Source of the DNA: Beijerinckiaceae bacterium
GTDB taxonomy: Bacteria; Pseudomonadota; Alphaproteobacteria; Rhizobiales; Beijerinckiaceae
Direction: 5' to 3'
Length of the DNA stretch: 64,000 bases
NCBI GenBank assembly: GCA_004564215.1
Contig: CP024846.1
Span: 496,001 to 560,000 of the forward strand
Shown piece by piece: positions 1-64,000 of this stretch. Position 1 is the stretch's first letter, and every line of letters starts with the position of its first letter. Under the pieces are notes generated by a model. It saw nothing but the letters and a program-made list of their open reading frames with translations, did not search any database and had not been told where the DNA came from. Made by a program: the position numbers and the translations under genes.

Positions 1-1497
1 TCCGGAAGCGCCGCCTACGCCGACGATCCCATGAGGGAAGGCAGGTCCGCGGCGCAGCCCACCAATGAGGAATTGATCGAAAAGCTCGAAAAGATGGAAG
101 CGCGTATCCGATCTCTTGAAGGCGAACTCCATCGCAAGGCAGCGACGAGTCAGGAGTCGAAACCCCGGGTCGCCGCCCGCGGCAAGCCGCAGAATGCACC
201 GGCAGCCCCGGAAAACATCCCACCTCCGCCGGCGGATGAGCAAGTTGCGCTGGTGCCGCTCCCGCCACCGCCAAACCATGATCTGTTCGGCGTGGCGCCA
301 TCGCCCGTCCCCGGCCTCAAGATCGGCGCCTATGGAGAGCTTCGGTTCGGCGGGCAGCAAAATCCGGCGGCCAACGGACAATGGCAAACCGGCTTTGACG
401 CCGCGCGCGTGGTGCTGCTTCCATCCTACCAGTTCAACGACAATATTATCTTCAATGCCGAAATAGAGTTCGAGCACGGCGGTATCGCCTTCGATGCCGA
501 CGACAAGCTGCATGGCGCGGTCGATATCGAACAAGCCTATGTCGATTTCAGGATCGCACCTTATTTCAATATTCGTGCGCCCGGCATCGATCTCGTACCC
601 ATCGACTGGATCAATCTGCATCATGAACCGACGCTGTTTTATAGCGTAAGGCGGCCGGAACTCGACAATGGATTAATTCCGACAACCTGGAAGGCGCCAG
701 CGGCGAGCATCTATGGGCAGATCCTCGACGGGTTGGGATATCAATTCCAGATCAGCCAAGCGCTTGAGGATTTCGGGGGCGATTTTGACGCACGAACCGA
801 CGCCAACACCCCGGTTCTCTTCCCGATCGGATATACGGCCGGAATCAGCGGCATCGAGGCGCTGGGGCTGGCGCAGGCGCCTTTGGGAGACTTCCGTCAG
901 CTCAGCAACTATCTCGGCTACACGCTACGCCTGTCCTATACCCTGCCGTTCCTTCCAGGATTTGATGGCGGGAGCTCGGTTTATTTCACTCCGAGCACAA
1001 CTCCACGGGGCGCCTATGGCAACACCGGGATTCTTCTCGGCCGTTCGAGTTTGACAGTTCTGGAAACTGACTTCCGCTACCACGTCCCTGAAACGGGTCT
1101 CGAATTTCGCGGCGAATTCGCCGAAGTTTTCATCGGCAGCCCGGCCAATATGCGGGCCAACAATGATACCGACCCCTTCAACAATGTTGGCAAGACCATG
1201 TTCGGCGCATCGGGCGAGGTCGCCTATCATCTTCCGATCGGTGTGATTTTGGGCAGCAATTGGGAGGCGGTTCCCTTCTATCGCTATACGTTCCAGAATT
1301 TTCAAACGGGCGGCTTCGCCGGAACCGATTTGAACATCCCAACGGGAGCGGGCATCACTCAATTCCACGATATCGGCCTTGCGGTCTATCCGACGCCGGA
1401 ACTTGTTTTGAAAGTTGGTTACACCAAGGTGATCAATGCGGCGCCGGGAGGACCTCTGTCCGACAGCGTTTTAGGCGGCGTCGGTTTCTTCTTCTGA
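1..1497 (+). CDS. Outer-membrane porin, phosphate-selective OprO/P-like (5' end outside window)
   Basis: The reading frame is open from the first base and reads SGSAAYADDP before the first internal Met, which looks like the end of a Sec signal peptide with AYA|DD cleavage, so the true start lies left of the window. After the cleavage site there is a short charged helical stretch (EELIEKLEKMEARIRSLE, probable coiled coil) and a Pro-rich linker, as in trimeric porins. The rest is rich in aromatic/polar alternation typical of a beta-barrel and ends in Phe (GVGFFF), the usual outer-membrane C-terminal signature. The protein should be an outer-membrane channel; substrate is unknown. The FMN-binding gene starts 60 bp downstream on the same strand, so it may belong to the redox operon that follows. 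Family assignment is by overall style; specificity cannot be read. Confidence 0.65.
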   Translation, partial: SGSAAYADDPMREGRSAAQPTNEELIEKLEKMEARIRSLEGELHRKAATSQESKPRVAARGKPQNAPAAPENIPPPPADEQVALVPLPPPPNHDLFGVAPSPVPGLKIGAYGELRFGGQQNPAANGQWQTGFDAARVVLLPSYQFNDNIIFNAEIEFEHGGIAFDADDKLHGAVDIEQAYVDFRIAPYFNIRAPGIDLVPIDWINLHHEPTLFYSVRRPELDNGLIPTTWKAPAASIYGQILDGLGYQFQISQALEDFGGDFDARTDANTPVLFPIGYTAGISGIEALGLAQAPLGDFRQLSNYLGYTLRLSYTLPFLPGFDGGSSVYFTPSTTPRGAYGNTGILLGRSSLTVLETDFRYHVPETGLEFRGEFAEVFIGSPANMRANNDTDPFNNVGKTMFGASGEVAYHLPIGVILGSNWEAVPFYRYTFQNFQTGGFAGTDLNIPTGAGITQFHDIGLAVYPTPELVLKVGYTKVINAAPGGPLSDSVLGGVGFFF

Positions 1498-1557
1498 TCC
1501 CTAGCGAGGGAATGTATGATTGGCGCAACGGCCGCTATGAAAGAGGAGAGCGCTTGA

Positions 1558-2025
1558 ATGAGTGACTGGGTCCGCTGGACTGCGCCAGCGGCGGCAATCG
1601 CAATGGCTTTGCCGGCTTACGCCTATCAATATACAACGGTCGGCGGCGCACAGCAGCAGGCCTTCCCAGGTGCGCGTTTCGAGGAGATCCAATCCCAGCG
1701 GGTTTGGAAAGCGCGGGCTGGCGACAAGGTGGTCGGCTATTTCTTTGTCGATCATGTTATCGGCAAGCATCTTTATATCGACTACTCGGTTGCCTTGGAT
1801 GCGGATGGGCGAGTCCGCCGGGTGGAGATCCTCACCTATCGGGAGTCCTACGGCGGCGAAGTCGCCAATGCGAGTTGGCTTTCGCAATTCATAGGCAAAA
1901 GCAGCGGCAGCGCTCTCGAAGTCAACCGGGACATTCGCAATATTTCCGGTGCCACCTTGTCGTCGCGGCATGTGACTGAAGGCGTCAAACGGATTTTGGC
2001 TTATTATGCCAGCCACTTGCGATAA
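1558..2025 (+). CDS. Secreted FMN-binding domain protein (covalent flavoprotein)
   Basis: 155 aa. Residues 1-22 form a signal peptide with AYA|YQ cleavage, so the protein is periplasmic. The C-terminal half carries the flavinylation motif DIRNISGATLSS: Thr133 in SGAT is the expected phosphoester attachment site for FMN, as in NqrC, RnfG and NosR FMN-binding domains. The start is supported by a GAGGAGAG ribosome site ahead of ATG 1558. The next gene, apbE, encodes the enzyme that makes exactly this modification and overlaps this gene's end by 20 bp. Inferred role: a one-domain periplasmic electron carrier with bound FMN. The donor and acceptor are unknown. Confidence 0.85.
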   Translation: MSDWVRWTAPAAAIAMALPAYAYQYTTVGGAQQQAFPGARFEEIQSQRVWKARAGDKVVGYFFVDHVIGKHLYIDYSVALDADGRVRRVEILTYRESYGGEVANASWLSQFIGKSSGSALEVNRDIRNISGATLSSRHVTEGVKRILAYYASHLR

Positions 2026-2920
2026 TCTTCGCCGCTTGCGGCCGCTGCTTGGGACTTTCGTCGAAGTTGCGGTCGCCGATTCAGATGCAGAGGCCATGGA
2101 AGCTGCCGTGGAAGCAGCCTTCGTGGCGATCGACACTGTACATCGGCTGATGAGCTTTCACGACCCGGAAAGCGATGTGAGCCGCCTCAACCATGGCGCT
2201 GCAAAGTCGGCAATCGCGGTGCATCCCTGGACTTTTCAGGTGCTCGAAACGGCGCTCGATCTGCATCGCTGCTCCCTTGGCATGTTCGACATCAGAATTG
2301 CCCCTGTCTTGCAGTCGCTCGGCATGTTGCCCTATCACGAGGGCGATCCCCCTTTAGCCAATGCCTCGGCACGAGACCAAGCGCAGATCGAATTGCTCTC
2401 CGGTCAAACCGTCCGGTTCCATGACAGCCGAACCCGGATCGATCTCGGGGGGATCGCCAAGGGCTTTGCGGTTGATCGCGCGATCGACGTGTTGCGAAAG
2501 TCAGGGATTTCCTCGGGCCTCGTCAATGCTGGCGGCGACCTTGCTGTCTTTGGGCCAAAAGGCATGATGGTCACAATCCGCGATCCGAATTGTCCAAGCA
2601 AAGGCCTGTGTCAGGTCGAGCTCCGCAATGCCGCGCTCGCAACCAGCGGCGCTCGATCCGAGCCCTTGCAGCGGATTGAACCGACCGGCCCCGAAGTCAT
2701 CGATCCCGCCACAGGGGAGCCGGTGGGCGTAGTGCTGGGGGCGAGTGTTCGGGCCCCCACTTGCCTCTTGGCCGATGCGTTGACAAAGATCGTCATGATC
2801 GGCGGAGAAAAATCGGCACCCCTCTTAAGGCAGTTCGATGCCAGCGCTCTTTTCGTATCGGCGGAAGGTGAAGTCCTTGTCAGTTCTGAGTGGCAAAATG
2901 CTACCGTTCTGGCGGCTTGA
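2006..2920 (+). CDS. apbE: FAD:protein FMN transferase ApbE
   Basis: 304 aa, full length for the family. N-terminal RLRPLLGTFVEV, then SFHDPESDVSRLN and the core IDLGGIAKGFAVDRAID followed by VNAGGDLAVFG are the conserved ApbE blocks for FAD and Mg2+ binding. The enzyme transfers FMN from FAD to a Thr/Ser of a target protein; the SGAT motif of the gene immediately upstream is the obvious target. The ATG at 2006 lies inside the upstream gene, suggesting translational coupling. No signal peptide or lipobox is visible, although many ApbE proteins act outside the cytoplasm. Either a start was missed or modification happens before or during export. Confidence 0.9.
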   Translation: MPATCDNLRRLRPLLGTFVEVAVADSDAEAMEAAVEAAFVAIDTVHRLMSFHDPESDVSRLNHGAAKSAIAVHPWTFQVLETALDLHRCSLGMFDIRIAPVLQSLGMLPYHEGDPPLANASARDQAQIELLSGQTVRFHDSRTRIDLGGIAKGFAVDRAIDVLRKSGISSGLVNAGGDLAVFGPKGMMVTIRDPNCPSKGLCQVELRNAALATSGARSEPLQRIEPTGPEVIDPATGEPVGVVLGASVRAPTCLLADALTKIVMIGGEKSAPLLRQFDASALFVSAEGEVLVSSEWQNATVLAA

Positions 2921-3329
2921 GCCCCCGTTCCGTTTTGCGGTCTACATCACCTTTTCGGTGTTGTTCGCAAGCGGCGCCGCTTGGCTTGTCGCCAATGCGC
3001 TGAAGGAGTCAGCCGAAGGGGAGTTCTGGCAGGAAAGCGGCGCTTATCTGCTGGCGCTGCATGGGGGCGCAGCCATGCTGATTCTGATGCTGCTCGGCGC
3101 GCTTTTTCCTTTGCATATCGGGCGAGCCTGGCAAGCCAGGAAAAACCGCGCGACCGGCATCATCGTGACGATCTGCAATGCCGCCCTGATCGCGACCGCT
3201 TTCGGGCTTTATTATCTCAGTTCGGACGCACTGCGTCCCTGGTCGAGCGACCTTCACATCAGCTTCGGACTGGCCTTACCATTGCTGCTTCTGGCGCATA
3301 TCAAGATTGGGCGAGCGCAACGGAAATAG
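2898..3329 (+). CDS. Four-helix membrane protein with paired histidines (putative b-type cytochrome)
   Basis: 143 aa from ATG 2898, which overlaps the end of apbE by 23 bp; a longer frame from 2838 lies within apbE and is less likely. Four hydrophobic helices are visible at about residues 13-34, 52-72, 86-107 and 121-134. Histidines sit at both ends of helix 2 (His55, His73) and helix 4 (His120, His134), a placement seen in membrane cytochromes b that bind two haems. No family name can be given with certainty; DUF4405-like or ferric-reductase-like small proteins are the nearest idea. Its place in the FMN-protein/ApbE operon suggests it passes electrons from the quinone pool to the flavinylated periplasmic protein. 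This role is inference. Confidence 0.6.
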   Translation: MLPFWRLEPPFRFAVYITFSVLFASGAAWLVANALKESAEGEFWQESGAYLLALHGGAAMLILMLLGALFPLHIGRAWQARKNRATGIIVTICNAALIATAFGLYYLSSDALRPWSSDLHISFGLALPLLLLAHIKIGRAQRK

Positions 3330-3341
3330 GCCCGTGTCTTC

Positions 3342-4691
<1,350 letters not shown>

Positions 4692-4860
4692 TCATGCGGG
4701 CTTTTACGCCGAAGCGCTGCAGAAAAAAAGCCTCGGTCTTCAGCATTTTTCGACGAAACTTGTCGGCTGCGTTAAAACACGTGAACATGCAAACCTAACG
4801 CTGTCAGAGACCCTTAAACTTTATCGGGCTAGCATCGTTGGTTCGCCGGGAGGAGGAAAA

Positions 4861-5685
4861 GTGGCATTTAACCGGTTTGCCTTATGTTCCGTCGTCATCC
4901 TCGCACGGAAGCTTTGCTGGAGCTGCTTGGCGTTCGCGTTGAGTCTACCAGCTGCGGCAGCGATGGCTGCCGTGCTGGAAAACCCGCCCCTGCCGGTTCC
5001 AAGGCCCGATGAGCGCGTCCCTCAGTCCATCCCCGCCCTGCCTGCCGCGCACCCGCTCTCTGAAACCGTGCCGGGCGCCGCCGCGACGCCGCTCGGCCGC
5101 TCCGACCTCGCACCGACGCGCAAGGCCTATCGCCTGCTCATCCAAAAAGAAGCCGATAAAAACGGCTTGCCCGCGGACATCGCGGATTCCGTCGCGGCAA
5201 TCGAAAGCGGCTACGACCCTGCGGCGACGGGCGCGGTCGGTGAAATCGGATTGATGCAAGTGCGGCCGGAAACCGCGGCTATGCTTGGGTTTAAAGGGGA
5301 TTTGACCGAACTCGCACGGCCCGATGTCAACATCCATTATGGAGTGACCTATCTCGGGCAGGCGTGGCGACTGGCAAACGGCGATCTTTGCCGGGCTCTC
5401 ATGAAATACCGCGCCGGTCATGGCGAGGAAACCATGTCGGCCCTGTCCGCGAGCTATTGCGGCCGGGCGCGAGCGCATTTGGCAGCTATTGGCTCGCCCT
5501 TCGCGGCAGGGGCCAGCGTTCCCTTCGTCTACGATCCGATAGTCCCAATAATCCCAAAGGTTAAACGCGGGCCAAGGATCAGAACGGCGGCGACAAGCCG
5601 GGCGTTTTGGGCGGCGCATGAGGCGCGGGTCAAGGCGTTGACCGCGCAGATCGAAGCTAAATGGCGGCGGATGGCATCGCGATAG
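4861..5685 (+). CDS. Secreted soluble lytic transglycosylase (SLT domain)
   Basis: 274 aa starting at GTG 4861, directly preceded by a GGGAGGAGG ribosome site; longer upstream frames run antisense to eno and are rejected. Residues about 10-40 are a signal peptide. After a Pro-rich linker, the SLT domain runs from about residue 90 to 205: catalytic Glu115 in AAIESGYDP, then GEIGLMQVRPETA and NIHYGVTYLGQ, with a Cys pair near the domain end. The enzyme should cleave the MurNAc-GlcNAc bond of peptidoglycan in the periplasm, releasing 1,6-anhydromuropeptides. The 3' end overlaps the convergent epimerase-like gene by 29 bp. Confidence 0.9.
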   Translation: MAFNRFALCSVVILARKLCWSCLAFALSLPAAAAMAAVLENPPLPVPRPDERVPQSIPALPAAHPLSETVPGAAATPLGRSDLAPTRKAYRLLIQKEADKNGLPADIADSVAAIESGYDPAATGAVGEIGLMQVRPETAAMLGFKGDLTELARPDVNIHYGVTYLGQAWRLANGDLCRALMKYRAGHGEETMSALSASYCGRARAHLAAIGSPFAAGASVPFVYDPIVPIIPKVKRGPRIRTAATSRAFWAAHEARVKALTAQIEAKWRRMASR

Positions 5686-6655
5686 TCGGTTTTTGGCAAT
5701 CCCGGGCCGGCTGGGAATCGGCGAACTCGTTCTTAAATCCTTCGCGCCAGCTCGGCCAGAGAAGAGGCTCGCCGAAGGTTTTTTTCGCCTTGGCATTGGA
5801 GGCGCCGCGCGCTTCCGTCATCAAAATGAAGGCATCGCCAATCAAGAGACGCGCCATCCAGGTGGGAACATGCCGTGGCGGCGGCGCGCCGAGAATGGCC
5901 GCCAAGGCCGGCAGCCACTCGGAAACGGGGGCGGGATCGTCATCGACAATGTTGTAGATCCCAGGGGCTCCTTGTTCCACCGCCGCGAGGGTGATGCGCG
6001 CGACATCGTCGATATGAATGAAAGACCAAATGCCCTCGCCGCCCCCGATGATCGGAACTCGGCGCTGGCGAATATCCTCGATCAGAGCGCCATCCTTCCC
6101 GAAAGCTGTGCCTGGCCCGTAAAAAGCGCCATAGCGTAGGATCACGCCCTCCATGGATTTTTCACCCATAACCTTGGCTTCGAGATAGCGGAGGGCATCG
6201 AGCGTGCGGCGGAAGGCCGGGGGTGGACTTGGATCGAAGCGATCCCCCTCCTTCTTGACCGGGGCGCCCTCGCGCGCGTAAGGCCAGCCCGCGAAGCTCT
6301 GAGCAATGAAGCGGCGTACCCCTGCAGCCCGCGCTCCCGCCAGCAAATTGTCCGTCCCTTCGGTTCGCAGGCGATTGGTCTCGGCGAATTCTTGGTCATA
6401 GCGGCTAAGGTCGAGATGGTGGGAAATCGCGGTCAGCTGGTGGATGATCACGTCCGGCTGGAACCGCTGAATGGCTCTCATCACATGGGAGGGTTCGAGC
6501 GCATCGGCAATCACGGGCTCGGCACCGAGGCTATGCACGGACCCGGCTTTCGCGGCCGAGCGTGTCAAGGCAGCCACCTTGTGCCCTTTTCCGACCAGGA
6601 GGGGCACGAGACGACGGCCAACGACTCCGCTGCCCCCCGCAACGAGAATTTTCAT
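5657..6655 (-). CDS. NAD(P)-dependent epimerase/dehydratase family protein
   Basis: 332 aa. The N-terminal MKILVAGGSGVVGRRL is the Rossmann nucleotide-binding GxxGxxG of extended short-chain dehydrogenases. Further family blocks are VIIHQLTAISH, RFIAQSFAGWPY, VILRYGAFYGPGT and FIHIDDVARIT. The usual YxxxK is not clear, as in several atypical extended SDRs that act on unknown sugars or polyketides. The substrate cannot be read from the sequence. The gene stands alone, convergent with the lytic transglycosylase. Confidence 0.75.
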   Translation of the reverse strand: MKILVAGGSGVVGRRLVPLLVGKGHKVAALTRSAAKAGSVHSLGAEPVIADALEPSHVMRAIQRFQPDVIIHQLTAISHHLDLSRYDQEFAETNRLRTEGTDNLLAGARAAGVRRFIAQSFAGWPYAREGAPVKKEGDRFDPSPPPAFRRTLDALRYLEAKVMGEKSMEGVILRYGAFYGPGTAFGKDGALIEDIRQRRVPIIGGGEGIWSFIHIDDVARITLAAVEQGAPGIYNIVDDDPAPVSEWLPALAAILGAPPPRHVPTWMARLLIGDAFILMTEARGASNAKAKKTFGEPLLWPSWREGFKNEFADSQPARDCQKPTIAMPSAAI

Positions 6656-6861
6656 GAGAGACGTCCAGCTGAACGGTTCGAAAAGGGGTTTCTCCTTGAA
6701 CCGTAACCCAAGATAACTTCAACCGATGACGTTAGTTGCACAGATGTTTCGACGTTTGGCAGTTTATTTGCGATGGAACGGGGGTTCGGCTTCGGCAATA
6801 ATACAAAATTCGCCGATCGATCGTTCGGGAGGCCCGTATAGCTGCCGGAAATCCCAAGCCC

Positions 6862-7323
6862 ATGGCCAAAACCCACACCGGAACAAGTCTCCTCGGCCAA
6901 AATGTTGCCGCGCCGCAAACGCCCGACGAGGCAACGCTCGATCGCGTGCCAAACCCCCACCGGGGCACCAATTACATCGCCCGCTTCACGGCGCCGGAGT
7001 TTACATCGTTGTGCCCGGTGACCGGCCAGCCGGATTTCGCCAATCTTGTGATCGACTATCTTCCTGGCGCGTGGCTCCTCGAATCCAAATCCCTAAAACT
7101 CTATCTGACGTCGTTTCGCAACCACGGTGCTTTTCACGAGGATTGCACTTTGCGGATCGGGAAGGATCTCGTCGCCTGTCTCGAGCCGGTTTGGTTTCGG
7201 ATCGGGGGGTACTGGTACCCGCGCGGCGGCATACCCATCGACGTGTTCTGGGCCGTGGGAGAGCTGCCTCCAGGCACCTGGCTTCCGGATCAGGGGATTT
7301 CGCCCTACCAAGGCCGCCGCTAA
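6862..7323 (+). CDS. queF: NADPH-dependent 7-cyano-7-deazaguanine reductase
   Basis: 153 aa, the short unimodular QueF type. It reduces preQ0 to preQ1 in queuosine biosynthesis. The nucleophile is Cys51 in [11 protein letters not shown] with Asp58 as acid, and the QueF signature [15 protein letters not shown] follows, then HEDC. The gene is alone on the plus strand between two minus-strand genes. The leader (6656-6861) was inspected for a preQ1 riboswitch and none was convincing. Confidence 0.95.
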
Positions 7324-7333
7324 AGTTTAAGGG

Positions 7334-8974
<1,641 letters not shown>

Positions 8975-9043
8975 TTATCCTGTTTTAGCCCCCTTGGGGA
9001 GTTTAATTTCGTTGCGCGGCCGTTTGTGCACCAAAGAGTTTGG

Positions 9044-9544
9044 TCACTTCGAGCTGGGCGTTCCTGGCTGAGGTTTGACCGGGCCTGGCGCGGCGGGGGC
9101 CGACTGTGACGGGGCCTGCGGCACAGCCGATTCCGGAGCCGGGACCATCGGCGCAAGCGGGCCTCCTGGCGGCAAAGTCAGACCCGGAATGCCGGTCCCT
9201 GAGGTTTTTTGCTCTTCCAGCCGCCTCAATTGATCAAGCAAATTACCCTTGCCCTCATCCGGCTTGGCCGCGTCCCCAGTCGGTGCAACGGGTTTCACGG
9301 ATTGCAGGATCGTCTCAGGGCCCTGGTTCAGACGCGCCAGCACGGTCAAGCCGAGGCTGGTCGCAAAGAACAGCGCGCCCAAAATGGCGGTCAATCGGGT
9401 CAAGACATTGGCCTGGCCGCGCCCGGTCATGAACCCGCCGCCGCCGCCGACGCCCAGCGCGCCCCCCTCGGAGCGTTGCAAGAGCACGGTCACGACAAGC
9501 GCGACAACGACCATAAGATGAATAACGATCAGCACCGATTGCAT
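9044..9544 (-). CDS. secG: Preprotein translocase subunit SecG
   Basis: 166 aa. Two membrane helices: residues about 3-22 (VLIVIHLMVVVALVVTVLL) and about 52-70, joined by the glycine-rich loop GALGVGGGGGFMTGRGQANVLTR, the SecG signature. A long Pro/Ala/Gln-rich cytoplasmic tail follows, as is common in rhizobial SecG. It assists SecYE-dependent export at the inner membrane. tpiA lies upstream and pyrG downstream on the same strand. Confidence 0.93.
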   Translation of the reverse strand: MQSVLIVIHLMVVVALVVTVLLQRSEGGALGVGGGGGFMTGRGQANVLTRLTAILGALFFATSLGLTVLARLNQGPETILQSVKPVAPTGDAAKPDEGKGNLLDQLRRLEEQKTSGTGIPGLTLPPGGPLAPMVPAPESAVPQAPSQSAPAAPGPVKPQPGTPSSK

Positions 9545-9782
9545 GAATTAAGCTTTCGTCTCTTCGTCAGGCCAGTTTCCGGACCCGCGCACCTTGTTTC
9601 CAAATTTGCGCCGTCTGGCAAGTCCTGGCTATTTTGGCTTTTCTCGCGGGGGCAGGCCCTTTCGGCGGCCCCAAAACTGGACGACCTGCCCGCGACAGGC
9701 CTGAACTTCGAAGAAGCTCTTATACCGAGCGACCTACCGCTGGCTAGTGCCAACCGACCCGGCGGCGGCGCAGCAGGGGGAT

Positions 9783-10550
9783 TTAGCCGCAATCCTGATA
9801 GAATCCGGCAATTGCCATAAAATCTGTACATTGGAGGCTGGCGCCGCCGACGAGCGCCCCATCGACCTGATCGATGGCCAAAAGCTCCGCGGCATTTGCC
9901 GGCTTGACCGATCCTCCATAGAGAATGCGGACCGAAGCACCCTGCCCCGGTAGGTGTTCGTCCAGGCCGCCCCGAATGAAACCATGCATGGCAGCAACGT
10001 CTTGGGGCGTTGGCGTTAGACCCGTGCCGATGGCCCAGACCGGTTCATAGGCGATGACGACGCTTCCCGGCACCGGATTTTCCGGAATCGAGCCCGCCAA
10101 TTGCCTCGCGACGATCGGGAAGGCTTCGCCCGCTTCGCGCTCGGCTCTTGTTTCGCCGACGCATATGATTGCCGTGAGCCCGGCGCGGAGCGCCGCCCTC
10201 GCCTTGCACCGAACGATCTCATTGCTCTCATGATGGCCGGCGCGCCGCTCCGAATGCCCGACAATCACATAAGTCGCCCCGGCATCCTTCAGCATTTCGG
10301 CCGAGATGTCGCCGGTAAACGCTCCGCTTGGCTCGGCGTGACAGTCCTGCCCCCCAAGCTTGACCTGAGAGCCTGTGCAAAGGGCAGCGGCCTCAATCAG
10401 CAGCGTGGCTGGAGGGCAAACCAAGATTTCCGCCTTGCCTGCTCCGCCGGCAGCGACGGCGGCACAAATTTCCGCGATCTCCCCAAGGCTCTTGCGCAAA
10501 CCGTTCATTTTCCAGTTCCCCGCGACGAGAGGGCGTGGTCCATGGGTCAT
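9783..10550 (-). CDS. tpiA: Triosephosphate isomerase
   Basis: 255 aa. Family blocks: [10 protein letters not shown] with the substrate-binding Asn/Lys at the N-terminus, the catalytic His in VIVGHSERR, the catalytic Glu in [13 protein letters not shown], and the phosphate-gripping [10 protein letters not shown]. It interconverts glyceraldehyde 3-phosphate and dihydroxyacetone phosphate. The gene heads the tpiA-secG-pyrG run and is divergent from ppiD, with 122 bp between their starts. Confidence 0.97.
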
Positions 10551-10672
10551 GCGAGGGGTTTCCGTCTATTTGGGATTGATGCCGCGTTGCATGCGCTGCC
10601 CCATGTTCTTATAGTCCCGGCCCAAATTGTAAAAGCCAACTCTGTCCGAAACATCAAAGAGACTTTCTCGAC

Positions 10673-12589
10673 ATGCTCGAATCAATGCGTGCTTCCGCGC
10701 AAGGCTGGGTCGGCCGCCTCATCATGGGAATCCTGATGAGCCTGATCATTCTCAGTTTTGCGATCTGGGGGATCGGCGACATTTTCCGTGGCTTCGGCGC
10801 GAACAATCTTGCCCAGGTGGGTGGAATCGAGATTGGCGCCGATACCTTCCGCAACGCCTATCAGACCGAATTGCAGCGTTTGCAGCGACAGCAGCGCCGC
10901 AACGTCACCAATGACGAGGCACGCCGCTATGGACTCGACCGGCAGGTGCTGTCCCGGCTTGTCGGCGATGCGGCTCTCGATGATCAGGCGCGCCGGCTGG
11001 GGCTGGCCATCAGCGATGAAGACATCAAACGGAATATTTTGAACGACGACAATTTCAAGGGCATGAATGGACAGTTCGATCGCCAGATGTTCGACGCTTT
11101 CTTGCGCGACGAAGGCATGAACGAGAAGATTTATGTCCGCCAGCAGCGCGGCATCTATCTGCGCCGCGGCATATTGGATGCCGTAACCAGCGGCCTGCAA
11201 TTGCCGACGGCTTTGCTGGAGGCGATTCATCGCTATCAGACGGAAACCCGCACCGTCGACTATATCCTGTTGCCCGACGCGAACGCCGGAGCCTTGCCGG
11301 CCCCTTCGAACGAAGAACTGAATAAATATTTTGAGGAAACCAAGGCGCTTTTCACGACGCCGGAATATCGGGGCATCGTCACTCTGTCGCTGACGCCCAG
11401 TTCGATCGCCAAGCCCGACAGCGTGTCTGAGGCCGATGCGCGAAAGCGCTACGAAGAAGTCAAGAACGAGCGGTTCGGAGCTCCGGAAAAGCGGACGGTC
11501 GAACAGATTCTTTACCCCAGCGAATCGGCAGCCAAGGACGCCCGCGCCAAACTCGACTCGGGGAAGACCTTCGACGATCTGCTGCAGGAAAAGAACCTGA
11601 CCAAGAAGGACGCCAGTCTTGGAACCGTGACGCGCAGCGGGCTTATCGACAAGGGCGTCGCCGATGCTGTTTTCGCCCTCCCGGAAGGACAGGTCAGCGC
11701 GCCGGTGAAAGCGCAATTCGGCACTGTTCTTCTTCGTGTCACCAAAGTTAGTCCGTCCACCGTCAAGCCCTTTGCCGAGGTTGCGGGGGAGCTCAAACGC
11801 GAAATCGCCGTTCAGCGTGCCCGCGATGATCTCGCCCGTCTTCATGATACCATCGAGGATGAACGCACCTCCGGCAAGTCGTTGACGGAGGCGGCGAAAG
11901 GCGTCGGGCTCGAACCCCGGGTGATCGATGCGATCGACCCGGCGGGGAATGACCCCGAAGGCGTACCGGTCAAGGATCTGGTCAATGCGCCGGTCCTATT
12001 GAAGGCAGCCTTTGCCTCCGACGTCGGGGTCGACAACGACACATTGAAAGCGCCTGAAGGCGGGTATCAGTGGTTTGAAATCACAAAGATCACAAAGGCC
12101 CATACCAAATCCTTCGAGGAAGCAAAGGCCGCGGTCGAGAAGTCCTGGCGGGAAGACGAGGCGGCAAAAGTCTTAGCCGCGAAATCGACCGAGCTTACCA
12201 ACAAACTGAATGCCGGTCAGCCGATCGAGGCGATTGCCGCGGCCGAAGGCAATCTTCCGGTCAAACACGCCAACGACGTGCGGCGCAACGGATCAAGCGC
12301 GCTTCCTCTTAACGTTGCGACCCAGATCTTCAATGTCGGCCTGCATCGCGCGGGCTCGGTGCGCAGCGAAGAGGGCGGCCGGATTCTGTTCCGGGTCGTT
12401 GACTCCAACGTGCCGGCCTTCGATCCGAAGTCGCCCGAACTCATCAACATTGCGGGCGACGTCAAAAGTGGATTCACCGAGGACGTCGTTGTTCAATATC
12501 TCGCAAAGCTCGAAAGCGATATCGGCGTCAAGCTCAACATGAAATCATTTGCGGCCGCGACAGGCGGCGGCTCCGCCGACGCTTATTGA
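10673..12589 (+). CDS. ppiD: Membrane-anchored peptidyl-prolyl isomerase, PpiD/SurA-N family
   Basis: 638 aa. One membrane helix near residues 16-34 (IMGILMSLIILSFAIWGIG) anchors a large periplasmic part. Residues about 35-200 are the SurA-like N-terminal chaperone region, and the parvulin (rotamase) domain lies near 265-365 (ARAKLDSGKTFDDL, LGTVTRSGLID, VLLRVTKVSPS). It should help outer-membrane protein folding at the Sec exit. trpE starts 10 bp downstream, and the ppiD-trp neighbourhood is common in Hyphomicrobiales. Confidence 0.92.
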   Translation: MLESMRASAQGWVGRLIMGILMSLIILSFAIWGIGDIFRGFGANNLAQVGGIEIGADTFRNAYQTELQRLQRQQRRNVTNDEARRYGLDRQVLSRLVGDAALDDQARRLGLAISDEDIKRNILNDDNFKGMNGQFDRQMFDAFLRDEGMNEKIYVRQQRGIYLRRGILDAVTSGLQLPTALLEAIHRYQTETRTVDYILLPDANAGALPAPSNEELNKYFEETKALFTTPEYRGIVTLSLTPSSIAKPDSVSEADARKRYEEVKNERFGAPEKRTVEQILYPSESAAKDARAKLDSGKTFDDLLQEKNLTKKDASLGTVTRSGLIDKGVADAVFALPEGQVSAPVKAQFGTVLLRVTKVSPSTVKPFAEVAGELKREIAVQRARDDLARLHDTIEDERTSGKSLTEAAKGVGLEPRVIDAIDPAGNDPEGVPVKDLVNAPVLLKAAFASDVGVDNDTLKAPEGGYQWFEITKITKAHTKSFEEAKAAVEKSWREDEAAKVLAAKSTELTNKLNAGQPIEAIAAAEGNLPVKHANDVRRNGSSALPLNVATQIFNVGLHRAGSVRSEEGGRILFRVVDSNVPAFDPKSPELINIAGDVKSGFTEDVVVQYLAKLESDIGVKLNMKSFAAATGGGSADAY

Positions 12590-12599
12590 ACGCGAGCCG

Positions 12600-14117
12600 A
12601 TGTTCGAACCGTCTTTCGACGCCTGCGCGCGAAGCTACGAGGCCGGGCAAGCCTGCCTCGTCAGCACCCGCCTGATCGGCGATCTCGAAACGCCGGTGTC
12701 GGCTTTTTTGAAATTGTCGGCCGGCCGGCGGGGGCGCATCTTTCTGCTCGAATCGGTGGAAGGCGGTGCCGCGCGCGGCCGCTATTCGATGATCGGACTC
12801 GATCCGGATATTTTGTGGCGGGTCCGCGGAGCACAGGCGGAGATCAACCGTCGCGCGCTCGCCGACCCGGATGATTTCGTGCCCTGCGCGGCGCCTCCGC
12901 TGACGTCGCTCCGCGAACTGATCGCCGAATCTCAAATCGCGGTGGCCGAAGATCTTCCCCCCATGGCCGCAGGGGTTTTCGGCTATCTCGGCTATGACAT
13001 GGTGCGCCAGATGGAGCGCCTCGATGAGCCAAAGGCCGATCCCATCGGGGTCCCCGACGCAATCATGCTGCGCCCCACTTTGATGGTCGTTTTCGATGCG
13101 GTGAAGGACGAGATTTTCGTGGTCACGCCTTTGCGTCCCGCCCCGAACCTTGCGTTTCGTGCCGCTTATGATCGCGCCATCGAACGCCTTGAAGCGGCCG
13201 TCGCGACGCTCGAAGGGCCGCTCGCGCTGGGCGCCTTCGAGGCCGATCCGCATATCGAAACCGGCGGACCTCACTCGAACACATCCGAGGCGCGGTTTTC
13301 TGAAATGGTGGAGCGCGCCAAGGATTATATTCGCGCCGGCGACATTTTTCAGGTCGTTCTCTCCCAAAGATTTTCGGCTCCTTTCGCGTTGCCGGCGTTC
13401 GCGCTCTATCGTGCCTTGCGACGGATCAATCCGGCGCCGTTTCTTTGCTATCTCGATTTCGGTTCGTTTCAGATCGTCTGTTCGAGCCCTGAAATTCTCG
13501 TTCGCCTGCGCGAGCAAAAGGTCACGATCCGGCCCATTGCGGGCACCCGCTGGCGCGGCAAGACCAAGGCCGAGGACGAACGTTTGGCGGCCGATCTTCT
13601 GGCGGATGAGAAGGAATGCGCCGAGCATTTGATGCTGCTCGATCTCGGCCGCAACGATGTCGGGCGCGTCGCCGAGATGGGATCCGTCGAAGTGACCGAG
13701 CAGTTCGCCATCGAGCGCTACAGCCATGTCATGCATATCGTCTCCAACGTCCAGGGTCGGCTTTCACCCAAGCACGACGCGATCGACGCGCTTTGTGCGG
13801 GCTTTCCTGCCGGCACCGTCTCCGGCGCGCCGAAAGTGCGGGCGATGGAAATTATCGACGAGCTGGAAACGGATAAGCGGGGAATTTACGGCGGCTGTAT
13901 CGGCTATTTTGGCGCCGCGGGCGAGATGGATACCTGCATTGTTTTGCGGACTTCGATCGTCAAGGACGGCGTCATGCATGTTCAGGCCGGCGCGGGGATC
14001 GTCTATGATTCCGATCCGGCCTCTGAACAGCGCGAATGCATCAACAAGGCACAGGCTCTGTTCCGCGCGGCCGAGGAAGCCGTGCGTTTCGCGGCAAGAT
14101 CGAAGCGCGCGCAATAG
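12600..14117 (+). CDS. trpE: Anthranilate synthase component I
   Basis: 505 aa from ATG 12600 (MFEPSFDACARSYEAG), 10 bp after ppiD; a frame starting inside ppiD adds 17 residues without support. Chorismate-binding blocks visible: IFQVVLSQRFSA, PIAGTRWRGKTKAED, LLDLGRNDVGRVAE, SHVMHIVSNVQG, CAGFPAGTVSGAPKVRAME and QAGAGIVYDSDP. With TrpG it makes anthranilate from chorismate and glutamine. Its partner trpG lies about 1.9 kb away, separated by an oppositely oriented phosphoesterase gene. Confidence 0.96.
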   Translation: MFEPSFDACARSYEAGQACLVSTRLIGDLETPVSAFLKLSAGRRGRIFLLESVEGGAARGRYSMIGLDPDILWRVRGAQAEINRRALADPDDFVPCAAPPLTSLRELIAESQIAVAEDLPPMAAGVFGYLGYDMVRQMERLDEPKADPIGVPDAIMLRPTLMVVFDAVKDEIFVVTPLRPAPNLAFRAAYDRAIERLEAAVATLEGPLALGAFEADPHIETGGPHSNTSEARFSEMVERAKDYIRAGDIFQVVLSQRFSAPFALPAFALYRALRRINPAPFLCYLDFGSFQIVCSSPEILVRLREQKVTIRPIAGTRWRGKTKAEDERLAADLLADEKECAEHLMLLDLGRNDVGRVAEMGSVEVTEQFAIERYSHVMHIVSNVQGRLSPKHDAIDALCAGFPAGTVSGAPKVRAMEIIDELETDKRGIYGGCIGYFGAAGEMDTCIVLRTSIVKDGVMHVQAGAGIVYDSDPASEQRECINKAQALFRAAEEAVRFAARSKRAQ

Positions 14118-14118
14118 T

Positions 14119-15828
14119 CTACCCCGTGACCTCAAGAACCAGCCGGTCATGGCGGTCGCGGCCGTATTCATCGACGACGTGCACCTCGATCGTATGCGTG
14201 CCGGCCCCGAGCGTGGCGGGCAGGCGTTCGACCCAGATGTGGGACGAGGGTTCGGCCTTGACCCAAGACTTGATGGTTGCCGCATTGCGTCCATAGACTT
14301 CTTCGACAAAAGGATCGGGCCGCGTCTGCCGCTTCATCTGAACGGCGCTTTGGCCGCCGATCCGATATTCCACCTTGGTCTTTGGGCCGCCATCGAACAC
14401 ATTGACAATGAGAGACGCGGCGAAAAGCTGGTCTTTGCTGAGCTGAGCGCCCTGCAATTGTCCCATTCGATAATCGCGAAAGAGATCGGGCCCGAAATGA
14501 TATTCCGCACCGAGGCTGATCCGCATTTGCCGCGCGTTCGGTTCGCTGGCCGGCACAAAGCGGGTGACGTAGCTTCCGCCATCTAACGAGAGAATATGGA
14601 ATCCATGCGGGGTTCCATCGCGGCTGTCCGCCGATGCGATGCCGCGACGGTCGAACGGTCCGCTCCACCAGGAGCCCGACACCGCGGTCAAGACGTGATG
14701 ATGATGCGGCGCGGGCCCCCTAAAGCCTTCCTCCTGGCCGAAATAATGATGTTCGGTCGTATGGGTGTGCCCGGCGAAACTCACCGTCTTGCGGCCACCG
14801 AGGAGCGCCAGAAATTCAGCCCTGTCCGCGACATTATAGGCGGGATCATCCGGAGCGAGATAGTTGCGCAGGGGAATGTGCATGACCGCTACTATGAGCC
14901 GCGTCTCCAGCGTCTCTTTCAGCACATTGGCGATGAAGGCACGCTGGCGTTCGCCAAAAAAGCCCCTGTATTTGCCGCCGCGGTGCGGCTTGGCCGGATC
15001 GGCGCCGAGATAATCGACATTATCCAGCATCAGGAACAGCACGTCGCCATATTCGAACGCATAATAATTGGCGCCGAACACACGCTTAAAGGTCTCGCGG
15101 CTATAGCGGGAATCCGCAGCCTCGAAGTTCAGATCATGATTGCCGCCGATATTCCACCAAGGAAGCCCAATCTGCCCGATGATCCGGTTGTACCGGCCAT
15201 AAAGCGAAAGATCGTCGAACATAATGTCTCCCGCTGTCATCCCGAAGGCGGCCTCGACGCCGATCAACCCGTTGACGACGTCGTCGCGGATGAAATCGAT
15301 TTCGGCGTGGCTCTCCGGCTGCGGGTCGGCGAAGAGCACGACCTCGAAGCGCTTTGGCTCATCGGTCTTGATCAGGCCGAAGTCGACCGATGCCGGCAGC
15401 GGCCCCGTCGGCGGCAGGCCGGGGAAAAGCAGATCGAGATCTGCGGGGCTGCCGAGCGGCTGGTGGATATATGAGAAACGCGGCAGCCGGGTCTCCGCAT
15501 CGAGCGGGACGGCATAGCCGGTGGGTTTGACGACGAAAACCGCCATGCCGTCTTCGATCGGCAGGCTGTAGTGTCCGTCCGGGCCTGTCCGAACGACATC
15601 GCGGCCATTCGAGACGAGGACCCCGGCGAGCCCCCTTTCGTCAACCTGGCGCGGTCCACCGGTCCTTGTCTCAAATACGATGCCCTTAACGGTCTCCTTG
15701 AGGGCCTCGCGAGAGGGCGCCGGCGTGGCTGGCTCTTTTGCCAGCAACCCACGCGCCGGAGCGATGACCGCGAGCGCCGCGGTGGCTGTCATCAGGTCGC
15801 GGCGCGAGGGATAGGGGTTTTTGCTCAC
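14119..15828 (-). CDS. Tat-exported calcineurin-like phosphoesterase with N- and C-terminal beta domains
   Basis: 569 aa from GTG 15828, with GGAGG seven bases upstream. The N-terminus SRRDLMTATAALAV is a twin-arginine signal. Residues about 45-135 resemble the beta-sandwich cap found ahead of some calcineurin-like enzymes (GIVFETRTGGPRQVDERGLAG, GPDGHYSLP). The metallophosphoesterase core has VVLFADPQPE, GDIMFDDLS, NIGGNHDLN, VAVMHIPL and SFAGHTHTTEH as metal-ligand motifs. A further beta domain follows to the end (DEYGRDRHDRLVLEVTG). The substrate is unknown; a periplasmic phosphodiester or phosphomonoester is likely. It lies between trpE and trpG on the other strand and looks like an insertion into the trp run. 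Confidence 0.85.
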   Translation of the reverse strand: MSKNPYPSRRDLMTATAALAVIAPARGLLAKEPATPAPSREALKETVKGIVFETRTGGPRQVDERGLAGVLVSNGRDVVRTGPDGHYSLPIEDGMAVFVVKPTGYAVPLDAETRLPRFSYIHQPLGSPADLDLLFPGLPPTGPLPASVDFGLIKTDEPKRFEVVLFADPQPESHAEIDFIRDDVVNGLIGVEAAFGMTAGDIMFDDLSLYGRYNRIIGQIGLPWWNIGGNHDLNFEAADSRYSRETFKRVFGANYYAFEYGDVLFLMLDNVDYLGADPAKPHRGGKYRGFFGERQRAFIANVLKETLETRLIVAVMHIPLRNYLAPDDPAYNVADRAEFLALLGGRKTVSFAGHTHTTEHHYFGQEEGFRGPAPHHHHVLTAVSGSWWSGPFDRRGIASADSRDGTPHGFHILSLDGGSYVTRFVPASEPNARQMRISLGAEYHFGPDLFRDYRMGQLQGAQLSKDQLFAASLIVNVFDGGPKTKVEYRIGGQSAVQMKRQTRPDPFVEEVYGRNAATIKSWVKAEPSSHIWVERLPATLGAGTHTIEVHVVDEYGRDRHDRLVLEVTG

Positions 15829-16038
15829 CTTTGTCCTCCGAACTCAATGGGGCAGCGCCCGCTCACGAGCGTTGTCTCCCTGCTTTGTTTGAAGAGAAGA
15901 CGACAACTAGCCCGCGTTCCATAAGGAATGTGAGCCCGGCAGCCAATTTCCGGCATTCGCCCGGGAGCGATCTGCATTCATCTGTCTTGACCTCGATGCC
16001 GCCGAAGCCCAAAACAGCGCACGGAGCTGACAAACGCT

Positions 16039-16668
16039 ATGACGACCGTAACGCTGATCGACAATTACGACAGTTTCACCTGGAATCTGGTGCATTGCCT
16101 GGGCCGGCTCGGCGCGGAGGTCACCGTGCACCGCAATGACTGCGTGAGCGTAGCCGCAGTCATGGCGGCGGCCCCCGACGCGATCGTGCTTTCTCCAGGT
16201 CCCTGCCGGCCGGTCGACGCCGGAATTTGCCTTGAATTGATTAAGACCGCCGGAGCGACAATTCCGATGTTCGGGGTCTGCCTGGGCCACCAGGCGCTGG
16301 GCGAGGCCTATGGCGGCGACGTCATTCGCGCTCCCGAACCGGTGCATGGCAAGCTGGCGACAATAGTACATCAAGGCGAAACGGTGTTTCGCGGCCTCAA
16401 TCAATCATTTCGCGCGGCGCGCTACCATTCGCTTGTCGTATGCGCCGATACCATGCCGGAGACCTTGACGGTGACCGCGAAAACCGATGGTCTGGTGATG
16501 GGGCTGTCGCATAAGCGGCTGCCCGCGCATGGTGTGCAATTCCACCCGGAAAGCATTGCCTCCGAATATGGCTTGCGCATTTTTGAAAATTTTCTCGAGC
16601 TTGCGGCCCAATGGAACCAGTATGAGCGACCGGCGGCGACTTCAATACAGGATCTTTTGCGGGTTTGA
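16039..16668 (+). CDS. trpG: Anthranilate synthase component II (glutamine amidotransferase)
   Basis: 209 aa. Class I amidotransferase: [14 protein letters not shown] at the N-terminus, VLSPGPCRP, the nucleophile Cys in [11 protein letters not shown], and [13 protein letters not shown] with catalytic His and Glu. It supplies ammonia to TrpE. The stop codon at 16666-16668 is followed by trpD after 17 bp (ATG start), or overlaps it if the alternative TTG start of trpD is used. Confidence 0.95.
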
Positions 16669-16685
16669 CCGTAGACGGGTTTGAA

Positions 16686-17744
16686 ATGGACGCGTTCAAG
16701 CCATTGATTGCCAAAGTCGCCGCCGGATCGAGCCTCACAGAGGCCGAGGCCGAGGCGGCATTCGAACAAATATTCGCAGGACGCGTGACCCCGGCGCAGC
16801 TTGGCGGATTTCTCATGGCTCTTCGCATCCGCGGCGAAACCATCGCGGAGTTGACCGGCGCGGTCAAAGCGATGCGCGCGAGGATGCTGCCGGTTGTCGC
16901 ACCTGCCGGGGCGATCGATATTGTCGGCACCGGCGGCGACGGACATGGGACACTGAATATCTCGACGCTTGCTGCGCTGATTGTTGCCGCTTGCGGCGTT
17001 CCGGTCGCTAAACACGGCAATCGCGCAGCGTCATCCAAATCCGGATCGAGCGACGTTCTGACGGCGCTCGGCGTCGGCCTGGACCTCGCGCCGGCGCAGG
17101 TTGAAGCCTGCATCAAGGAGGCCGGTATCTGCTTCATGGCGGCGCAAACCCATCATGCTTCGATGCGGTATGCCGCCCCCGTGCGGGCCGAACTCGGCAC
17201 CCGGACGATTTTCAATCTCCTTGGTCCGCTCGCCAATCCGGCCGGCGTCAAATACCAAATGCTCGGGGTTTTTGCCCGGAATTGGCTGGAACCGCTCGCC
17301 CATGTGCTGCGCAATCTCGGATCAAAAAATGTCTGGCTCGTGCATGGGTCCGACGGGCTCGACGAGGCGACGACAACGGGCCCATCTTTCGTGACTGCCC
17401 TTGAAAACGGCAAGATCCGGTCCTTTGAAATCACCCCCCAGGCAGCCGGAATTCCCCGCGCGGAGCTCTCCGATCTTATGGGAGGCGATCCTGCCGCCAA
17501 TGCGGCAGCCCTGCGGGCCGTTCTAGCCGGCGCCCGGACGCCCTATCGGGACATCGGAATTCTCAACGCCGCCGTGGCCCTTCTCGTGGCCGGCAAGGTT
17601 GCCGATCTGAAACAGGGCGCGGCCTTGGCGGCTGCAGCTATCGATGGCGGGGGCGCCGCCGAAACTTTGGCAAAACTGGTTGCAGTCTCGACACGTGCCC
17701 CGCCCGGCCCTGGTGCACATGTTTTTGAAGCGGTCGCAAAATAG
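16686..17744 (+). CDS. trpD: Anthranilate phosphoribosyltransferase
   Basis: 352 aa from ATG 16686 ([14 protein letters not shown]); a TTG at 16665 overlapping the trpG stop is possible and would add 7 residues. Family blocks: [18 protein letters not shown] (PRPP loop), [19 protein letters not shown] and [12 protein letters not shown]. It transfers the phosphoribosyl group from PRPP to anthranilate. It forms a tight run with trpG and trpC (trpC begins 8 bp later). Confidence 0.95.
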
Positions 17745-17752
17745 GGAACAGG

Positions 17753-18574
17753 ATGACCGACATTTTAAAGACGATCGAGGCGTATAAGCGGCGCGAAATC
17801 GCGCAAGCCAAAGTGCGCATGCCGCTCGAGGCCCTGGCCCGCAAGGCGCATGATCATGATCCGCCACGGGGTTTCGTCAAAGCGATCGAAGCCAGGCGCG
17901 ACAGCGGCCATATTGCTTTGATCGCGGAAATCAAAAAAGCGAGCCCCTCGAAAGGGTTGATCCGGGCCGATTTCAACCCACCCGCCTTGGCCCGCGCTTA
18001 TGAGGCCGGCGGTGCGACCTGTCTCTCGGTGCTCACCGATGAGCCCTCTTTTCAAGGCAGCCTGAGCGACCTTTCTTCGGCTCGTCAGGCAACCCATTTA
18101 CCCTGTCTTCGTAAGGACTTCCTGTTTGATCCTTATCAGGTATATGAAGCCAGGGCACATGGCGCCGATTGCATTTTGATCATCATGGCCTGCGTGACCG
18201 ATCAGGAGGCGAGCGCCCTGACCCGCGCCGCGCATGATCTCAGCATGGACATTCTGGTCGAAGTTCATGAAGAATCGGAACTCAGCCGCGCTTTGGCTCT
18301 GGAAACCCGGCTCATCGGCATCAACAATCGCGACTTGCGCAGTTTCAAAGTGTCGCTCGAGACATGTGAGAGGCTTGCCCCAAAAATCCCCTCCGATCGG
18401 ATCGTCGTGGGTGAAAGCGGCATCTTCACACATGAGGATTGCTTGCGCCTGAAAGGCCACGGAATAGCAACTGTTCTTGTTGGTGAAAGCCTTATGCGCG
18501 AGAAGGATTTGGAAGCGGCTACCCGAACGCTTCTTGTTGGCCACATCCCGCAGGCAGCACGCGCCAAACACTGA
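17753..18574 (+). CDS. trpC: Indole-3-glycerol-phosphate synthase
   Basis: 273 aa, a typical single-domain TrpC. Visible blocks: [17 protein letters not shown] with the catalytic Lys, [53 protein letters not shown] and [11 protein letters not shown]. It closes the indole ring in tryptophan synthesis. trpF, trpB and trpA are not in the window. moaC begins 61 bp downstream. Confidence 0.96.
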
Positions 18575-18635
18575 AACTCAATCGGCGGGTCGCCGTTATC
18601 AAGCGCTCGGCCGCGCCTTGGGACATTTGACCATT

Positions 18636-19127
18636 ATGCCTCAGCTCACGCATCTTACTCCGGCTGGCCACGCCGATATGGTCGATGTATCGGGCAAGCC
18701 TGCGACTGAGCGCATCGCCGTCGCCGAAGGCAGAATCATCATGCAGAAGACCACTTTCGACTTGGCTTTATCCGGCAAGGCCAAGAAAGGCGACGTCTTC
18801 GCGGCAGCCCGGATTGCCGGGATCATGGCAGCCAAGAAGACTCATGATCTCATCCCGCTTTGCCATCCCTTGGCTCTAACGAAGGTCAGCGTCGATCTCG
18901 AACCCGATCCGGAATTGCCGGGAATAAAGGTGCGGGCGCTGGCCAAAGTCTTAGGCCAGACCGGTGTCGAGATGGAGGCTTTGACCGCCGTTTCGGTTGC
19001 CTGTCTGACTATTTATGACATGCTGAAAGCGGTCGATCGATCGATGCAAATCGAAGCTATTATGCTGACGCGAAAGAGCGGCGGTAAATCGGGAGATTAT
19101 TCGCGCGACGAAGCGGTCCACGCATGA
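18636..19127 (+). CDS. moaC: Cyclic pyranopterin monophosphate synthase
   Basis: 163 aa from ATG 18636 ([20 protein letters not shown]); the longer frame runs through the end of trpC and is not supported. MoaC blocks: [49 protein letters not shown], and [21 protein letters not shown]. It acts after MoaA in the first stage of molybdopterin biosynthesis. Its stop overlaps the moeA start (ATGA), implying co-translation. Confidence 0.96.
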
Positions 19128-20350
19128 CCGACCATGGGCTACTGTCGGTAGCCGATGCGCGAGCCCGCATTCTTGCAGATGTTTCTCAAGATTTTTCGAC
19201 GGAGTTCGTCCCGCTCGAGCAAGCGCTCGGAAGAACGCTTGCCAGGACTCTCCTAGCCGCCCGAACCCAGCCTCCCAAAGCCTTGTCGGCCATGGACGGC
19301 TATGCCGTGCGCGCGGCCGATCTGGCCCAATTGCCTGTCAAACTGAAACAGGTCGGAGAAAGCGCCGCCGGACACGCCTATCCTGGCTCGGTTGGCCCCG
19401 GGGAAGCGGTGCGGATTTCGACCGGCGCTCCGCTGCCCGATGGTTCCGATGCGATTCTGATCCAGGAAAACGCCCGCGTCTCCGGGGACATCATCGAACC
19501 TTTGCAAGGGGTGATCAAGGGCGAATACGTCCGCCCCAGGGGTTTCGATTTTTCCGAGGGCGACGCGCTTCTGTCTGCCGGAACGCGCCTTCGTGCAACC
19601 AGCATCGCGCTTGCCGCGGCAATGAATCACAAAGATCTTCCCGTCACCCGGCGACCTCGCGTGGTTATCCTTGCGACCGGCGATGAACTTGTGCGGCCCG
19701 GAGAAGCTATTGGTTCCGACCAAATCGTTGCCTCGAATTCCTTTGGCATCGCCGCGCTGGTGGAGCGCGCCGGGGGTGAACCCTTCGACCTCGGCATTGC
19801 CAAGGATGATTTGTCGACCCTTGAGGCCAGCATCCATGCTGCGCGCGCTGTCGAGGCCGACCTGCTTGTCACGCTTGGGGGCGCCTCGGTCGGCCATCGC
19901 GATCTCGTCAAGCCGGCGCTCGCCCGCCATGGCGTCGAGCTGAGCTTTTCGCAAATCGCGATGCGGCCCGGCAAGCCAATGATCCACGGACGCCTTGGCA
20001 AGATGGCCATTCTCGGCTTGCCGGGCAATCCGGTTTCCGCAATCGTCGCCGGAGTGCTGTTTCTGGTGCCGCTGGTGCGAGCCCTTTGCGGCGATCCGCA
20101 TGCGGGCGAGGAACGCTATGAAGCGGCGGTCCTGGGCGCGGCGGTCTCCTCCAACGATGGCCGGCAGGATTTTTTACGCGCCACCTTACGCCTGAGCGAA
20201 ACGGGGCTGCCGGTGGCGACACCTTTTCAATTGCAGGATTCCTCGCATTTGCGCGTTTTGGCGGAAGCGCAATGCCTCGTCATCCGCGACCCCCACGCAG
20301 GACCGGCCGCCGCCGGCGATGTATGCCGGATCATCCGGCTTGATTTTTGA
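19124..20350 (+). CDS. moeA: Molybdopterin molybdenumtransferase
   Basis: 408 aa. Blocks: [69 protein letters not shown] and [10 protein letters not shown]. It inserts molybdate into adenylylated molybdopterin. Translation is probably coupled to moaC through the 4-bp overlap. In many rhizobia lexA follows; here glpD comes next after 155 bp. Confidence 0.95.
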
Positions 20351-20443
20351 ATGGAGTGACACATCTGAGCTGCGTGGGATCCTTCCCTTGGATCGCTCCC
20401 AGCCGCCCTGCGATAGGATGATGCGCCTAAGCAATCAAAGACC

Positions 20444-20488
20444 GGGTTCGATTTGGCTTGATACAAACATGGTTTGATTTTCGAACCC
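20444..20488. promoter_or_regulatory. Inverted repeat GGGTTCGA / TCGAACCC ahead of glpD
   Basis: An 8-bp perfect inverted repeat (20444-20451 and 20481-20488) with a 29-bp AT-richer centre lies 17 bp before the glpD start codon. It could be an operator for a glycerol repressor or a leader stem. No known consensus is recognised. Confidence 0.3.
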
Positions 20489-20505
20489 GATGCTTTGAGG
20501 GCAAG

Positions 20506-22035
20506 ATGAGACAGGACGCAACGGTCGATCTCCTCATCATCGGCGGGGGCGTCAATGGGTCCGGAATCGCAAGAGACGCGGCGGGGCGCGGCCTGTCGGT
20601 GATGCTATGCGAGCAAGGCGACCTTGCCGGCGCTACTTCATCGGCGTCCAGCAAGCTCATTCATGGCGGCCTGCGCTATCTCGAATATTATCAGTTCCGT
20701 TTCGTCCGCGAGGCGCTGAAAGAGCGCGAAATATTGCTTGGCATTGCCCCGCACATCATCTGGCCGGCGCGCTTTGTTCTGCCCCACGATAAACAGCTGC
20801 GCCCGACCTTCCTGATTCAGATCGGACTTTTTCTTTATGATTGGTTGGCTCCCAGTCGCCGCTTGCCCGGATCGAGACGGCTCAAGCTCAAGGGCTCGGT
20901 GGAAGGGGCGCCCCTGCAGGAGCGGTTGACTACCGGCTTTGTTTATGCGGACTGCCGTGTCGACGATGCGAGGCTGGTGGCGCTCAATGCCATCGACGCA
21001 GGCGAGCGCGGCGCTGAGATTTGTCCAAGAACACGCTGCATCTCGGCATGGCGTGAGAAGGGACTTTGGCGGGCCGACATGCTGCAGACACGTGATGCGG
21101 CGCAGTTCCAGGTGAGTGCACGCGCGCTTGTCAATGCGGCCGGACCATGGGCCGCGAAGATGAACGAAACACTGGGGGGCTTGCCTGAGCCCGAGACCCT
21201 CCGTCTCGTCAAGGGCAGCCACATCATCGTGCCGCGCATGTTCGAGGGCGAACATTGCTACATTTTGCAAAACATCGACGGCCGGGTAATTTTTGTCATG
21301 CCCTATGAAAGCGGTTTCACGCTGATCGGGACGACTGAGATCGCCTTTGCCGGCGATCCATCGACGGCAAAGACCGACACGGAGGAAGTTAGCTATCTTT
21401 GCGCGGCCGTATCGCGATATTTCCGTCGGCCCCTCGCGCCGTCCGATGTCGTTGAAAGTTTTTGTGGCGTGCGGCCGCTTTACGACGACAACGCGAGCAA
21501 TGCTTCCGCTGCCAGCCGCGACTATGTTCTCGATCTCGATGCACCACCCGGCAGCGCTCCGCTCGTATCGGTCCTCGGCGGCAAGATCACAAGCTACCGC
21601 AAACTCTCCGAGGACGTGGTCGATCGGCTCCTGCCCTATCTCGACCCTCCGCGAGCGAAACCCTGGACCGCGACGACGCCCCTGCCCGGCGGCGATATGG
21701 AGGGCGGTGATTTCGACAGATTTCTGAGGACGCTTCGCGCAAAATTTTGCTGGCTTGATGAAGGCATGCTTGTCCGCATCGCGCGCGCCTACGGAACCCG
21801 GGCTGAATTGATTTTAAAGGATGCCCGAAACCTAAGTGATTTGGGCGAGGATTTCGGTGCGGGTCTCTATCAAGCCGAGATCGACTATCTCATCGATCGG
21901 GAATTTGCATTGACCGGCGAAGATGTGTTGTGGCGGAGGTCCAAGCTGCGCCTGCATATGTCGCCAAGTCAAATCACCCATGTAGCCGCCTATGTCGATG
22001 CGAGGGTACGGGCGCGCGAGTATCCCAATGTCTGA
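20506..22035 (+). CDS. glpD: Glycerol-3-phosphate dehydrogenase (FAD, respiratory)
   Basis: 509 aa from ATG 20506 with GAGG upstream; a TTG 16 codons earlier is unlikely. FAD-binding DLLIIGGGVNGSGIARDAAGRG, then SSASSKLIHGGLRYLEYYQF, NAAGPWA, LVKGSHIIVP, FVMPYESGFTLIGTTE and VLGGKITSYRKLSE are GlpD signatures. It oxidises sn-glycerol 3-phosphate to dihydroxyacetone phosphate and passes electrons to quinone at the inner membrane. glpK overlaps its end by 8 bp; together they form a glycerol utilisation pair. No GlpF or GlpR is present here. Confidence 0.95.
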   Translation: MRQDATVDLLIIGGGVNGSGIARDAAGRGLSVMLCEQGDLAGATSSASSKLIHGGLRYLEYYQFRFVREALKEREILLGIAPHIIWPARFVLPHDKQLRPTFLIQIGLFLYDWLAPSRRLPGSRRLKLKGSVEGAPLQERLTTGFVYADCRVDDARLVALNAIDAGERGAEICPRTRCISAWREKGLWRADMLQTRDAAQFQVSARALVNAAGPWAAKMNETLGGLPEPETLRLVKGSHIIVPRMFEGEHCYILQNIDGRVIFVMPYESGFTLIGTTEIAFAGDPSTAKTDTEEVSYLCAAVSRYFRRPLAPSDVVESFCGVRPLYDDNASNASAASRDYVLDLDAPPGSAPLVSVLGGKITSYRKLSEDVVDRLLPYLDPPRAKPWTATTPLPGGDMEGGDFDRFLRTLRAKFCWLDEGMLVRIARAYGTRAELILKDARNLSDLGEDFGAGLYQAEIDYLIDREFALTGEDVLWRRSKLRLHMSPSQITHVAAYVDARVRAREYPNV

Positions 22036-23521
22036 GGAAAATTATCTTCTGGCAATCGATGAGGGCACCACGTCCACGCGGAGCCTGATGTTCGACCCAT
22101 CTGGACGGCTATTGGCCAGCGCGCAGAAAGAGTTTTCCCAAAACTATCCGCATCCCGGCTGGGTCGAGCACGATCCGCAAGAGATTTGGCGCGATGTGGT
22201 GCAGACCGCTCGCGAGGCCATTGCAAAATCGAAATCGCCCGTGGCGATCGGTATCGCAAACCAGCGCGAAACGGTCGTTGTCTGGGACCGTGCAACAGGC
22301 GCACCGATCTACCCCGCCATTGTTTGGCAGGACAGGCGCACCGCCGGAGAATGCGAGCGATTGCGCAGGACGGGTGCCGAGGAGCTGGTGCGAGCGCGCA
22401 CCGGCTTGTTGTTGGATCCTTATTTTTCGGCGACGAAACTCGCCTGGATCCTGGACAACGTAAACGGTGCGCGAAAGCAGGCCGAACAGGGAAAGCTCGC
22501 CTTCGGTACGATCGACAGTTTCCTGCTTTGGCACTTGACCGGTGGAGCGGTCCACGCGACCGACGCGACAAACGCTTCGCGAACCATGCTGTTCGACATT
22601 CACCGCCAATGCTGGGACGGCGAGCTGTTGCGGCTCTTCGATATCCCCGAACCGCTGCTCGCCGAGGTCCACGACAACGCCCATCTTTATGGCACCACGG
22701 CGCCGGGCTTATTCGACGTCCAGATACCGATTGCGGGCCTGGCGGGCGACCAGCATGCCGCGATGATCGGCCAGGCCTGTTTCGAGCCTGGAATGGTGAA
22801 GGCGACCTTCGGCACGGGCTGCTTTGCCTTGCTCAACACGGGTCAAAAGCTCTTATCTCCGGCCAAGGGGACGCTCTCGACAATGGCCTATCGGCTCAAA
22901 GGCCAATCCATTTTCGCTGCAGAGGGATCGGTGTTTGTCGCGGGCGCCGCGATCAAATGGCTGCGCGACGGTCTGGGCTTTCTTACGGAGGCCGCGCAAT
23001 CCGGTAGCATAGCGGCGGGTCTTGCCGGCAACCAAGGTGTCTATCTGGTCCCGGCCTTCGCCGGTCTTGGCGCGCCCTATTGGGACCCCCGTGCAAAAGG
23101 ATTGATCTGCGGCCTCACTTTGGAATCCAAGCCGGCGCATATCGTCCGCGCGGCGTTGGAATCCGTCGCCTACCAAGCCTTCGATCTGCTGCAAGCCATG
23201 ACGGGAGACGGTGTCTTAGGCGTGCCACGCACTTTGCGTGTCGATGGAGGAATGGCAGCCAACGATTGGTTCTGCCAGTTCCTCGCCAATGTGCTCGCCA
23301 CTCCGGTGGAACGGCCGATCATGCTTGAGGCGACCGCGCAGGGGGCTGCCTTCCTGGCCGGGCTAACGCTCGGCGTATTTCCGGATCTGGCCGCGATCTC
23401 GTCAACGTGGGAACTCGGCGGCCGCTTTGAACCGCGCATGGACGCCGCCGAACGGGAGCAATTGCTCAACGGCTGGCGTACAGCGATTCAACGCACGCTG
23501 GTGCGAGACACCCCAAGCTGA
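22028..23521 (+). CDS. glpK: Glycerol kinase
   Basis: 497 aa from ATG 22028 (MSEENYLLAIDEGTTSTRS), overlapping the glpD stop. FGGY-family blocks: AIDEGTTSTRSLMFD, GWVEHDPQEIW, GIANQRETVVVWDRATG, AIVWQDRRT, GDQHAAMIGQACF, GTGCFALLNTG and VDGGMAANDWFCQFLAN. It phosphorylates glycerol to sn-glycerol 3-phosphate, the GlpD substrate. Confidence 0.96.
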   Translation: MSEENYLLAIDEGTTSTRSLMFDPSGRLLASAQKEFSQNYPHPGWVEHDPQEIWRDVVQTAREAIAKSKSPVAIGIANQRETVVVWDRATGAPIYPAIVWQDRRTAGECERLRRTGAEELVRARTGLLLDPYFSATKLAWILDNVNGARKQAEQGKLAFGTIDSFLLWHLTGGAVHATDATNASRTMLFDIHRQCWDGELLRLFDIPEPLLAEVHDNAHLYGTTAPGLFDVQIPIAGLAGDQHAAMIGQACFEPGMVKATFGTGCFALLNTGQKLLSPAKGTLSTMAYRLKGQSIFAAEGSVFVAGAAIKWLRDGLGFLTEAAQSGSIAAGLAGNQGVYLVPAFAGLGAPYWDPRAKGLICGLTLESKPAHIVRAALESVAYQAFDLLQAMTGDGVLGVPRTLRVDGGMAANDWFCQFLANVLATPVERPIMLEATAQGAAFLAGLTLGVFPDLAAISSTWELGGRFEPRMDAAEREQLLNGWRTAIQRTLVRDTPS

Positions 23522-23549
23522 CGCCCAAAAGCCCCAAAGGGAGTTCACC

Positions 23550-24413
23550 ATGCGCACAAACATTTCGGCGCCTGACAATGCGGCGACGGTCTCGCGCCGC
23601 GAAGTGCTCGCGGCCTCGGCCGCCGCGACCATGGGCTATACGCTCGCGGCGGGCCCGGTCCGCGCGGATGTTATCAAAACCGATGTCGAGGGTTTGTCCG
23701 CCGGGCTAGCCAATGTGAAAACATCCAGCGGCGAGATGCCGGCCTATTACGCAAAGCCTTCCGGGGCCACACATCCGCCGATCATCCTGATAGCCATGGA
23801 AGTCTTCGGCCTGCACGAACACATCAAGGATGTGGCTCGCCGGCTTGGCAAGCTCGGCGCCTTGGCAGTTGCCCCGGATTATTATTTCCGGCTCGGCGAC
23901 CTCACCAAAATTGCCCAGCCGGCGCAATTGATGCCCCTGGTGAACAGCAAACCCGATCAGGAGCTTTTTTCGGATCTTGATGCGACGGTCGCCTGGGCCC
24001 AGGCTCAAGGAGGCGATGCGAATCGGCTCGGCATCATCGGCTTTTGTCGAGGTGGACGAACCGTCTGGCTCTATGCGACGCACAATCCGAATTTGAAGGC
24101 CGGCGTCGCCTTTTACGGAAGTCTGATGGATCCGAGCAACCCGGCCATGCCCAAAAACGCGTTCGATCTCGCGGCGGACGTAAAAGCGCCCGTGCTGGGC
24201 CTCTATGGGGCCGAAGATACCGGGATTCCGCCGAACCAAGTGGAGGAGATGAAGAAGAGGCTGCAAGCCGCAGGAAAAACTGCTGAATTCAAAATCTATC
24301 CCGGTGCCGGCCACGGATTTTTCGCAGATTACCGGCAGAGTTATCGGGCGGAGGCAGCGCAGGACGCCTGGAAAGAGATGCAAGCATGGTTCAAGAAATA
24401 CAATGTGTTATGA
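23550..24413 (+). CDS. Exported dienelactone hydrolase family protein
   Basis: 287 aa from ATG 23550, preceded by AAGGGAG. The N-terminus carries a twin-arginine-like SRREVLAASAA and a cleavable stretch ending VRADV. The alpha/beta hydrolase core has the dienelactone-hydrolase nucleophile Cys166 in GFCRGGR, Asp in YGAEDTGIP and His in YPGAGHGFFADYR. The natural substrate is unknown; exported members are usually annotated as carboxymethylenebutenolidase-like. It starts 28 bp after glpK and may be transcribed with it. Confidence 0.85.
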   Translation: MRTNISAPDNAATVSRREVLAASAAATMGYTLAAGPVRADVIKTDVEGLSAGLANVKTSSGEMPAYYAKPSGATHPPIILIAMEVFGLHEHIKDVARRLGKLGALAVAPDYYFRLGDLTKIAQPAQLMPLVNSKPDQELFSDLDATVAWAQAQGGDANRLGIIGFCRGGRTVWLYATHNPNLKAGVAFYGSLMDPSNPAMPKNAFDLAADVKAPVLGLYGAEDTGIPPNQVEEMKKRLQAAGKTAEFKIYPGAGHGFFADYRQSYRAEAAQDAWKEMQAWFKKYNVL

Positions 24414-24614
24414 AGAGTTTATAATCTTAATCTGTAACTGTTGACATCGTCGAAATTGACAAATCGACCCCAAGAGACCGAAGGCCAAGTTTTCACTGGA
24501 CTCGGCGGCGGTCTCCCCTCGAGTAACTGCGGCGCTATGGCAGTGGAACTGCAAGGATCCATACCCATTTGTTGTAGGACTTCATTTGTGAAGCACAAAA
24601 TGTTTGGAGAGACC

Positions 24615-25082
24615 ATGCGTCCGGGCTGGCAGGTAGGGGTTCTCGCGATCGTCACGACGTTCGCATTTGCATCGGACGCGGTCGCACGGGCGCCCTCGCC
24701 GCCAAAAAGGACTGTCCATCATAGGCAGGTCAGCGGCACACATCACCAGGGTTATGTCTACCGGGGGTATCGAGGCGGGCTCGTCTACGCGCCTGGCGCG
24801 CAAGGCGCCGGGAACGGGCGGAAGGCGCACTTTGCCGATCTCGTCGGCGATCCAGAGAGCGGCTACGGCTTCTATCCGCTGCCGCTTGAGTATCGCATTG
24901 GCGCTTGGCGCTATCGCCTGCGCCACCCGCGCGCATGGTGGGAAAATCCCATCTATTTTGCAGTCGCAGCCGACGCAGCGCGCTACAACGATTGGATTCC
25001 AGCGGATCAGGGCTACCGCTACGGCGTCTTCAACCCGATCGATGGCGTCGGAACACCGTTCTTCGGCGGCTACTACCGATGA
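24615..25082 (+). CDS. Secreted hypothetical protein, aromatic-rich
   Basis: 155 aa from ATG 24615, with GGAGAG upstream; an ATG at 24600 is also in frame. Residues 1-25 form a signal peptide (VGVLAIVTTFAFASDAVA|RA). The mature part is rich in Tyr, Gly, Trp and Arg, with GYVYRGYRGGLVYAPG near the start and WWENPIYFAVAADAARYNDW later. I do not recognise a family. It is probably a small periplasmic or surface protein with its own promoter region of about 200 bp. Confidence 0.6.
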   Translation: MRPGWQVGVLAIVTTFAFASDAVARAPSPPKRTVHHRQVSGTHHQGYVYRGYRGGLVYAPGAQGAGNGRKAHFADLVGDPESGYGFYPLPLEYRIGAWRYRLRHPRAWWENPIYFAVAADAARYNDWIPADQGYRYGVFNPIDGVGTPFFGGYYR

Positions 25083-25478
25083 GCTCGCCGGTTATCCAGC
25101 GCTCCGCCTGATGTTTCATAACGGGAAGAGCACGCTCTCTGCTGTCCCGCTCATTTCGATGCACCGCCATGTGGACAGCCGATGCGGGATCGAATCCGGC
25201 CCGCTAAAAGTTTCGAAAATGCCGATCGTGTGAAAGTGCGCCGTATGGCCGCGATCCACATTGATGAAAGGCAGAAAGAAGCCGAAGCGCTCGCCGGCTG
25301 TATCGCGGAGCGAAGCATTTGGGCGTCGAACACCGGAGCGCAGCTGGAAAGTTCAGTGTCGCGGCCTTATTTTTACGGAAAGCCTAGGCCGGCCCGCAAA
25401 GGATCGGCTGAACCTTTACTGTTTTGAAACCGTATCCAATCGCGAGTGCGGAGCGGCAAATTCGGGAGGACCAAAGCC
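25083..25478. other. 396-bp spacer, possible small ORF 25182-25427
   Basis: The only open frame of note is 81 codons (25182-25427, plus strand; MRDRIRPAKSFENAD...), with no ribosome site and no recognised family. The last part is the phhA leader, ending in GGGAGGA before ATG 25479. Nothing else stands out. Confidence 0.3.
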
Positions 25479-26405
25479 ATGGCCGTTCTCCATCAAACCG
25501 ATCGGCGGGCCGCCAGCCCGGATTGGACCATTCCGCAAGGCTTCGAACGCTACACCGAGGCCGATCATCGCACCTGGATCACGCTCTATGACCGGCAGGC
25601 CGAGATCTTACCTGGCCGCGCGTGCGAGGCCTATCTGCATGGCCTCAAAGCGCTGGATCTGCATGGCCAGGGCATCCCTAATTTCGACCGGCTGAACGAA
25701 AAACTCTTCGCGCTCACCGGATGGCAGATCATGGCGGTGCCGGGGCTCGTGCCCGACGCGGTTTTCTTCGAGCATCTCGCCAATCGACGTTTTCCCGCCG
25801 CGAATTTTATTCGCCGTCCCGAAGAGCTCGACTATCTTGAGGAGCCCGATATTTTCCACGATGTGTTCGGCCATGTGCCGATGCTCAGCGATCCTGTGTT
25901 CGCCGATTACATGCAAGCCTATGGAAGAGGCGGCCTGCGCGCGCTTTCTTTGGGACGGCTGCATAATCTCGCGCGGCTCTATTGGTACACGGTCGAGTTC
26001 GGGCTGTTGGAAACCCCAGAGGGCTTGCGGATCTATGGCGCGGGAATCGTCTCGTCGAGGACGGAATCTCTATTCGCACTCGTCTCCCCCTCGCCGAACC
26101 GGATCGGCTTCGATTTGGAACGAGTGATGCGCACGCCTTACCGGATCGATGATTTTCAGCAGGTCTATTTCGTCGTGCCGTCGCTGCAAGATCTGCTCGA
26201 TGTGACGACGAAGACCGATTTCGGTCCTCTCTATGCAAAACTGATGAATGCGAGCGACGTCGGGATTGCTGAAATCGAACAGGGCGATAAAGTCTTCACC
26301 CGCGGTACGCAGGCCTATGCCGAGAGCGGCGGACGTCTTTGCCCGAGCGCGCTCGAATCCCAAACGCTTGGTTTTCAAATTCCTGGTCATGATATGAAAG
26401 CGTGA
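25479..26405 (+). CDS. phhA: Phenylalanine 4-monooxygenase
   Basis: 308 aa from ATG 25479, with GGGAGGA upstream. Catalytic domain only, as in bacterial enzymes. The non-haem iron ligands are visible: His127 and His132 in IFHDVFGHVPM and Glu173 in WYTVEFGL. It hydroxylates phenylalanine to tyrosine using O2 and a tetrahydropterin, which must then be recycled. The SDR gene 70 bp downstream carries dihydropteridine-reductase-like motifs. It is the first step of the aromatic amino acid pathway that continues with hppD, hmgA, fahA and maiA. Confidence 0.96.
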   Translation: MAVLHQTDRRAASPDWTIPQGFERYTEADHRTWITLYDRQAEILPGRACEAYLHGLKALDLHGQGIPNFDRLNEKLFALTGWQIMAVPGLVPDAVFFEHLANRRFPAANFIRRPEELDYLEEPDIFHDVFGHVPMLSDPVFADYMQAYGRGGLRALSLGRLHNLARLYWYTVEFGLLETPEGLRIYGAGIVSSRTESLFALVSPSPNRIGFDLERVMRTPYRIDDFQQVYFVVPSLQDLLDVTTKTDFGPLYAKLMNASDVGIAEIEQGDKVFTRGTQAYAESGGRLCPSALESQTLGFQIPGHDMKA

Positions 26406-26475
26406 CACCAGCTTACGCCAACAGCGGACCCCGCTGGAGACCGACTGTTGCCCTCCTTCCAAGAGGATGAGTTTT

Positions 26476-27159
26476 ATGAAAGACAAGATTTTGGTTGTGA
26501 CAGGCGGCTCCGGGGCACTCGGACGTGCGGTCGTGAACGCCGCCTTGGATGCGGGAGCTTTCGTGGCAATTCCCGGCCGGGAGTCGGCGGAAAAGTTGCC
26601 GCCGCGCGACCGGCTCTTGATTCTGGGTGGGGTCGATCTCACCGATTTTCCCGCCACCAAGCAAGCCTTTGAAAAAGTGGCGGCGCATTTTGGCCGCATC
26701 GATGCGCTGGCCAATATCGCCGGCGGGTTCCAATGGCAGAAGCTTGCAGATGCCGATCTCGCGGTTTGGTCCGACATGTTCCGGATAAATCTATTGACCG
26801 CCGCCACCGCGACAAAGGCGGCGCTGCCATTCCTGCGGGACTCGCGCGGCGCAATCGTCAATGTGGCCTCGGCCCCGGCGAAAAAGGCCGGGGCGGGAAT
26901 GGGCGCCTATGCGGCGTCGAAGGCAGGCGTGTTGCGGCTGACCGAGAGCGTCGCGGAAGAGGAAAAGGATAACGGCATTCGGGTCAATGCGATCTTGCCG
27001 ACGATCATCGATACGCCGGCCAATCGCGCCGGCATGCCAAAGGCCGACTTCTCACGTTGGGTGAAACCAGAAGACATCGCCAAGACGATCTTGTTTCTTT
27101 TGTCCGCCAACGCCGAGGCAATCACCGGCGCCGAAATCCTGCTCGCCGGGCGAACCTAA
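26476..27159 (+). CDS. SDR oxidoreductase, probable quinonoid dihydropteridine reductase
   Basis: 227 aa from ATG 26476, nine bases after AGAGG; ATG 26467 directly abuts that site. Rossmann VVTGGSGALGRAV, ANIAGGFQWQKL, and the catalytic YAASK of classical SDRs. Near the C-terminus, LPTIIDTPANRAGMP and KADFSRW strongly resemble the vertebrate dihydropteridine reductase segment P-x-T-L-D-T-P-x-N-R-x-x-M-P-x-A-D-F-S-x-W. Being directly behind phhA, it likely reduces the quinonoid dihydropterin made by that enzyme. Similar sequences occur in other bacterial SDRs, so biochemical proof is lacking. Confidence 0.7.
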   Translation: MKDKILVVTGGSGALGRAVVNAALDAGAFVAIPGRESAEKLPPRDRLLILGGVDLTDFPATKQAFEKVAAHFGRIDALANIAGGFQWQKLADADLAVWSDMFRINLLTAATATKAALPFLRDSRGAIVNVASAPAKKAGAGMGAYAASKAGVLRLTESVAEEEKDNGIRVNAILPTIIDTPANRAGMPKADFSRWVKPEDIAKTILFLLSANAEAITGAEILLAGRT

Positions 27160-27167
27160 TCTCGGTC

Positions 27168-27653
27168 TCATGTTCTGAGCGGCAAGCGGCGGATCTCTTT
27201 CAGCTTGTTCAAGACAATCGACGATTTGACGTTTGAAACGCTGGGATGGGGCAGGATCAGGTCGTTGATGACACGGGAAAGATCGCCAAGGCTGCGCACC
27301 ACGATCTTCAGCATATAGTCGGCATCTCCGGTGAGCGCAAACGCCTCCTGTATCTCATCAATATGATTTACCAACTCTTTGAATTTCTTTGCATTTTCTT
27401 TTGAGTGGGGTGACAGACTCACCTGGATGAGCGCGATCAGGCCGATGCCCAGACGTTCGGCGTTCAGCCGCGCCTGATAGCCTTCGATGATGCCGGATGC
27501 CTCGAGGCGAATACGCCGGCGCGAACATTGCGAGGCGGAAAGACCGATCGCATCGGCAAGTTCGGCGTTGGTCAGCCGTCCATCAGCCTCAAGCGCGACC
27601 AGGAGCTTGAGGTCGAAACTGTCCAGCGCGGTCGCCTCTTGCAGATCTGGCAT
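27168..27653 (-). CDS. Lrp/AsnC family transcriptional regulator
   Basis: 161 aa from ATG 27653 (MPDLQEATALDSFDLK); a TTG four codons earlier is possible. HTH domain about 8-60 (GRLTNAELADAIGLSASQCSRRR), then the RAM ligand domain (IALIQVSLSPHSK, EAFALTGDADYMLKIVVRSLGDL). It is divergent from hppD with about 106 bp between starts, so it probably senses an aromatic amino acid or intermediate and controls the hppD and phhA genes. Convergent with the SDR gene. Confidence 0.9.
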   Translation of the reverse strand: MPDLQEATALDSFDLKLLVALEADGRLTNAELADAIGLSASQCSRRRIRLEASGIIEGYQARLNAERLGIGLIALIQVSLSPHSKENAKKFKELVNHIDEIQEAFALTGDADYMLKIVVRSLGDLSRVINDLILPHPSVSNVKSSIVLNKLKEIRRLPLRT

Positions 27654-27759
27654 GGTTTTACACAATCCGTGCGCAAAATAGGGAAATAGCTTCCATTATA
27701 CACACATTGGCGGGCAGTTCTGCGCTATTCTTTCACTTTCAAAGGTTGGAGTTCCCGTC

Positions 27760-28863
27760 ATGGGTCCTTTTCCGCACGATGCGCCACCGCCCCGGATCAG
27801 CGTGGACAATCCCGCCGGCACGGACGGGTTCGAATTCGTGGAATTCGCCGATGCTCAGCCGGAAGCGCTCCGAAGCTTGTTCGAACAGATGGGTTTCGAA
27901 CGGGTTGCCGTGCATAAGAGCCGAGCGATCGAGCTTTATCGTCAAGGCCGCGTCAATTACATTTTGAATGCCGATCGCACGAGTTTCGGTGGAAGGTTTG
28001 TCGATTTACACGGCCCCTGCGCCTCCGCGATGGCGTGGCGCGTGGTCGATGCCAAGCATGCTTTTGCGCATGCGCTGGCCCATGGTGCCGAGCCCTACAA
28101 TGGAGCGACCGACGCCAAGACGCTCGACGTTCCCGCAATTCTCGGGATCGGCGGAAGCCTGATCTATTTTATCGATACCTATGGCGATAAGGGCTCGCCC
28201 TATGGGGGTGAATTCGAGTGGGTGGATGAGCCGGATCCGGTGCCCTCGGGGTGCGGGATCGACTACATCGACCATCTCACCAACAATGTGTTTCGCGGCA
28301 ACATGGACCGCTGGTATCAATTTTATAAGAATCTCTTCAATTTCCGCCAAATCCGCTACTTCGACATCGAGGGAAGAAAGACCGGGCTGTTTTCGCGGGC
28401 CCTGACAAGTCCCTGCGGCAAAATCCGGATTCCCTTGAATGAATCCGCCGACGACAAGAGTCAGATCGAGGAATATTTGCACCAATACAAAGGCGAAGGC
28501 ATTCAGCACATCGCCTGTGGTTGCAAAGACATCTACGCAACCGTGAAACGCTTGGCGGGCAATGGGCTGGCTTTCATGCCGCCGCCGCCCGAGAGCTATT
28601 ACGATCGTGTTGCAGCACGCCTCCCGCGGCACGGCGAGCCACTCGAGGAATTGCGCGCCAATGGTCTTCTCATCGACGGCGAAGTGGTCGAGGGAGAACG
28701 TCCGAGGCTCCTCTTGCAGATTTTCTCGAAGACGGTGATTGGCCCGATCTTTTTCGAGTTCATCGAGCGTAAGGGCGATGAAGGATTTGGCGAAGGAAAC
28801 TTCCGCGCTCTGTTCGAATCGATCGAAGCGGACCAAATCGCGCGTGGCGTGCTCAGCGCCTGA
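27760..28863 (+). CDS. hppD: 4-hydroxyphenylpyruvate dioxygenase
   Basis: 367 aa. Two vicinal-oxygen-chelate repeats; the C-terminal one carries the Fe(II) ligands: His in GIDYIDHLTNNV, His in EGIQHIACGC and Glu in GPIFFEFIERKG. It converts 4-hydroxyphenylpyruvate to homogentisate. The Lrp-type gene is divergent upstream. A tyrosine aminotransferase, needed to make the substrate, is not in the window. A strong hairpin follows the gene. Confidence 0.96.
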   Translation: MGPFPHDAPPPRISVDNPAGTDGFEFVEFADAQPEALRSLFEQMGFERVAVHKSRAIELYRQGRVNYILNADRTSFGGRFVDLHGPCASAMAWRVVDAKHAFAHALAHGAEPYNGATDAKTLDVPAILGIGGSLIYFIDTYGDKGSPYGGEFEWVDEPDPVPSGCGIDYIDHLTNNVFRGNMDRWYQFYKNLFNFRQIRYFDIEGRKTGLFSRALTSPCGKIRIPLNESADDKSQIEEYLHQYKGEGIQHIACGCKDIYATVKRLAGNGLAFMPPPPESYYDRVAARLPRHGEPLEELRANGLLIDGEVVEGERPRLLLQIFSKTVIGPIFFEFIERKGDEGFGEGNFRALFESIEADQIARGVLSA

Positions 28864-28956
28864 TGCTTGCCATCCAACTTGCTGCGCTTCGCGGAACAAA
28901 TTGGTCTGGAAAGCCCGCGGCCGTGCGCAAAACGTTCAGCATGAACGAAGGTATAG

Positions 28957-28982
28957 CCTGCGAGCGGGCCAGCGCTCGCAGG
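28957..28982. terminator. Hairpin between convergent genes (10-bp perfect stem)
   Basis: CCTGCGAGCG-ggccag-CGCTCGCAGG, followed by AT-rich sequence on both sides but without a run of T. It lies 93 bp after the hppD stop and two bases beyond the stop of the convergent membrane-protein gene. A shared bidirectional terminator is the likely role. Confidence 0.5.
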
Positions 28983-28984
28983 AA

Positions 28985-29401
28985 TTAATTGCTGTCACAA
29001 CGCCGCGCCCACAGATACTCGGCATAGAGTGCGGTGATGATCAATACGAGCACGAGTGCGACGAGCCAAGCCACGGCCAGCGAACCCGCTGCAGGCAGTT
29101 CATAGGCGCGGTAAATGTACTGCGGAGGTTGGTCCGTAAAGGGACTGAAATGCGCCAGCCAAGCGAAGGCCACGCCGGCACCCGCGATGATTGCCCAGAA
29201 CAGAGGGCCGACCCTGTTTTTTAAGTAGAAATACAGTCCAAAGCCTAAGATTGAATTGATCACGAGGGTCACAGCAAATGACGCCACCCACTCCGCGCTC
29301 AGCGGCGCGCGAAAGTCCCCTCGGGCCATATGGTCGACGGTGTGACCCAAATTCAGTATTATTATGAGAAATATCAAAATTATGAGTTTTCTGTCACGCA
29401 C
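28985..29401 (-). CDS. Small four-helix inner-membrane protein, unknown function
   Basis: 138 aa from GTG 29401, with AGGAG seven bases upstream. Four hydrophobic helices: about 6-24 (IILIFLIIILNLGHTVDH), 38-58, 66-85 and 108-130. A histidine pair sits in the first (GHTVDHMARGDF). No family is recognised. It lies between hppD and hmgA on the opposite strand and is probably unrelated to the tyrosine pathway. Confidence 0.65.
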   Translation of the reverse strand: MRDRKLIILIFLIIILNLGHTVDHMARGDFRAPLSAEWVASFAVTLVINSILGFGLYFYLKNRVGPLFWAIIAGAGVAFAWLAHFSPFTDQPPQYIYRAYELPAAGSLAVAWLVALVLVLIITALYAEYLWARRCDSN

Positions 29402-29573
29402 GAGATTCTCCTGAATATTGACCCGCAGGAAGATGCCACCCGAGCTTTTACTAAATCTCCATCTGTCTTTTTGTTCGCACGAACTTATCTAACATCTTTG
29501 AGATTATATCCCGGGGGCGCTAAATGCCACGCCGTGATTTCGAGGTTTCTCCGGTACCGAAGAGTCTCCTCCC

Positions 29574-30890
29574 ATGAAAAATCAGTATATGTCCGGCTTC
29601 GGTAATGACTTCGAGACCGAGGCCCTTCCGGGCGCCTTGCCACAGGGACAGAATTCACCGCAACGTTGCCCCTATGGGCTCTATGCCGAACAATTATCGG
29701 GCACGCCTTTTACGGCTCCCCGCGGCAGCAATGCGCGGTCCTGGCTTTACCGTATGCGTCCCTCAGTCAAGCATGTGGGCCGCTTTACACACATCGATAT
29801 GCCCTACTGGAAAACCGCTCCACATATCGTCGAGCACGGATTGGCGCTTGCTCAATTGCGTTGGGATCCAACGCCCATTCCAAACGAGCCACTCACCTTC
29901 GTGACCGGCATGCGGACGATGACCACCGCCGGCGATGCGCTTACTCAGACCGGAATGGCGGCGCATATTTTTCATGTGACCGAGGATATGGTCGACGACT
30001 ATTTCTTGAATGCCGACGGCGAATTGTTGATTGTCCCGCAGATGGGTGAATTGGACATTGCAACTGAACTCGGCCATCTCGCCATCGGACCCGCCGAGAT
30101 CGCAGTCATTCCGCGTGGAATGAAGTTCAAGGTGGGCCTGCTCGCCGGTCCCGCGCGCGGCTATGCGTGCGAAAATTACGGCGCCCGATTTACCCTGCCG
30201 GAACGTGGACCGATCGGCGCAAATTGCCTCGCCAACCCACGCGATTTCAAGGCCCCTGTCGCAAGCTACGAAGAAAAAGAAACCCCTTGCCGGGTGACGA
30301 TCAAATGGTGCGGCGGATTTAACGTCACCGAAATTGGCCATTCGCCGCTCGACGTCGTCGCCTGGCATGGCAATTACGCGCCCTATAAATATGACTTGCG
30401 CAGCTTTGCGCCGGTCGGAGCCCTTTTGTTCGATCATCCGGACCCTTCGATTTTCTCGGTCCTCACCGCACCATCCGGCGAGGAAGGCGCCTCGAACATT
30501 GACTTCGTAATCTTCCCAAAGCGCTGGCTGGTGGCCGAACATTCGTTCCGTCCGCCGTGGTATCACATGAACATCATGAGCGAATTCATGGGGCTCATCC
30601 ATGGCCAGTATGACGCCAAGGCAAAGGGATTTGCTCCGGGCGGCGTTTCACTGCACAATTGCATGTTGCCACACGGCCCCGACAAGGAAGCGTTCGACCA
30701 GGCGTCCAAGGAGGAGTTGCAGCCGCGCAAGCTCGAGAATACGCTCGCCTTCATGTTCGAGACACGCTATCCGCAACAGATAACGGATTACGCCGCCCAT
30801 CTGCCAAACTTGCAAATGGACTACGCGGAGTGTTGGAAGGGTTTGGAAAAACACTTCGACCCGAACCGCCGGGAGTGGCCAGGGCCGTGA
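29574..30890 (+). CDS. hmgA: Homogentisate 1,2-dioxygenase
   Basis: 438 aa, full length. N-terminal [19 protein letters not shown] and [10 protein letters not shown] are family hallmarks; the iron site region [19 protein letters not shown] supplies the conserved His/Glu, followed by [15 protein letters not shown]. It opens the homogentisate ring to maleylacetoacetate. fahA follows after 10 bp, and maiA overlaps fahA, giving a hmgA-fahA-maiA operon. Confidence 0.97.
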
Positions 30891-30900
30891 GGGGAGCCGC

Positions 30901-31926
30901 GTGAAGCTTGCAACGCTCGACAACGGCACCCGCGACGGACGGCTGGTCGTCGTTTCCCGCGATCTGACCTACGCCACGGATGCGCGAGTCATTGCCCCGA
31001 CCCTTCAGTGTGCGCTCGACGATTGGGTTCACCTGGCTCCCAAGCTCGAGGCGCTCGCGAATGGCCTGGAGATTGGCGCCGTGCCCCGCGAGCGGTTTCG
31101 TGAACATGACGCGCTTTCGCCGCTGCCGCGCGCCTATCAATGGATCGACGGCTCCGCCTATCTCAACCATGTCGAATTGGTCCGCAAGGCGCGCGGGGCC
31201 GCGTTGCCGCCGGACCTTCGGACGGACCCGCTGTTGTATCAGGGAGGATCGGACCATTTTCTGCGTCCGCGCCAGTCCGTCCAGGCGGCCGACGAAAGTT
31301 TTGGCATCGATTTCGAAGCCGAAGTCGCGGTCATCCTTGACGATGTTGCGATGGGAGCAAGCCGCGCGGAGGCCGCAGCCGCGATTGCTCTTGTGGTCCT
31401 CGTCAACGATGTCTCACTTCGCAATTTGATCCCCGCGGAGCTCGCCAAGGGCTTTGGTTTTTTCCAGTCGAAACCGCCCTCGGCATTCTCCCCGGTCGCC
31501 ATCACGCCGAACGAGCTCGGTGCTTCATGGGATGGCGGGCGGCTGCATCTTCCCTTGCTGGTGAGCCTCAATGGAAAGTTGTTTGGGCGCCCAGACGCGG
31601 GTGCCGACATGAATTTCGATTTCCCCAGCCTCATCGCGCATGCGGCCAGGACACGGCCCTTGACCGCAGGCACCATCCTCGGATCGGGAACCGTGTCCAA
31701 CAAAGGCGCGGACGGCGGTCCGGGCCGCGCGGTCGAGGACGGCGGCCTTGGCTATTCCTGCCTCGCCGAAGTGCGGATGGTGGAGACGATCCGCGATGGC
31801 GCTGCAAAAACCCCATTTCTACGTTTTGGCGATCAGCTTCGAATCGAAATGAAAGATGCCGAGGGCCAATCCATTTTCGGCGCCATCGAACAAAGAGTGG
31901 AGCCCTATGCCAAGCGAAACGCCTGA
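30901..31926 (+). CDS. fahA: Fumarylacetoacetase (FAH family)
   Basis: 341 aa from GTG 30901, with a GAGGGGAG ribosome site. Shorter than the ~420-aa eukaryote-like form. Blocks: PLLYQGGSDHFL, FGIDFEAEVAVILDD, VVLVNDVSLRNLIPAE, QSKPPSAFSPVAIT and LGSGTVSNKGADGG. It hydrolyses fumarylacetoacetate to fumarate and acetoacetate, the last step of tyrosine breakdown. Confidence 0.93.
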   Translation: MKLATLDNGTRDGRLVVVSRDLTYATDARVIAPTLQCALDDWVHLAPKLEALANGLEIGAVPRERFREHDALSPLPRAYQWIDGSAYLNHVELVRKARGAALPPDLRTDPLLYQGGSDHFLRPRQSVQAADESFGIDFEAEVAVILDDVAMGASRAEAAAAIALVVLVNDVSLRNLIPAELAKGFGFFQSKPPSAFSPVAITPNELGASWDGGRLHLPLLVSLNGKLFGRPDAGADMNFDFPSLIAHAARTRPLTAGTILGSGTVSNKGADGGPGRAVEDGGLGYSCLAEVRMVETIRDGAAKTPFLRFGDQLRIEMKDAEGQSIFGAIEQRVEPYAKRNA

Positions 31927-32572
31927 GCCTTGCCTTTTCGATTACTGGCGATCGAGCGCCGCTTACAGGGTCAGGATTGCGTTGCACTTGAAGCAGGCAG
32001 ACGTAAAGCATGTCCCCGTCAATCTGCGCGAGGACGTCCAGAACAGCAAGACGTATCGGGCGCAAAATCCTGCCGGGCTTGTCCCGACGTGGAGGGAGCC
32101 GGATGGCTTCACGCTTGGGCAGTCGCTTGCGATCATCGCCTATCTCGATGAACTTTATCCGGAGCCACCCTTTCTTCCGGACGGCCTCAGGCCGAGAGCG
32201 ATCTGCCGCGAGATCGTCCAGACAATCGCGTGTGATATCCATCCTCTCACCAATCTGCGGGTCCAGGAAAAATTGACGGCTGACTATGGCGCCGATCCCG
32301 AGTCTCGCTTGGCTTGGATTCGGCACTGGATCGCGGCCGGTTTCGATGTGATCGAAACGCGGCTCGCCACCGCCGCCGGGCTCTATGCGGTCGGTGACCG
32401 GATCACGCTCGCCGATATTTGTTTAGTGCCGCAAGTCTATAGCGCTCGCCGCTACGGCCTTGATTTGGCGGCCTATCCCCGCATCGTCGCGGCAGATGCT
32501 GCGGCGGCCCAGGTGCCAGCCTTCTGCGCCGCGGTGCCCGAGGCGCAGATCGATGCGCCCGCGCCTTCCTGA
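31907..32572 (+). CDS. maiA: Maleylacetoacetate isomerase (zeta-class GST)
   Basis: 221 aa from ATG 31907, inside the last 20 bp of fahA. The zeta-class active-site motif SSAAYRVRIALHLK is near the N-terminus (SSCxxR in most members), with NPAGLVPTW and LGQSLAIIAYLDE in the thioredoxin domain and GDRITLADICLVPQVY in the C-terminal helical domain. It isomerises maleylacetoacetate to fumarylacetoacetate using glutathione. Confidence 0.94.
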   Translation: MPSETPEPCLFDYWRSSAAYRVRIALHLKQADVKHVPVNLREDVQNSKTYRAQNPAGLVPTWREPDGFTLGQSLAIIAYLDELYPEPPFLPDGLRPRAICREIVQTIACDIHPLTNLRVQEKLTADYGADPESRLAWIRHWIAAGFDVIETRLATAAGLYAVGDRITLADICLVPQVYSARRYGLDLAAYPRIVAADAAAAQVPAFCAAVPEAQIDAPAPS

Positions 32573-32587
32573 CTCGCAGAGCGGCCC

Positions 32588-33205
32588 CTATTCCATCGAT
32601 GCCGCCTTCAAAATGCAAACCATGGTCGCCGTCGCCGGCTTTTGTGAAACATTGCGGATCGTGTGCGGACGATCGCAGCGATAGCGCAAGGTCTCGCCGG
32701 CCTTTGCCCGCTCCACCGCGTTGCCGACTTCCACTTCAAGCTCGCCCTCGCTCACCGACAGGCTTTCCACCGACCCTCTCTGATGTGCGTCGCTTTCCAG
32801 AACGCCGCCCGGGTCGGCCGAAAAATCATACCATTGCAGCCATTCGACTGTCTTGATCCAGCCGATGATGGCGAGCCTGCACTTACCGTCGTCGGACACT
32901 AAGATCGGCGTATCGCCTCGCGTCGCCTTTTCCACAAAAGGCTCATCGTCGGCGGCCTGAAGCACCCGCTCGATCGAGACATCGAGCGCTTGCGAGAGAC
33001 GCCAGATCGTCGCCAATGTCGGGTTGGTCTCGTTGCGCTCGATTTGGCTGATAATGGATTTCGCGACGCCGGATTGCTCGGACAGCTCGGAGAGCGACAG
33101 ATTATAGGCCTTGCGCAGGCGCTGCACCGTCTTGCCGAGTTGATTCGACAGGGCATGTGCGCCGATCTCCAGCGCTTTGATCTTCTCACGCCCTTCAACG
33201 CCCAT
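32588..33205 (-). CDS. XRE-family regulator with C-terminal cupin
   Basis: 205 aa from ATG 33205 (MGVEGREKIKALEIG). HTH at about 17-72 (LSLSELSEQSGVAKSIISQIERNETNPTL in the sequence), then a cupin domain at about 115-195 (GSVESLSVSEGELEVEVG, RCDRPHTIRNVS). Such proteins bind small metabolites and often control amino-acid or polyamine genes. It is convergent with maiA (15 bp apart). Whether it regulates the tyrosine genes or something else cannot be told. Confidence 0.88.
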   Translation of the reverse strand: MGVEGREKIKALEIGAHALSNQLGKTVQRLRKAYNLSLSELSEQSGVAKSIISQIERNETNPTLATIWRLSQALDVSIERVLQAADDEPFVEKATRGDTPILVSDDGKCRLAIIGWIKTVEWLQWYDFSADPGGVLESDAHQRGSVESLSVSEGELEVEVGNAVERAKAGETLRYRCDRPHTIRNVSQKPATATMVCILKAASME

Positions 33206-33455
33206 GTGTGCCGCCCGCAGATTTGAACCCGAGTCTGGGAAAATAGCCAGTTTCCTTTGAAATATCGAGTGATTGCTGGGGCCGACCGCGCTTCCACCTC
33301 GCCCCATCGGCAGGCCGCGACGGGGGAAAGACCGGTCTCCTCAGCCCACCGCCGCAGGCCCGGACGCCGGGCCTTGTCCAGCTGCCGTCATCCAAAAGCC
33401 ATACGAATCTGCTTTCGCTACCCATCAGTTCAGGAAGCTAGCCCAGGTTGCGCCA

Positions 33456-34283
33456 GTGAGCCAAGAGCCAGAGCCAGAACCGAGCCTTTATCGCACACTG
33501 TTCCTTTCCGATATCCATCTCGGTACCCGCGGATGTCAGGCTGAGCTTCTGCTTGATTTCCTCAAACACAACGACGCCGAAACGATTTATCTCGTAGGCG
33601 ACATCATCGACGGCTGGCGCCTGAGGAGCGGTTGGTACTGGCCGCAGGCGCACAATGACGTCATTCAGAAGCTTCTGCGCAAAGTGCGCAAAGGCGCTCG
33701 GATGATTTACGTTCCCGGCAATCACGACGAGTTTGCGCGCGACTATATCGGGTCGGTGTTCGGTGGCGTCGAAGTCACCGATCATGCCTATCATTCAACC
33801 CGCGATGGCAAACGGCTGCTCATTGTCCATGGCGACCAATTCGACATCGTGGTTCAGCACGCCCGCTGGCTCGCCTGGCTTGGCGATTGGGCCTACACAT
33901 TTGCACTTTGGTCAAATCTCTGGTTCAACAAGGTCAGACGCAAGTTAGGGTTTTCCTACTGGTCTTTATCAGCTTGGGCCAAACTTAAAGTGAAGAATGC
34001 GGTGAACTTCATCGGAGCCTTCGAAGTGGCGTTGGCGGAGGCGGCAAAACGGCATGATGCCGATGGCGTGGTCTGCGGCCACATCCATCATGCGGTGATC
34101 CGCGACATTGACGGAATCACCTACATCAACACCGGCGATTTCGTCGAGTCCTGCACGGTTGTCGCCGAGCATCACGACGGCAGGCTCGAAATCATCCACT
34201 GGCAGTTGACCGCCGAAGAGCAGCTCGTTGCGGCGCAGGCCGCCGAGGAGAGGACGCGAACCGCCACGAAAGCTGCGGCATAA
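33456..34283 (+). CDS. Metallophosphoesterase, LpxH-like (UDP-2,3-diacylglucosamine diphosphatase family)
   Basis: 275 aa from GTG 33456 (VSQEPEPEPSLYRTLFLSD); upstream frame extends but has no conserved content. All five metal motifs are present: LFLSDIHLG, LVGDIIDGWR, YVPGNHDEF, IVHGDQFD and VCGHIHHA. LpxH proper cleaves UDP-2,3-diacylglucosamine in lipid A synthesis, but many alphaproteobacteria use LpxI and keep an LpxH-like paralogue beside a glycosyltransferase. The stop overlaps the glycosyltransferase start (TAATG), implying a shared role, perhaps in membrane glycolipid metabolism. That role is inference. Confidence 0.8.
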   Translation: MSQEPEPEPSLYRTLFLSDIHLGTRGCQAELLLDFLKHNDAETIYLVGDIIDGWRLRSGWYWPQAHNDVIQKLLRKVRKGARMIYVPGNHDEFARDYIGSVFGGVEVTDHAYHSTRDGKRLLIVHGDQFDIVVQHARWLAWLGDWAYTFALWSNLWFNKVRRKLGFSYWSLSAWAKLKVKNAVNFIGAFEVALAEAAKRHDADGVVCGHIHHAVIRDIDGITYINTGDFVESCTVVAEHHDGRLEIIHWQLTAEEQLVAAQAAEERTRTATKAAA

Positions 34284-35326
34284 TGCGGATCTTGGTTGCG
34301 ACGGATGCTTGGAAGCCGCAAGTCAACGGGGTGGTCCGGTCTTTGGAATCGGTGGCGCGGGCCCTGTGCGAATTTGGCGCCGAAATCGAATTTTTGACCC
34401 CCCAGGGCTTTGCCACGGTGCCTTTGCCGACCTATGGCGAAATCCGGCTCGCGCTCGCGAGCCGCCGCGCCGTCGCCAAGCGGCTTGAAGGCACTTCGAT
34501 CGACCATATCCATATTGCGACCGAAGGTCCGGTAGGGCTGGCGGCGCGCCATTATTGCCTCTCGGCGAAACGGCTCTTCACCACCAGCTTCCATACCAAA
34601 TTTCCGGAATATATCGCCGCCCGCACCGGCATACCGGAAACCCTGACCTATGCGCTGCTCCGCCGTTTTCATAATGCCGGTTCGGGCGTAATGGTGTCGA
34701 CCGCTTCGATCGCCGACGATCTCAGCAAACGTGGTTTCAAGCGCTTGATGCATTGGACGCGGGGCGTGGATCACATCCAGTTCAGCCCGACAAAAGCCTG
34801 CGCCCTCGATCTGCCTCGACCGGTTTTTCTGTATGCCGGACGTCTTGCTCCCGAGAAGAACGTCGAGGCCTTTCTGGCCCTCGATTTACCGGGCTCAAAG
34901 CTGATCATCGGGGACGGTCCCTCGCGCCGCAGCCTGCAGGCCAATTATCCGCAAGCGCATTTCCTTGGCTCGCAAACAAGCGATCTCCTCGCCGTGCATT
35001 ATGCGTCGGCCGATGTGTTCGTGTTCCCGAGCAAGACCGATACATTCGGCATGGTCATTCTTGAGGCGCTCTCTTGCGGCCTCCCCGTTGCAGCTTTGCC
35101 GGTGCCGGGTCCCCTCGATGTCATTGGCTCCAGCGGCGCGGGCGTGCTCGACGTCGACCTTCGCTCGGCCTGTCTGGCGGCACTTGAAATTCCGCGCGAG
35201 AAAGCCAGAGCGCATGCGCTGAATTTCACTTGGTCGATCAGCGCCAAGCAGTTCCTGGATAATATTCTGCTTGCCAAATCCGTGACCCCCCGCCGCCTGA
35301 TTGCCCGTCCCGGCTTTATTGGCTGA
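34283..35326 (+). CDS. GT4-family glycosyltransferase
   Basis: 347 aa. N-terminal ILVATDAWKPQVNGVVRSLE and GPVGLAARHYC, and the C-terminal GT-B signature FPSKTDTFGMVILEALSCG (E-x7-E type) with LYAGRLAPEKNVEAFL. This resembles glycosyltransferases that make diacylglycerol glycolipids in rhizobia and agrobacteria (Agt-like), which replace phospholipids under phosphate limitation. The direct overlap with the phosphoesterase gene supports a common pathway. The acceptor is not proven. Confidence 0.8.
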   Translation: MRILVATDAWKPQVNGVVRSLESVARALCEFGAEIEFLTPQGFATVPLPTYGEIRLALASRRAVAKRLEGTSIDHIHIATEGPVGLAARHYCLSAKRLFTTSFHTKFPEYIAARTGIPETLTYALLRRFHNAGSGVMVSTASIADDLSKRGFKRLMHWTRGVDHIQFSPTKACALDLPRPVFLYAGRLAPEKNVEAFLALDLPGSKLIIGDGPSRRSLQANYPQAHFLGSQTSDLLAVHYASADVFVFPSKTDTFGMVILEALSCGLPVAALPVPGPLDVIGSSGAGVLDVDLRSACLAALEIPREKARAHALNFTWSISAKQFLDNILLAKSVTPRRLIARPGFIG

Positions 35327-35527
35327 GCCTGCGTCGGCCGTCGGCTTGAGCGAGGCCAATCGTGGCAGACCCCCGGCTCGTCTCCTCGTCGCCCATGGAG
35401 GATCATGACGTTCAGCTGTGATCAACCGTCAATCCATTTGCGACTGTGGCCCAAATATGCTTTGTAGCTTGGCCATTATTTGCTTACCGGTGAACCTCAA
35501 CGCCGGAAAAATCGAAGGAACAAGTCG

Positions 35528-35830
35528 ATGCATAAGCTCTCGATTCTTCTAGCGGCCGCGACCCTTGGCACAACGGTTCTGATTTCCAATGACGCCTTCG
35601 CCCACGGCGGTCACCATGGGGGGCACCACGGGGGTCATCACGGACATCACGGCTGGCATCATCATGGTTGGCACGGGCACCACGGGTGGCATGGCGGAGG
35701 ATGGCACGGGGGTGGTTGGCATCACGGCGGTTGGCATGGCGGCGGGTGGCACGGCTATTACGGCGGCGGTTGTGCCCGCAGATGGGTTCCGGGTCCCTAT
35801 GGCTGGCATTGGGTAAGGCGCTGCTGGTAA
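35528..35830 (+). CDS. Secreted His/Gly/Trp-rich repeat protein
   Basis: 100 aa from ATG 35528, with GAAGGAAC upstream. Residues 1-25 are a signal peptide (LAAATLGTTVLISNDAFA|HG). The mature protein opens with GGHHGGHHGGHHGHHG and continues with WHGGGWH units, then ends in CARRWVPGPYGWHWVRRCW, whose two Cys could form a disulfide. High His content suggests metal (Ni, Zn, Cu) binding or a structural surface role; both are inference. The DNA is an imperfect tandem repeat, so copy number may vary between strains. Confidence 0.75.
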   Translation: MHKLSILLAAATLGTTVLISNDAFAHGGHHGGHHGGHHGHHGWHHHGWHGHHGWHGGGWHGGGWHHGGWHGGGWHGYYGGGCARRWVPGPYGWHWVRRCW

Positions 35831-36028
35831 GCTTAAGGAACCCTGTGGTGGCGCGCGATGCCCTATCCTTGCCGCCGCCACAGGTGAACGAAACGAAATA
35901 ATTGGCGTGCCGGAGCGGCGCGCCATTGCAGAGGCCGGCGGCGCCCCTGCCCGGTCCTCGGCCGTCAGAAGCGATCCGGCTCAGCGCTGCTCTTCAAGAC
36001 GGAACCCGGTGCTCCCATATGTTTGGGC

Positions 36029-37057
36029 ATGGACCAAAAAAATCGCGATTCTTTCGCTTTCGTGCTCGACGAAGCCGACGTCGATGCGGGATTTAGAGAT
36101 CAGGCCCGCCCCGCCGAGACTGACTCGGACAATGCCCTTCTCGATGCTTACTCCAAGGCCGTGACCAAGGTCGTCGAGCGGGTTGGACCGAGCGTCGTAC
36201 GCCTCGATATTCGACATGGGGACCGTGCGCGGGCTGGATCCGGCTCCGGCGTCATCCTCTCACCCGACGGCCTTATCCTCACGAATAGTCATGTCTTGCA
36301 AGGGGCTCGACGCGCCGAAGTGTCGACGCTGGACGGGCGAAGCCTGTCCGGCCGCGTCCTCGGGGACGACCCCGACACCGATCTCGCTCTCGTTCGGGTC
36401 AATGAAGACACCAAGCTTCCGTTTGCCAAACTCGGCAATTCGAAAAGCCTCAGGCCGGGCGAAATCGCCATCGCGATCGGCAATCCCCTTGGATTTGACG
36501 CCAGCGTGACGGCCGGGGTTGTTTCCGCGCTCGGACGTTCGCTGCGATCGAAAAACGGTCGCTTGATCGACGATGTGATTCAGACCGACGCTACGTTGAA
36601 TCCCGGCAATTCTGGCGGCCCGCTGGTTTCGTCGCAAGGCGAGGTGATCGGGATCAACACGGCAATCATTTCGGGCGCGCAGGGAATCTGCTTCGCCGTC
36701 GCTTCCAATACCGCGCGCTTCGTTCTCGGGGAGCTCATGGCGCATGGAAGAGTCCGGCGCGCTTATCTCGGGATTGGCGCGGGGACGGTCCCGGTCCCAC
36801 GCAGAATCGCGCTCCGCCTTGGCATCGCGCAAGGGATGGGCGCCGTGGTGAGTACGATCGACGCCGAAAGTCCGGCCGATCATGCAGGGCTTCTGACCGG
36901 CGATACTATATTGGCGGTAGACGGCACCCCCATAACGGGCGCCGACGACCTGGTTCGCCTGCTCGATGCGGACAAGATCAACCGGACAATCCCGATCGAC
37001 GCCCTGCGCCGCTCGGATCAGCGCCGATTCTGGGTCGCCTTGCGCGAGCGAAAATAG
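36029..37057 (+). CDS. Trypsin-like serine protease with PDZ domain (HtrA/DegP-like), no signal peptide
   Basis: 342 aa from ATG 36029 (MDQKNRDSFAFVL). The catalytic triad is complete: His88 in LTNSHVLQGA, Asp118 in DPDTDLALVR and Ser195 in NPGNSGGPLVS. A single PDZ domain follows at about 245-330 (ESPADHAGLLTGDTILAVDG). The N-terminus is acidic and polar with no export signal or membrane helix, unlike most DegP/DegS proteins, so the protein may be cytoplasmic. An earlier start could carry a signal but no such frame is seen. Role: proteolysis or folding control. Confidence 0.85.
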   Translation: MDQKNRDSFAFVLDEADVDAGFRDQARPAETDSDNALLDAYSKAVTKVVERVGPSVVRLDIRHGDRARAGSGSGVILSPDGLILTNSHVLQGARRAEVSTLDGRSLSGRVLGDDPDTDLALVRVNEDTKLPFAKLGNSKSLRPGEIAIAIGNPLGFDASVTAGVVSALGRSLRSKNGRLIDDVIQTDATLNPGNSGGPLVSSQGEVIGINTAIISGAQGICFAVASNTARFVLGELMAHGRVRRAYLGIGAGTVPVPRRIALRLGIAQGMGAVVSTIDAESPADHAGLLTGDTILAVDGTPITGADDLVRLLDADKINRTIPIDALRRSDQRRFWVALRERK

Positions 37058-37139
37058 GGTTCGCCGAGCGGCCCCTTCCTTGCGGCCTTCCCCGAACACC
37101 CCTAAGATTGCCGCCAAAATCGGCTTCGGGGAGGGTTGC

Positions 37140-38549
37140 ATGCGCGACGACGTCCAGTTCTCCGGTTTTCTCTTTAAAGGAAAGTCTGCGCTTTGGCGGG
37201 GGCACCTTCTTATCCTTTTCGCTTTCGTTGCGCTTGCCATGCCGCGCGAAAGCGCGGATGCAGCCGAAGGCGAGACACCTAAGAAATTCGTACCCTATCC
37301 GCAATTCATAAGCGAAACAAAAGACGCCAAGCCGCAAGACTTCGGCGCCAAGTCGGACGGTCGCGTCAAGGACGCCGCCGCCTTCGAGGAGATGCGGAGT
37401 TATATCCTCTCCTACTACGACGGGATCGCGGTCAAACACAGTTTTGTCGAGGATGGACGCACGGTTGACTGCGTGCCGATTGAGCAGCAGCCAAGTCTTC
37501 ATTCCGGCAAGGGCGGCGAAAAAAGCGAATTGCGCCCGGCGCCGATCACGCGGCCGATTACGCCACCCAAACCGGAAAAAGGTGCGGCCGCGCCCGGATC
37601 GACGAGAGCCATCGACCTCACCTTGAAAAAAGGTAAGCGCGATGCTTTCGGCAATGAACTTTATTGCCCCAAGGGGACGATTCCGATTCGCCGAATGACC
37701 CTCGACGACATCATGCGCTTTCCGACCTTGCGTGATTTTTTGCGGGCGGGAAAATGGGATGACGGGTCGCTCGATCGCGAGGGAAGGACGCATCCGAATA
37801 GAAACAATCCGGACGACAGCAGTACGCATTATTATGCGCGCGGCTATCAATTCGTCGATAATTTCGGCGGAGACGGCTGGTTGAACGTTTGGAGCCCCAC
37901 CGTTGCGAAGGACAGCATGTCTCTCTCTCAACTATGGGTCGTCGGCAGTGAAGGCGAAGGCAAGCAAACGGTCGAAGCCGGCTGGCAGGTTTATCCCAAC
38001 AAATGGGGTTCCGACAAGGCTGCGCTATTCATCTTTTACACGACAAAGAATTACTCGGACGGATGCTATAACCTCGAATGCAAGGGTTTTGTTCAGATCG
38101 CCAACAATGTCTATCTTGGCAAAGGCTTTACCCATTACAGCAGCAGCGGTGACGGACAATGGGGCTTTAACCTCCAGTGGAAGCGGCACACGGATGGAAA
38201 CTGGTGGCTGTTCTACAAGGGCAATGCGAATTACATAGCCGTCGGATATTACCCGAAATCGCTCTTTGGTACCGGCACGCTTGCTTCAAAGGCGACGAAA
38301 ATCGCCTTTGGCGGGGAGGACACAGGTGACGCCTCCGCCAAACAAATGGGGAGCGGAGCCCTGGCCGCCGATGGATGGCAAAAGGCCGCTTTCCTGAATT
38401 TTGCTTTTTATATCGACACTTCGACCGTAAGTCAGTGGGCGAACCTGACCAAGTACGAATCAGACCCTGACTGCTACACCGCAACCATCAACAACATCTA
38501 CGGAAGTTGGGGAACATATCTGTATTTCGGCGGCCCGAAATGTAACTAA
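37140..38549 (+). CDS. Neprosin-family glutamic peptidase homologue (secreted)
   Basis: 469 aa from ATG 37140, preceded by GGGGAGGG. A hydrophobic N-terminal segment (about 20-36) is a signal or anchor. A pro-region (about 40-215; GTIPIRRMTLDDIMRF) resembles the neprosin activation peptide, and the C-terminal neprosin domain (DUF239) runs from about 235 to 469. Two conserved glutamates are seen: Glu279 in TVEAGWQVYPNKWG and Glu393 in FGGEDTGDASAKQMGSG. They are 114 residues apart, close to the spacing in the plant Pro-cleaving enzyme. It likely cleaves after proline outside the cytoplasm. Bacterial homologues are little studied. The gene has no close functional neighbours. Confidence 0.82.
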   Translation: MRDDVQFSGFLFKGKSALWRGHLLILFAFVALAMPRESADAAEGETPKKFVPYPQFISETKDAKPQDFGAKSDGRVKDAAAFEEMRSYILSYYDGIAVKHSFVEDGRTVDCVPIEQQPSLHSGKGGEKSELRPAPITRPITPPKPEKGAAAPGSTRAIDLTLKKGKRDAFGNELYCPKGTIPIRRMTLDDIMRFPTLRDFLRAGKWDDGSLDREGRTHPNRNNPDDSSTHYYARGYQFVDNFGGDGWLNVWSPTVAKDSMSLSQLWVVGSEGEGKQTVEAGWQVYPNKWGSDKAALFIFYTTKNYSDGCYNLECKGFVQIANNVYLGKGFTHYSSSGDGQWGFNLQWKRHTDGNWWLFYKGNANYIAVGYYPKSLFGTGTLASKATKIAFGGEDTGDASAKQMGSGALAADGWQKAAFLNFAFYIDTSTVSQWANLTKYESDPDCYTATINNIYGSWGTYLYFGGPKCN

Positions 38550-38753
38550 TGTTCAAGCTGAATTCGACCGGCTTAAAAGATTACCGACCAGAGTTTATAA
38601 TTGTTCTAATTGAAAACTACTTTTGTTGAAACCCATTTTATTAGGGTGTAAGGGGACATTCATTGTTGCTCAAACGCCGCCGCCGCGCAGTGGCCTGAAA
38701 CCTGCACTGTTTGTTCCGCGCCTTCGCCAACCCCGGGCGCAAGGGAGTTTTGC

Positions 38754-39587
38754 GTGATCGGCGCTCTTATCATCGTTTTGCGCGAAGTCATCGAAGCCGG
38801 GCTGATCATTGGAATCGTCCTGGCGGTCACGCGAAAGATGCCGGGGCACGTTGTCTATATTGTCGGCGGTGTCCTCGCCGGGCTGGCCGGCGCGGCGTTG
38901 GTCGCGATGTTTGCCGGCTCATTGTCCAATGCGCTGCAAGGCATTGGACAGGAAGTTTTCAACGCCTCCATTCTTGCTGTGGCCGTCGTCATGCTGGGCT
39001 GGCACAATGTCTGGATGGCGCGCCACGGGCGACAGATGAGCGAGGATTTGCGCCAATTGGGACGCGATGTCAGCGCCGGATCGCGTTCCCTGACCGCCCT
39101 TGCGATTGTCGTTAGCGTGGCGGTCTTGCGCGAAGGCTCCGAGGTCGTCCTGTTCCTTTATGGAATCGTCCTTTCGAGCGGAGAGTCCGGGCTCAGTCTA
39201 TTGCTCGGTGGTTTCCTCGGGCTTGTCCTCGGAGCCGGGGTCAGTGCCCTCACCTACTCGGGCCTGGTGGTCATTCCGCCGCGCTATCTTTTCCGGGTTA
39301 CCAGTATCCTGATTTCCTTCATGGCCGCCGGCATGGCGGCGCAAAGCGTCGCGTTTCTGGAACAAGCCGATATCGCGACAGGGTTCGGACAAGTTGTCTG
39401 GAATACGTCTTCGTTTCTCACAAGCAACAGCATGTTCGGCCGCGTTCTGCACACGCTCTTGGGCTATACCGACCAACCCACCGCGTTACAGCTGATCGTC
39501 TATCTCGGGACCCTTGCGGCGATCTTCGGTTTTATGAAGCTTCTGTCGCCCCCGCCTGGGCAGGGTCGCCGCCTGGCAACCAACTAG
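38754..39587 (+). CDS. FTR1-family iron permease
   Basis: 277 aa from GTG 38754, preceded by AAGGGAG. About seven hydrophobic helices. Two REXXE-type iron-transport motifs are visible: LREVIEAGLIIG in helix 1 and LREGSEVVLFLYG in helix 4. It should move Fe across the inner membrane. The usual partners (EfeO, EfeB, P19 or a multicopper oxidase) are absent here, so the iron donor is unclear. Confidence 0.88.
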   Translation: MIGALIIVLREVIEAGLIIGIVLAVTRKMPGHVVYIVGGVLAGLAGAALVAMFAGSLSNALQGIGQEVFNASILAVAVVMLGWHNVWMARHGRQMSEDLRQLGRDVSAGSRSLTALAIVVSVAVLREGSEVVLFLYGIVLSSGESGLSLLLGGFLGLVLGAGVSALTYSGLVVIPPRYLFRVTSILISFMAAGMAAQSVAFLEQADIATGFGQVVWNTSSFLTSNSMFGRVLHTLLGYTDQPTALQLIVYLGTLAAIFGFMKLLSPPPGQGRRLATN

Positions 39588-39936
39588 AGGCAAAACCAAT
39601 TCTCCGTGATGCCCACGGCCTGCGGCGCGGCAATTCGGCGCATGCAAAATTCGCCTTTTTTCTGGCGGTTTCGAAGTGAAGCTTGCAAATTCATTGCGTT
39701 AACGTGAGATTAGATATAGTGGAATAGGCCATCGCCTGAATCGATGGCCCCGCTGTTAGCTGTCCTCGTTCAGACCGTTCAATCCGACCATCCAAGGTTC
39801 GGTTCGCACTGTTCGTCCGAGCGGAGAGTTCCGCAAAACTGGACGGATGCTGCAATTGCAAGGCGGAAGCTCGCCAACCAGAGCGCGGCGCGATCCAAAA
39901 ATAATCGGTTCGATCATAATCCTGTTCGGGAACGGA
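39588..39936. other. 349-bp spacer and helicase leader
   Basis: No gene is seen. A promoter-like TTGCGT (39694) and an AT-rich GATATAG further on precede a perfect hairpin at 39727-39749. The remaining ~190 bp form a likely long 5' leader of the DEAD-box gene. Confidence 0.35.
39727..39749 (+). promoter_or_regulatory. Leader hairpin upstream of DEAD-box helicase
   Basis: GGCCATCG-cctgaat-CGATGGCC is an 8-bp perfect stem with a 7-nt loop, near the inferred transcription start and about 190 bp before the helicase start. RNA helicase genes often have long, structured, cold-responsive leaders; a small RNA is another option. Confidence 0.3.
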
Positions 39937-41427
39937 ATGACATTCAGCACACTCGATCTTAGCGAGAAGGTCCTTCAAGCTGTTGCAGCTTCGGGCTACA
40001 CCACGCCCACTCCCATTCAATCGGAGGCGATCCCGCATGTTCTCGCGGGACGAGACGTGCTCGGCATTGCCCAGACGGGCACGGGCAAGACTGCCGCCTT
40101 CGTTCTGCCGATGCTGTCACGCCTCGAACAAGGGCGCGCCCGGGCACGGATGCCCCGCACCCTCATTCTCGAACCGACCCGCGAACTCGCCGCGCAGGTG
40201 GAAGAAAGCTTTGTCCGCTACGGCGTAAACCATAAGCTGAACGTCGCCTTGCTCATCGGCGGCGTGTCCTTCGGCGATCAGGAAACAAAGATCACCCGCG
40301 GTGCCGACGTTCTGATCGCAACGCCTGGGCGCCTGCTGGATTTCTCCGAACGCGGCAAGCTTCTTCTGACGGCGATCGAAATTCTGGTCATCGACGAAGC
40401 CGACCGCATGCTCGACATGGGTTTCATTCCGGACATCGAACGCATCTGCAAGCTGGTGCCATTCACGCGCCAGACGCTCTTCTTCTCGGCGACGATGCCG
40501 CCGGAAATCACCCGGCTCACCGAGACCTTTCTGCATAATCCGGTACGCATCGAAGTGGCTCGGGCGGCCTCGACGGCGGTCACGATCGCGCAAGGATTGG
40601 TGGCTTCCGAAGGTGGCCCGGGCAAACGCGAAACCTTGCGCCGTCTTCTGCGGAGCGCTGCGGACTTTAAGAACGCCATCATCTTCTGCAATCGCAAACG
40701 GGACGTCGCAATCCTGCATAAGTCATTGCAAAAACACGGTTTCAATGCCGGCGTTCTGCATGGCGATATGGACCAGCGCGCCCGCATGATGTCGCTTGAA
40801 GCTTTCAAGAGCGGCGGCGTGGATCTGATCGTCTGCTCCGACGTGGCGGCACGTGGCCTCGACATTCCAGACGTCAGCCATGTGTATAATTTCGACGTTC
40901 CGACCCATGCGGAAGATTACGTGCATCGCATCGGCCGGACAGGACGGGCGGGCAAAACCGGTGTCGCGGTTTCCATCGTCACACCCGCCGACAATAAATA
41001 CATCAGCGAAATCGAACGCCTGATCGGGCGAACGATCGATTGGCTGCCAGGCGAAACCCTTGAAAATATCGCCGGCGAGCCTGAGCCGACATCCCGCCAC
41101 CAGCGCCCTGCAAGGTCGCGGCGGGCCGCGCCTCGTGGCGCCGAAACCGCGCGGGAAAACGGCGAAAGCGTACTTGCCCGGCAAAACCAACCGAGGCCCC
41201 CACGGCCATCACGGGCCCCGGAGTCCCCGCCCGCCGCAGAGCCAGCCAGGACTCGCGCCGCCGCGCCACCGGCCGCACCGAATCGCCGTAGGCATAATGA
41301 CCAGGATGACGCGCCTGTCGTCGGCATGGGCGATCATGTGCCGATGTTCTTGCTGCGGCCGGCCAAGATCAAGCCAGAAAAAACCGCCGAAACCAAAGAC
41401 GACGCGCGCAAGACGCCAACCGTCTGA
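39937..41427 (+). CDS. DEAD-box RNA helicase (RhlE-like)
   Basis: 496 aa from ATG 39937 (MTFSTLDLSEKVLQAV). Helicase motifs in order: Q motif (PTPIQSEAIP), Walker A AQTGTGKTAAF, EPTRELAAQ, TPGRLLD, VIDEADRMLDMGF, FSATMP, then VCSDVAARGLDIP and HRIGRTGRAGK. The C-terminal ~110 residues are Pro/Arg/Ala-rich and disordered, as in RhlE proteins. It remodels RNA in ribosome assembly or mRNA decay. Confidence 0.94.
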   Translation: MTFSTLDLSEKVLQAVAASGYTTPTPIQSEAIPHVLAGRDVLGIAQTGTGKTAAFVLPMLSRLEQGRARARMPRTLILEPTRELAAQVEESFVRYGVNHKLNVALLIGGVSFGDQETKITRGADVLIATPGRLLDFSERGKLLLTAIEILVIDEADRMLDMGFIPDIERICKLVPFTRQTLFFSATMPPEITRLTETFLHNPVRIEVARAASTAVTIAQGLVASEGGPGKRETLRRLLRSAADFKNAIIFCNRKRDVAILHKSLQKHGFNAGVLHGDMDQRARMMSLEAFKSGGVDLIVCSDVAARGLDIPDVSHVYNFDVPTHAEDYVHRIGRTGRAGKTGVAVSIVTPADNKYISEIERLIGRTIDWLPGETLENIAGEPEPTSRHQRPARSRRAAPRGAETARENGESVLARQNQPRPPRPSRAPESPPAAEPARTRAAAPPAAPNRRRHNDQDDAPVVGMGDHVPMFLLRPAKIKPEKTAETKDDARKTPTV

Positions 41428-41439
41428 AGCCTGACGTCG

Positions 41440-41805
41440 TTATGGGCTTTCGCCGGCTGGCGTGATCGAGACCGATTCCCCGCACCCACAACTGCCGGTC
41501 TGGTTAGGATTGTGGAAGGTAAAGCTCGACTGCAACGTGTTGACATCGAAATCCAGCTTGGTCCCGAGCAAAAACATCAGATCCTGCGGAGCAATCAGGA
41601 TCTTCACGCCCTGATCCTCGATCACCTCGTCGGCCGGCTGAATCTCCTCGGCAAGATTCATCGTGTATTCCATTCCGGCGCAGCCGCCTTTCTTGACGCC
41701 CACCCTCAGTCCGGCGACCGGCCGTCCGGCGGTTTCGATCAGGCTCCGCGCGCGGGCCGCCGCCGCTTCGGTCAAAGACAAGACTGCAAAGGTAGGGTTG
41801 GCCAT
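41440..41805 (-). CDS. sufA: A-type iron-sulfur carrier (SufA/IscA/HesB family)
   Basis: 121 aa from ATG 41805. The three conserved cysteines are visible: one in KKGGCAGMEY and two in TGSCGCGES near the C-terminus. It carries Fe-S clusters or iron to target proteins. In many alphaproteobacteria it closes the suf operon; here it stands alone, convergent with the helicase gene. A thioredoxin-like ferredoxin gene starts divergently 126 bp away. Confidence 0.9.
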   Translation of the reverse strand: MANPTFAVLSLTEAAAARARSLIETAGRPVAGLRVGVKKGGCAGMEYTMNLAEEIQPADEVIEDQGVKILIAPQDLMFLLGTKLDFDVNTLQSSFTFHNPNQTGSCGCGESVSITPAGESP

Positions 41806-41931
41806 AAATCCTCCCGGTTGAGGGTCGAACCAGCTATATGGCGTGGAACGCCACAATTGTTTAGGGGCGGCGAATAGCCAGCAGCATGGGCCGGTCGGTC
41901 TTATTCGCTGATCTCCCTAGCGCCAGCGACG

Positions 41932-42282
41932 ATGGGACCAACGCCGATACCCGTCAAGGATATCTTCAATCGCCCGGCCGCGCCACGCCGGCTCATGATC
42001 TGCACCGGACCGTGCTGCAATAACGCCGGCGCCGCCACGCGCCTTTTGGAGGAACTTCGCACAAGACTTTCCGATGCAGTCTGCGGCGCGGACTGGGTCG
42101 GTGAAGCTTCCTGTGTCCGCAGCTCCTGCCTCGGCAAATGCACCGGGGAGCCCTTGGCTTTTGTTCACCCCGACGGCGTTTGGTATCATAGGCTTTCGAC
42201 CGAAAACCTTCTGTTGATCCTGCGCGGCCACGTCCTGAACCAGGAACCGGCGCAAAGCCTCATCCTCGAACAGGATCCGTAA
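41932..42282 (+). CDS. Thioredoxin-like [2Fe-2S] ferredoxin
   Basis: 116 aa. Cys24, Cys28 and Cys29 in MICTGPCCNNAG and a second set Cys61, Cys66 and Cys70 in SCVRSSCLGKCTG, followed by EPLAFVHPDGVWY, match the thioredoxin-like ferredoxin fold with a C-x3-C second pair. It could be an electron carrier. It ends 7 bp from the convergent deacetylase-fold gene. The start could be a later Met (residue 22). Confidence 0.75.
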   Translation: MGPTPIPVKDIFNRPAAPRRLMICTGPCCNNAGAATRLLEELRTRLSDAVCGADWVGEASCVRSSCLGKCTGEPLAFVHPDGVWYHRLSTENLLLILRGHVLNQEPAQSLILEQDP

Positions 42283-42289
42283 CAGCTTC

Positions 42290-43354
42290 TCATGCCCCGG
42301 CCATCAGCGCCTGCACATGAGCGGCAGCCGAGCGCGCGAGGGCCGGCAACCGATATCCCCCTTCCAGGAACGATACGAGGCGCCCGTTGCAATGTTTCTG
42401 CGCCGCCTCGACCAGTTTTTGCGTGATCCATTCGAAATCGGATTCGACGAGCCGCAGCCCCGCGAGCGGGTCGTCGACATGGGCGTCGAAGCCGGCGGAG
42501 ATAAAGATGAATTCCGGCCGGAACGCGTCAAGCGCCGGCAAGATGCGCTGCGTCATGACCTCGCGAAAGCGAGTTCCGTCGTCCCCCGCGCGAAGCGGCG
42601 CATTGACGATATTGCCAACCCCCGTCTCCGTCACCGCGCCGGTCCCCGGAAACAGCGGCATTTGATGCATCGAACCATAAAACATGGCGCGGTCTGAATA
42701 GAAGATTTGTTGAGTTCCATTGCCGTGATGCACGTCGAAATCGATGATGGCGGCGCGTTCGATTCCATGCTTGGCGCGTGCATAGGCTGCAGCGATGGCA
42801 ATATTGTTGAACAGACAAAAGCCCTTGATGCGGTCGCGTTCGGCATGGTGGCCGGGCGGTCGTATCTGGCAGAACGCGTTGGCTATCCCCGACGCCGGAT
42901 CCATCACGCGATCCACTGCAAGCAAGGCCGCCCCCACCGCCCGGCGCAGCGCCTCCCACGAACCCGCCGAGATTATGGTTTCTCGGTCGAAAAAGTATGG
43001 GAGATTCTCTGTATCGGCGGCGGCCGCGGCAATGCGGGCCAGATGCTCCGCACCATGCACACGCAAAATTGCGGCCTCGATGTCGCCACGCAGCGGCGCC
43101 GGCTCACGCCAGAGAGCCGAGAAGGCAGCATCTGAGAGCGCGGCGTCGATCGCCGTCATCCGTGCCGAGCGCTCTTGAGTGTTTGTCATATGGTGGAGGA
43201 ACGCTTCATGGGTGACGAGGAGCGTTGATCCCTTCGTATGTGAAGATGGCCCTTTCAGGTTCTCCGCGTTCGCTTGGGAGGGCAATGTGTAGCCAGCGCC
43301 AACCGCCATGCCGAGCTTCAGGACGCGACGCCGCGACATCGAAAGAAAAGCCAA
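42290..43354 (-). CDS. Histone-deacetylase-fold amidohydrolase with twin-arginine signal
   Basis: About 354 aa if started at TTG 43354, eight bases after GGAGGG; ATG 43339 (MSRRRVLKLG) is the alternative. The N-terminus SRRRVLKLGMAVGAGYTLPSQANA is a convincing Tat signal. The zinc-dependent deacetylase core is intact: RPPGHHAERD, GFCLFNNIAIAA, IDFDVHHGNGTQQ, SAGFDAHVDDPLAGL and FLEGGYRL. Bacterial members deacetylate acetylpolyamines or other amides, normally in the cytoplasm, so export is unusual. The upstream gene (69 bp away, same strand) is an arginine/dimethylarginine hydrolase-family protein. Confidence 0.82.
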   Translation of the reverse strand: MAFLSMSRRRVLKLGMAVGAGYTLPSQANAENLKGPSSHTKGSTLLVTHEAFLHHMTNTQERSARMTAIDAALSDAAFSALWREPAPLRGDIEAAILRVHGAEHLARIAAAAADTENLPYFFDRETIISAGSWEALRRAVGAALLAVDRVMDPASGIANAFCQIRPPGHHAERDRIKGFCLFNNIAIAAAYARAKHGIERAAIIDFDVHHGNGTQQIFYSDRAMFYGSMHQMPLFPGTGAVTETGVGNIVNAPLRAGDDGTRFREVMTQRILPALDAFRPEFIFISAGFDAHVDDPLAGLRLVESDFEWITQKLVEAAQKHCNGRLVSFLEGGYRLPALARSAAAHVQALMAGA

Positions 43355-43423
43355 GGAAGTCTCCCTCCGAGGGTTCAAAGCGACGTCCTTTCCAGCGCCC
43401 GCCGTCAAGAGCCTTGCCAGTTG

Positions 43424-44245
43424 CTAGGTCTCGACAAGCTTGAGAGTCAGGCACTTGGCCGCGCCGCCGGCCTTCATGAACTCCGATAAAGGCACGACGA
43501 CGGGCTGAAATCCAACGCTGCGCAAGCGGCTTTGCAAATTCTCCGACGCATCATTCATAAAGACATGGCTATCGAGATCAACGGCATTGCAGCAGAATTT
43601 CAAAGCATCGGCTTCCTCGACCGCGATGCGCTTGTCACGGGGCACCAAGGACTCAATTAAGGCCCGCGATTTTTCATCGAAGGCTGCCGGAAAATACATC
43701 AGAGATCCGCCCGTTAAAGGGCAAAGGCAGGTGTCGAGATGATAAAATAGCGGATCGACCAAATTCAACGCCGCCGTCTTGCGGCCAAGGAGCTTCTCCA
43801 AAAGAAGGGGCACGGCGGCATCCGATCGGAAGCCATGACCGACCCACAGCAAATCCCGCCCGCGATCGAACAGGGCATCGCCTGCCCCTTCGAATGGAAC
43901 CTCTTGCGGCCAGTCCAGAATTGAAAATCCATTTTCGGCGAACCAAGCGCGGTGGTGCCGCTCCTCGCCCTGTCTTTCGAGGCTGCGAAATCGGCTGACG
44001 ATCACCGTCTTGCCCAAGACGAGTCCTGCATTTGCTGTAAAGACGATGTCCGGGAGATGCCGCTGCGGCGGCTCCAGCACCACTTTCGCATGTTGTCCGA
44101 TCGCGCTGCGCAAAGCATCCCATTGCTGGCGCGCCAGCACAGCGTCGGTGTTCGCGAATTGCCCTTCCATCCACGGATTGATCACGTAAGCGACTTCAAA
44201 ATGATCGGGAGGGCACATAAGAATAGTCTGCGAAAAAGATGTCAT
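43424..44245 (-). CDS. Amidinotransferase-fold arginine/dimethylarginine hydrolase family protein
   Basis: 273 aa from ATG 44245 (MTSFSQTILMCPP). Family blocks: DHFEVAYVINPWMEGQ at the N-terminus, DIVFTANAGLVLG, FEGAGDALF, YHLDTCLCPLTGG with the catalytic His, and the catalytic Cys265 in GGAAKCLTLKL. Relatives include DDAH and the cyanobacterial arginine dihydrolase, which shares the Y-x-I-N-P-W-M segment. Substrate is arginine or a methylated or related guanidino compound. Likely co-transcribed with the deacetylase-fold gene. Confidence 0.8.
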   Translation of the reverse strand: MTSFSQTILMCPPDHFEVAYVINPWMEGQFANTDAVLARQQWDALRSAIGQHAKVVLEPPQRHLPDIVFTANAGLVLGKTVIVSRFRSLERQGEERHHRAWFAENGFSILDWPQEVPFEGAGDALFDRGRDLLWVGHGFRSDAAVPLLLEKLLGRKTAALNLVDPLFYHLDTCLCPLTGGSLMYFPAAFDEKSRALIESLVPRDKRIAVEEADALKFCCNAVDLDSHVFMNDASENLQSRLRSVGFQPVVVPLSEFMKAGGAAKCLTLKLVET

Positions 44246-44509
44246 AAAAACCAACCCATCGGTCGCCGTCACGCATGCTCAAGTGACGTCAGTCACGGCA
44301 AAGCGATCTATTAAAATTTGCCTCAAGGCTTCGGCCAGCATCAGCCGGAAAAGCTGACGCTGCCCCGTTTTGTCCCATCTGCAGTTGGATTGCGGACAGA
44401 AGATATCACATAGGCGTGATTTCCTTCGTTTTGGTAACAAAATAGCCTCTGCATCCGTATGTGCTGAGAGGACCGTCGAAAATGCGTGTCCAGGCCGGAG
44501 TTCTGCATC

Positions 44510-44998
44510 ATGATGACGAGGCGTCTATTCTTGACGAACGCCGGAATCGGCGTCGCGGCCATGGTTGGCGCGCCATGGTACGCACCTGCATCTGCCGCCG
44601 ACAGTTTTCAAGTGACCCATAGCGATGCCGAATGGCGTAAGCTTTTAACTCGAGAGCAGTATTCTGTGCTTCGGCAGAGCGCAACCGAGAGCGCCTACTC
44701 CAGCCTCCTCCTTCATGAGGCCCGGCGTGGCACTTTTGCCTGTGCGGGCTGCGACCTCGATTTGTTTTCTTCAACAACCAAGTTCGACAGCGGGACGGGC
44801 TGGCCGAGCTTTTGGGCTCCATTGGAGAAGGCAGTCGGCACGACCGAGGATCGCTCGTATGGCATGGTGCGGACGGCCGTCCATTGCAGCCGCTGCGGCG
44901 GCCACCTTGGCCATGTCTTTAACGACGGTCCCAAACCGACGGGCCTCCGCTACTGCATGAACGGCGTTGCCATGAGTTTCAAAGCTGCGTCCGCTTGA
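44510..44998 (+). CDS. msrB: Exported peptide-methionine (R)-S-oxide reductase
   Basis: 162 aa from ATG 44510, about ten bases after CCGGAG. N-terminal MMTRRLFLTNAGIGVAAM is a Tat-type signal ending ASA|AD. The MsrB domain has the structural zinc cysteines in CAGCDLDLF and CSRCGGHLGH, SGTGWPSFW and the catalytic Cys149 in GLRYCMNG. It reduces methionine-R-sulfoxide in oxidised envelope proteins. dipZ and an exported msrA follow on the same strand. Confidence 0.93.
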   Translation: MMTRRLFLTNAGIGVAAMVGAPWYAPASAADSFQVTHSDAEWRKLLTREQYSVLRQSATESAYSSLLLHEARRGTFACAGCDLDLFSSTTKFDSGTGWPSFWAPLEKAVGTTEDRSYGMVRTAVHCSRCGGHLGHVFNDGPKPTGLRYCMNGVAMSFKAASA

Positions 44999-45018
44999 TA
45001 CCTGAAGGGCGCTGACTC

Positions 45019-46818
45019 ATGACCCTTTTCCTCCTCGCCTATCTCGGCGGCGTTCTGACCATTGTCAGTCCTTGCATTCTGCCGGTGCTTCCCTTCGTGT
45101 TCGCGCGGACCGGTCAGCCTTTTGCGCGGAGCGGGCTGCCGATGCTCGCCGGCATGGCTCTGACGTTCGCCATCATAGCGAGCTTGGCGGCGGTTGCCGG
45201 GGGTTGGGCGGTCGAAGCCAATCGCTACGGCCGTGCCGTGGCGATGACACTTCTGGCCTTGTTCGGGATCACGCTGCTGTTCCCCGAACTGTCCGATCGT
45301 TTGACAAGGCCCCTCGTCGCCCTCGGCGCGCGCCTGTCCCGATCCGCGGAACAAACTGCGGGGGCCGGCAGATCGACGTTCCTGACGTCGCTTTTGCTCG
45401 GCGTTGCGACGGGCCTGCTCTGGGCGCCCTGTGCCGGGCCGGTCTTGGGCCTTATCCTGACCGGCGCGGCCCTTCAGGGAGCCAGCATCAAGACCTCCTT
45501 GCTGCTGCTTGCCTATGCGGCCGGCGCGGCCACGTCCCTGTCATTGGCGCTCCTGGTGGGAGGCAGGCTGTTTGCCGCCATGAAACAATCACTCAGGTTT
45601 GGCGAATGGGTCCGGCGAGCTCTTGGCGCCACGGTGCTTGCGGCCGTTGCGGCCATCGCCTTAGGGCTTGATACAGATTATCTCACGCGTGTTTCTCTGG
45701 CGAGCACCGGTTCGATCGAGCAGAGCTTGCTCGACAGGTTCCGCGGCTCGCCCGAAATCCAGCGCCTCCCGCAATCACCCATAGTCGCGGGGGCCGGCGC
45801 GATGACCGGCGACCCTCTCGTGATGAAGGGCGGCTCCTCGGCGCAGATTGAAGAGTTGCCCATCGAGGGTGCACTGCCGTCCTTGTTAGGCGCAAGCCTT
45901 TGGCTGAACTCGTCGCCGCTGACGAGCGATGAACTCAAGGGCAAAGTCGTCCTGGTCGATTTTTGGACCTATTCCTGCATCAACTGCTTGCGGGCGCTCC
46001 CCTATGTCCGGGCGTGGGCCGAGAAGTACAAGAACGAGGGATTGGTCGTCATCGGTGTGCACGCTCCCGAATTCGCGTTCGAGAAAGACATCGGCAATGT
46101 GCGCCGTGCCGTCTCCGACCTGAAGATCGATTATCCTGTCGCGATCGACAATGATTATGCGATCTGGCGTGCTTTCAGCAACCAATATTGGCCGGCCCAT
46201 TATTTCATCGATGCAAAGGGGCATATCCGCCACCATCATTTCGGCGAAGGTGATTACGAGGGATCCGAGCAGGTGATCCGAAGCCTTCTGGCGGAAGCCG
46301 GCAAGCCCTTAAAAGCCGACCGGACCTCGGTGAACGCCACGGGGATCGAGGCAGCGCCCGACCTTAGCGACGTGCGGTCGCCGGAGACCTATATCGGTTA
46401 TGACCGGGCGGAAAACTTTGCCTCTCCCGGAGGCATAGTCCCCGACGCGCCTTATGTTTACGCAAGGGCTGTTCCCCAGCTCAACGGCTGGGGCCTATCG
46501 GGAGATTGGACTGTCGGCGGCGAGCATGCCGCGTTGAACCGGAAAAGCGGCAGCATTTTCTACAAGTTCCACGCCCGCGACTTGCATCTGGTTCTCGGGC
46601 CGGCGCCCGATGGCAGGGCGGTAAGATTTCGCGTTACGATCGACGGCGCGGCCCCCGGCGCCAGCCACGGCATTGATATCGATACCGACGGGCATGGCGT
46701 CGTGACCAATCAGCGGCTCTATCAACTCGTCCGCCAAAGCGGTGCAATCACCGATCATTTGTTCGAGATCCAATTCCTCGATCCGGACGTGCAAGCCTAT
46801 GCATTCACCTTCGGCTGA
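45019..46818 (+). CDS. dipZ: DipZ-type thiol transporter: CcdA membrane domain + thioredoxin domain + C-terminal beta domain
   Basis: 599 aa. Residues 1-220: CcdA-like six-helix domain with the electron-passing pair Cys19 (IVSPCILPVLP) and Cys138 (LWAPCAGPVLG). Residues about 290-430: TlpA-like thioredoxin domain with active site Cys320/Cys323 in YSCINCLRALPY and cis-Pro region WPAHYFID. Residues about 450-599: a beta-rich domain typical of DipZ (APDLSDVRSPETYIGYDRA). It carries reducing power from cytoplasmic thioredoxin to the periplasm. Its position between msrB and msrA identifies the likely clients. Confidence 0.9.
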   Translation: MTLFLLAYLGGVLTIVSPCILPVLPFVFARTGQPFARSGLPMLAGMALTFAIIASLAAVAGGWAVEANRYGRAVAMTLLALFGITLLFPELSDRLTRPLVALGARLSRSAEQTAGAGRSTFLTSLLLGVATGLLWAPCAGPVLGLILTGAALQGASIKTSLLLLAYAAGAATSLSLALLVGGRLFAAMKQSLRFGEWVRRALGATVLAAVAAIALGLDTDYLTRVSLASTGSIEQSLLDRFRGSPEIQRLPQSPIVAGAGAMTGDPLVMKGGSSAQIEELPIEGALPSLLGASLWLNSSPLTSDELKGKVVLVDFWTYSCINCLRALPYVRAWAEKYKNEGLVVIGVHAPEFAFEKDIGNVRRAVSDLKIDYPVAIDNDYAIWRAFSNQYWPAHYFIDAKGHIRHHHFGEGDYEGSEQVIRSLLAEAGKPLKADRTSVNATGIEAAPDLSDVRSPETYIGYDRAENFASPGGIVPDAPYVYARAVPQLNGWGLSGDWTVGGEHAALNRKSGSIFYKFHARDLHLVLGPAPDGRAVRFRVTIDGAAPGASHGIDIDTDGHGVVTNQRLYQLVRQSGAITDHLFEIQFLDPDVQAYAFTFG

Positions 46819-46833
46819 AATCGGAGTTGACCG

Positions 46834-47583
46834 ATGACCAAGATTTTCAAAACCTCAAACATGGGACACTTGCAGGGCGCGCGGCTTGCCCTGCCCCTCA
46901 TCGCATTTCTGATGCTTGTTGGCATCGGGCTCACGCTCTCTCCTGCGGTCGCCGAAGACGCGCATGTTATCCCCGGCCCCTTGGTCGATTCTCCTGTCGA
47001 GCAAGAAGCACCTACCGAAACCGCAGTCCTCGCCGGCGGCTGCTTCTGGGGCGTGCAAGGCGTCTTCCAGCATGTTCGTGGTGTCACGAACGCCGTTTCC
47101 GGCTATGCGGGGGGCGACCGAAAAACCGCACAATATGAGATCGTGAGCGAAGGCAAGTCGGGCCACGCAGAATCAGTGCGCGTCAGCTTCGATCCTCGCC
47201 AAATCAGCTATGGGCGTATCCTGCAAATCTATTTTTCGGTTGCCCATGATCCGACCGAACTCAATCGGCAGGGCCCGGACAGCGGCACCCAATATCGCTC
47301 AGCGATCTTTCCCGCGAGCCCAGAGCAGGCAAAGATCGCAGAAGCCTACATCGATCAACTCAACAAGGCCCATGTGTTTGGCAAGGCGATTGTCACAAAG
47401 GTCGAACCCGATCGGACTTTCTACGTGGCCGAAGGCTATCATCAGGATTTCCTGACCAAGAATCCAACCTATCCCTATATTGTCGTCAACGATTTGCCGA
47501 AGATAGATAGTCTCAAGCGCCACTTTCCCGATCTCTATCGCCCCGACCCGGTGCTCGTTTCAACGGCGCGCCCCACGAACTAG
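46834..47583 (+). CDS. msrA: Exported peptide-methionine (S)-S-oxide reductase
   Basis: 249 aa from ATG 46834, with CGGAG upstream. Residues 14-40 are a signal peptide (PLIAFLMLVGIGLTLSPAVA|ED), so the enzyme is periplasmic, unlike most MsrA. The catalytic Cys70 is in LAGGCFWGVQG; further blocks are SGYAGGD, HAESVRVSFDP, HDPTELNRQGPDSGTQYRS and EGYHQDFL. It reduces methionine-S-sulfoxide; regeneration is probably by DipZ, encoded 15 bp upstream. Confidence 0.93.
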   Translation: MTKIFKTSNMGHLQGARLALPLIAFLMLVGIGLTLSPAVAEDAHVIPGPLVDSPVEQEAPTETAVLAGGCFWGVQGVFQHVRGVTNAVSGYAGGDRKTAQYEIVSEGKSGHAESVRVSFDPRQISYGRILQIYFSVAHDPTELNRQGPDSGTQYRSAIFPASPEQAKIAEAYIDQLNKAHVFGKAIVTKVEPDRTFYVAEGYHQDFLTKNPTYPYIVVNDLPKIDSLKRHFPDLYRPDPVLVSTARPTN

Positions 47584-47634
47584 CCGCTGCCGCGACAAGC
47601 GAGGGTTTTTCAGTAGCAACGGCGGGACATTCGC

Positions 47635-48375
47635 TCAAGCTGCCATCGCCTTCAGCGCATCGAAGGTTTCGGCCATTTCGGCCAGGCTGACGTCGGTAAT
47701 CAGGGCTGACGCAAAGACGTCGTCGCCGGTCATCCAAGCCCGCTCGCAGGTTTCATCGGAAAGGGCGATCGCAAGAGCTTGATTCAGCTCATAGCTTCCC
47801 CAAGCCAGGCCTGCGTCGCGCAGCGCCGACTGCATGGCATTCTGCACCAGGCTTCGGACGGTGAGGTGCAAGGCGGAGATCGGAACCTCGTATGCGCCGC
47901 CTTTCAAGGCGTCGCGACATGCGTCCTCATCGAAGGAGGCGTGGCCGCGGCAGGCTAAAGGGCGTACCGCATAAACCCCGCAATAATCGTCCTCGATGAG
48001 GGGGCAACCCACGCTCGAATCCATGCGCTGCTGTTGATCGAGCAATCTTGTCGCGCGATCTGCGGCCAGGATCCTTTGCTTAAGGCCGGATGATAATTTT
48101 TGCGGGAAAGCACGAATTTGACGCGCAAGGCTCAAAACTTCAGGCGCCGTGGCAACGACACGGATTGCGCAGCAGCTCGCGCATCCGCCGCGGCAGGCAA
48201 CGGGCGCGTCCTTATTGGCTTCCAACGCAACGCCCTCCGCAAAGCTCTCGAAGGCTTGCCGGGAGAGGCTTTCAATTGGGTCTCGGCGATCACGGCTGGA
48301 CACGAGCGAGACGGCGAAGGCACGACACATCGCCTTGAAAAATACGATAGGATTGGAAGCATCCGGGACCGACAT
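47635..48375 (-). CDS. YkgJ-family cysteine cluster protein
   Basis: 246 aa. The cysteine cluster CRGGCASCC and later CPLI, CGVYAVRPLACRG match the YkgJ/UPF0153 family, which probably binds zinc or an Fe-S cluster. The function is unknown. The C-terminal third is helical with a further Cys. No operon partner is obvious; it is convergent with msrA. Confidence 0.8.
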   Translation of the reverse strand: MSVPDASNPIVFFKAMCRAFAVSLVSSRDRRDPIESLSRQAFESFAEGVALEANKDAPVACRGGCASCCAIRVVATAPEVLSLARQIRAFPQKLSSGLKQRILAADRATRLLDQQQRMDSSVGCPLIEDDYCGVYAVRPLACRGHASFDEDACRDALKGGAYEVPISALHLTVRSLVQNAMQSALRDAGLAWGSYELNQALAIALSDETCERAWMTGDDVFASALITDVSLAEMAETFDALKAMAA

Positions 48376-48443
48376 TTGATGATCCGTTTCAGGTCAAAAT
48401 ATCCTGGTGCGGGCCAATGCCAAGAGCCTGCGCTACGGCCCGC

Positions 48444-48755
48444 TTAACTGGGATTCTGACTCAAAATCGCCTCGAAGTAACTACGTTGCATGCGGAACAC
48501 GCCGCGGCCGCCGGCAAACACCTGGTAATGTCGAGGAGCCGCGTAGCAAAGATGGTAAAACCAGTCCTGCGCACTGAGTTTTTCAGGACATTTATCGATG
48601 GTGTTAACGAGACCGTTCGGACTGAAACGGACATGGATGAGCACTTCCTCGCATTTCCCTTCGGCGCGACGGCTTTCCACCAAGGATTTGGCGGCCATCA
48701 GCGAAACAATATTGCCCTCAGCCTCCCGAGGCTCCACCTCAACGTCCGAAGCCAT
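48444..48755 (-). CDS. Conserved-looking small hypothetical protein
   Basis: 103 aa from ATG 48755, with GGAG about ten bases upstream; the longer frame beyond it runs through the promoter region and is rejected. Predicted alpha/beta, with EVLIHVRFSPNGLVNTIDKCPE and WFYHLCYAAPRHYQVFAGGRGVFRM regions; no signal or membrane helix. Not recognised. It is divergent from the molbindin gene mop and the shared region holds a Mo-box-like palindrome, so it may respond to molybdate. Confidence 0.65.
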   Translation of the reverse strand: MASDVEVEPREAEGNIVSLMAAKSLVESRRAEGKCEEVLIHVRFSPNGLVNTIDKCPEKLSAQDWFYHLCYAAPRHYQVFAGGRGVFRMQRSYFEAILSQNPS

Positions 48756-48789
48756 TATCCAATCTCCACGTGAACCAAGACGGTTCCAT

Positions 48790-48814
48790 TTATATAAATT
48801 ATTTATATAACGAG
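48790..48814. promoter_or_regulatory. AT-rich palindrome resembling a ModE-type Mo-box
   Basis: TTATATAAA-TTA-TTTATATAA (48790-48810) is a perfect 9-bp inverted repeat in GC-rich DNA, extended on the right to TATATAACGAG, nearly the Mo-box half-site TATATAACGAT. It lies 35 bp before the small hypothetical gene and about 215 bp before mop. The left half matches only the TTATATA part. Likely a molybdate-responsive operator; not proven. Confidence 0.5.
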
Positions 48815-49029
48815 TCAATTGGATTTGGGGGTGGCGCGTTAAACCAGAAAAGCCGCAAGGGTTGGCATTAATGGGCATTAATTCGGTGCAAACTGGCTGA
48901 AACAAACAAAAAATACGTGATTTCCGCATATTGCTTGCGGATCGCAGGCGGGCTACTCCCAACAGCCGCACTATTCGGACTGCGGGTAATGCTCTTCCGA
49001 ATTAAGAAACCTCACTGGAGGCCAGAATC

Positions 49030-49236
49030 ATGAAGATATCCGCCCGGAACGTCCTCGAAGGAACCGTCAAGGACGTCAAGAAAGGCGCGACCACCGCGCA
49101 TGTTCTGATCGATGTGAAGGGTCTAACCATCACTTCCTCGATCACGAATGAAGCCGTTGAGGACCTTGGTTTGAAGACGGGCCAAAAGGTCAAGGCGATC
49201 ATCAAGTCTTCCGATGTTATCATCGCCGTCGAGTGA
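49030..49236 (+). CDS. mop: Molybdenum-pterin binding protein (molbindin, TOBE domain)
   Basis: 68 aa, a single TOBE/Mop domain: MKISARNVLEGTVKDVKKG, followed by HVLIDVKGLTITSSIT, AVEDLGLKTGQKVKAIIKSSDVIIAVE. Such proteins form hexamers that store molybdate in the cytoplasm. ACTGGAGG precedes the start. A Mo-box-like palindrome lies upstream in the region shared with the divergent small gene. Confidence 0.95.
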   Translation: MKISARNVLEGTVKDVKKGATTAHVLIDVKGLTITSSITNEAVEDLGLKTGQKVKAIIKSSDVIIAVE

Positions 49237-49288
49237 GCGAACGGGGCCGCTTGGCTCAGCAAAGCTGAGCGGCCTCAGTCCAACTAGA

Positions 49289-49711
49289 TTAATGGGGCTG
49301 TCGAGAGGGCCTTCCCTCCGCATCGGTGAAGGGAAACATCCCTGCCTGGAAACATTGAGCCATATGGCTCGCCTGGCTGATCGCTTGTTCGGCCTGGGGT
49401 TTCGGCAGCGTTCCCTGCGCGCTCTCAACGAACAAGTCCAGCCAGCGCTGGAAATGTTCGGGCTCGATCCGTAAGCTCGTGTGAACCGGATAAGGATGGC
49501 CCTGGTAGCGTTCGGTTCCCAGCAGCGAACGAGACCAAAAGTTCTTGATGATTTCCAGATGACCGGGCAGATCGGGGATCGCAGTAAAGACCGGTCCAAG
49601 CAGCGGGTCGGCGACGCCCTTTGCGTAAAAGCGTTCGACACAGTCGCTGATCGCCGTTTCGATCGCCGCTCTCTGCGTTTCGTCAGAGATTTCAGTCACT
49701 TCCCGTTGCAT
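49289..49711 (-). CDS. Group III truncated haemoglobin
   Basis: 140 aa from ATG 49711, with a strong GGAGGAG site. Globin features: CVERFYAKGVADPLLGPVF, LEIIKNFWSRSLLGTERYQGHPYPVH and the proximal His in EPEHFQRWLDLFVESA, matching group III truncated haemoglobins. It binds O2 or NO. It lies 46 bp downstream of the HTH/PBP-like regulator gene on the same strand and is probably co-transcribed with it. Confidence 0.9.
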   Translation of the reverse strand: MQREVTEISDETQRAAIETAISDCVERFYAKGVADPLLGPVFTAIPDLPGHLEIIKNFWSRSLLGTERYQGHPYPVHTSLRIEPEHFQRWLDLFVESAQGTLPKPQAEQAISQASHMAQCFQAGMFPFTDAEGRPSRQPH

Positions 49712-49757
49712 TTTCTTCTCCTCCGGCAGTTATAGTGACTTTATGCCGAGCCATGTT

Positions 49758-50651
49758 TCAGGGCCCGTTGAAATGAACGGTGCCGAACCTTCCGATGTCA
49801 TAGCCGCCGAGATCTTTCGCGCGCTGCTTAAAGAGTTCGCCGGTGCAAAAGCCTATGAGTTTTTGAAACGGCGGATCGAAATAGGCCTTCCGCCAGACCA
49901 GAAGATCGAACCTCTCTACGATCAGCGCTGTGAATTCGAGCTGAAATTGCCGCGCACTCGCCTCGATACCAAGACCCACATCGGCTCTTCCCGCGGCAAT
50001 GGCCATGGCAAGATCCGTCTCCGACCGCTCGATGGCTTCAACCGGGTTCAAGTCGCTTTTTTGCAAGCCTTCCCGTGCCAGCAATTGGGAAAGCACCAAC
50101 TCGCTGCCAGCTTCCGGTTGGCGCGACTGAAAACGCAATCCGCGAGTACTGGCAAGGGAGTCGAGCGATCGCCCCTGCTCGGCCCGGAACATCAGCCCAC
50201 GCGTGCGTTTCGCCCATTGGATCAGGACGACGGGTTTGTCACCGAATGATTTGCTGACCGCTGCGACGTTCCAAGCCTCTGTTCCGCGTTCAGGAATATG
50301 TAATCCAGCGGCGATGCAATCGCCTTTCGCGGCGCGCGCCAGTCCATCGAGGGCGCCATCCAGAAACGCCGCAATGCCGGAGCGCGATTCTCGCAACGCC
50401 CATTCCAGCAGCGGATCATGGCCGCCGGCAATGACAAGCGGCATGGTTGGGACCGGAGCCGCGTCACTTCGGCTGGTCTTGCTCGCTCCCCGATGCGAAA
50501 CCAGCCATTCTTCGATTTCGGCTCGCGGAAACAGAAGCTTGCCGGTGACGCGGCGCACCGGCAGCGCCCCTTCGGCCGCCAATTCATAGACCTTTCGCTC
50601 TTTGACACGCAGCATCGCGGCCAATTCGCGGGTCGTCAGGAACTGCGTCAT
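49758..50651 (-). CDS. Excisionase-type HTH regulator with periplasmic-binding-like domain
   Basis: 297 aa from ATG 50651, seven bases after GGAAAG. Residues 1-52 are a MerR/excisionase-like HTH (FLTTRELAAMLRVKERKVYELA, LLFPRAEIEEWL). From about 70 on is a PBP-like domain as in putative molybdate/tungstate-sensing regulators (PLVIAGGHDPLLEWAL, GCxAAGLHI-like DCIAAGLHIPE, GRADVGLGIEASA). Ligand not shown, but a molybdate role fits the neighbouring mop and YqeB-like genes. Phased TTATGC half-sites upstream may be its operator. Confidence 0.8.
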   Translation of the reverse strand: MTQFLTTRELAAMLRVKERKVYELAAEGALPVRRVTGKLLFPRAEIEEWLVSHRGASKTSRSDAAPVPTMPLVIAGGHDPLLEWALRESRSGIAAFLDGALDGLARAAKGDCIAAGLHIPERGTEAWNVAAVSKSFGDKPVVLIQWAKRTRGLMFRAEQGRSLDSLASTRGLRFQSRQPEAGSELVLSQLLAREGLQKSDLNPVEAIERSETDLAMAIAAGRADVGLGIEASARQFQLEFTALIVERFDLLVWRKAYFDPPFQKLIGFCTGELFKQRAKDLGGYDIGRFGTVHFNGP

Positions 50652-50681
50652 GGGCATTCTTTCCAATATTTTGAAAAAATA

Positions 50682-50768
50682 GCATAATTTCGCATAAAGG
50701 TAAGAGCCATATTAGCTAGAGACTCCGCCTATTTATGCGAAAATTTCGTGCATTGGCAAAATTTATGC
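50682..50768. promoter_or_regulatory. Four phased TTATGC/GCATAA half-sites
   Basis: GCATAA at 50682 and 50692 (10 bp apart) face TTATGC at 50733 and 50763 (30 bp apart). The inner pair extends to the perfect 11-bp inverted repeat TTTCGCATAAA / TTTATGCGAAA (50688-50698, 50732-50742). The region is AT-rich and lies between the HTH regulator and the divergent winged-helix gene. The spacing by whole helical turns suggests cooperative binding. Confidence 0.45.
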
Positions 50769-50830
50769 ATAGGGAGATCGGGACGAAGGAAGCCTAGGCG
50801 GCTTGGCCGTTCAACGAACACTCAGAGCCG

Positions 50831-51187
50831 ATGATGCGTCATCTCATTGAAATTGAACTTCTCACGCCGCTCAGGATCGGCGACATCGATCTCAGTCGCG
50901 AGACCCGACGCATCACGCGCGCAGGACGAAACATTCACGTGAGCCCCATAGAATTCCGATTGCTCGAATGCCTGATGGAGACCCCCGGCGGAATTCTTTC
51001 GCGAACGCAACTCCTGGAGAAAGTCTGGGGATCCAGCAAAATCGACAACCGCACGGTGGACACGCACATCAGCCGGCTACGCAAGGTGCTTGTCCGCGAC
51101 GACGAAGCAGACCCGATCAAAACAGTGCGCGGGCGTGGCTATCGCCTCATCGAAACTTTCACCAAGGATGGATTCAATCGCACGTGA
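50831..51187 (+). CDS. Stand-alone OmpR/PhoB-type winged-helix DNA-binding protein
   Basis: 118 aa; starts at ATG 50831 or the next codon pair (50834). The whole protein is the trans_reg_C effector domain: LSRETRRITRAGRNIHVSPIEFRLLECLM, LLEKVWGSSKIDNRTVDTHISRLRKVL and IKTVRGRGYRLIE. The receiver domain that normally precedes it is missing and no receiver is seen upstream, so this is either a truncated response regulator or a one-domain regulator. A weak ribosome site makes the start uncertain. Confidence 0.8.
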   Translation: MMRHLIEIELLTPLRIGDIDLSRETRRITRAGRNIHVSPIEFRLLECLMETPGGILSRTQLLEKVWGSSKIDNRTVDTHISRLRKVLVRDDEADPIKTVRGRGYRLIETFTKDGFNRT

Positions 51188-51282
51188 TACGGAATGAGTG
51201 GCACCCGGAGCGCCAAGACCCGGGGGCTGGATGTCCTGTTTAGGAACTGCCGTCAGACCGCGCGGATCGGACATCTAAATCC

Positions 51283-52107
51283 ATGAGCGATCAAGCTTGC
51301 ATTCTGATCTTCGGAATCGACGAGACGGCTTCGGCCGTGGCTCGCATGCTTCTGTTATCCGGCTATGCCGTCGCGATCCACCAACCCACACCGCCAACCC
51401 AGCTGCGCCGAAAAATGACATTTGTCGACGCGTGGTACGATGACGCGTCGATGCTCGACGGCGTCCAGGCACGTCGCGCCGATCTGAGCTCGGATTTTCT
51501 GATCGGACTCGGCAATCGCATGTTCATCCCCATTCTGACCCATCCTCTGGGCGAGGTCGTCGAACGCTGGCCCTGGGATGTGATTATTGACGCCCAAACG
51601 CCGGGCGAACGCCGTTTCGAGCGCATCAAGAGCCACGCGGAGCTGACCATTGCTTTGGGGCCGGGACCAATTGCAGGCCTCGACTGCGATTTGGTCATCG
51701 AGACCTTTGGTCCGGATGTCGGCGCCATTGTCCGGAGCGGGAGGGCTGGCTCCAATGCACCTACCGAGCGCGACAAAATACCGAATGACGCTCACTCTTC
51801 GATCGCGTCGGAAACCGGGATATTCACCACCGGCAAGATCATCGGCGAAACAGTGAGCGTGGAGGAGCCTTTGGGATTCATCGGTTCGACACCCGTGACC
51901 TCTCCCGTCGCTGGACGCATTCTTGGGCTTCAGCGCAATGGACGTGCCGTCGTCGCCGGCACCGCAGTCGCTGAAATCGCCACCAAGGCGAATACGCAAG
52001 TCAGCGGCAGCGGCAAGACCGATCAGCTGATCGCGCGGGGGGTCGTCTTTGCCATTGAAATGGAGTTGGCGGGCTGGACCCCGGTTTCTCTTGACCGCTT
52101 CCTTTAA
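51283..52107 (+). CDS. YqeB/EF2563-like molybdenum-hydroxylase accessory protein
   Basis: 274 aa. N-terminal Rossmann-like ILIFGIDETASAVARMLLLSGYAVAIHQ, then RKMTFVDAWYDDASMLDGVQA, WDVIIDAQTPGERR, GPGPIAGLDCDLVIET, and a C-terminal GFIGSTPVTSPVAGRILGL biotinyl-lipoyl-like segment. This is the order in proteins linked to selenium-dependent molybdenum hydroxylases (YqeB/EF2563), though no selenium genes are seen here. It sits in the small molybdenum-related group. Confidence 0.68.
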   Translation: MSDQACILIFGIDETASAVARMLLLSGYAVAIHQPTPPTQLRRKMTFVDAWYDDASMLDGVQARRADLSSDFLIGLGNRMFIPILTHPLGEVVERWPWDVIIDAQTPGERRFERIKSHAELTIALGPGPIAGLDCDLVIETFGPDVGAIVRSGRAGSNAPTERDKIPNDAHSSIASETGIFTTGKIIGETVSVEEPLGFIGSTPVTSPVAGRILGLQRNGRAVVAGTAVAEIATKANTQVSGSGKTDQLIARGVVFAIEMELAGWTPVSLDRFL

Positions 52108-52129
52108 TGGCTTTGAGGGTCCATGCTGA

Positions 52130-52603
52130 TCATTCTGTCTCGAAATCACCGGCCCGCCGTTGCGTGACACATTTGAGCAAGCTTCGGTCCGGCTTGAGAT
52201 CGAGAAGCGGCGTGCCATCGAGACAGTCGAGCCCTCTCACGCTAAGAACCGAGCCCTGCCGCGCGACAAGCGTGACGATTGAGGTGCCGATTGGATTTGG
52301 CCGAACCGGCGATCGGATTGCGAAAGTTCCCCGTGTCATGCCGTCATCGCCTGGGCTCTGGCGCACAAGGTCGCGGCGGGACTCGTGCAGCCAATAGAGA
52401 ACTTCAATGCGTTCGAATTCCTCGATGCCGTCAAGGGCTGCCGCCCATGGCTGGCTCACCTCGATTTGGCAGATCGGTCCATCAAAGCTTCCCTGGCGCG
52501 GGCACTCCGTCCGCGATTTCCAGGGGGTCGCGATCGTGCCGATGAAAACAAGCCCCGCGTCGACGTGCGCTGGCAGCTCGACCGCGACTTCATTGCGACG
52601 CAT
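52130..52603 (-). CDS. trmO: tRNA (N6-threonylcarbamoyladenosine(37)-N6)-methyltransferase TrmO (TsaA family)
   Basis: 157 aa from ATG 52603, five bases after GGAGAG. TsaA/TrmO blocks: FIGTIATPWKSRTECPRQG, IEEFERIEVLYWLHESRRD, GTFAIRSPVRPNPIGTSIV and VRGLDCLDGTPLLDLKP. The short single-domain form lacks the C-terminal extension of the E. coli enzyme. It methylates t6A37 in threonine tRNA using SAM. Convergent with the YqeB-like gene. Confidence 0.88.
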   Translation of the reverse strand: MRRNEVAVELPAHVDAGLVFIGTIATPWKSRTECPRQGSFDGPICQIEVSQPWAAALDGIEEFERIEVLYWLHESRRDLVRQSPGDDGMTRGTFAIRSPVRPNPIGTSIVTLVARQGSVLSVRGLDCLDGTPLLDLKPDRSLLKCVTQRRAGDFETE

Positions 52604-53064
52604 CGCAGCTCTCCAGGTTCGCGTGTATTACAACGGTCTTTGTTCATTTATTTTACAGCGAGTTTGTCTCGGCGTCATGCGGCTTAGCAGGCAACACTTA
52701 GGCAGGGAGGTGCATCATATTGCGGGGTTCGCTGTCCTGCGACGCAACGAGGCCCGCCTCGAGCGCGAGGCCGAGCGCGCCTTCCCTTTCTCTTCAAGAC
52801 ATGAGAGCTAAACTTTGCTCTTTCAGCATCGAAAATGAGCGCTTTGCCGAACGAATGCACTGGCAGGTCCTTCCCAACGCTTTTAAGGTTCAAAGCTGTC
52901 TTACTCCCGTTAGGAATGCCGCAGCCGTTCGGCTATGAAGGAGCGTTTCGCGGCGGCCTTGCCAACAACTGGCGCCGGGCCGGTGTTTTCTCTAACAATG
53001 AGCCCTCGATTGCGCCCTTCGATTGAGCCGCCAATCCGCCAAAGATAAGCTTCATGAGGCCTGA
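52604..53064. other. 461-bp spacer before ppc, no gene recognised
   Basis: Several short overlapping frames on both strands, none with a ribosome site or family likeness. It should hold the promoters of trmO (minus) and ppc (plus); a GAGG six bases before ATG 53065 is the ppc ribosome site. Confidence 0.4.
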
Positions 53065-55836
53065 ATGACACAAACGCTCGGTTTTCCTTCGACGAATGGC
53101 GCCTTCACGATTGAGCAGCCGCTCATCGACGATATTCGCCTTCTCGGCCAATTGCTCGGCGACACGATCCGGGAGCAGGATGGCGCCGAAGCATTCGAGC
53201 GCATTGAAAGCATTCGCCGCCTCAGCGTCGCCTTCGAACGGGCTGCCGATCCGGAAGTGGGCCGCAAGCTCGACGTGATCGTGCGAGGGCTGACGGCAGA
53301 ACAAGCAATGTCAGTTATCCGGGCCTTCAGCTATTTCTCGCATCTCGCCAACATTGCCGAGGACCGGCATCATATTCGTCGCCGCGCGGCACAGGAAATT
53401 CAATCCCCGAAAGCGTCCAACACCGGGAGCCTTGCCTCCACCTTCGAGCGTCTTGCCGCCGCCGGGATATCGCCGGAGACGATCGGCGCCGCGCTCGGCC
53501 GGAGTTTGGTCTCGCCCGTCCTGACCGCGCATCCCACCGAAGTGCAGCGCAAAAGCCTGCGCGATGCGGAGCGCTCGATCGCGAAGCTCCTTGTCGCGCA
53601 AGAAGGTTTGCAAAGCGAGCGCGAGAAAAGGCAGAACGAGACTCTGTTGCGGGCAAGAATTGCACAGATCTGGCAGACCAGGCTGCTGCGTTATTCACGC
53701 TTGAGCGTCTTCGACGAGATCGAAAACGCGCTCAGCTTCTATCAAACGACCTTCCTTGAAGAAATACCCCGCCTCTATGCCGAGCTCGAAGAGAGGCTCG
53801 GTGGCGCGGCTGTGGCACCGTTTTTCCGCATGGGGTCCTGGATCGGCGGCGATCGTGACGGCAATCCCAACGTCAACGCGCAAACGCTGTCGCTTGCGCT
53901 CAAGCGGCAATGCGAAACGGCGCTTCAGCATTATCTGCAGGAAATTCGTGAACTCAGTAGCGAACTTTCGATCTCGAGCCTGCTCGTCGGCTGCACACCC
54001 GAATTGCAGGCGTTGGCGGATCGATCCGGCGATGAGAACCCGCATCGCGAAGACGAGCCTTATCGGCGCGCGCTCATCGGCGTCCACGCGCGTCTATCGG
54101 CCAGCCTCCTGAAGCTGACCGGCGCCAAGACGGTGACATATACACCCTTGCCGGTCGAACCCTATCGCGACGCGGACGAGCTGCAGGCCGATCTCGGCAT
54201 CATCGAAACATCGCTGGCAGCAAACCACGGCGGCGCCTTGATCCCTGCACGGCTCAAGCCCTTGCGCCGCGCTGTCGACGTGTTCGGCTTTCACCTCGCG
54301 ACGGTCGATCTCCGCCAAAGCTCCGACCGGCACCAGGAGACACTTGCCGAACTTCTCTCCATCGCCCGGGTGGCTGCCGACTATGCCAACCTCGACGAAT
54401 TGGACAAGCAAGCGCTGCTTCTCGATCTTCTCCGGGATCCGCGCCCGCTGCGCGTCCCCGGTGTCCAATATTCTGCCCACACCGAGGAAGAACTCGAAAT
54501 CTTCGAGACGGCGAGAGAACTTCGCAAATCATTCGGCGAGCAAGCGATCCGTCACTACATCGTCAGCCACACGGAAACGGTGAGCGATCTGCTTGAGGTC
54601 TTTGTACTGCTGAAAGAATGCGGCATGGTGCCAGGCGCGCTCGGAGACGCCGATGCGAGGGCCGAATTGCTGATCGTTCCGCTCTTCGAGACGATCGAGG
54701 ATTTGCGCAATGCCGAAGCCATCATGCAGGCGCTTTACGCGTTGCCGGGTGTCGCCGACCTCATCCGCGCGTCGGGCGCCCAACAGGAAATCATGCTGGG
54801 CTATTCGGACAGCAACAAGGACGGCGGATTCTTCACCAGCAATTGGGAGCTCTATCGCGCTTCGACAGCGCTCGCGAAGTTCTTCAAGGAGCACGAAGGC
54901 GTCACGCTACGTCTTTTCCATGGCCGCGGCGGAACGGTCGGGCGTGGCGGTGGGCCAAGCTATCAGGCAATCCTCGCGCAGCCCCCAGAAACGGTCAACG
55001 GGCAGATCAGACTGACCGAACAAGGCGAGGTCATTGCATCCAAATATTCCAACCCCGATATCGGACGCGATAACCTCGAAGCTCTTGTTGCCGCCTCGCT
55101 CGAAGCGACTCTTCTTGCACCGAAAATTCCCGCCCCGGAGGAGTTTCTCCAAGCGGCGGCTCGGCTTTCGCAAGAGAGCATGGCGGCCTATCGCGCCCTC
55201 GTGTATGAGCGGCCAGGCTTCGTCGACTTTTTCTTCGCTGCCACGCCAATCGCGGAAATCGCCGAGCTGAACATTGGCTCGCGTCCGGCGTCCCGGCGTT
55301 CGACCCGGCGGATCGAGGACCTCCGCGCGATCCCCTGGAGCTTTTCATGGGGTCAGGCGCGCATCGCTTTGCCCGGCTGGTTCGGCTTCGGATCGGCGGT
55401 AGAAAATTTCATCGCGGAGGCGCCCGCGGAACGAATGGCCCTGCTGAAACGCATGAACGACCAATGGCCGTTTTTTCGAACGCTTCTGTCGAATATGGAC
55501 ATGGTGCTTGCCAAGGCCGACATGCTGCTGGCGAAGCGTTACGCGGATCTCGTTCCCGACCATGACCTCGCCCAAAGCATCTTTAGGGCGCTGGAACAGG
55601 AATGGAGCCGCACGATCGAAGTGCTCAACGGCATCACCGGCACAAAGGAGCGCCTCGCCGATAACCCCACGCTGGCGCGGTCGATCAAACACCGGTTCCC
55701 TTATATTGCGCCGCTCAATCATCTCCAGGTCGAGCTTATTCGCCGCTGGCGAAGCGGCAAGCACGACGACAAAACGCTGCGCGGCATTCTGATTTCGATC
55801 AACGGCGTCGCTGCGGGCCTGCGCAACACAGGGTGA
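53065..55836 (+). CDS. ppc: Phosphoenolpyruvate carboxylase
   Basis: 923 aa. Conserved blocks: [14 protein letters not shown] with the catalytic His, [53 protein letters not shown] and [34 protein letters not shown]. The C-terminal end LRNTG is typical. It adds bicarbonate to phosphoenolpyruvate, making oxaloacetate. Lone gene; the tRNA 3'-end repeat begins 21 bp after its stop. Confidence 0.97.
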
Positions 55837-55856
55837 TCGTCCGGAAGGATCGGTTA

Positions 55857-58207
<2,351 letters not shown>

Positions 58208-58773
58208 TCTCTGCGGAAAGGTTTGCGAGGGCTACTAGAGCGCAGCCGCGACCGAGCATCGGAGTGATCGAGACCAGATCGAGGCTACGTAAGCCTGACG
58301 TGGGCTCTACGATTTTTCCTGGGTTTGCAAATTAAATTGCGGCGGCGAAATCGCCTTTGGCGGCGGCGAGGAGGTCAGTTGAGACCTGTCCGGTTAGGGT
58401 CAAACTGAGACGAATGACTACGACAGCGGTACGTCGGCTCTTCATCCAACTTCAGAAGAAATTGCGCACTATGGGCACCCTAGAGCGCTTCCCGATCAGA
58501 TGGAATCATCTGATCGAAAAGGAATCGCTCAAGTTCAACGAGTTGGAGCATGTTCCGATCGAAAAAGTCGGTCAACTTTTTCGGAACATGCTCTAGCCTT
58601 GCGCCAGGAGCCGTCATTCAGTGGGCAGAGGCTGGAGCGGTACAAGCAGGTTAATCTATCAATGCATGTAGCCTGCGGGGGCGAAAAGCGGTCTGCCGAT
58701 CGAATCCGGGAAGATCTCGTCGAGGAAAAAATGCAGCTGCGCGATCGCGCCGACATGCCTGCCGCTGGCCACC
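58208..58773. other. 566-bp spacer with paired palindromes, no intact gene
   Basis: Contains the two adjacent hairpin units at 58483-58593. A frame of 79 codons (58357-58596) runs through the first palindromes and is not a credible gene. Otherwise nothing is recognised. Confidence 0.4.
58483..58593. repeat. Two adjacent palindromic units (REP-like intergenic element)
   Basis: Unit 1 (58483-58530) runs GAGCG...CGCTC around the perfect GATCAGATG-gaat-CATCTGATC stem. Unit 2 (58546-58593) runs from GAGCATGTTCCGA to its mirror GGAACATGCTC with AAAAAGT/ACTTTTT within and a three-base bulge. Both begin GAGC and end GCTC and are 48 bp long. Such GAGC...GCTC palindromes recur between genes in related genomes (general impression, not checked). 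Confidence 0.6.
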
Positions 58774-58965
58774 ATGGTCGACATCGCCCAGGATGCGATG
58801 CGGCTCATCCATTCGAATTTCCGGATCGCGGTGAGTGTTAATACCGTAATTCTGGCCGGGGCAGCTTTCGGCCGTCTTCTTCCGCTCACGGCCGCCATGC
58901 TGCACAACGGCACGACAATTACCGTGCTGCTTCGTGCACTCTTTGGGGGGCGATCACCGAATTGA
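58741..58965 (+). pseudogene. C-terminal remnant of a heavy-metal P-type ATPase
   Basis: The frame reads IAPTCLPLATMVDIAQDAMRL, then HSNFRIAVSVNTVILAGAA and GRLLPLTAAMLHNGTTITVLL, ending RALFGGRSPN at TGA 58965. This matches the tail of metal-translocating P1B ATPases (two last helices with the conserved Asn and the HNGTTI stretch). The ATP-binding, phosphorylation and metal-binding parts are absent upstream, so it is a truncated remnant. Confidence 0.6.
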
Positions 58966-59374
58966 GTTCATCGCCCTGGCGATCCCAGTATGACTGTCAT
59001 GTCTGGACGGCGCCCTTTTGGGACGGTTGCTTGGGTATCCACACGTTCTGACGCTGGGGGCGCTGGTTCACCACAAGCATGTCCTTGGTCTTAATTGCTG
59101 CGTCTGCCTCCGCCAATTGGTCGAAGGCACCAGCGGACAATCAGACCTCGGCTCCCCCCAGAGGGCGCCGCCTTGGTCAGCAACGGGTCAGTATCGTCGG
59201 TTCTGGCATTTCCGTTCCATGTCCGGTCATTGGGTTTGGCAGTTTGCGGTTGGTGATGTTGCGGGAGATGCGATTCAAGCTCCCAAACCGAAGCCATGTG
59301 GTCACCAGCGTGCTATTTGAGTTAAATGGCGGAAAGCGTTCTTCCAAATTTACATGTAATATCAAGTCGTTGAG
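58966..59374. other. 409-bp spacer between ATPase remnant and tRNA-Pro
   Basis: Short frames on both strands, no ribosome sites, no recognised family. It may contain further decayed element DNA. Confidence 0.35.
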
Positions 59375-59400
59375 TGGTCGGAGTGGCGGGATTCGAACCC
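59375..59400 (-). repeat. 3' end of tRNA-Pro, partner of the att-like repeat at 55858
   Basis: Direct repeat partner of 55858-55883, 25 of 26 bases identical. The intact tRNA is at this end and the truncated copy at the other, as expected when integration regenerates the tRNA. Confidence 0.7.
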
Positions 59401-59452
59401 ACGACCCCTAGTCCCCCAGACTAGTGCGCTAACCGGGCTGCGCTACACTCCG
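59375..59452 (-). tRNA. tRNA-Pro (anticodon GGG), CCA encoded
   Basis: 78 nt on the minus strand: acceptor CGGAGTG/CACTCCG, D arm GCGC/GCGC, anticodon stem CTAGT/ACTAG with loop CTGGGGG (anticodon GGG, reads CCC and CCU), 5-bp variable region, T arm GTGGG-TTCGAAT-CCCGC, discriminator A and encoded CCA. A promoter-like pair lies upstream. Its last 26 bp are repeated beside ppc. Confidence 0.95.
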
Positions 59453-59461
59453 ACGACCGTC

Positions 59462-59490
59462 CTTATAGAGAATGCCGTTCGCATACGCAA
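59462..59490 (-). promoter_or_regulatory. Promoter of tRNA-Pro
   Basis: On the minus strand TTGCGT (59490-59485), a 17-bp spacer and TATAAG (59467-59462), ending nine bases before the tRNA. This is a good sigma-70-type fit for a stable RNA gene. Confidence 0.6.
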
Positions 59491-59585
59491 CGCGTCGGGC
59501 GACGCAGGGACCGGCCAAATTTTGATCAGCGCCGCGCGTCCCGCTCGAAAGGCATCCAAGAGCCTGGACGAACTGGATTACGCTT

Positions 59586-60107
59586 TTAACGGCGCCGGGC
59601 AGCTTCGAGGATCGTCTGGCACTCGGCGAGTTCTGCCAAGGCGGCACGCAGCCGGACAATATCTTCCGACGACAAGGCGACAGGCCAAACAAAATCCGGG
59701 CCTGTCTTGTCCCGCGTCTCGTCGCGCTTGGCGGCAGACTGAGGGGATGCCTCGGAGACGTCCCGAGCTTGCCAGTCGCCTTCCCCAAGCGGAGGCATAT
59801 TCGGCATCGTGTCAGAAACATAGTCCGAACCGCCGTCGCCGCCCATGGCGTTCGCAGCGGTAACCGCACCATGCCCTTTCAAGACACGTTGGACGCCCTT
59901 GATCGTGTAACCTTCGCCGTAAAGGAGTTGTTTGACGGCCCGCAAAATCTCGATATCCCGGGGGCGATAATAGCGGCGCCCCCCCGCGCGCTTAAGCGGC
60001 TTGATTTGAGGGAACCGGGTCTCCCAGAACCGCAGGACATGCTGCGGCAGTTCGAGTTCCTCGGCTACTTCGCTGATCGTTCGAAATGCATCGGCGCTCT
60101 TGGTCAT
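59586..60107 (-). CDS. MerR-family transcriptional regulator
   Basis: 173 aa from ATG 60107 ([17 protein letters not shown]). N-terminal Mer[53 protein letters not shown]. The C-terminal half is low-complexity and then helical. In Hyphomicrobiales a MerR gene of this type usually lies right after ihfA, as here (51 bp). Its targets are unknown. Confidence 0.9.
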
Positions 60108-60158
60108 TCGTCTCAAGCTCCACGCCGGTGAGACCGCATTTTTGAGCGCTCAGAAACG

Positions 60159-60557
60159 TCAGATATCCTCCTCATCGGGGACGACCTGGCCATTGATCCG
60201 AGCCTTGAGGACACTCGAGGGCTTGAACACCAAAACGCGGCGCTGGGTTATCGGAACTTCAACCCCGGTCTTGGGATTGCGCCCAATGCGTTCGGACTTA
60301 TCCCGCACAACAAACCGGCCGAATGAAGACAATTTAACGGCTTCGCCGCCAATCAAGGCATCGGCCAACTCGTCCAACACGGACTGCACCAAAGTCGCCG
60401 ATTCCTTTCGCGACAAGCCTACGCAGCGGTACACCGCCTCGGCGAGATCAACACGCGTGATCGTCTGCGGCGTTGTGCGCGGCGGGGGTTCAACCGCATG
60501 TTGTGCGGCCGATAGTCCAAGCTCTGCAGAAGCGTGCATAGGTTCGGAGTTTCTCAT
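60159..60557 (-). CDS. ihfA: Integration host factor subunit alpha
   Basis: 132 aa from ATG 60557; the core IHF/HU fold begins near residue 35 ([22 protein letters not shown]), with [17 protein letters not shown] and [23 protein letters not shown], the DNA-inserting beta-arm with its conserved Pro. The 30-residue N-terminal extension is unusual, and the GAAGG site abuts the ATG, so a later start (Met7, 60539) is possible. It bends DNA with IhfB. Confidence 0.92.
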
Positions 60558-60881
60558 CCTTCAATCCCGTCGATCTTTTCCAGTTGTGCGGTATAGGACG
60601 GATCAGGCAACGGCGTAACGCCGCCGAGACAAAAAAAAGAAAACAATTAAAAACACGCACAGGCAGGCAACGTTAAATGGACAGCGCTCGATCATTCAAA
60701 TATCGAACCTAAATCGTTTGGCTAAAATGATTCAAGTCAAGATCGACTTTAATCTCCGGGGCTCGGCTCCCGGATTCACCACGCGCATTTTCACGTTCTT
60801 GGCGCCAAACGAACGAGCCTGAAACTGTGGAACAAAATCTCGATCAAATCAACCCTCGAACCCAGCGCCTTGCCGGCGAGG
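60558..60881. other. 324-bp spacer between fabH and ihfA
   Basis: No gene. Contains the ihfA promoter region (A-rich stretch near 60630) and a small hairpin TCCGGG-gctcggct-CCCGGA (60755-60774) downstream of fabH, which lacks a T run and is at best a weak terminator. Confidence 0.4.
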
Positions 60882-61907
60882 TCACCAGCGGATGAGCGCC
60901 GATGCCCAGGTAAAACCACCGCCCATGGCTTCGATCATGACAAGGTCTCCGGGTTTGATCCGGCCGTCGTCCCTAGCAACCGCAAGAGCAAGAGGAATTG
61001 AGGCGGCCGAGGTATTGCCGTGCATATCCACCGTGACAACGACTTTTTCGGCTGCGATCCCGAGTTTCTGCGCGGATGCATCGATAATCCGGCGATTGGC
61101 TTGATGCGGCACAAACCAGTCAAGGTCGGCCGCACTCGTTCCGGTTGCTTCGAACGCCTGAGTGACCACATCCGTGACCATGCCTACCGCGTGCCGAAAA
61201 ACCTCCCTGCCGGCCATCCGCAAATGCCCCGTGGTCTGCGTGGTGGAAGGCCCCCCGTCAACATAGAGTTTTTCCCGGTGGCGCCCATCCGAACGGAGAT
61301 GCGACGTGAGGACCCCACGATCTTGCGCGGTTCCTTCTCCCATCCGCGCTTCGAGCACAATTGCCGCGGCCCCATCGCCAAACAGCACGCAGGTGGTGCG
61401 ATCAGTCCAGTCGAGGAGGCGCGAGAAGGTCTCCGCGCCAATGACCAGGGCTCGCCGGTGCGAGCCGGACGTTAAAAATTTATCGGCTGTCGTCACGGCA
61501 AAGACGAAGCCTGAACATACGGCCTGGAGATCGAAGGCCGCACCTTGCGTCATGCCAAGTGCGGCCTGGATCTGCGTTGCAACCGCAGGAAACGTGAAAT
61601 CGGGCGTCGACGTCGCGACGATTATCAGATCGAGGTCTGAGCCTTGCAGACCGGCATCTGCGAGGGCGGCCTGGGCTGCGTAAAGGCCGAGCCGAGAGGT
61701 TGGCTCGTCTTCCGCGGCGACATGGCGCTGCCGGATGCCGGTTCGCTGCACGATCCATTCGTCGGTCGTGTCAAGCGACTTTTCGAGGTCGTGGTTGCTC
61801 AGGATACGCTTGGGAAGGTAGGAGCCGAGCCCGACAACAACGGAACGAAGCTTGCCTGACGCTGCGTGGGTCACGGAATTTTCCATCGGAAAAGGAGAGC
61901 CGGTCAT
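60882..61907 (-). CDS. fabH: Beta-ketoacyl-ACP synthase III
   Basis: 341 aa from ATG 61907, whose ATGA overlaps the plsX stop, so translation is coupled; Met8 is a possible alternative. Blocks: [18 protein letters not shown], the catalytic Cys in [22 protein letters not shown] with His and [12 protein letters not shown] with Asn. It starts fatty-acid synthesis from acetyl-CoA and malonyl-ACP. Confidence 0.95.
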
Positions 61908-62989
61908 GGATTGGACGGCGCGGGCTCCGGCGCACCCGCGACCTCGAACTTCGGACGTGTTGATCCATTGTCCAGGGCCACTGGAAGCGAATCTCGAATT
62001 TTGCGCAATAAATCATTGCGCGCCATGGCATAACCGATTTCCATCGCGCGCGCACTTCCCAAGGCGTCAGAACCGCCATGACTTTTGATGACGACTCCGT
62101 TCAACCCTAGAAACACTCCGCCATTCACATTGCGCGGGTCCATCTTGGCCTTCAATGCCGCGAACGCATGCCTTGCAAAGAAATAGCCGAGCTTCGACCA
62201 CAGATCGCGGCTGAGTTCCTCGCGCAGATATTGCGCCATTTGAACCGCCGTGCCTTCCGCTGTCTTTAAAGCGATATTGCCGGTAAAGCCGTCGGTCACC
62301 ACGACATCGACCGTCCCCTTGCCGATATCGTCGCCCTCGACGAACCCCCGGTACTCAAGATTGGGTAAAACAGTCTCCCGAAGCAGACGGGAGGCCTTTT
62401 TGACTTCCTCAATGCCTTTAACTTCCTCGACTCCAATATTCAGCAACCCCACCGAAGGGCGTTCGAGGGAAAGGACGATTCTCGCCATGGCGGAGCCCAT
62501 GATGGCGAGATCAACTAGCTGATGCGCATCGGCGCCGATGGACGCACCGAGATCAAGCACAATCGACTGCCCGCGTGTGGTCGGCCAGGTGGCCGCAATG
62601 GCCGGCCGATCGATTTGCGGCATCATGTGCAGGCAGGTCTTGGCCATCGCCATCAAGGCGCCCGTATTGCCAGCCGATAGGGCAACGTCCGCCTCGTCTT
62701 TTTTGACCGCTTCGATGGCAAGCCACATCGAGGATACGCGCCTGCCCGCCCGCAAGGCCTGGCTCGGCTTGTCATCCATGCGAACGGCCACATCCGTGTG
62801 ACGCACTTTTGAAACTTTCAAGAGCTGCGGCGCGGCTTCCAGAAGCGGCTGAATCCGGGCCGAATCGCCGAAAAAGATGAATTCCATGTCGGGCCGCTGC
62901 CGCAGTGCAAGCGCGGCCCCCGGCACGATCACGTCGGGCCCGTGGTCGCCCCCCATGGCGTCGAGCGCGATTCGGACTGGCTTGAGCAT
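61904..62989 (-). CDS. plsX: Phosphate acyltransferase PlsX
   Basis: 361 aa. Blocks: [75 protein letters not shown] and [17 protein letters not shown] [16 protein letters not shown]. It makes acyl-phosphate from acyl-ACP for phospholipid synthesis. It overlaps fabH by 4 bp, the classic plsX-fabH pair. Confidence 0.96.
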
Positions 62990-63401
62990 GGATTACGCAA
63001 CTCCGGGTCGGCGCTGTAGGTTCTTGGCGGCGACCAAATCGCCATGGACGAATGAATTACACGAAAGTTTCTTGGCAAGCTGCGGAACGCGCCGGAAAAA
63101 CGCCGGGCACCCGCCAGCGGAATGATCAATCAATCGGTCGGCCTCGGTCATTTGGCTGCACTGAACTGGACACGTGCCCTCCCCAGAATGGTTGTTACTT
63201 TTCGGCCATAGCGCGTTCGCCGCGTTTTCTTTGTCTGGCCTGGACGGTAACACTGGAAAAATCTCTTTTGTTCAAGCCTTTTTTCAGGCGAGACCCTTCG
63301 CATGTGCGAGATCGGACCAGGATAGCCAATTGCAGAACAGACTCGGCCTAGGCTGTCCCACCCGCACGCTGGGCTAGCTTAACGGGGCAATGCACTTGTT
63401 C
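62990..63401. other. 412-bp spacer between DUF177 gene and plsX
   Basis: The longest frame (62993-63253, minus, 86 codons) has no ribosome site and no recognised family. rpmF, sometimes found beside DUF177 genes, was looked for and not seen. Confidence 0.4.
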
Positions 63402-63992
63402 TCAGCCTTTGGGTTTGAGCTTCTGCAAGGCTGCGAAAGGCGAATCTTCTTCTTTTGGCGCATCTGAAAATTCGGCTCCCTGGAAGGAGACGCCGGGCTT
63501 ACGGGGGTAAAGATCGAGATTCAAAATCAGAAATTCCACGGCCAACGCGCCGAGATCGATGCGCCCGTCAATGATCGGGTCAGCACCGTCCAACTCCACC
63601 GCGGACTCGTCGCTTGCATCGCCGCGACGCTTGGCCAGAGCCTCCGCAGGCGCAAAATCGACCGCGAATTCAGCCCGTATTTCGGTGTCGAAAGGCTCGA
63701 GACTCACGACACAGGTCTGGGTCACCTGCGCCCGCAGGACCCCATTCACTCTATATCTCGACTGATCTTGCCTAAGCACCAGGAAATCGGCGGCAAGGCT
63801 GGCGATCGCCGCAACCCCGGCTTCCTGGGCAACCGCCGCGCATTCCTCTGGCCCGGCATTTATCGCCACTTCGATGCCCGTGTCCGGGACGGTCTCGACC
63901 GCGAGCGGACGCGTGAACCCTCCTTGCTCGCGCGGCTCGGCAGCCGCAACGCTCTTGCGGGAGTCTGCTTCGCTTGTTTTCCTCGTTGTCAT
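63402..63992 (-). CDS. DUF177 (YceD-family) protein, start at window edge
   Basis: 196 aa from ATG 63992, with GTG 63998 two codons earlier; the true start could be outside the window. Family blocks: FTRPLAVETVPDTGIEVAI, FLVLRQDQSRYRVNGVLRAQVTQTCVVSLEPF (the Cys-containing core), DLGALAVEFLILNLDLYPRKPG, and the C-terminal FAALQKLKPKG. YceD proteins affect 23S rRNA or L32-related functions and neighbour plsX-fabH in many alphaproteobacteria. Confidence 0.85.
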   Translation of the reverse strand: MTTRKTSEADSRKSVAAAEPREQGGFTRPLAVETVPDTGIEVAINAGPEECAAVAQEAGVAAIASLAADFLVLRQDQSRYRVNGVLRAQVTQTCVVSLEPFDTEIRAEFAVDFAPAEALAKRRGDASDESAVELDGADPIIDGRIDLGALAVEFLILNLDLYPRKPGVSFQGAEFSDAPKEEDSPFAALQKLKPKG

Positions 63993-64000
63993 CGCCACCG

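What the first reader, a model, noticed from the sequence alone, without database searches (positions are those of the whole stretch)
1..3329. Compact operon for an extracytoplasmic flavin electron relay
Four consecutive genes join an outer-membrane porin, a secreted one-domain FMN-binding protein with SGAT (Thr133), ApbE and a small membrane protein with two His pairs. Gene overlaps (20 and 23 bp) show coupling of the last three. ApbE-linked flavinylated systems are known, but the porin plus a 143-aa His-paired membrane protein forms a minimal version whose donor and acceptor are not established. It could move electrons from quinol across the periplasm, perhaps for metal or envelope redox.
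Basis: partly seen in the sequence, partly recalled or inferred. Interest (0 to 1): 0.72.

Follow-up and report, generated by a model that had tools for sequence, protein, structure and literature searches.

The report
Iron-controlled flavin relay operon
Four bacterial genes appear to build a wire that carries electrons through the inner membrane to a flavin-carrying protein outside it; DNA switches for iron shortage sit in front of the operon in most close relatives examined, so it probably turns rust-like iron into a form the cell can take up.

Summary
In detail: barrel-like outer-membrane protein, secreted FMN_bind protein (Thr133), ApbE, and a 143-aa four-helix membrane protein with four His; overlaps 20 and 23 bp. 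It is co-conserved: of 80 loci with a relative of the membrane protein, 76 have FMN_bind+ApbE directly upstream and 65 also a barrel of one of two kinds. The four His are invariant. Five of 12 distant loci have Fur boxes there; four loci have feoAB upstream. Best reading: a periplasmic ferric reductase induced by iron shortage (quinol, diheme b, covalent FMN, Fe(III)). Heme, flavin and iron reduction are inferred. New variant of flavinylation-linked electron transfer with a divergent DUF4405/b561-like cytochrome; a candidate for the reductase of inorganic iron called unknown in Bradyrhizobium. Oddity: ApbE has no signal peptide although its substrate looks secreted.

The parts
1..1497 (+). Outer-membrane beta-barrel-like protein with N-terminal coiled coil; 5' end outside the window (full ORF in genome L014 7806-9497)
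   Evidence: relatives upstream of FMN_bind in 41 of 80 loci, L152 by a partial 55-bit match
1558..2025 (+). Secreted single-domain FMN_bind protein, predicted flavinylation at Thr133 (SGAT)
   Evidence: PF04205 E 1.4e-10; GATL in 77 of 77 relatives scoring over 80 bits; nearest solved: RnfG
2006..2920 (+). ApbE flavin transferase without a signal peptide
   Evidence: PF02424 E 3e-50; solved ApbEs E 2e-20; leaderless
2898..3329 (+). Four-helix membrane protein, His 55/73/120/134, predicted diheme cytochrome b, DUF4405/b561-like
38595..38609 (.). Irr-type box (1 mismatch) upstream of an FTR1/EfeU-like iron permease; same motif as in front of the operon (the operon's own box lies 306-320 bp before window base 1)
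38754..39587 (+). FTR1/EfeU-family iron permease, possibly co-regulated
   Evidence: NCBIfam EfeU E 1.4e-40, below its cut-off

Best explanation
An iron-limitation-controlled, flavin-based periplasmic ferric reductase. Proposed path: quinol in the inner membrane reduces the inner heme (His73/His134) of the 4-TM cytochrome; the electron passes to the outer heme (His55/His120), then to the covalent FMN on Thr133 of the secreted protein, which reduces Fe(III) or small Fe(III) chelates that came in through the dedicated barrel; Fe(II) is then taken up by Feo or a similar importer. ApbE attaches the FMN. Shown: gene order and its conservation, invariant His and Thr, four-helix model, iron boxes, leaderless ApbE. 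Inferred: heme and FMN content, topology (positive-inside), electron direction, iron as acceptor, expression under iron shortage.
For: Four His invariant in 80/80, 80/80, 79/79, 79/79 sequences, on helix 2 with its continuation and on helix 4 of the model (pLDDT 84.9); b-type cytochromes and heme bundles, incl. STEAP and b561, are among the best structural rows. FMN_bind+ApbE directly upstream in 76 of 80 loci. Irr-type boxes: 68 upstream vs 2 elsewhere, 45 of 50 loci. In this genome one of 10 places at <=1 mismatch is in front of the operon, one in front of a rubrerythrin (0 mismatches), one in front of FTR1. Two IrrA-class regulators encoded, one with GCPF and beside a ferrochelatase by reading. 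Fur 7-1-7 boxes upstream in 5 of 12 distant loci: 9 sites in 2,872 b, 10 in the other ~195 kb. feoAB within 8 kb upstream in 4 of 80 loci, in 3 of them next to the barrel gene. Irr activates iron acquisition genes when iron is short (PMC7762939, passages).
Against: No ferric substrate or iron-binding motif identified. Genome-wide the Irr pattern at <=1 mismatch is not clearly above its reversed control (10 vs 8), so only position and conservation count; of the 7 other places I inspected 2 (L130, L134) and saw no iron gene there, 5 were not inspected. Many loci are close kin, so counts are not independent. Irr can also repress, which would mean use under iron plenty. 7 of 12 distant loci have no Fur box at my threshold, and that test was chosen after seeing the sequences. 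feoB of this genome is unlinked; only 4 of 80 loci link to feoAB. Ten loci have a multicopper oxidase in the barrel's place, perhaps another function. In the structural rows non-heme bundles and ion channels score as high as cytochromes. Known ferric reductases of Bradyrhizobium (FsrB, FrcB) need no flavoprotein as far as I know (recalled).
Confidence: 0.6

Rival explanations
1. Respiratory or protective electron outlet: the relay passes quinol electrons to a periplasmic enzyme (peroxidase, multicopper oxidase, reductase), and iron control only reflects its heme demand.
For: A cytochrome c peroxidase gene lies upstream in Ideonella, multicopper oxidase in 10 of 80 loci; Irr is known to act at peroxidase and iron-storage genes (PMC3413700, passages).
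Against: No single terminal enzyme is shared by the contexts read; Fur boxes and feoAB point to uptake; the barrel is the most constant fourth partner (65 of 80).
Confidence: 0.18
2. Copper reduction or handling module rather than iron.
For: Multicopper oxidase upstream in 10 loci, Cupredoxin_1 after the operon in L003/L099, multicopper-oxidase hits on the other strand in L066 and a cupredoxin hit in L154; CrpH, a PepSY_TM protein, is proposed as copper reductase (PMC13038864, passages).
Against: Irr-type boxes precede 8 of the 10 multicopper-oxidase-type operons too; the window operon itself has no copper gene. Copper genes outside my two query families were not searched for.
Confidence: 0.1
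3. Electrons flow inward: oxidation of a periplasmic donor such as Fe(II) feeds the quinone pool.
For: All parts are reversible in principle; multicopper oxidase variants exist.
Against: Control by iron-starvation regulators and Feo linkage do not fit energy-yielding Fe(II) oxidation; no CXXCH in the four window proteins (read).
Confidence: 0.05

Closest known systems
ApbE-flavinylated extracytosolic electron transfer systems (Meheust 2021, PMC8238504; outline and sections 6, 8, 10, 11, 17, 23 read)
   Same: ApbE + FMN_bind substrate + transmembrane electron carrier in one cluster; iron roles proposed for PepSY-like and MsrQ-like classes
   Different: The four proteins match none of the Pfam membrane keys of their systems; barrel partner; ApbE leaderless; 'porin' and 'b561' have 0 occurrences in the main text; supplements not read
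DUF4405 cytochromes and FezC (Huang 2024, PMC11334425; parts 1-4 of 5 read)
   Same: apbE-linked small membrane cytochrome with four central His; a relative of ours passes DUF4405 (L152 30.4 bits, cut-off 26.7)
   Different: Window protein has no DUF4405 match at E<=1; four helices in one chain, not six; partners here are FMN_bind and a barrel
Bacterial diheme ferric reductases FsrB/FoxB and FrcB (passages of PMC10760861, PMC13038864, PMC8891985; the FrcB paper is not held, details recalled)
   Same: Heme pairs in a four-helix bundle; periplasmic ferric reduction
   Different: No PepSY or large periplasmic domain here; a separate flavoprotein would take that place
RnfG/NqrC
   Same: FMN_bind similarity and Thr-FMN motif
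   Different: Stand-alone secreted protein; no Rnf/Nqr subunit in the operon

Membership tests
ApbE-flavinylated extracytosolic electron transfer | ApbE next to an FMN_bind substrate | tested here: met
   76 of 80 loci
ApbE-flavinylated extracytosolic electron transfer | [S/T]GA[S/T]-like flavinylation motif | tested here: met
   SGAT Thr133; GATL in 77 of 77 relatives over 80 bits, first residue S/A/G/T
ApbE-flavinylated extracytosolic electron transfer | signal peptide on substrate or ApbE | tested here: met
   FMN protein N-terminus by reading and hydropathy (median 1.91, lowest -0.59 in 77 relatives); ApbE has none; no signal-peptide predictor available
ApbE-flavinylated extracytosolic electron transfer | membrane key gene of one of the published systems | tested here: not met
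   Pfam scan of the four proteins against the Pfam keys; the keys given there only as KEGG numbers were not tested
ApbE-flavinylated extracytosolic electron transfer | covalent FMN on the substrate | not testable with these tools
   needs protein
DUF4405 cytochromes | Pfam PF14358 match | tested here: not met
   no match for the window protein at E<=1; 1 of 26 A1 members at E<=0.01; relative L152 above cut-off
DUF4405 cytochromes | four conserved transmembrane His | tested here: met
DUF4405 cytochromes | six transmembrane helices | tested here: not met
   four membrane helices in the model
DUF4405 cytochromes | heme b binding | not testable with these tools
   needs protein
Prokaryotic cytochrome b561 (PF01292) | match over curated cut-off | tested here: not met
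   window 15.5 vs 30.1 bits; relative L123 38.1 bits
Prokaryotic cytochrome b561 (PF01292) | four-helix diheme fold | tested here: inconclusive
PepSY_TM ferric siderophore reductases | PepSY/PepSY_TM domain | tested here: not met
   a separate PepSY_2 protein is upstream in 25 of 80 loci
Irr regulon | Irr box (pattern recalled) upstream and Irr in the genome | tested here: met
Irr regulon | Irr binds the site and changes expression | not testable with these tools
   needs binding and expression assays
Porin-cytochrome conduits (MtrAB, PioAB) | multiheme c-type cytochrome with CXXCH | tested here: not met
   no CXXCH in the four window proteins, read; the rest of the genome was not searched

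The most novel reading that the evidence does not exclude
The barrel and the flavoprotein are a trans-outer-membrane electron outlet, a flavin counterpart of porin-cytochrome conduits: the FMN protein docks in or at the barrel and hands electrons to Fe(III) outside the cell. That a barrel, of two kinds, is the most constant fourth partner leaves this open. A linked oddity is that a cytoplasmic ApbE would flavinylate the protein before export.
Probability: 0.12. Interest if true: 0.85.

Novelty: new variant of a known kind. Interest (0 to 1): 0.62.

Why it matters
In Bradyrhizobium japonicum inorganic ferric iron must be reduced before FeoAB takes it up, and the reductase is stated to be unknown (PMC10760861, passage). 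This operon, behind Irr boxes and in a few strains behind feoAB, is a concrete candidate, with named strains that carry it (Bradyrhizobium sp. BTAi1 and B. nanningense CCBAU 53390; Methylocystis heyeri H2); I did not check whether strain USDA110 has it. It would add a small diheme cytochrome plus a barrel partner to flavin-based electron transfer, suggest a function for hypothetical proteins and DUF6662, and raise the question how a leaderless ApbE serves a secreted substrate.

Tried and rejected
Rnf/Nqr fragment: the FMN protein matches RnfG weakly but no Rnf/Nqr partner is in the operon. FTR1 as fixed partner: the window FTR1 found no relative in the 61 regions then held. A 19-mer Fur consensus was less clear than the 7-1-7 form; the latter was tried after I had seen the upstream sequences, so that test is not blind, and it was not run on this genome. 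The Irr pattern was recalled and chosen before scanning. Foldseek against PDB: no match at E<=0.001. No solved homolog of the membrane protein by sequence. DUF6662 is in no paper held. Searches for a published description of this operon: searches found none in their listings (open-licence library only; supplements not readable, so published cluster tables may contain it).

Errors of mine: L116 was fetched at a wrong place and replaced by L164; searches scanned a 20-aa placeholder; scripts crashed and were rerun; the ORF list contains shadow ORFs; a first form of this report did not fit the schema. Dropped before counts: searches used only loci whose membrane protein scored over 100 bits (48 and 50 loci); one search used 12 of 13 loci (L153 has no upstream barrel); FMN and ApbE counts used frames over 80 and 100 bits (77 each), which leaves out the weak hits in L153 and L154.
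Full report
What is there. The four genes are as described: barrel (cut at window base 1), FMN_bind 1558-2025 with Thr133, ApbE 2006-2920, membrane protein 2898-3329. The operon ends before enolase on the other strand (named from reading). The window lies in a 3.33-Mb single-contig genome; a genome placed in its genus (G740) has the contig length (4,151,390) that one search lists for a Methylocapsa sp. D3K7 protein, so the host is probably a Methylocapsa-like methanotroph (inference). The genome has one ApbE and one FMN_bind match.

Distribution and context. Of the 10 own-genus genomes listed, 2 have it. A search of 72,556 plasmid records with the FMN protein gave 8, of which 5 are typed conjugative and 4 are near-identical Bradyrhizobium plasmids; three of the four regions I opened show the operon, the fourth has no annotation. 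I classified 80 loci, one for each match place of the three profile searches: 76 have FMN_bind and ApbE directly upstream. Before these: PepSY_2 + full cytochrome b561 + barrel 25 (in L082 and L097 the first two lie about 3 kb further up), DUF6662 barrel 24, barrel alone 12, feoAB + barrel 4 (in L075 an opposite-strand FMN_bind-like hit lies between), multicopper oxidase 10, none 1 (L068, barrel downstream). Four are partial: L090 (contig end), L070 (only an apbE remnant), L153, L154 (families). The two barrel kinds are told apart by which query they match; I did not compare them directly. Ideonella carries yet another upstream protein with a weak barrel-porin match. In three annotated plasmid records the barrel and the membrane protein are called hypothetical.

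Iron control. The Irr-type palindrome TTAGAA-N3-TTCTAA (recalled) with up to 2 mismatches occurs 68 times within 450 bp upstream of operon genes and 2 times elsewhere in 50 close loci, 45 of which have at least one; five control palindromes gave 0, 0, 1, 1 and 2 upstream and 4, 1, 14, 1 and 8 elsewhere. An earlier run on 48 loci gave 66 upstream, 1 elsewhere, with 2.2 expected in dinucleotide shuffles. Boxes precede all four architectures of the close group, though not every locus. In this genome the pattern at up to 1 mismatch has 10 places (reversed control 8, so not enriched overall); one is 306-320 bp before window base 1 in front of the barrel, one before a rubrerythrin (0 mismatches), one at 38595-38609 before an FTR1/EfeU-like permease; two others inspected show no iron gene and five were not inspected. 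Two Irr proteins pass the curated IrrA cut-off; one has a GCPF motif and sits beside a ferrochelatase (motif and name from reading). By my reading, 11 of the 24 DUF6662 loci have an Irr-pattern site within 250 bp of the barrel. In 12 distant loci the Fur 7-1-7 pattern (recalled) has 9 sites in 2,872 upstream bases, in 5 loci, and 10 in the rest of 197,771; shuffles gave 4.4 in all, two control patterns 0 upstream. Fur (recalled) and activating Irr both mean use under iron shortage, but a repressing role of Irr is not excluded.

Mechanism. I propose quinol to inner heme to outer heme to FMN-Thr133 to Fe(III) entering through the barrel, then Fe(II) uptake. Direct support is positional and evolutionary; cofactors, direction and acceptor are inferred. 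Porins are documented in low-affinity iron uptake (PMC12815270, passage). B. japonicum needs FeoAB for inorganic ferric iron and its reductase for that is called unknown (PMC10760861, passages); I did not establish that USDA110 itself has this operon.

Leaderless ApbE. Of 77 ApbE frames over 100 bits, 75 show the start motif; 66 cannot be extended by more than 25 codons before it, and the nine that can have no hydrophobic stretch (10-residue hydropathy at most 1.24). The FMN proteins have a median of 1.91, with a few low values (lowest -0.59). The ApbE review says most ApbEs seem secreted and that a cytosolic one serves a soluble fumarate reductase (PMC12052999, passages). Here the substrate looks secreted, so attachment before export, or an unusual route for ApbE, must be considered.

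Verdict. A real, conserved operon of a known kind with a divergent cytochrome, a frequent barrel partner and strong signs of iron control; function as ferric reductase likely but unproven.

Noticed in passing
window 38595-39587: Irr-type box 145 bp before an FTR1/EfeU-like permease; no EfeO/EfeB search was made around it.
   Followed up: partly
window 2006-2920 and relatives: ApbE without signal peptide paired with a secreted-looking FMN_bind protein across the family.
   Followed up: partly
L099, L108-L110, L112-L115, L117, L164: Multicopper oxidase takes the place of the barrel; in L003/L099 a Cupredoxin_1 gene follows the membrane gene.
   Followed up: partly
L172 (Methylocystis heyeri plasmid) 2864-12566: Multicopper-oxidase-domain protein and a ferritin-like protein directly after the operon; copper oxidase genes and a transposase before it.
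   Followed up: no
L174 (Ideonella dechloratans plasmid) 4210-8597: Cytochrome c peroxidase and a 440-aa putative barrel precede FMN_bind, ApbE and the membrane gene.
   Followed up: no
L014 35-7420: RND-type efflux genes flanked by two porin-like genes upstream of the operon, outside the window (named from reading).
   Followed up: no
L153, L154: Relatives of the membrane gene without the usual upstream pair; L153 carries a stop according to the genome search.
   Followed up: no
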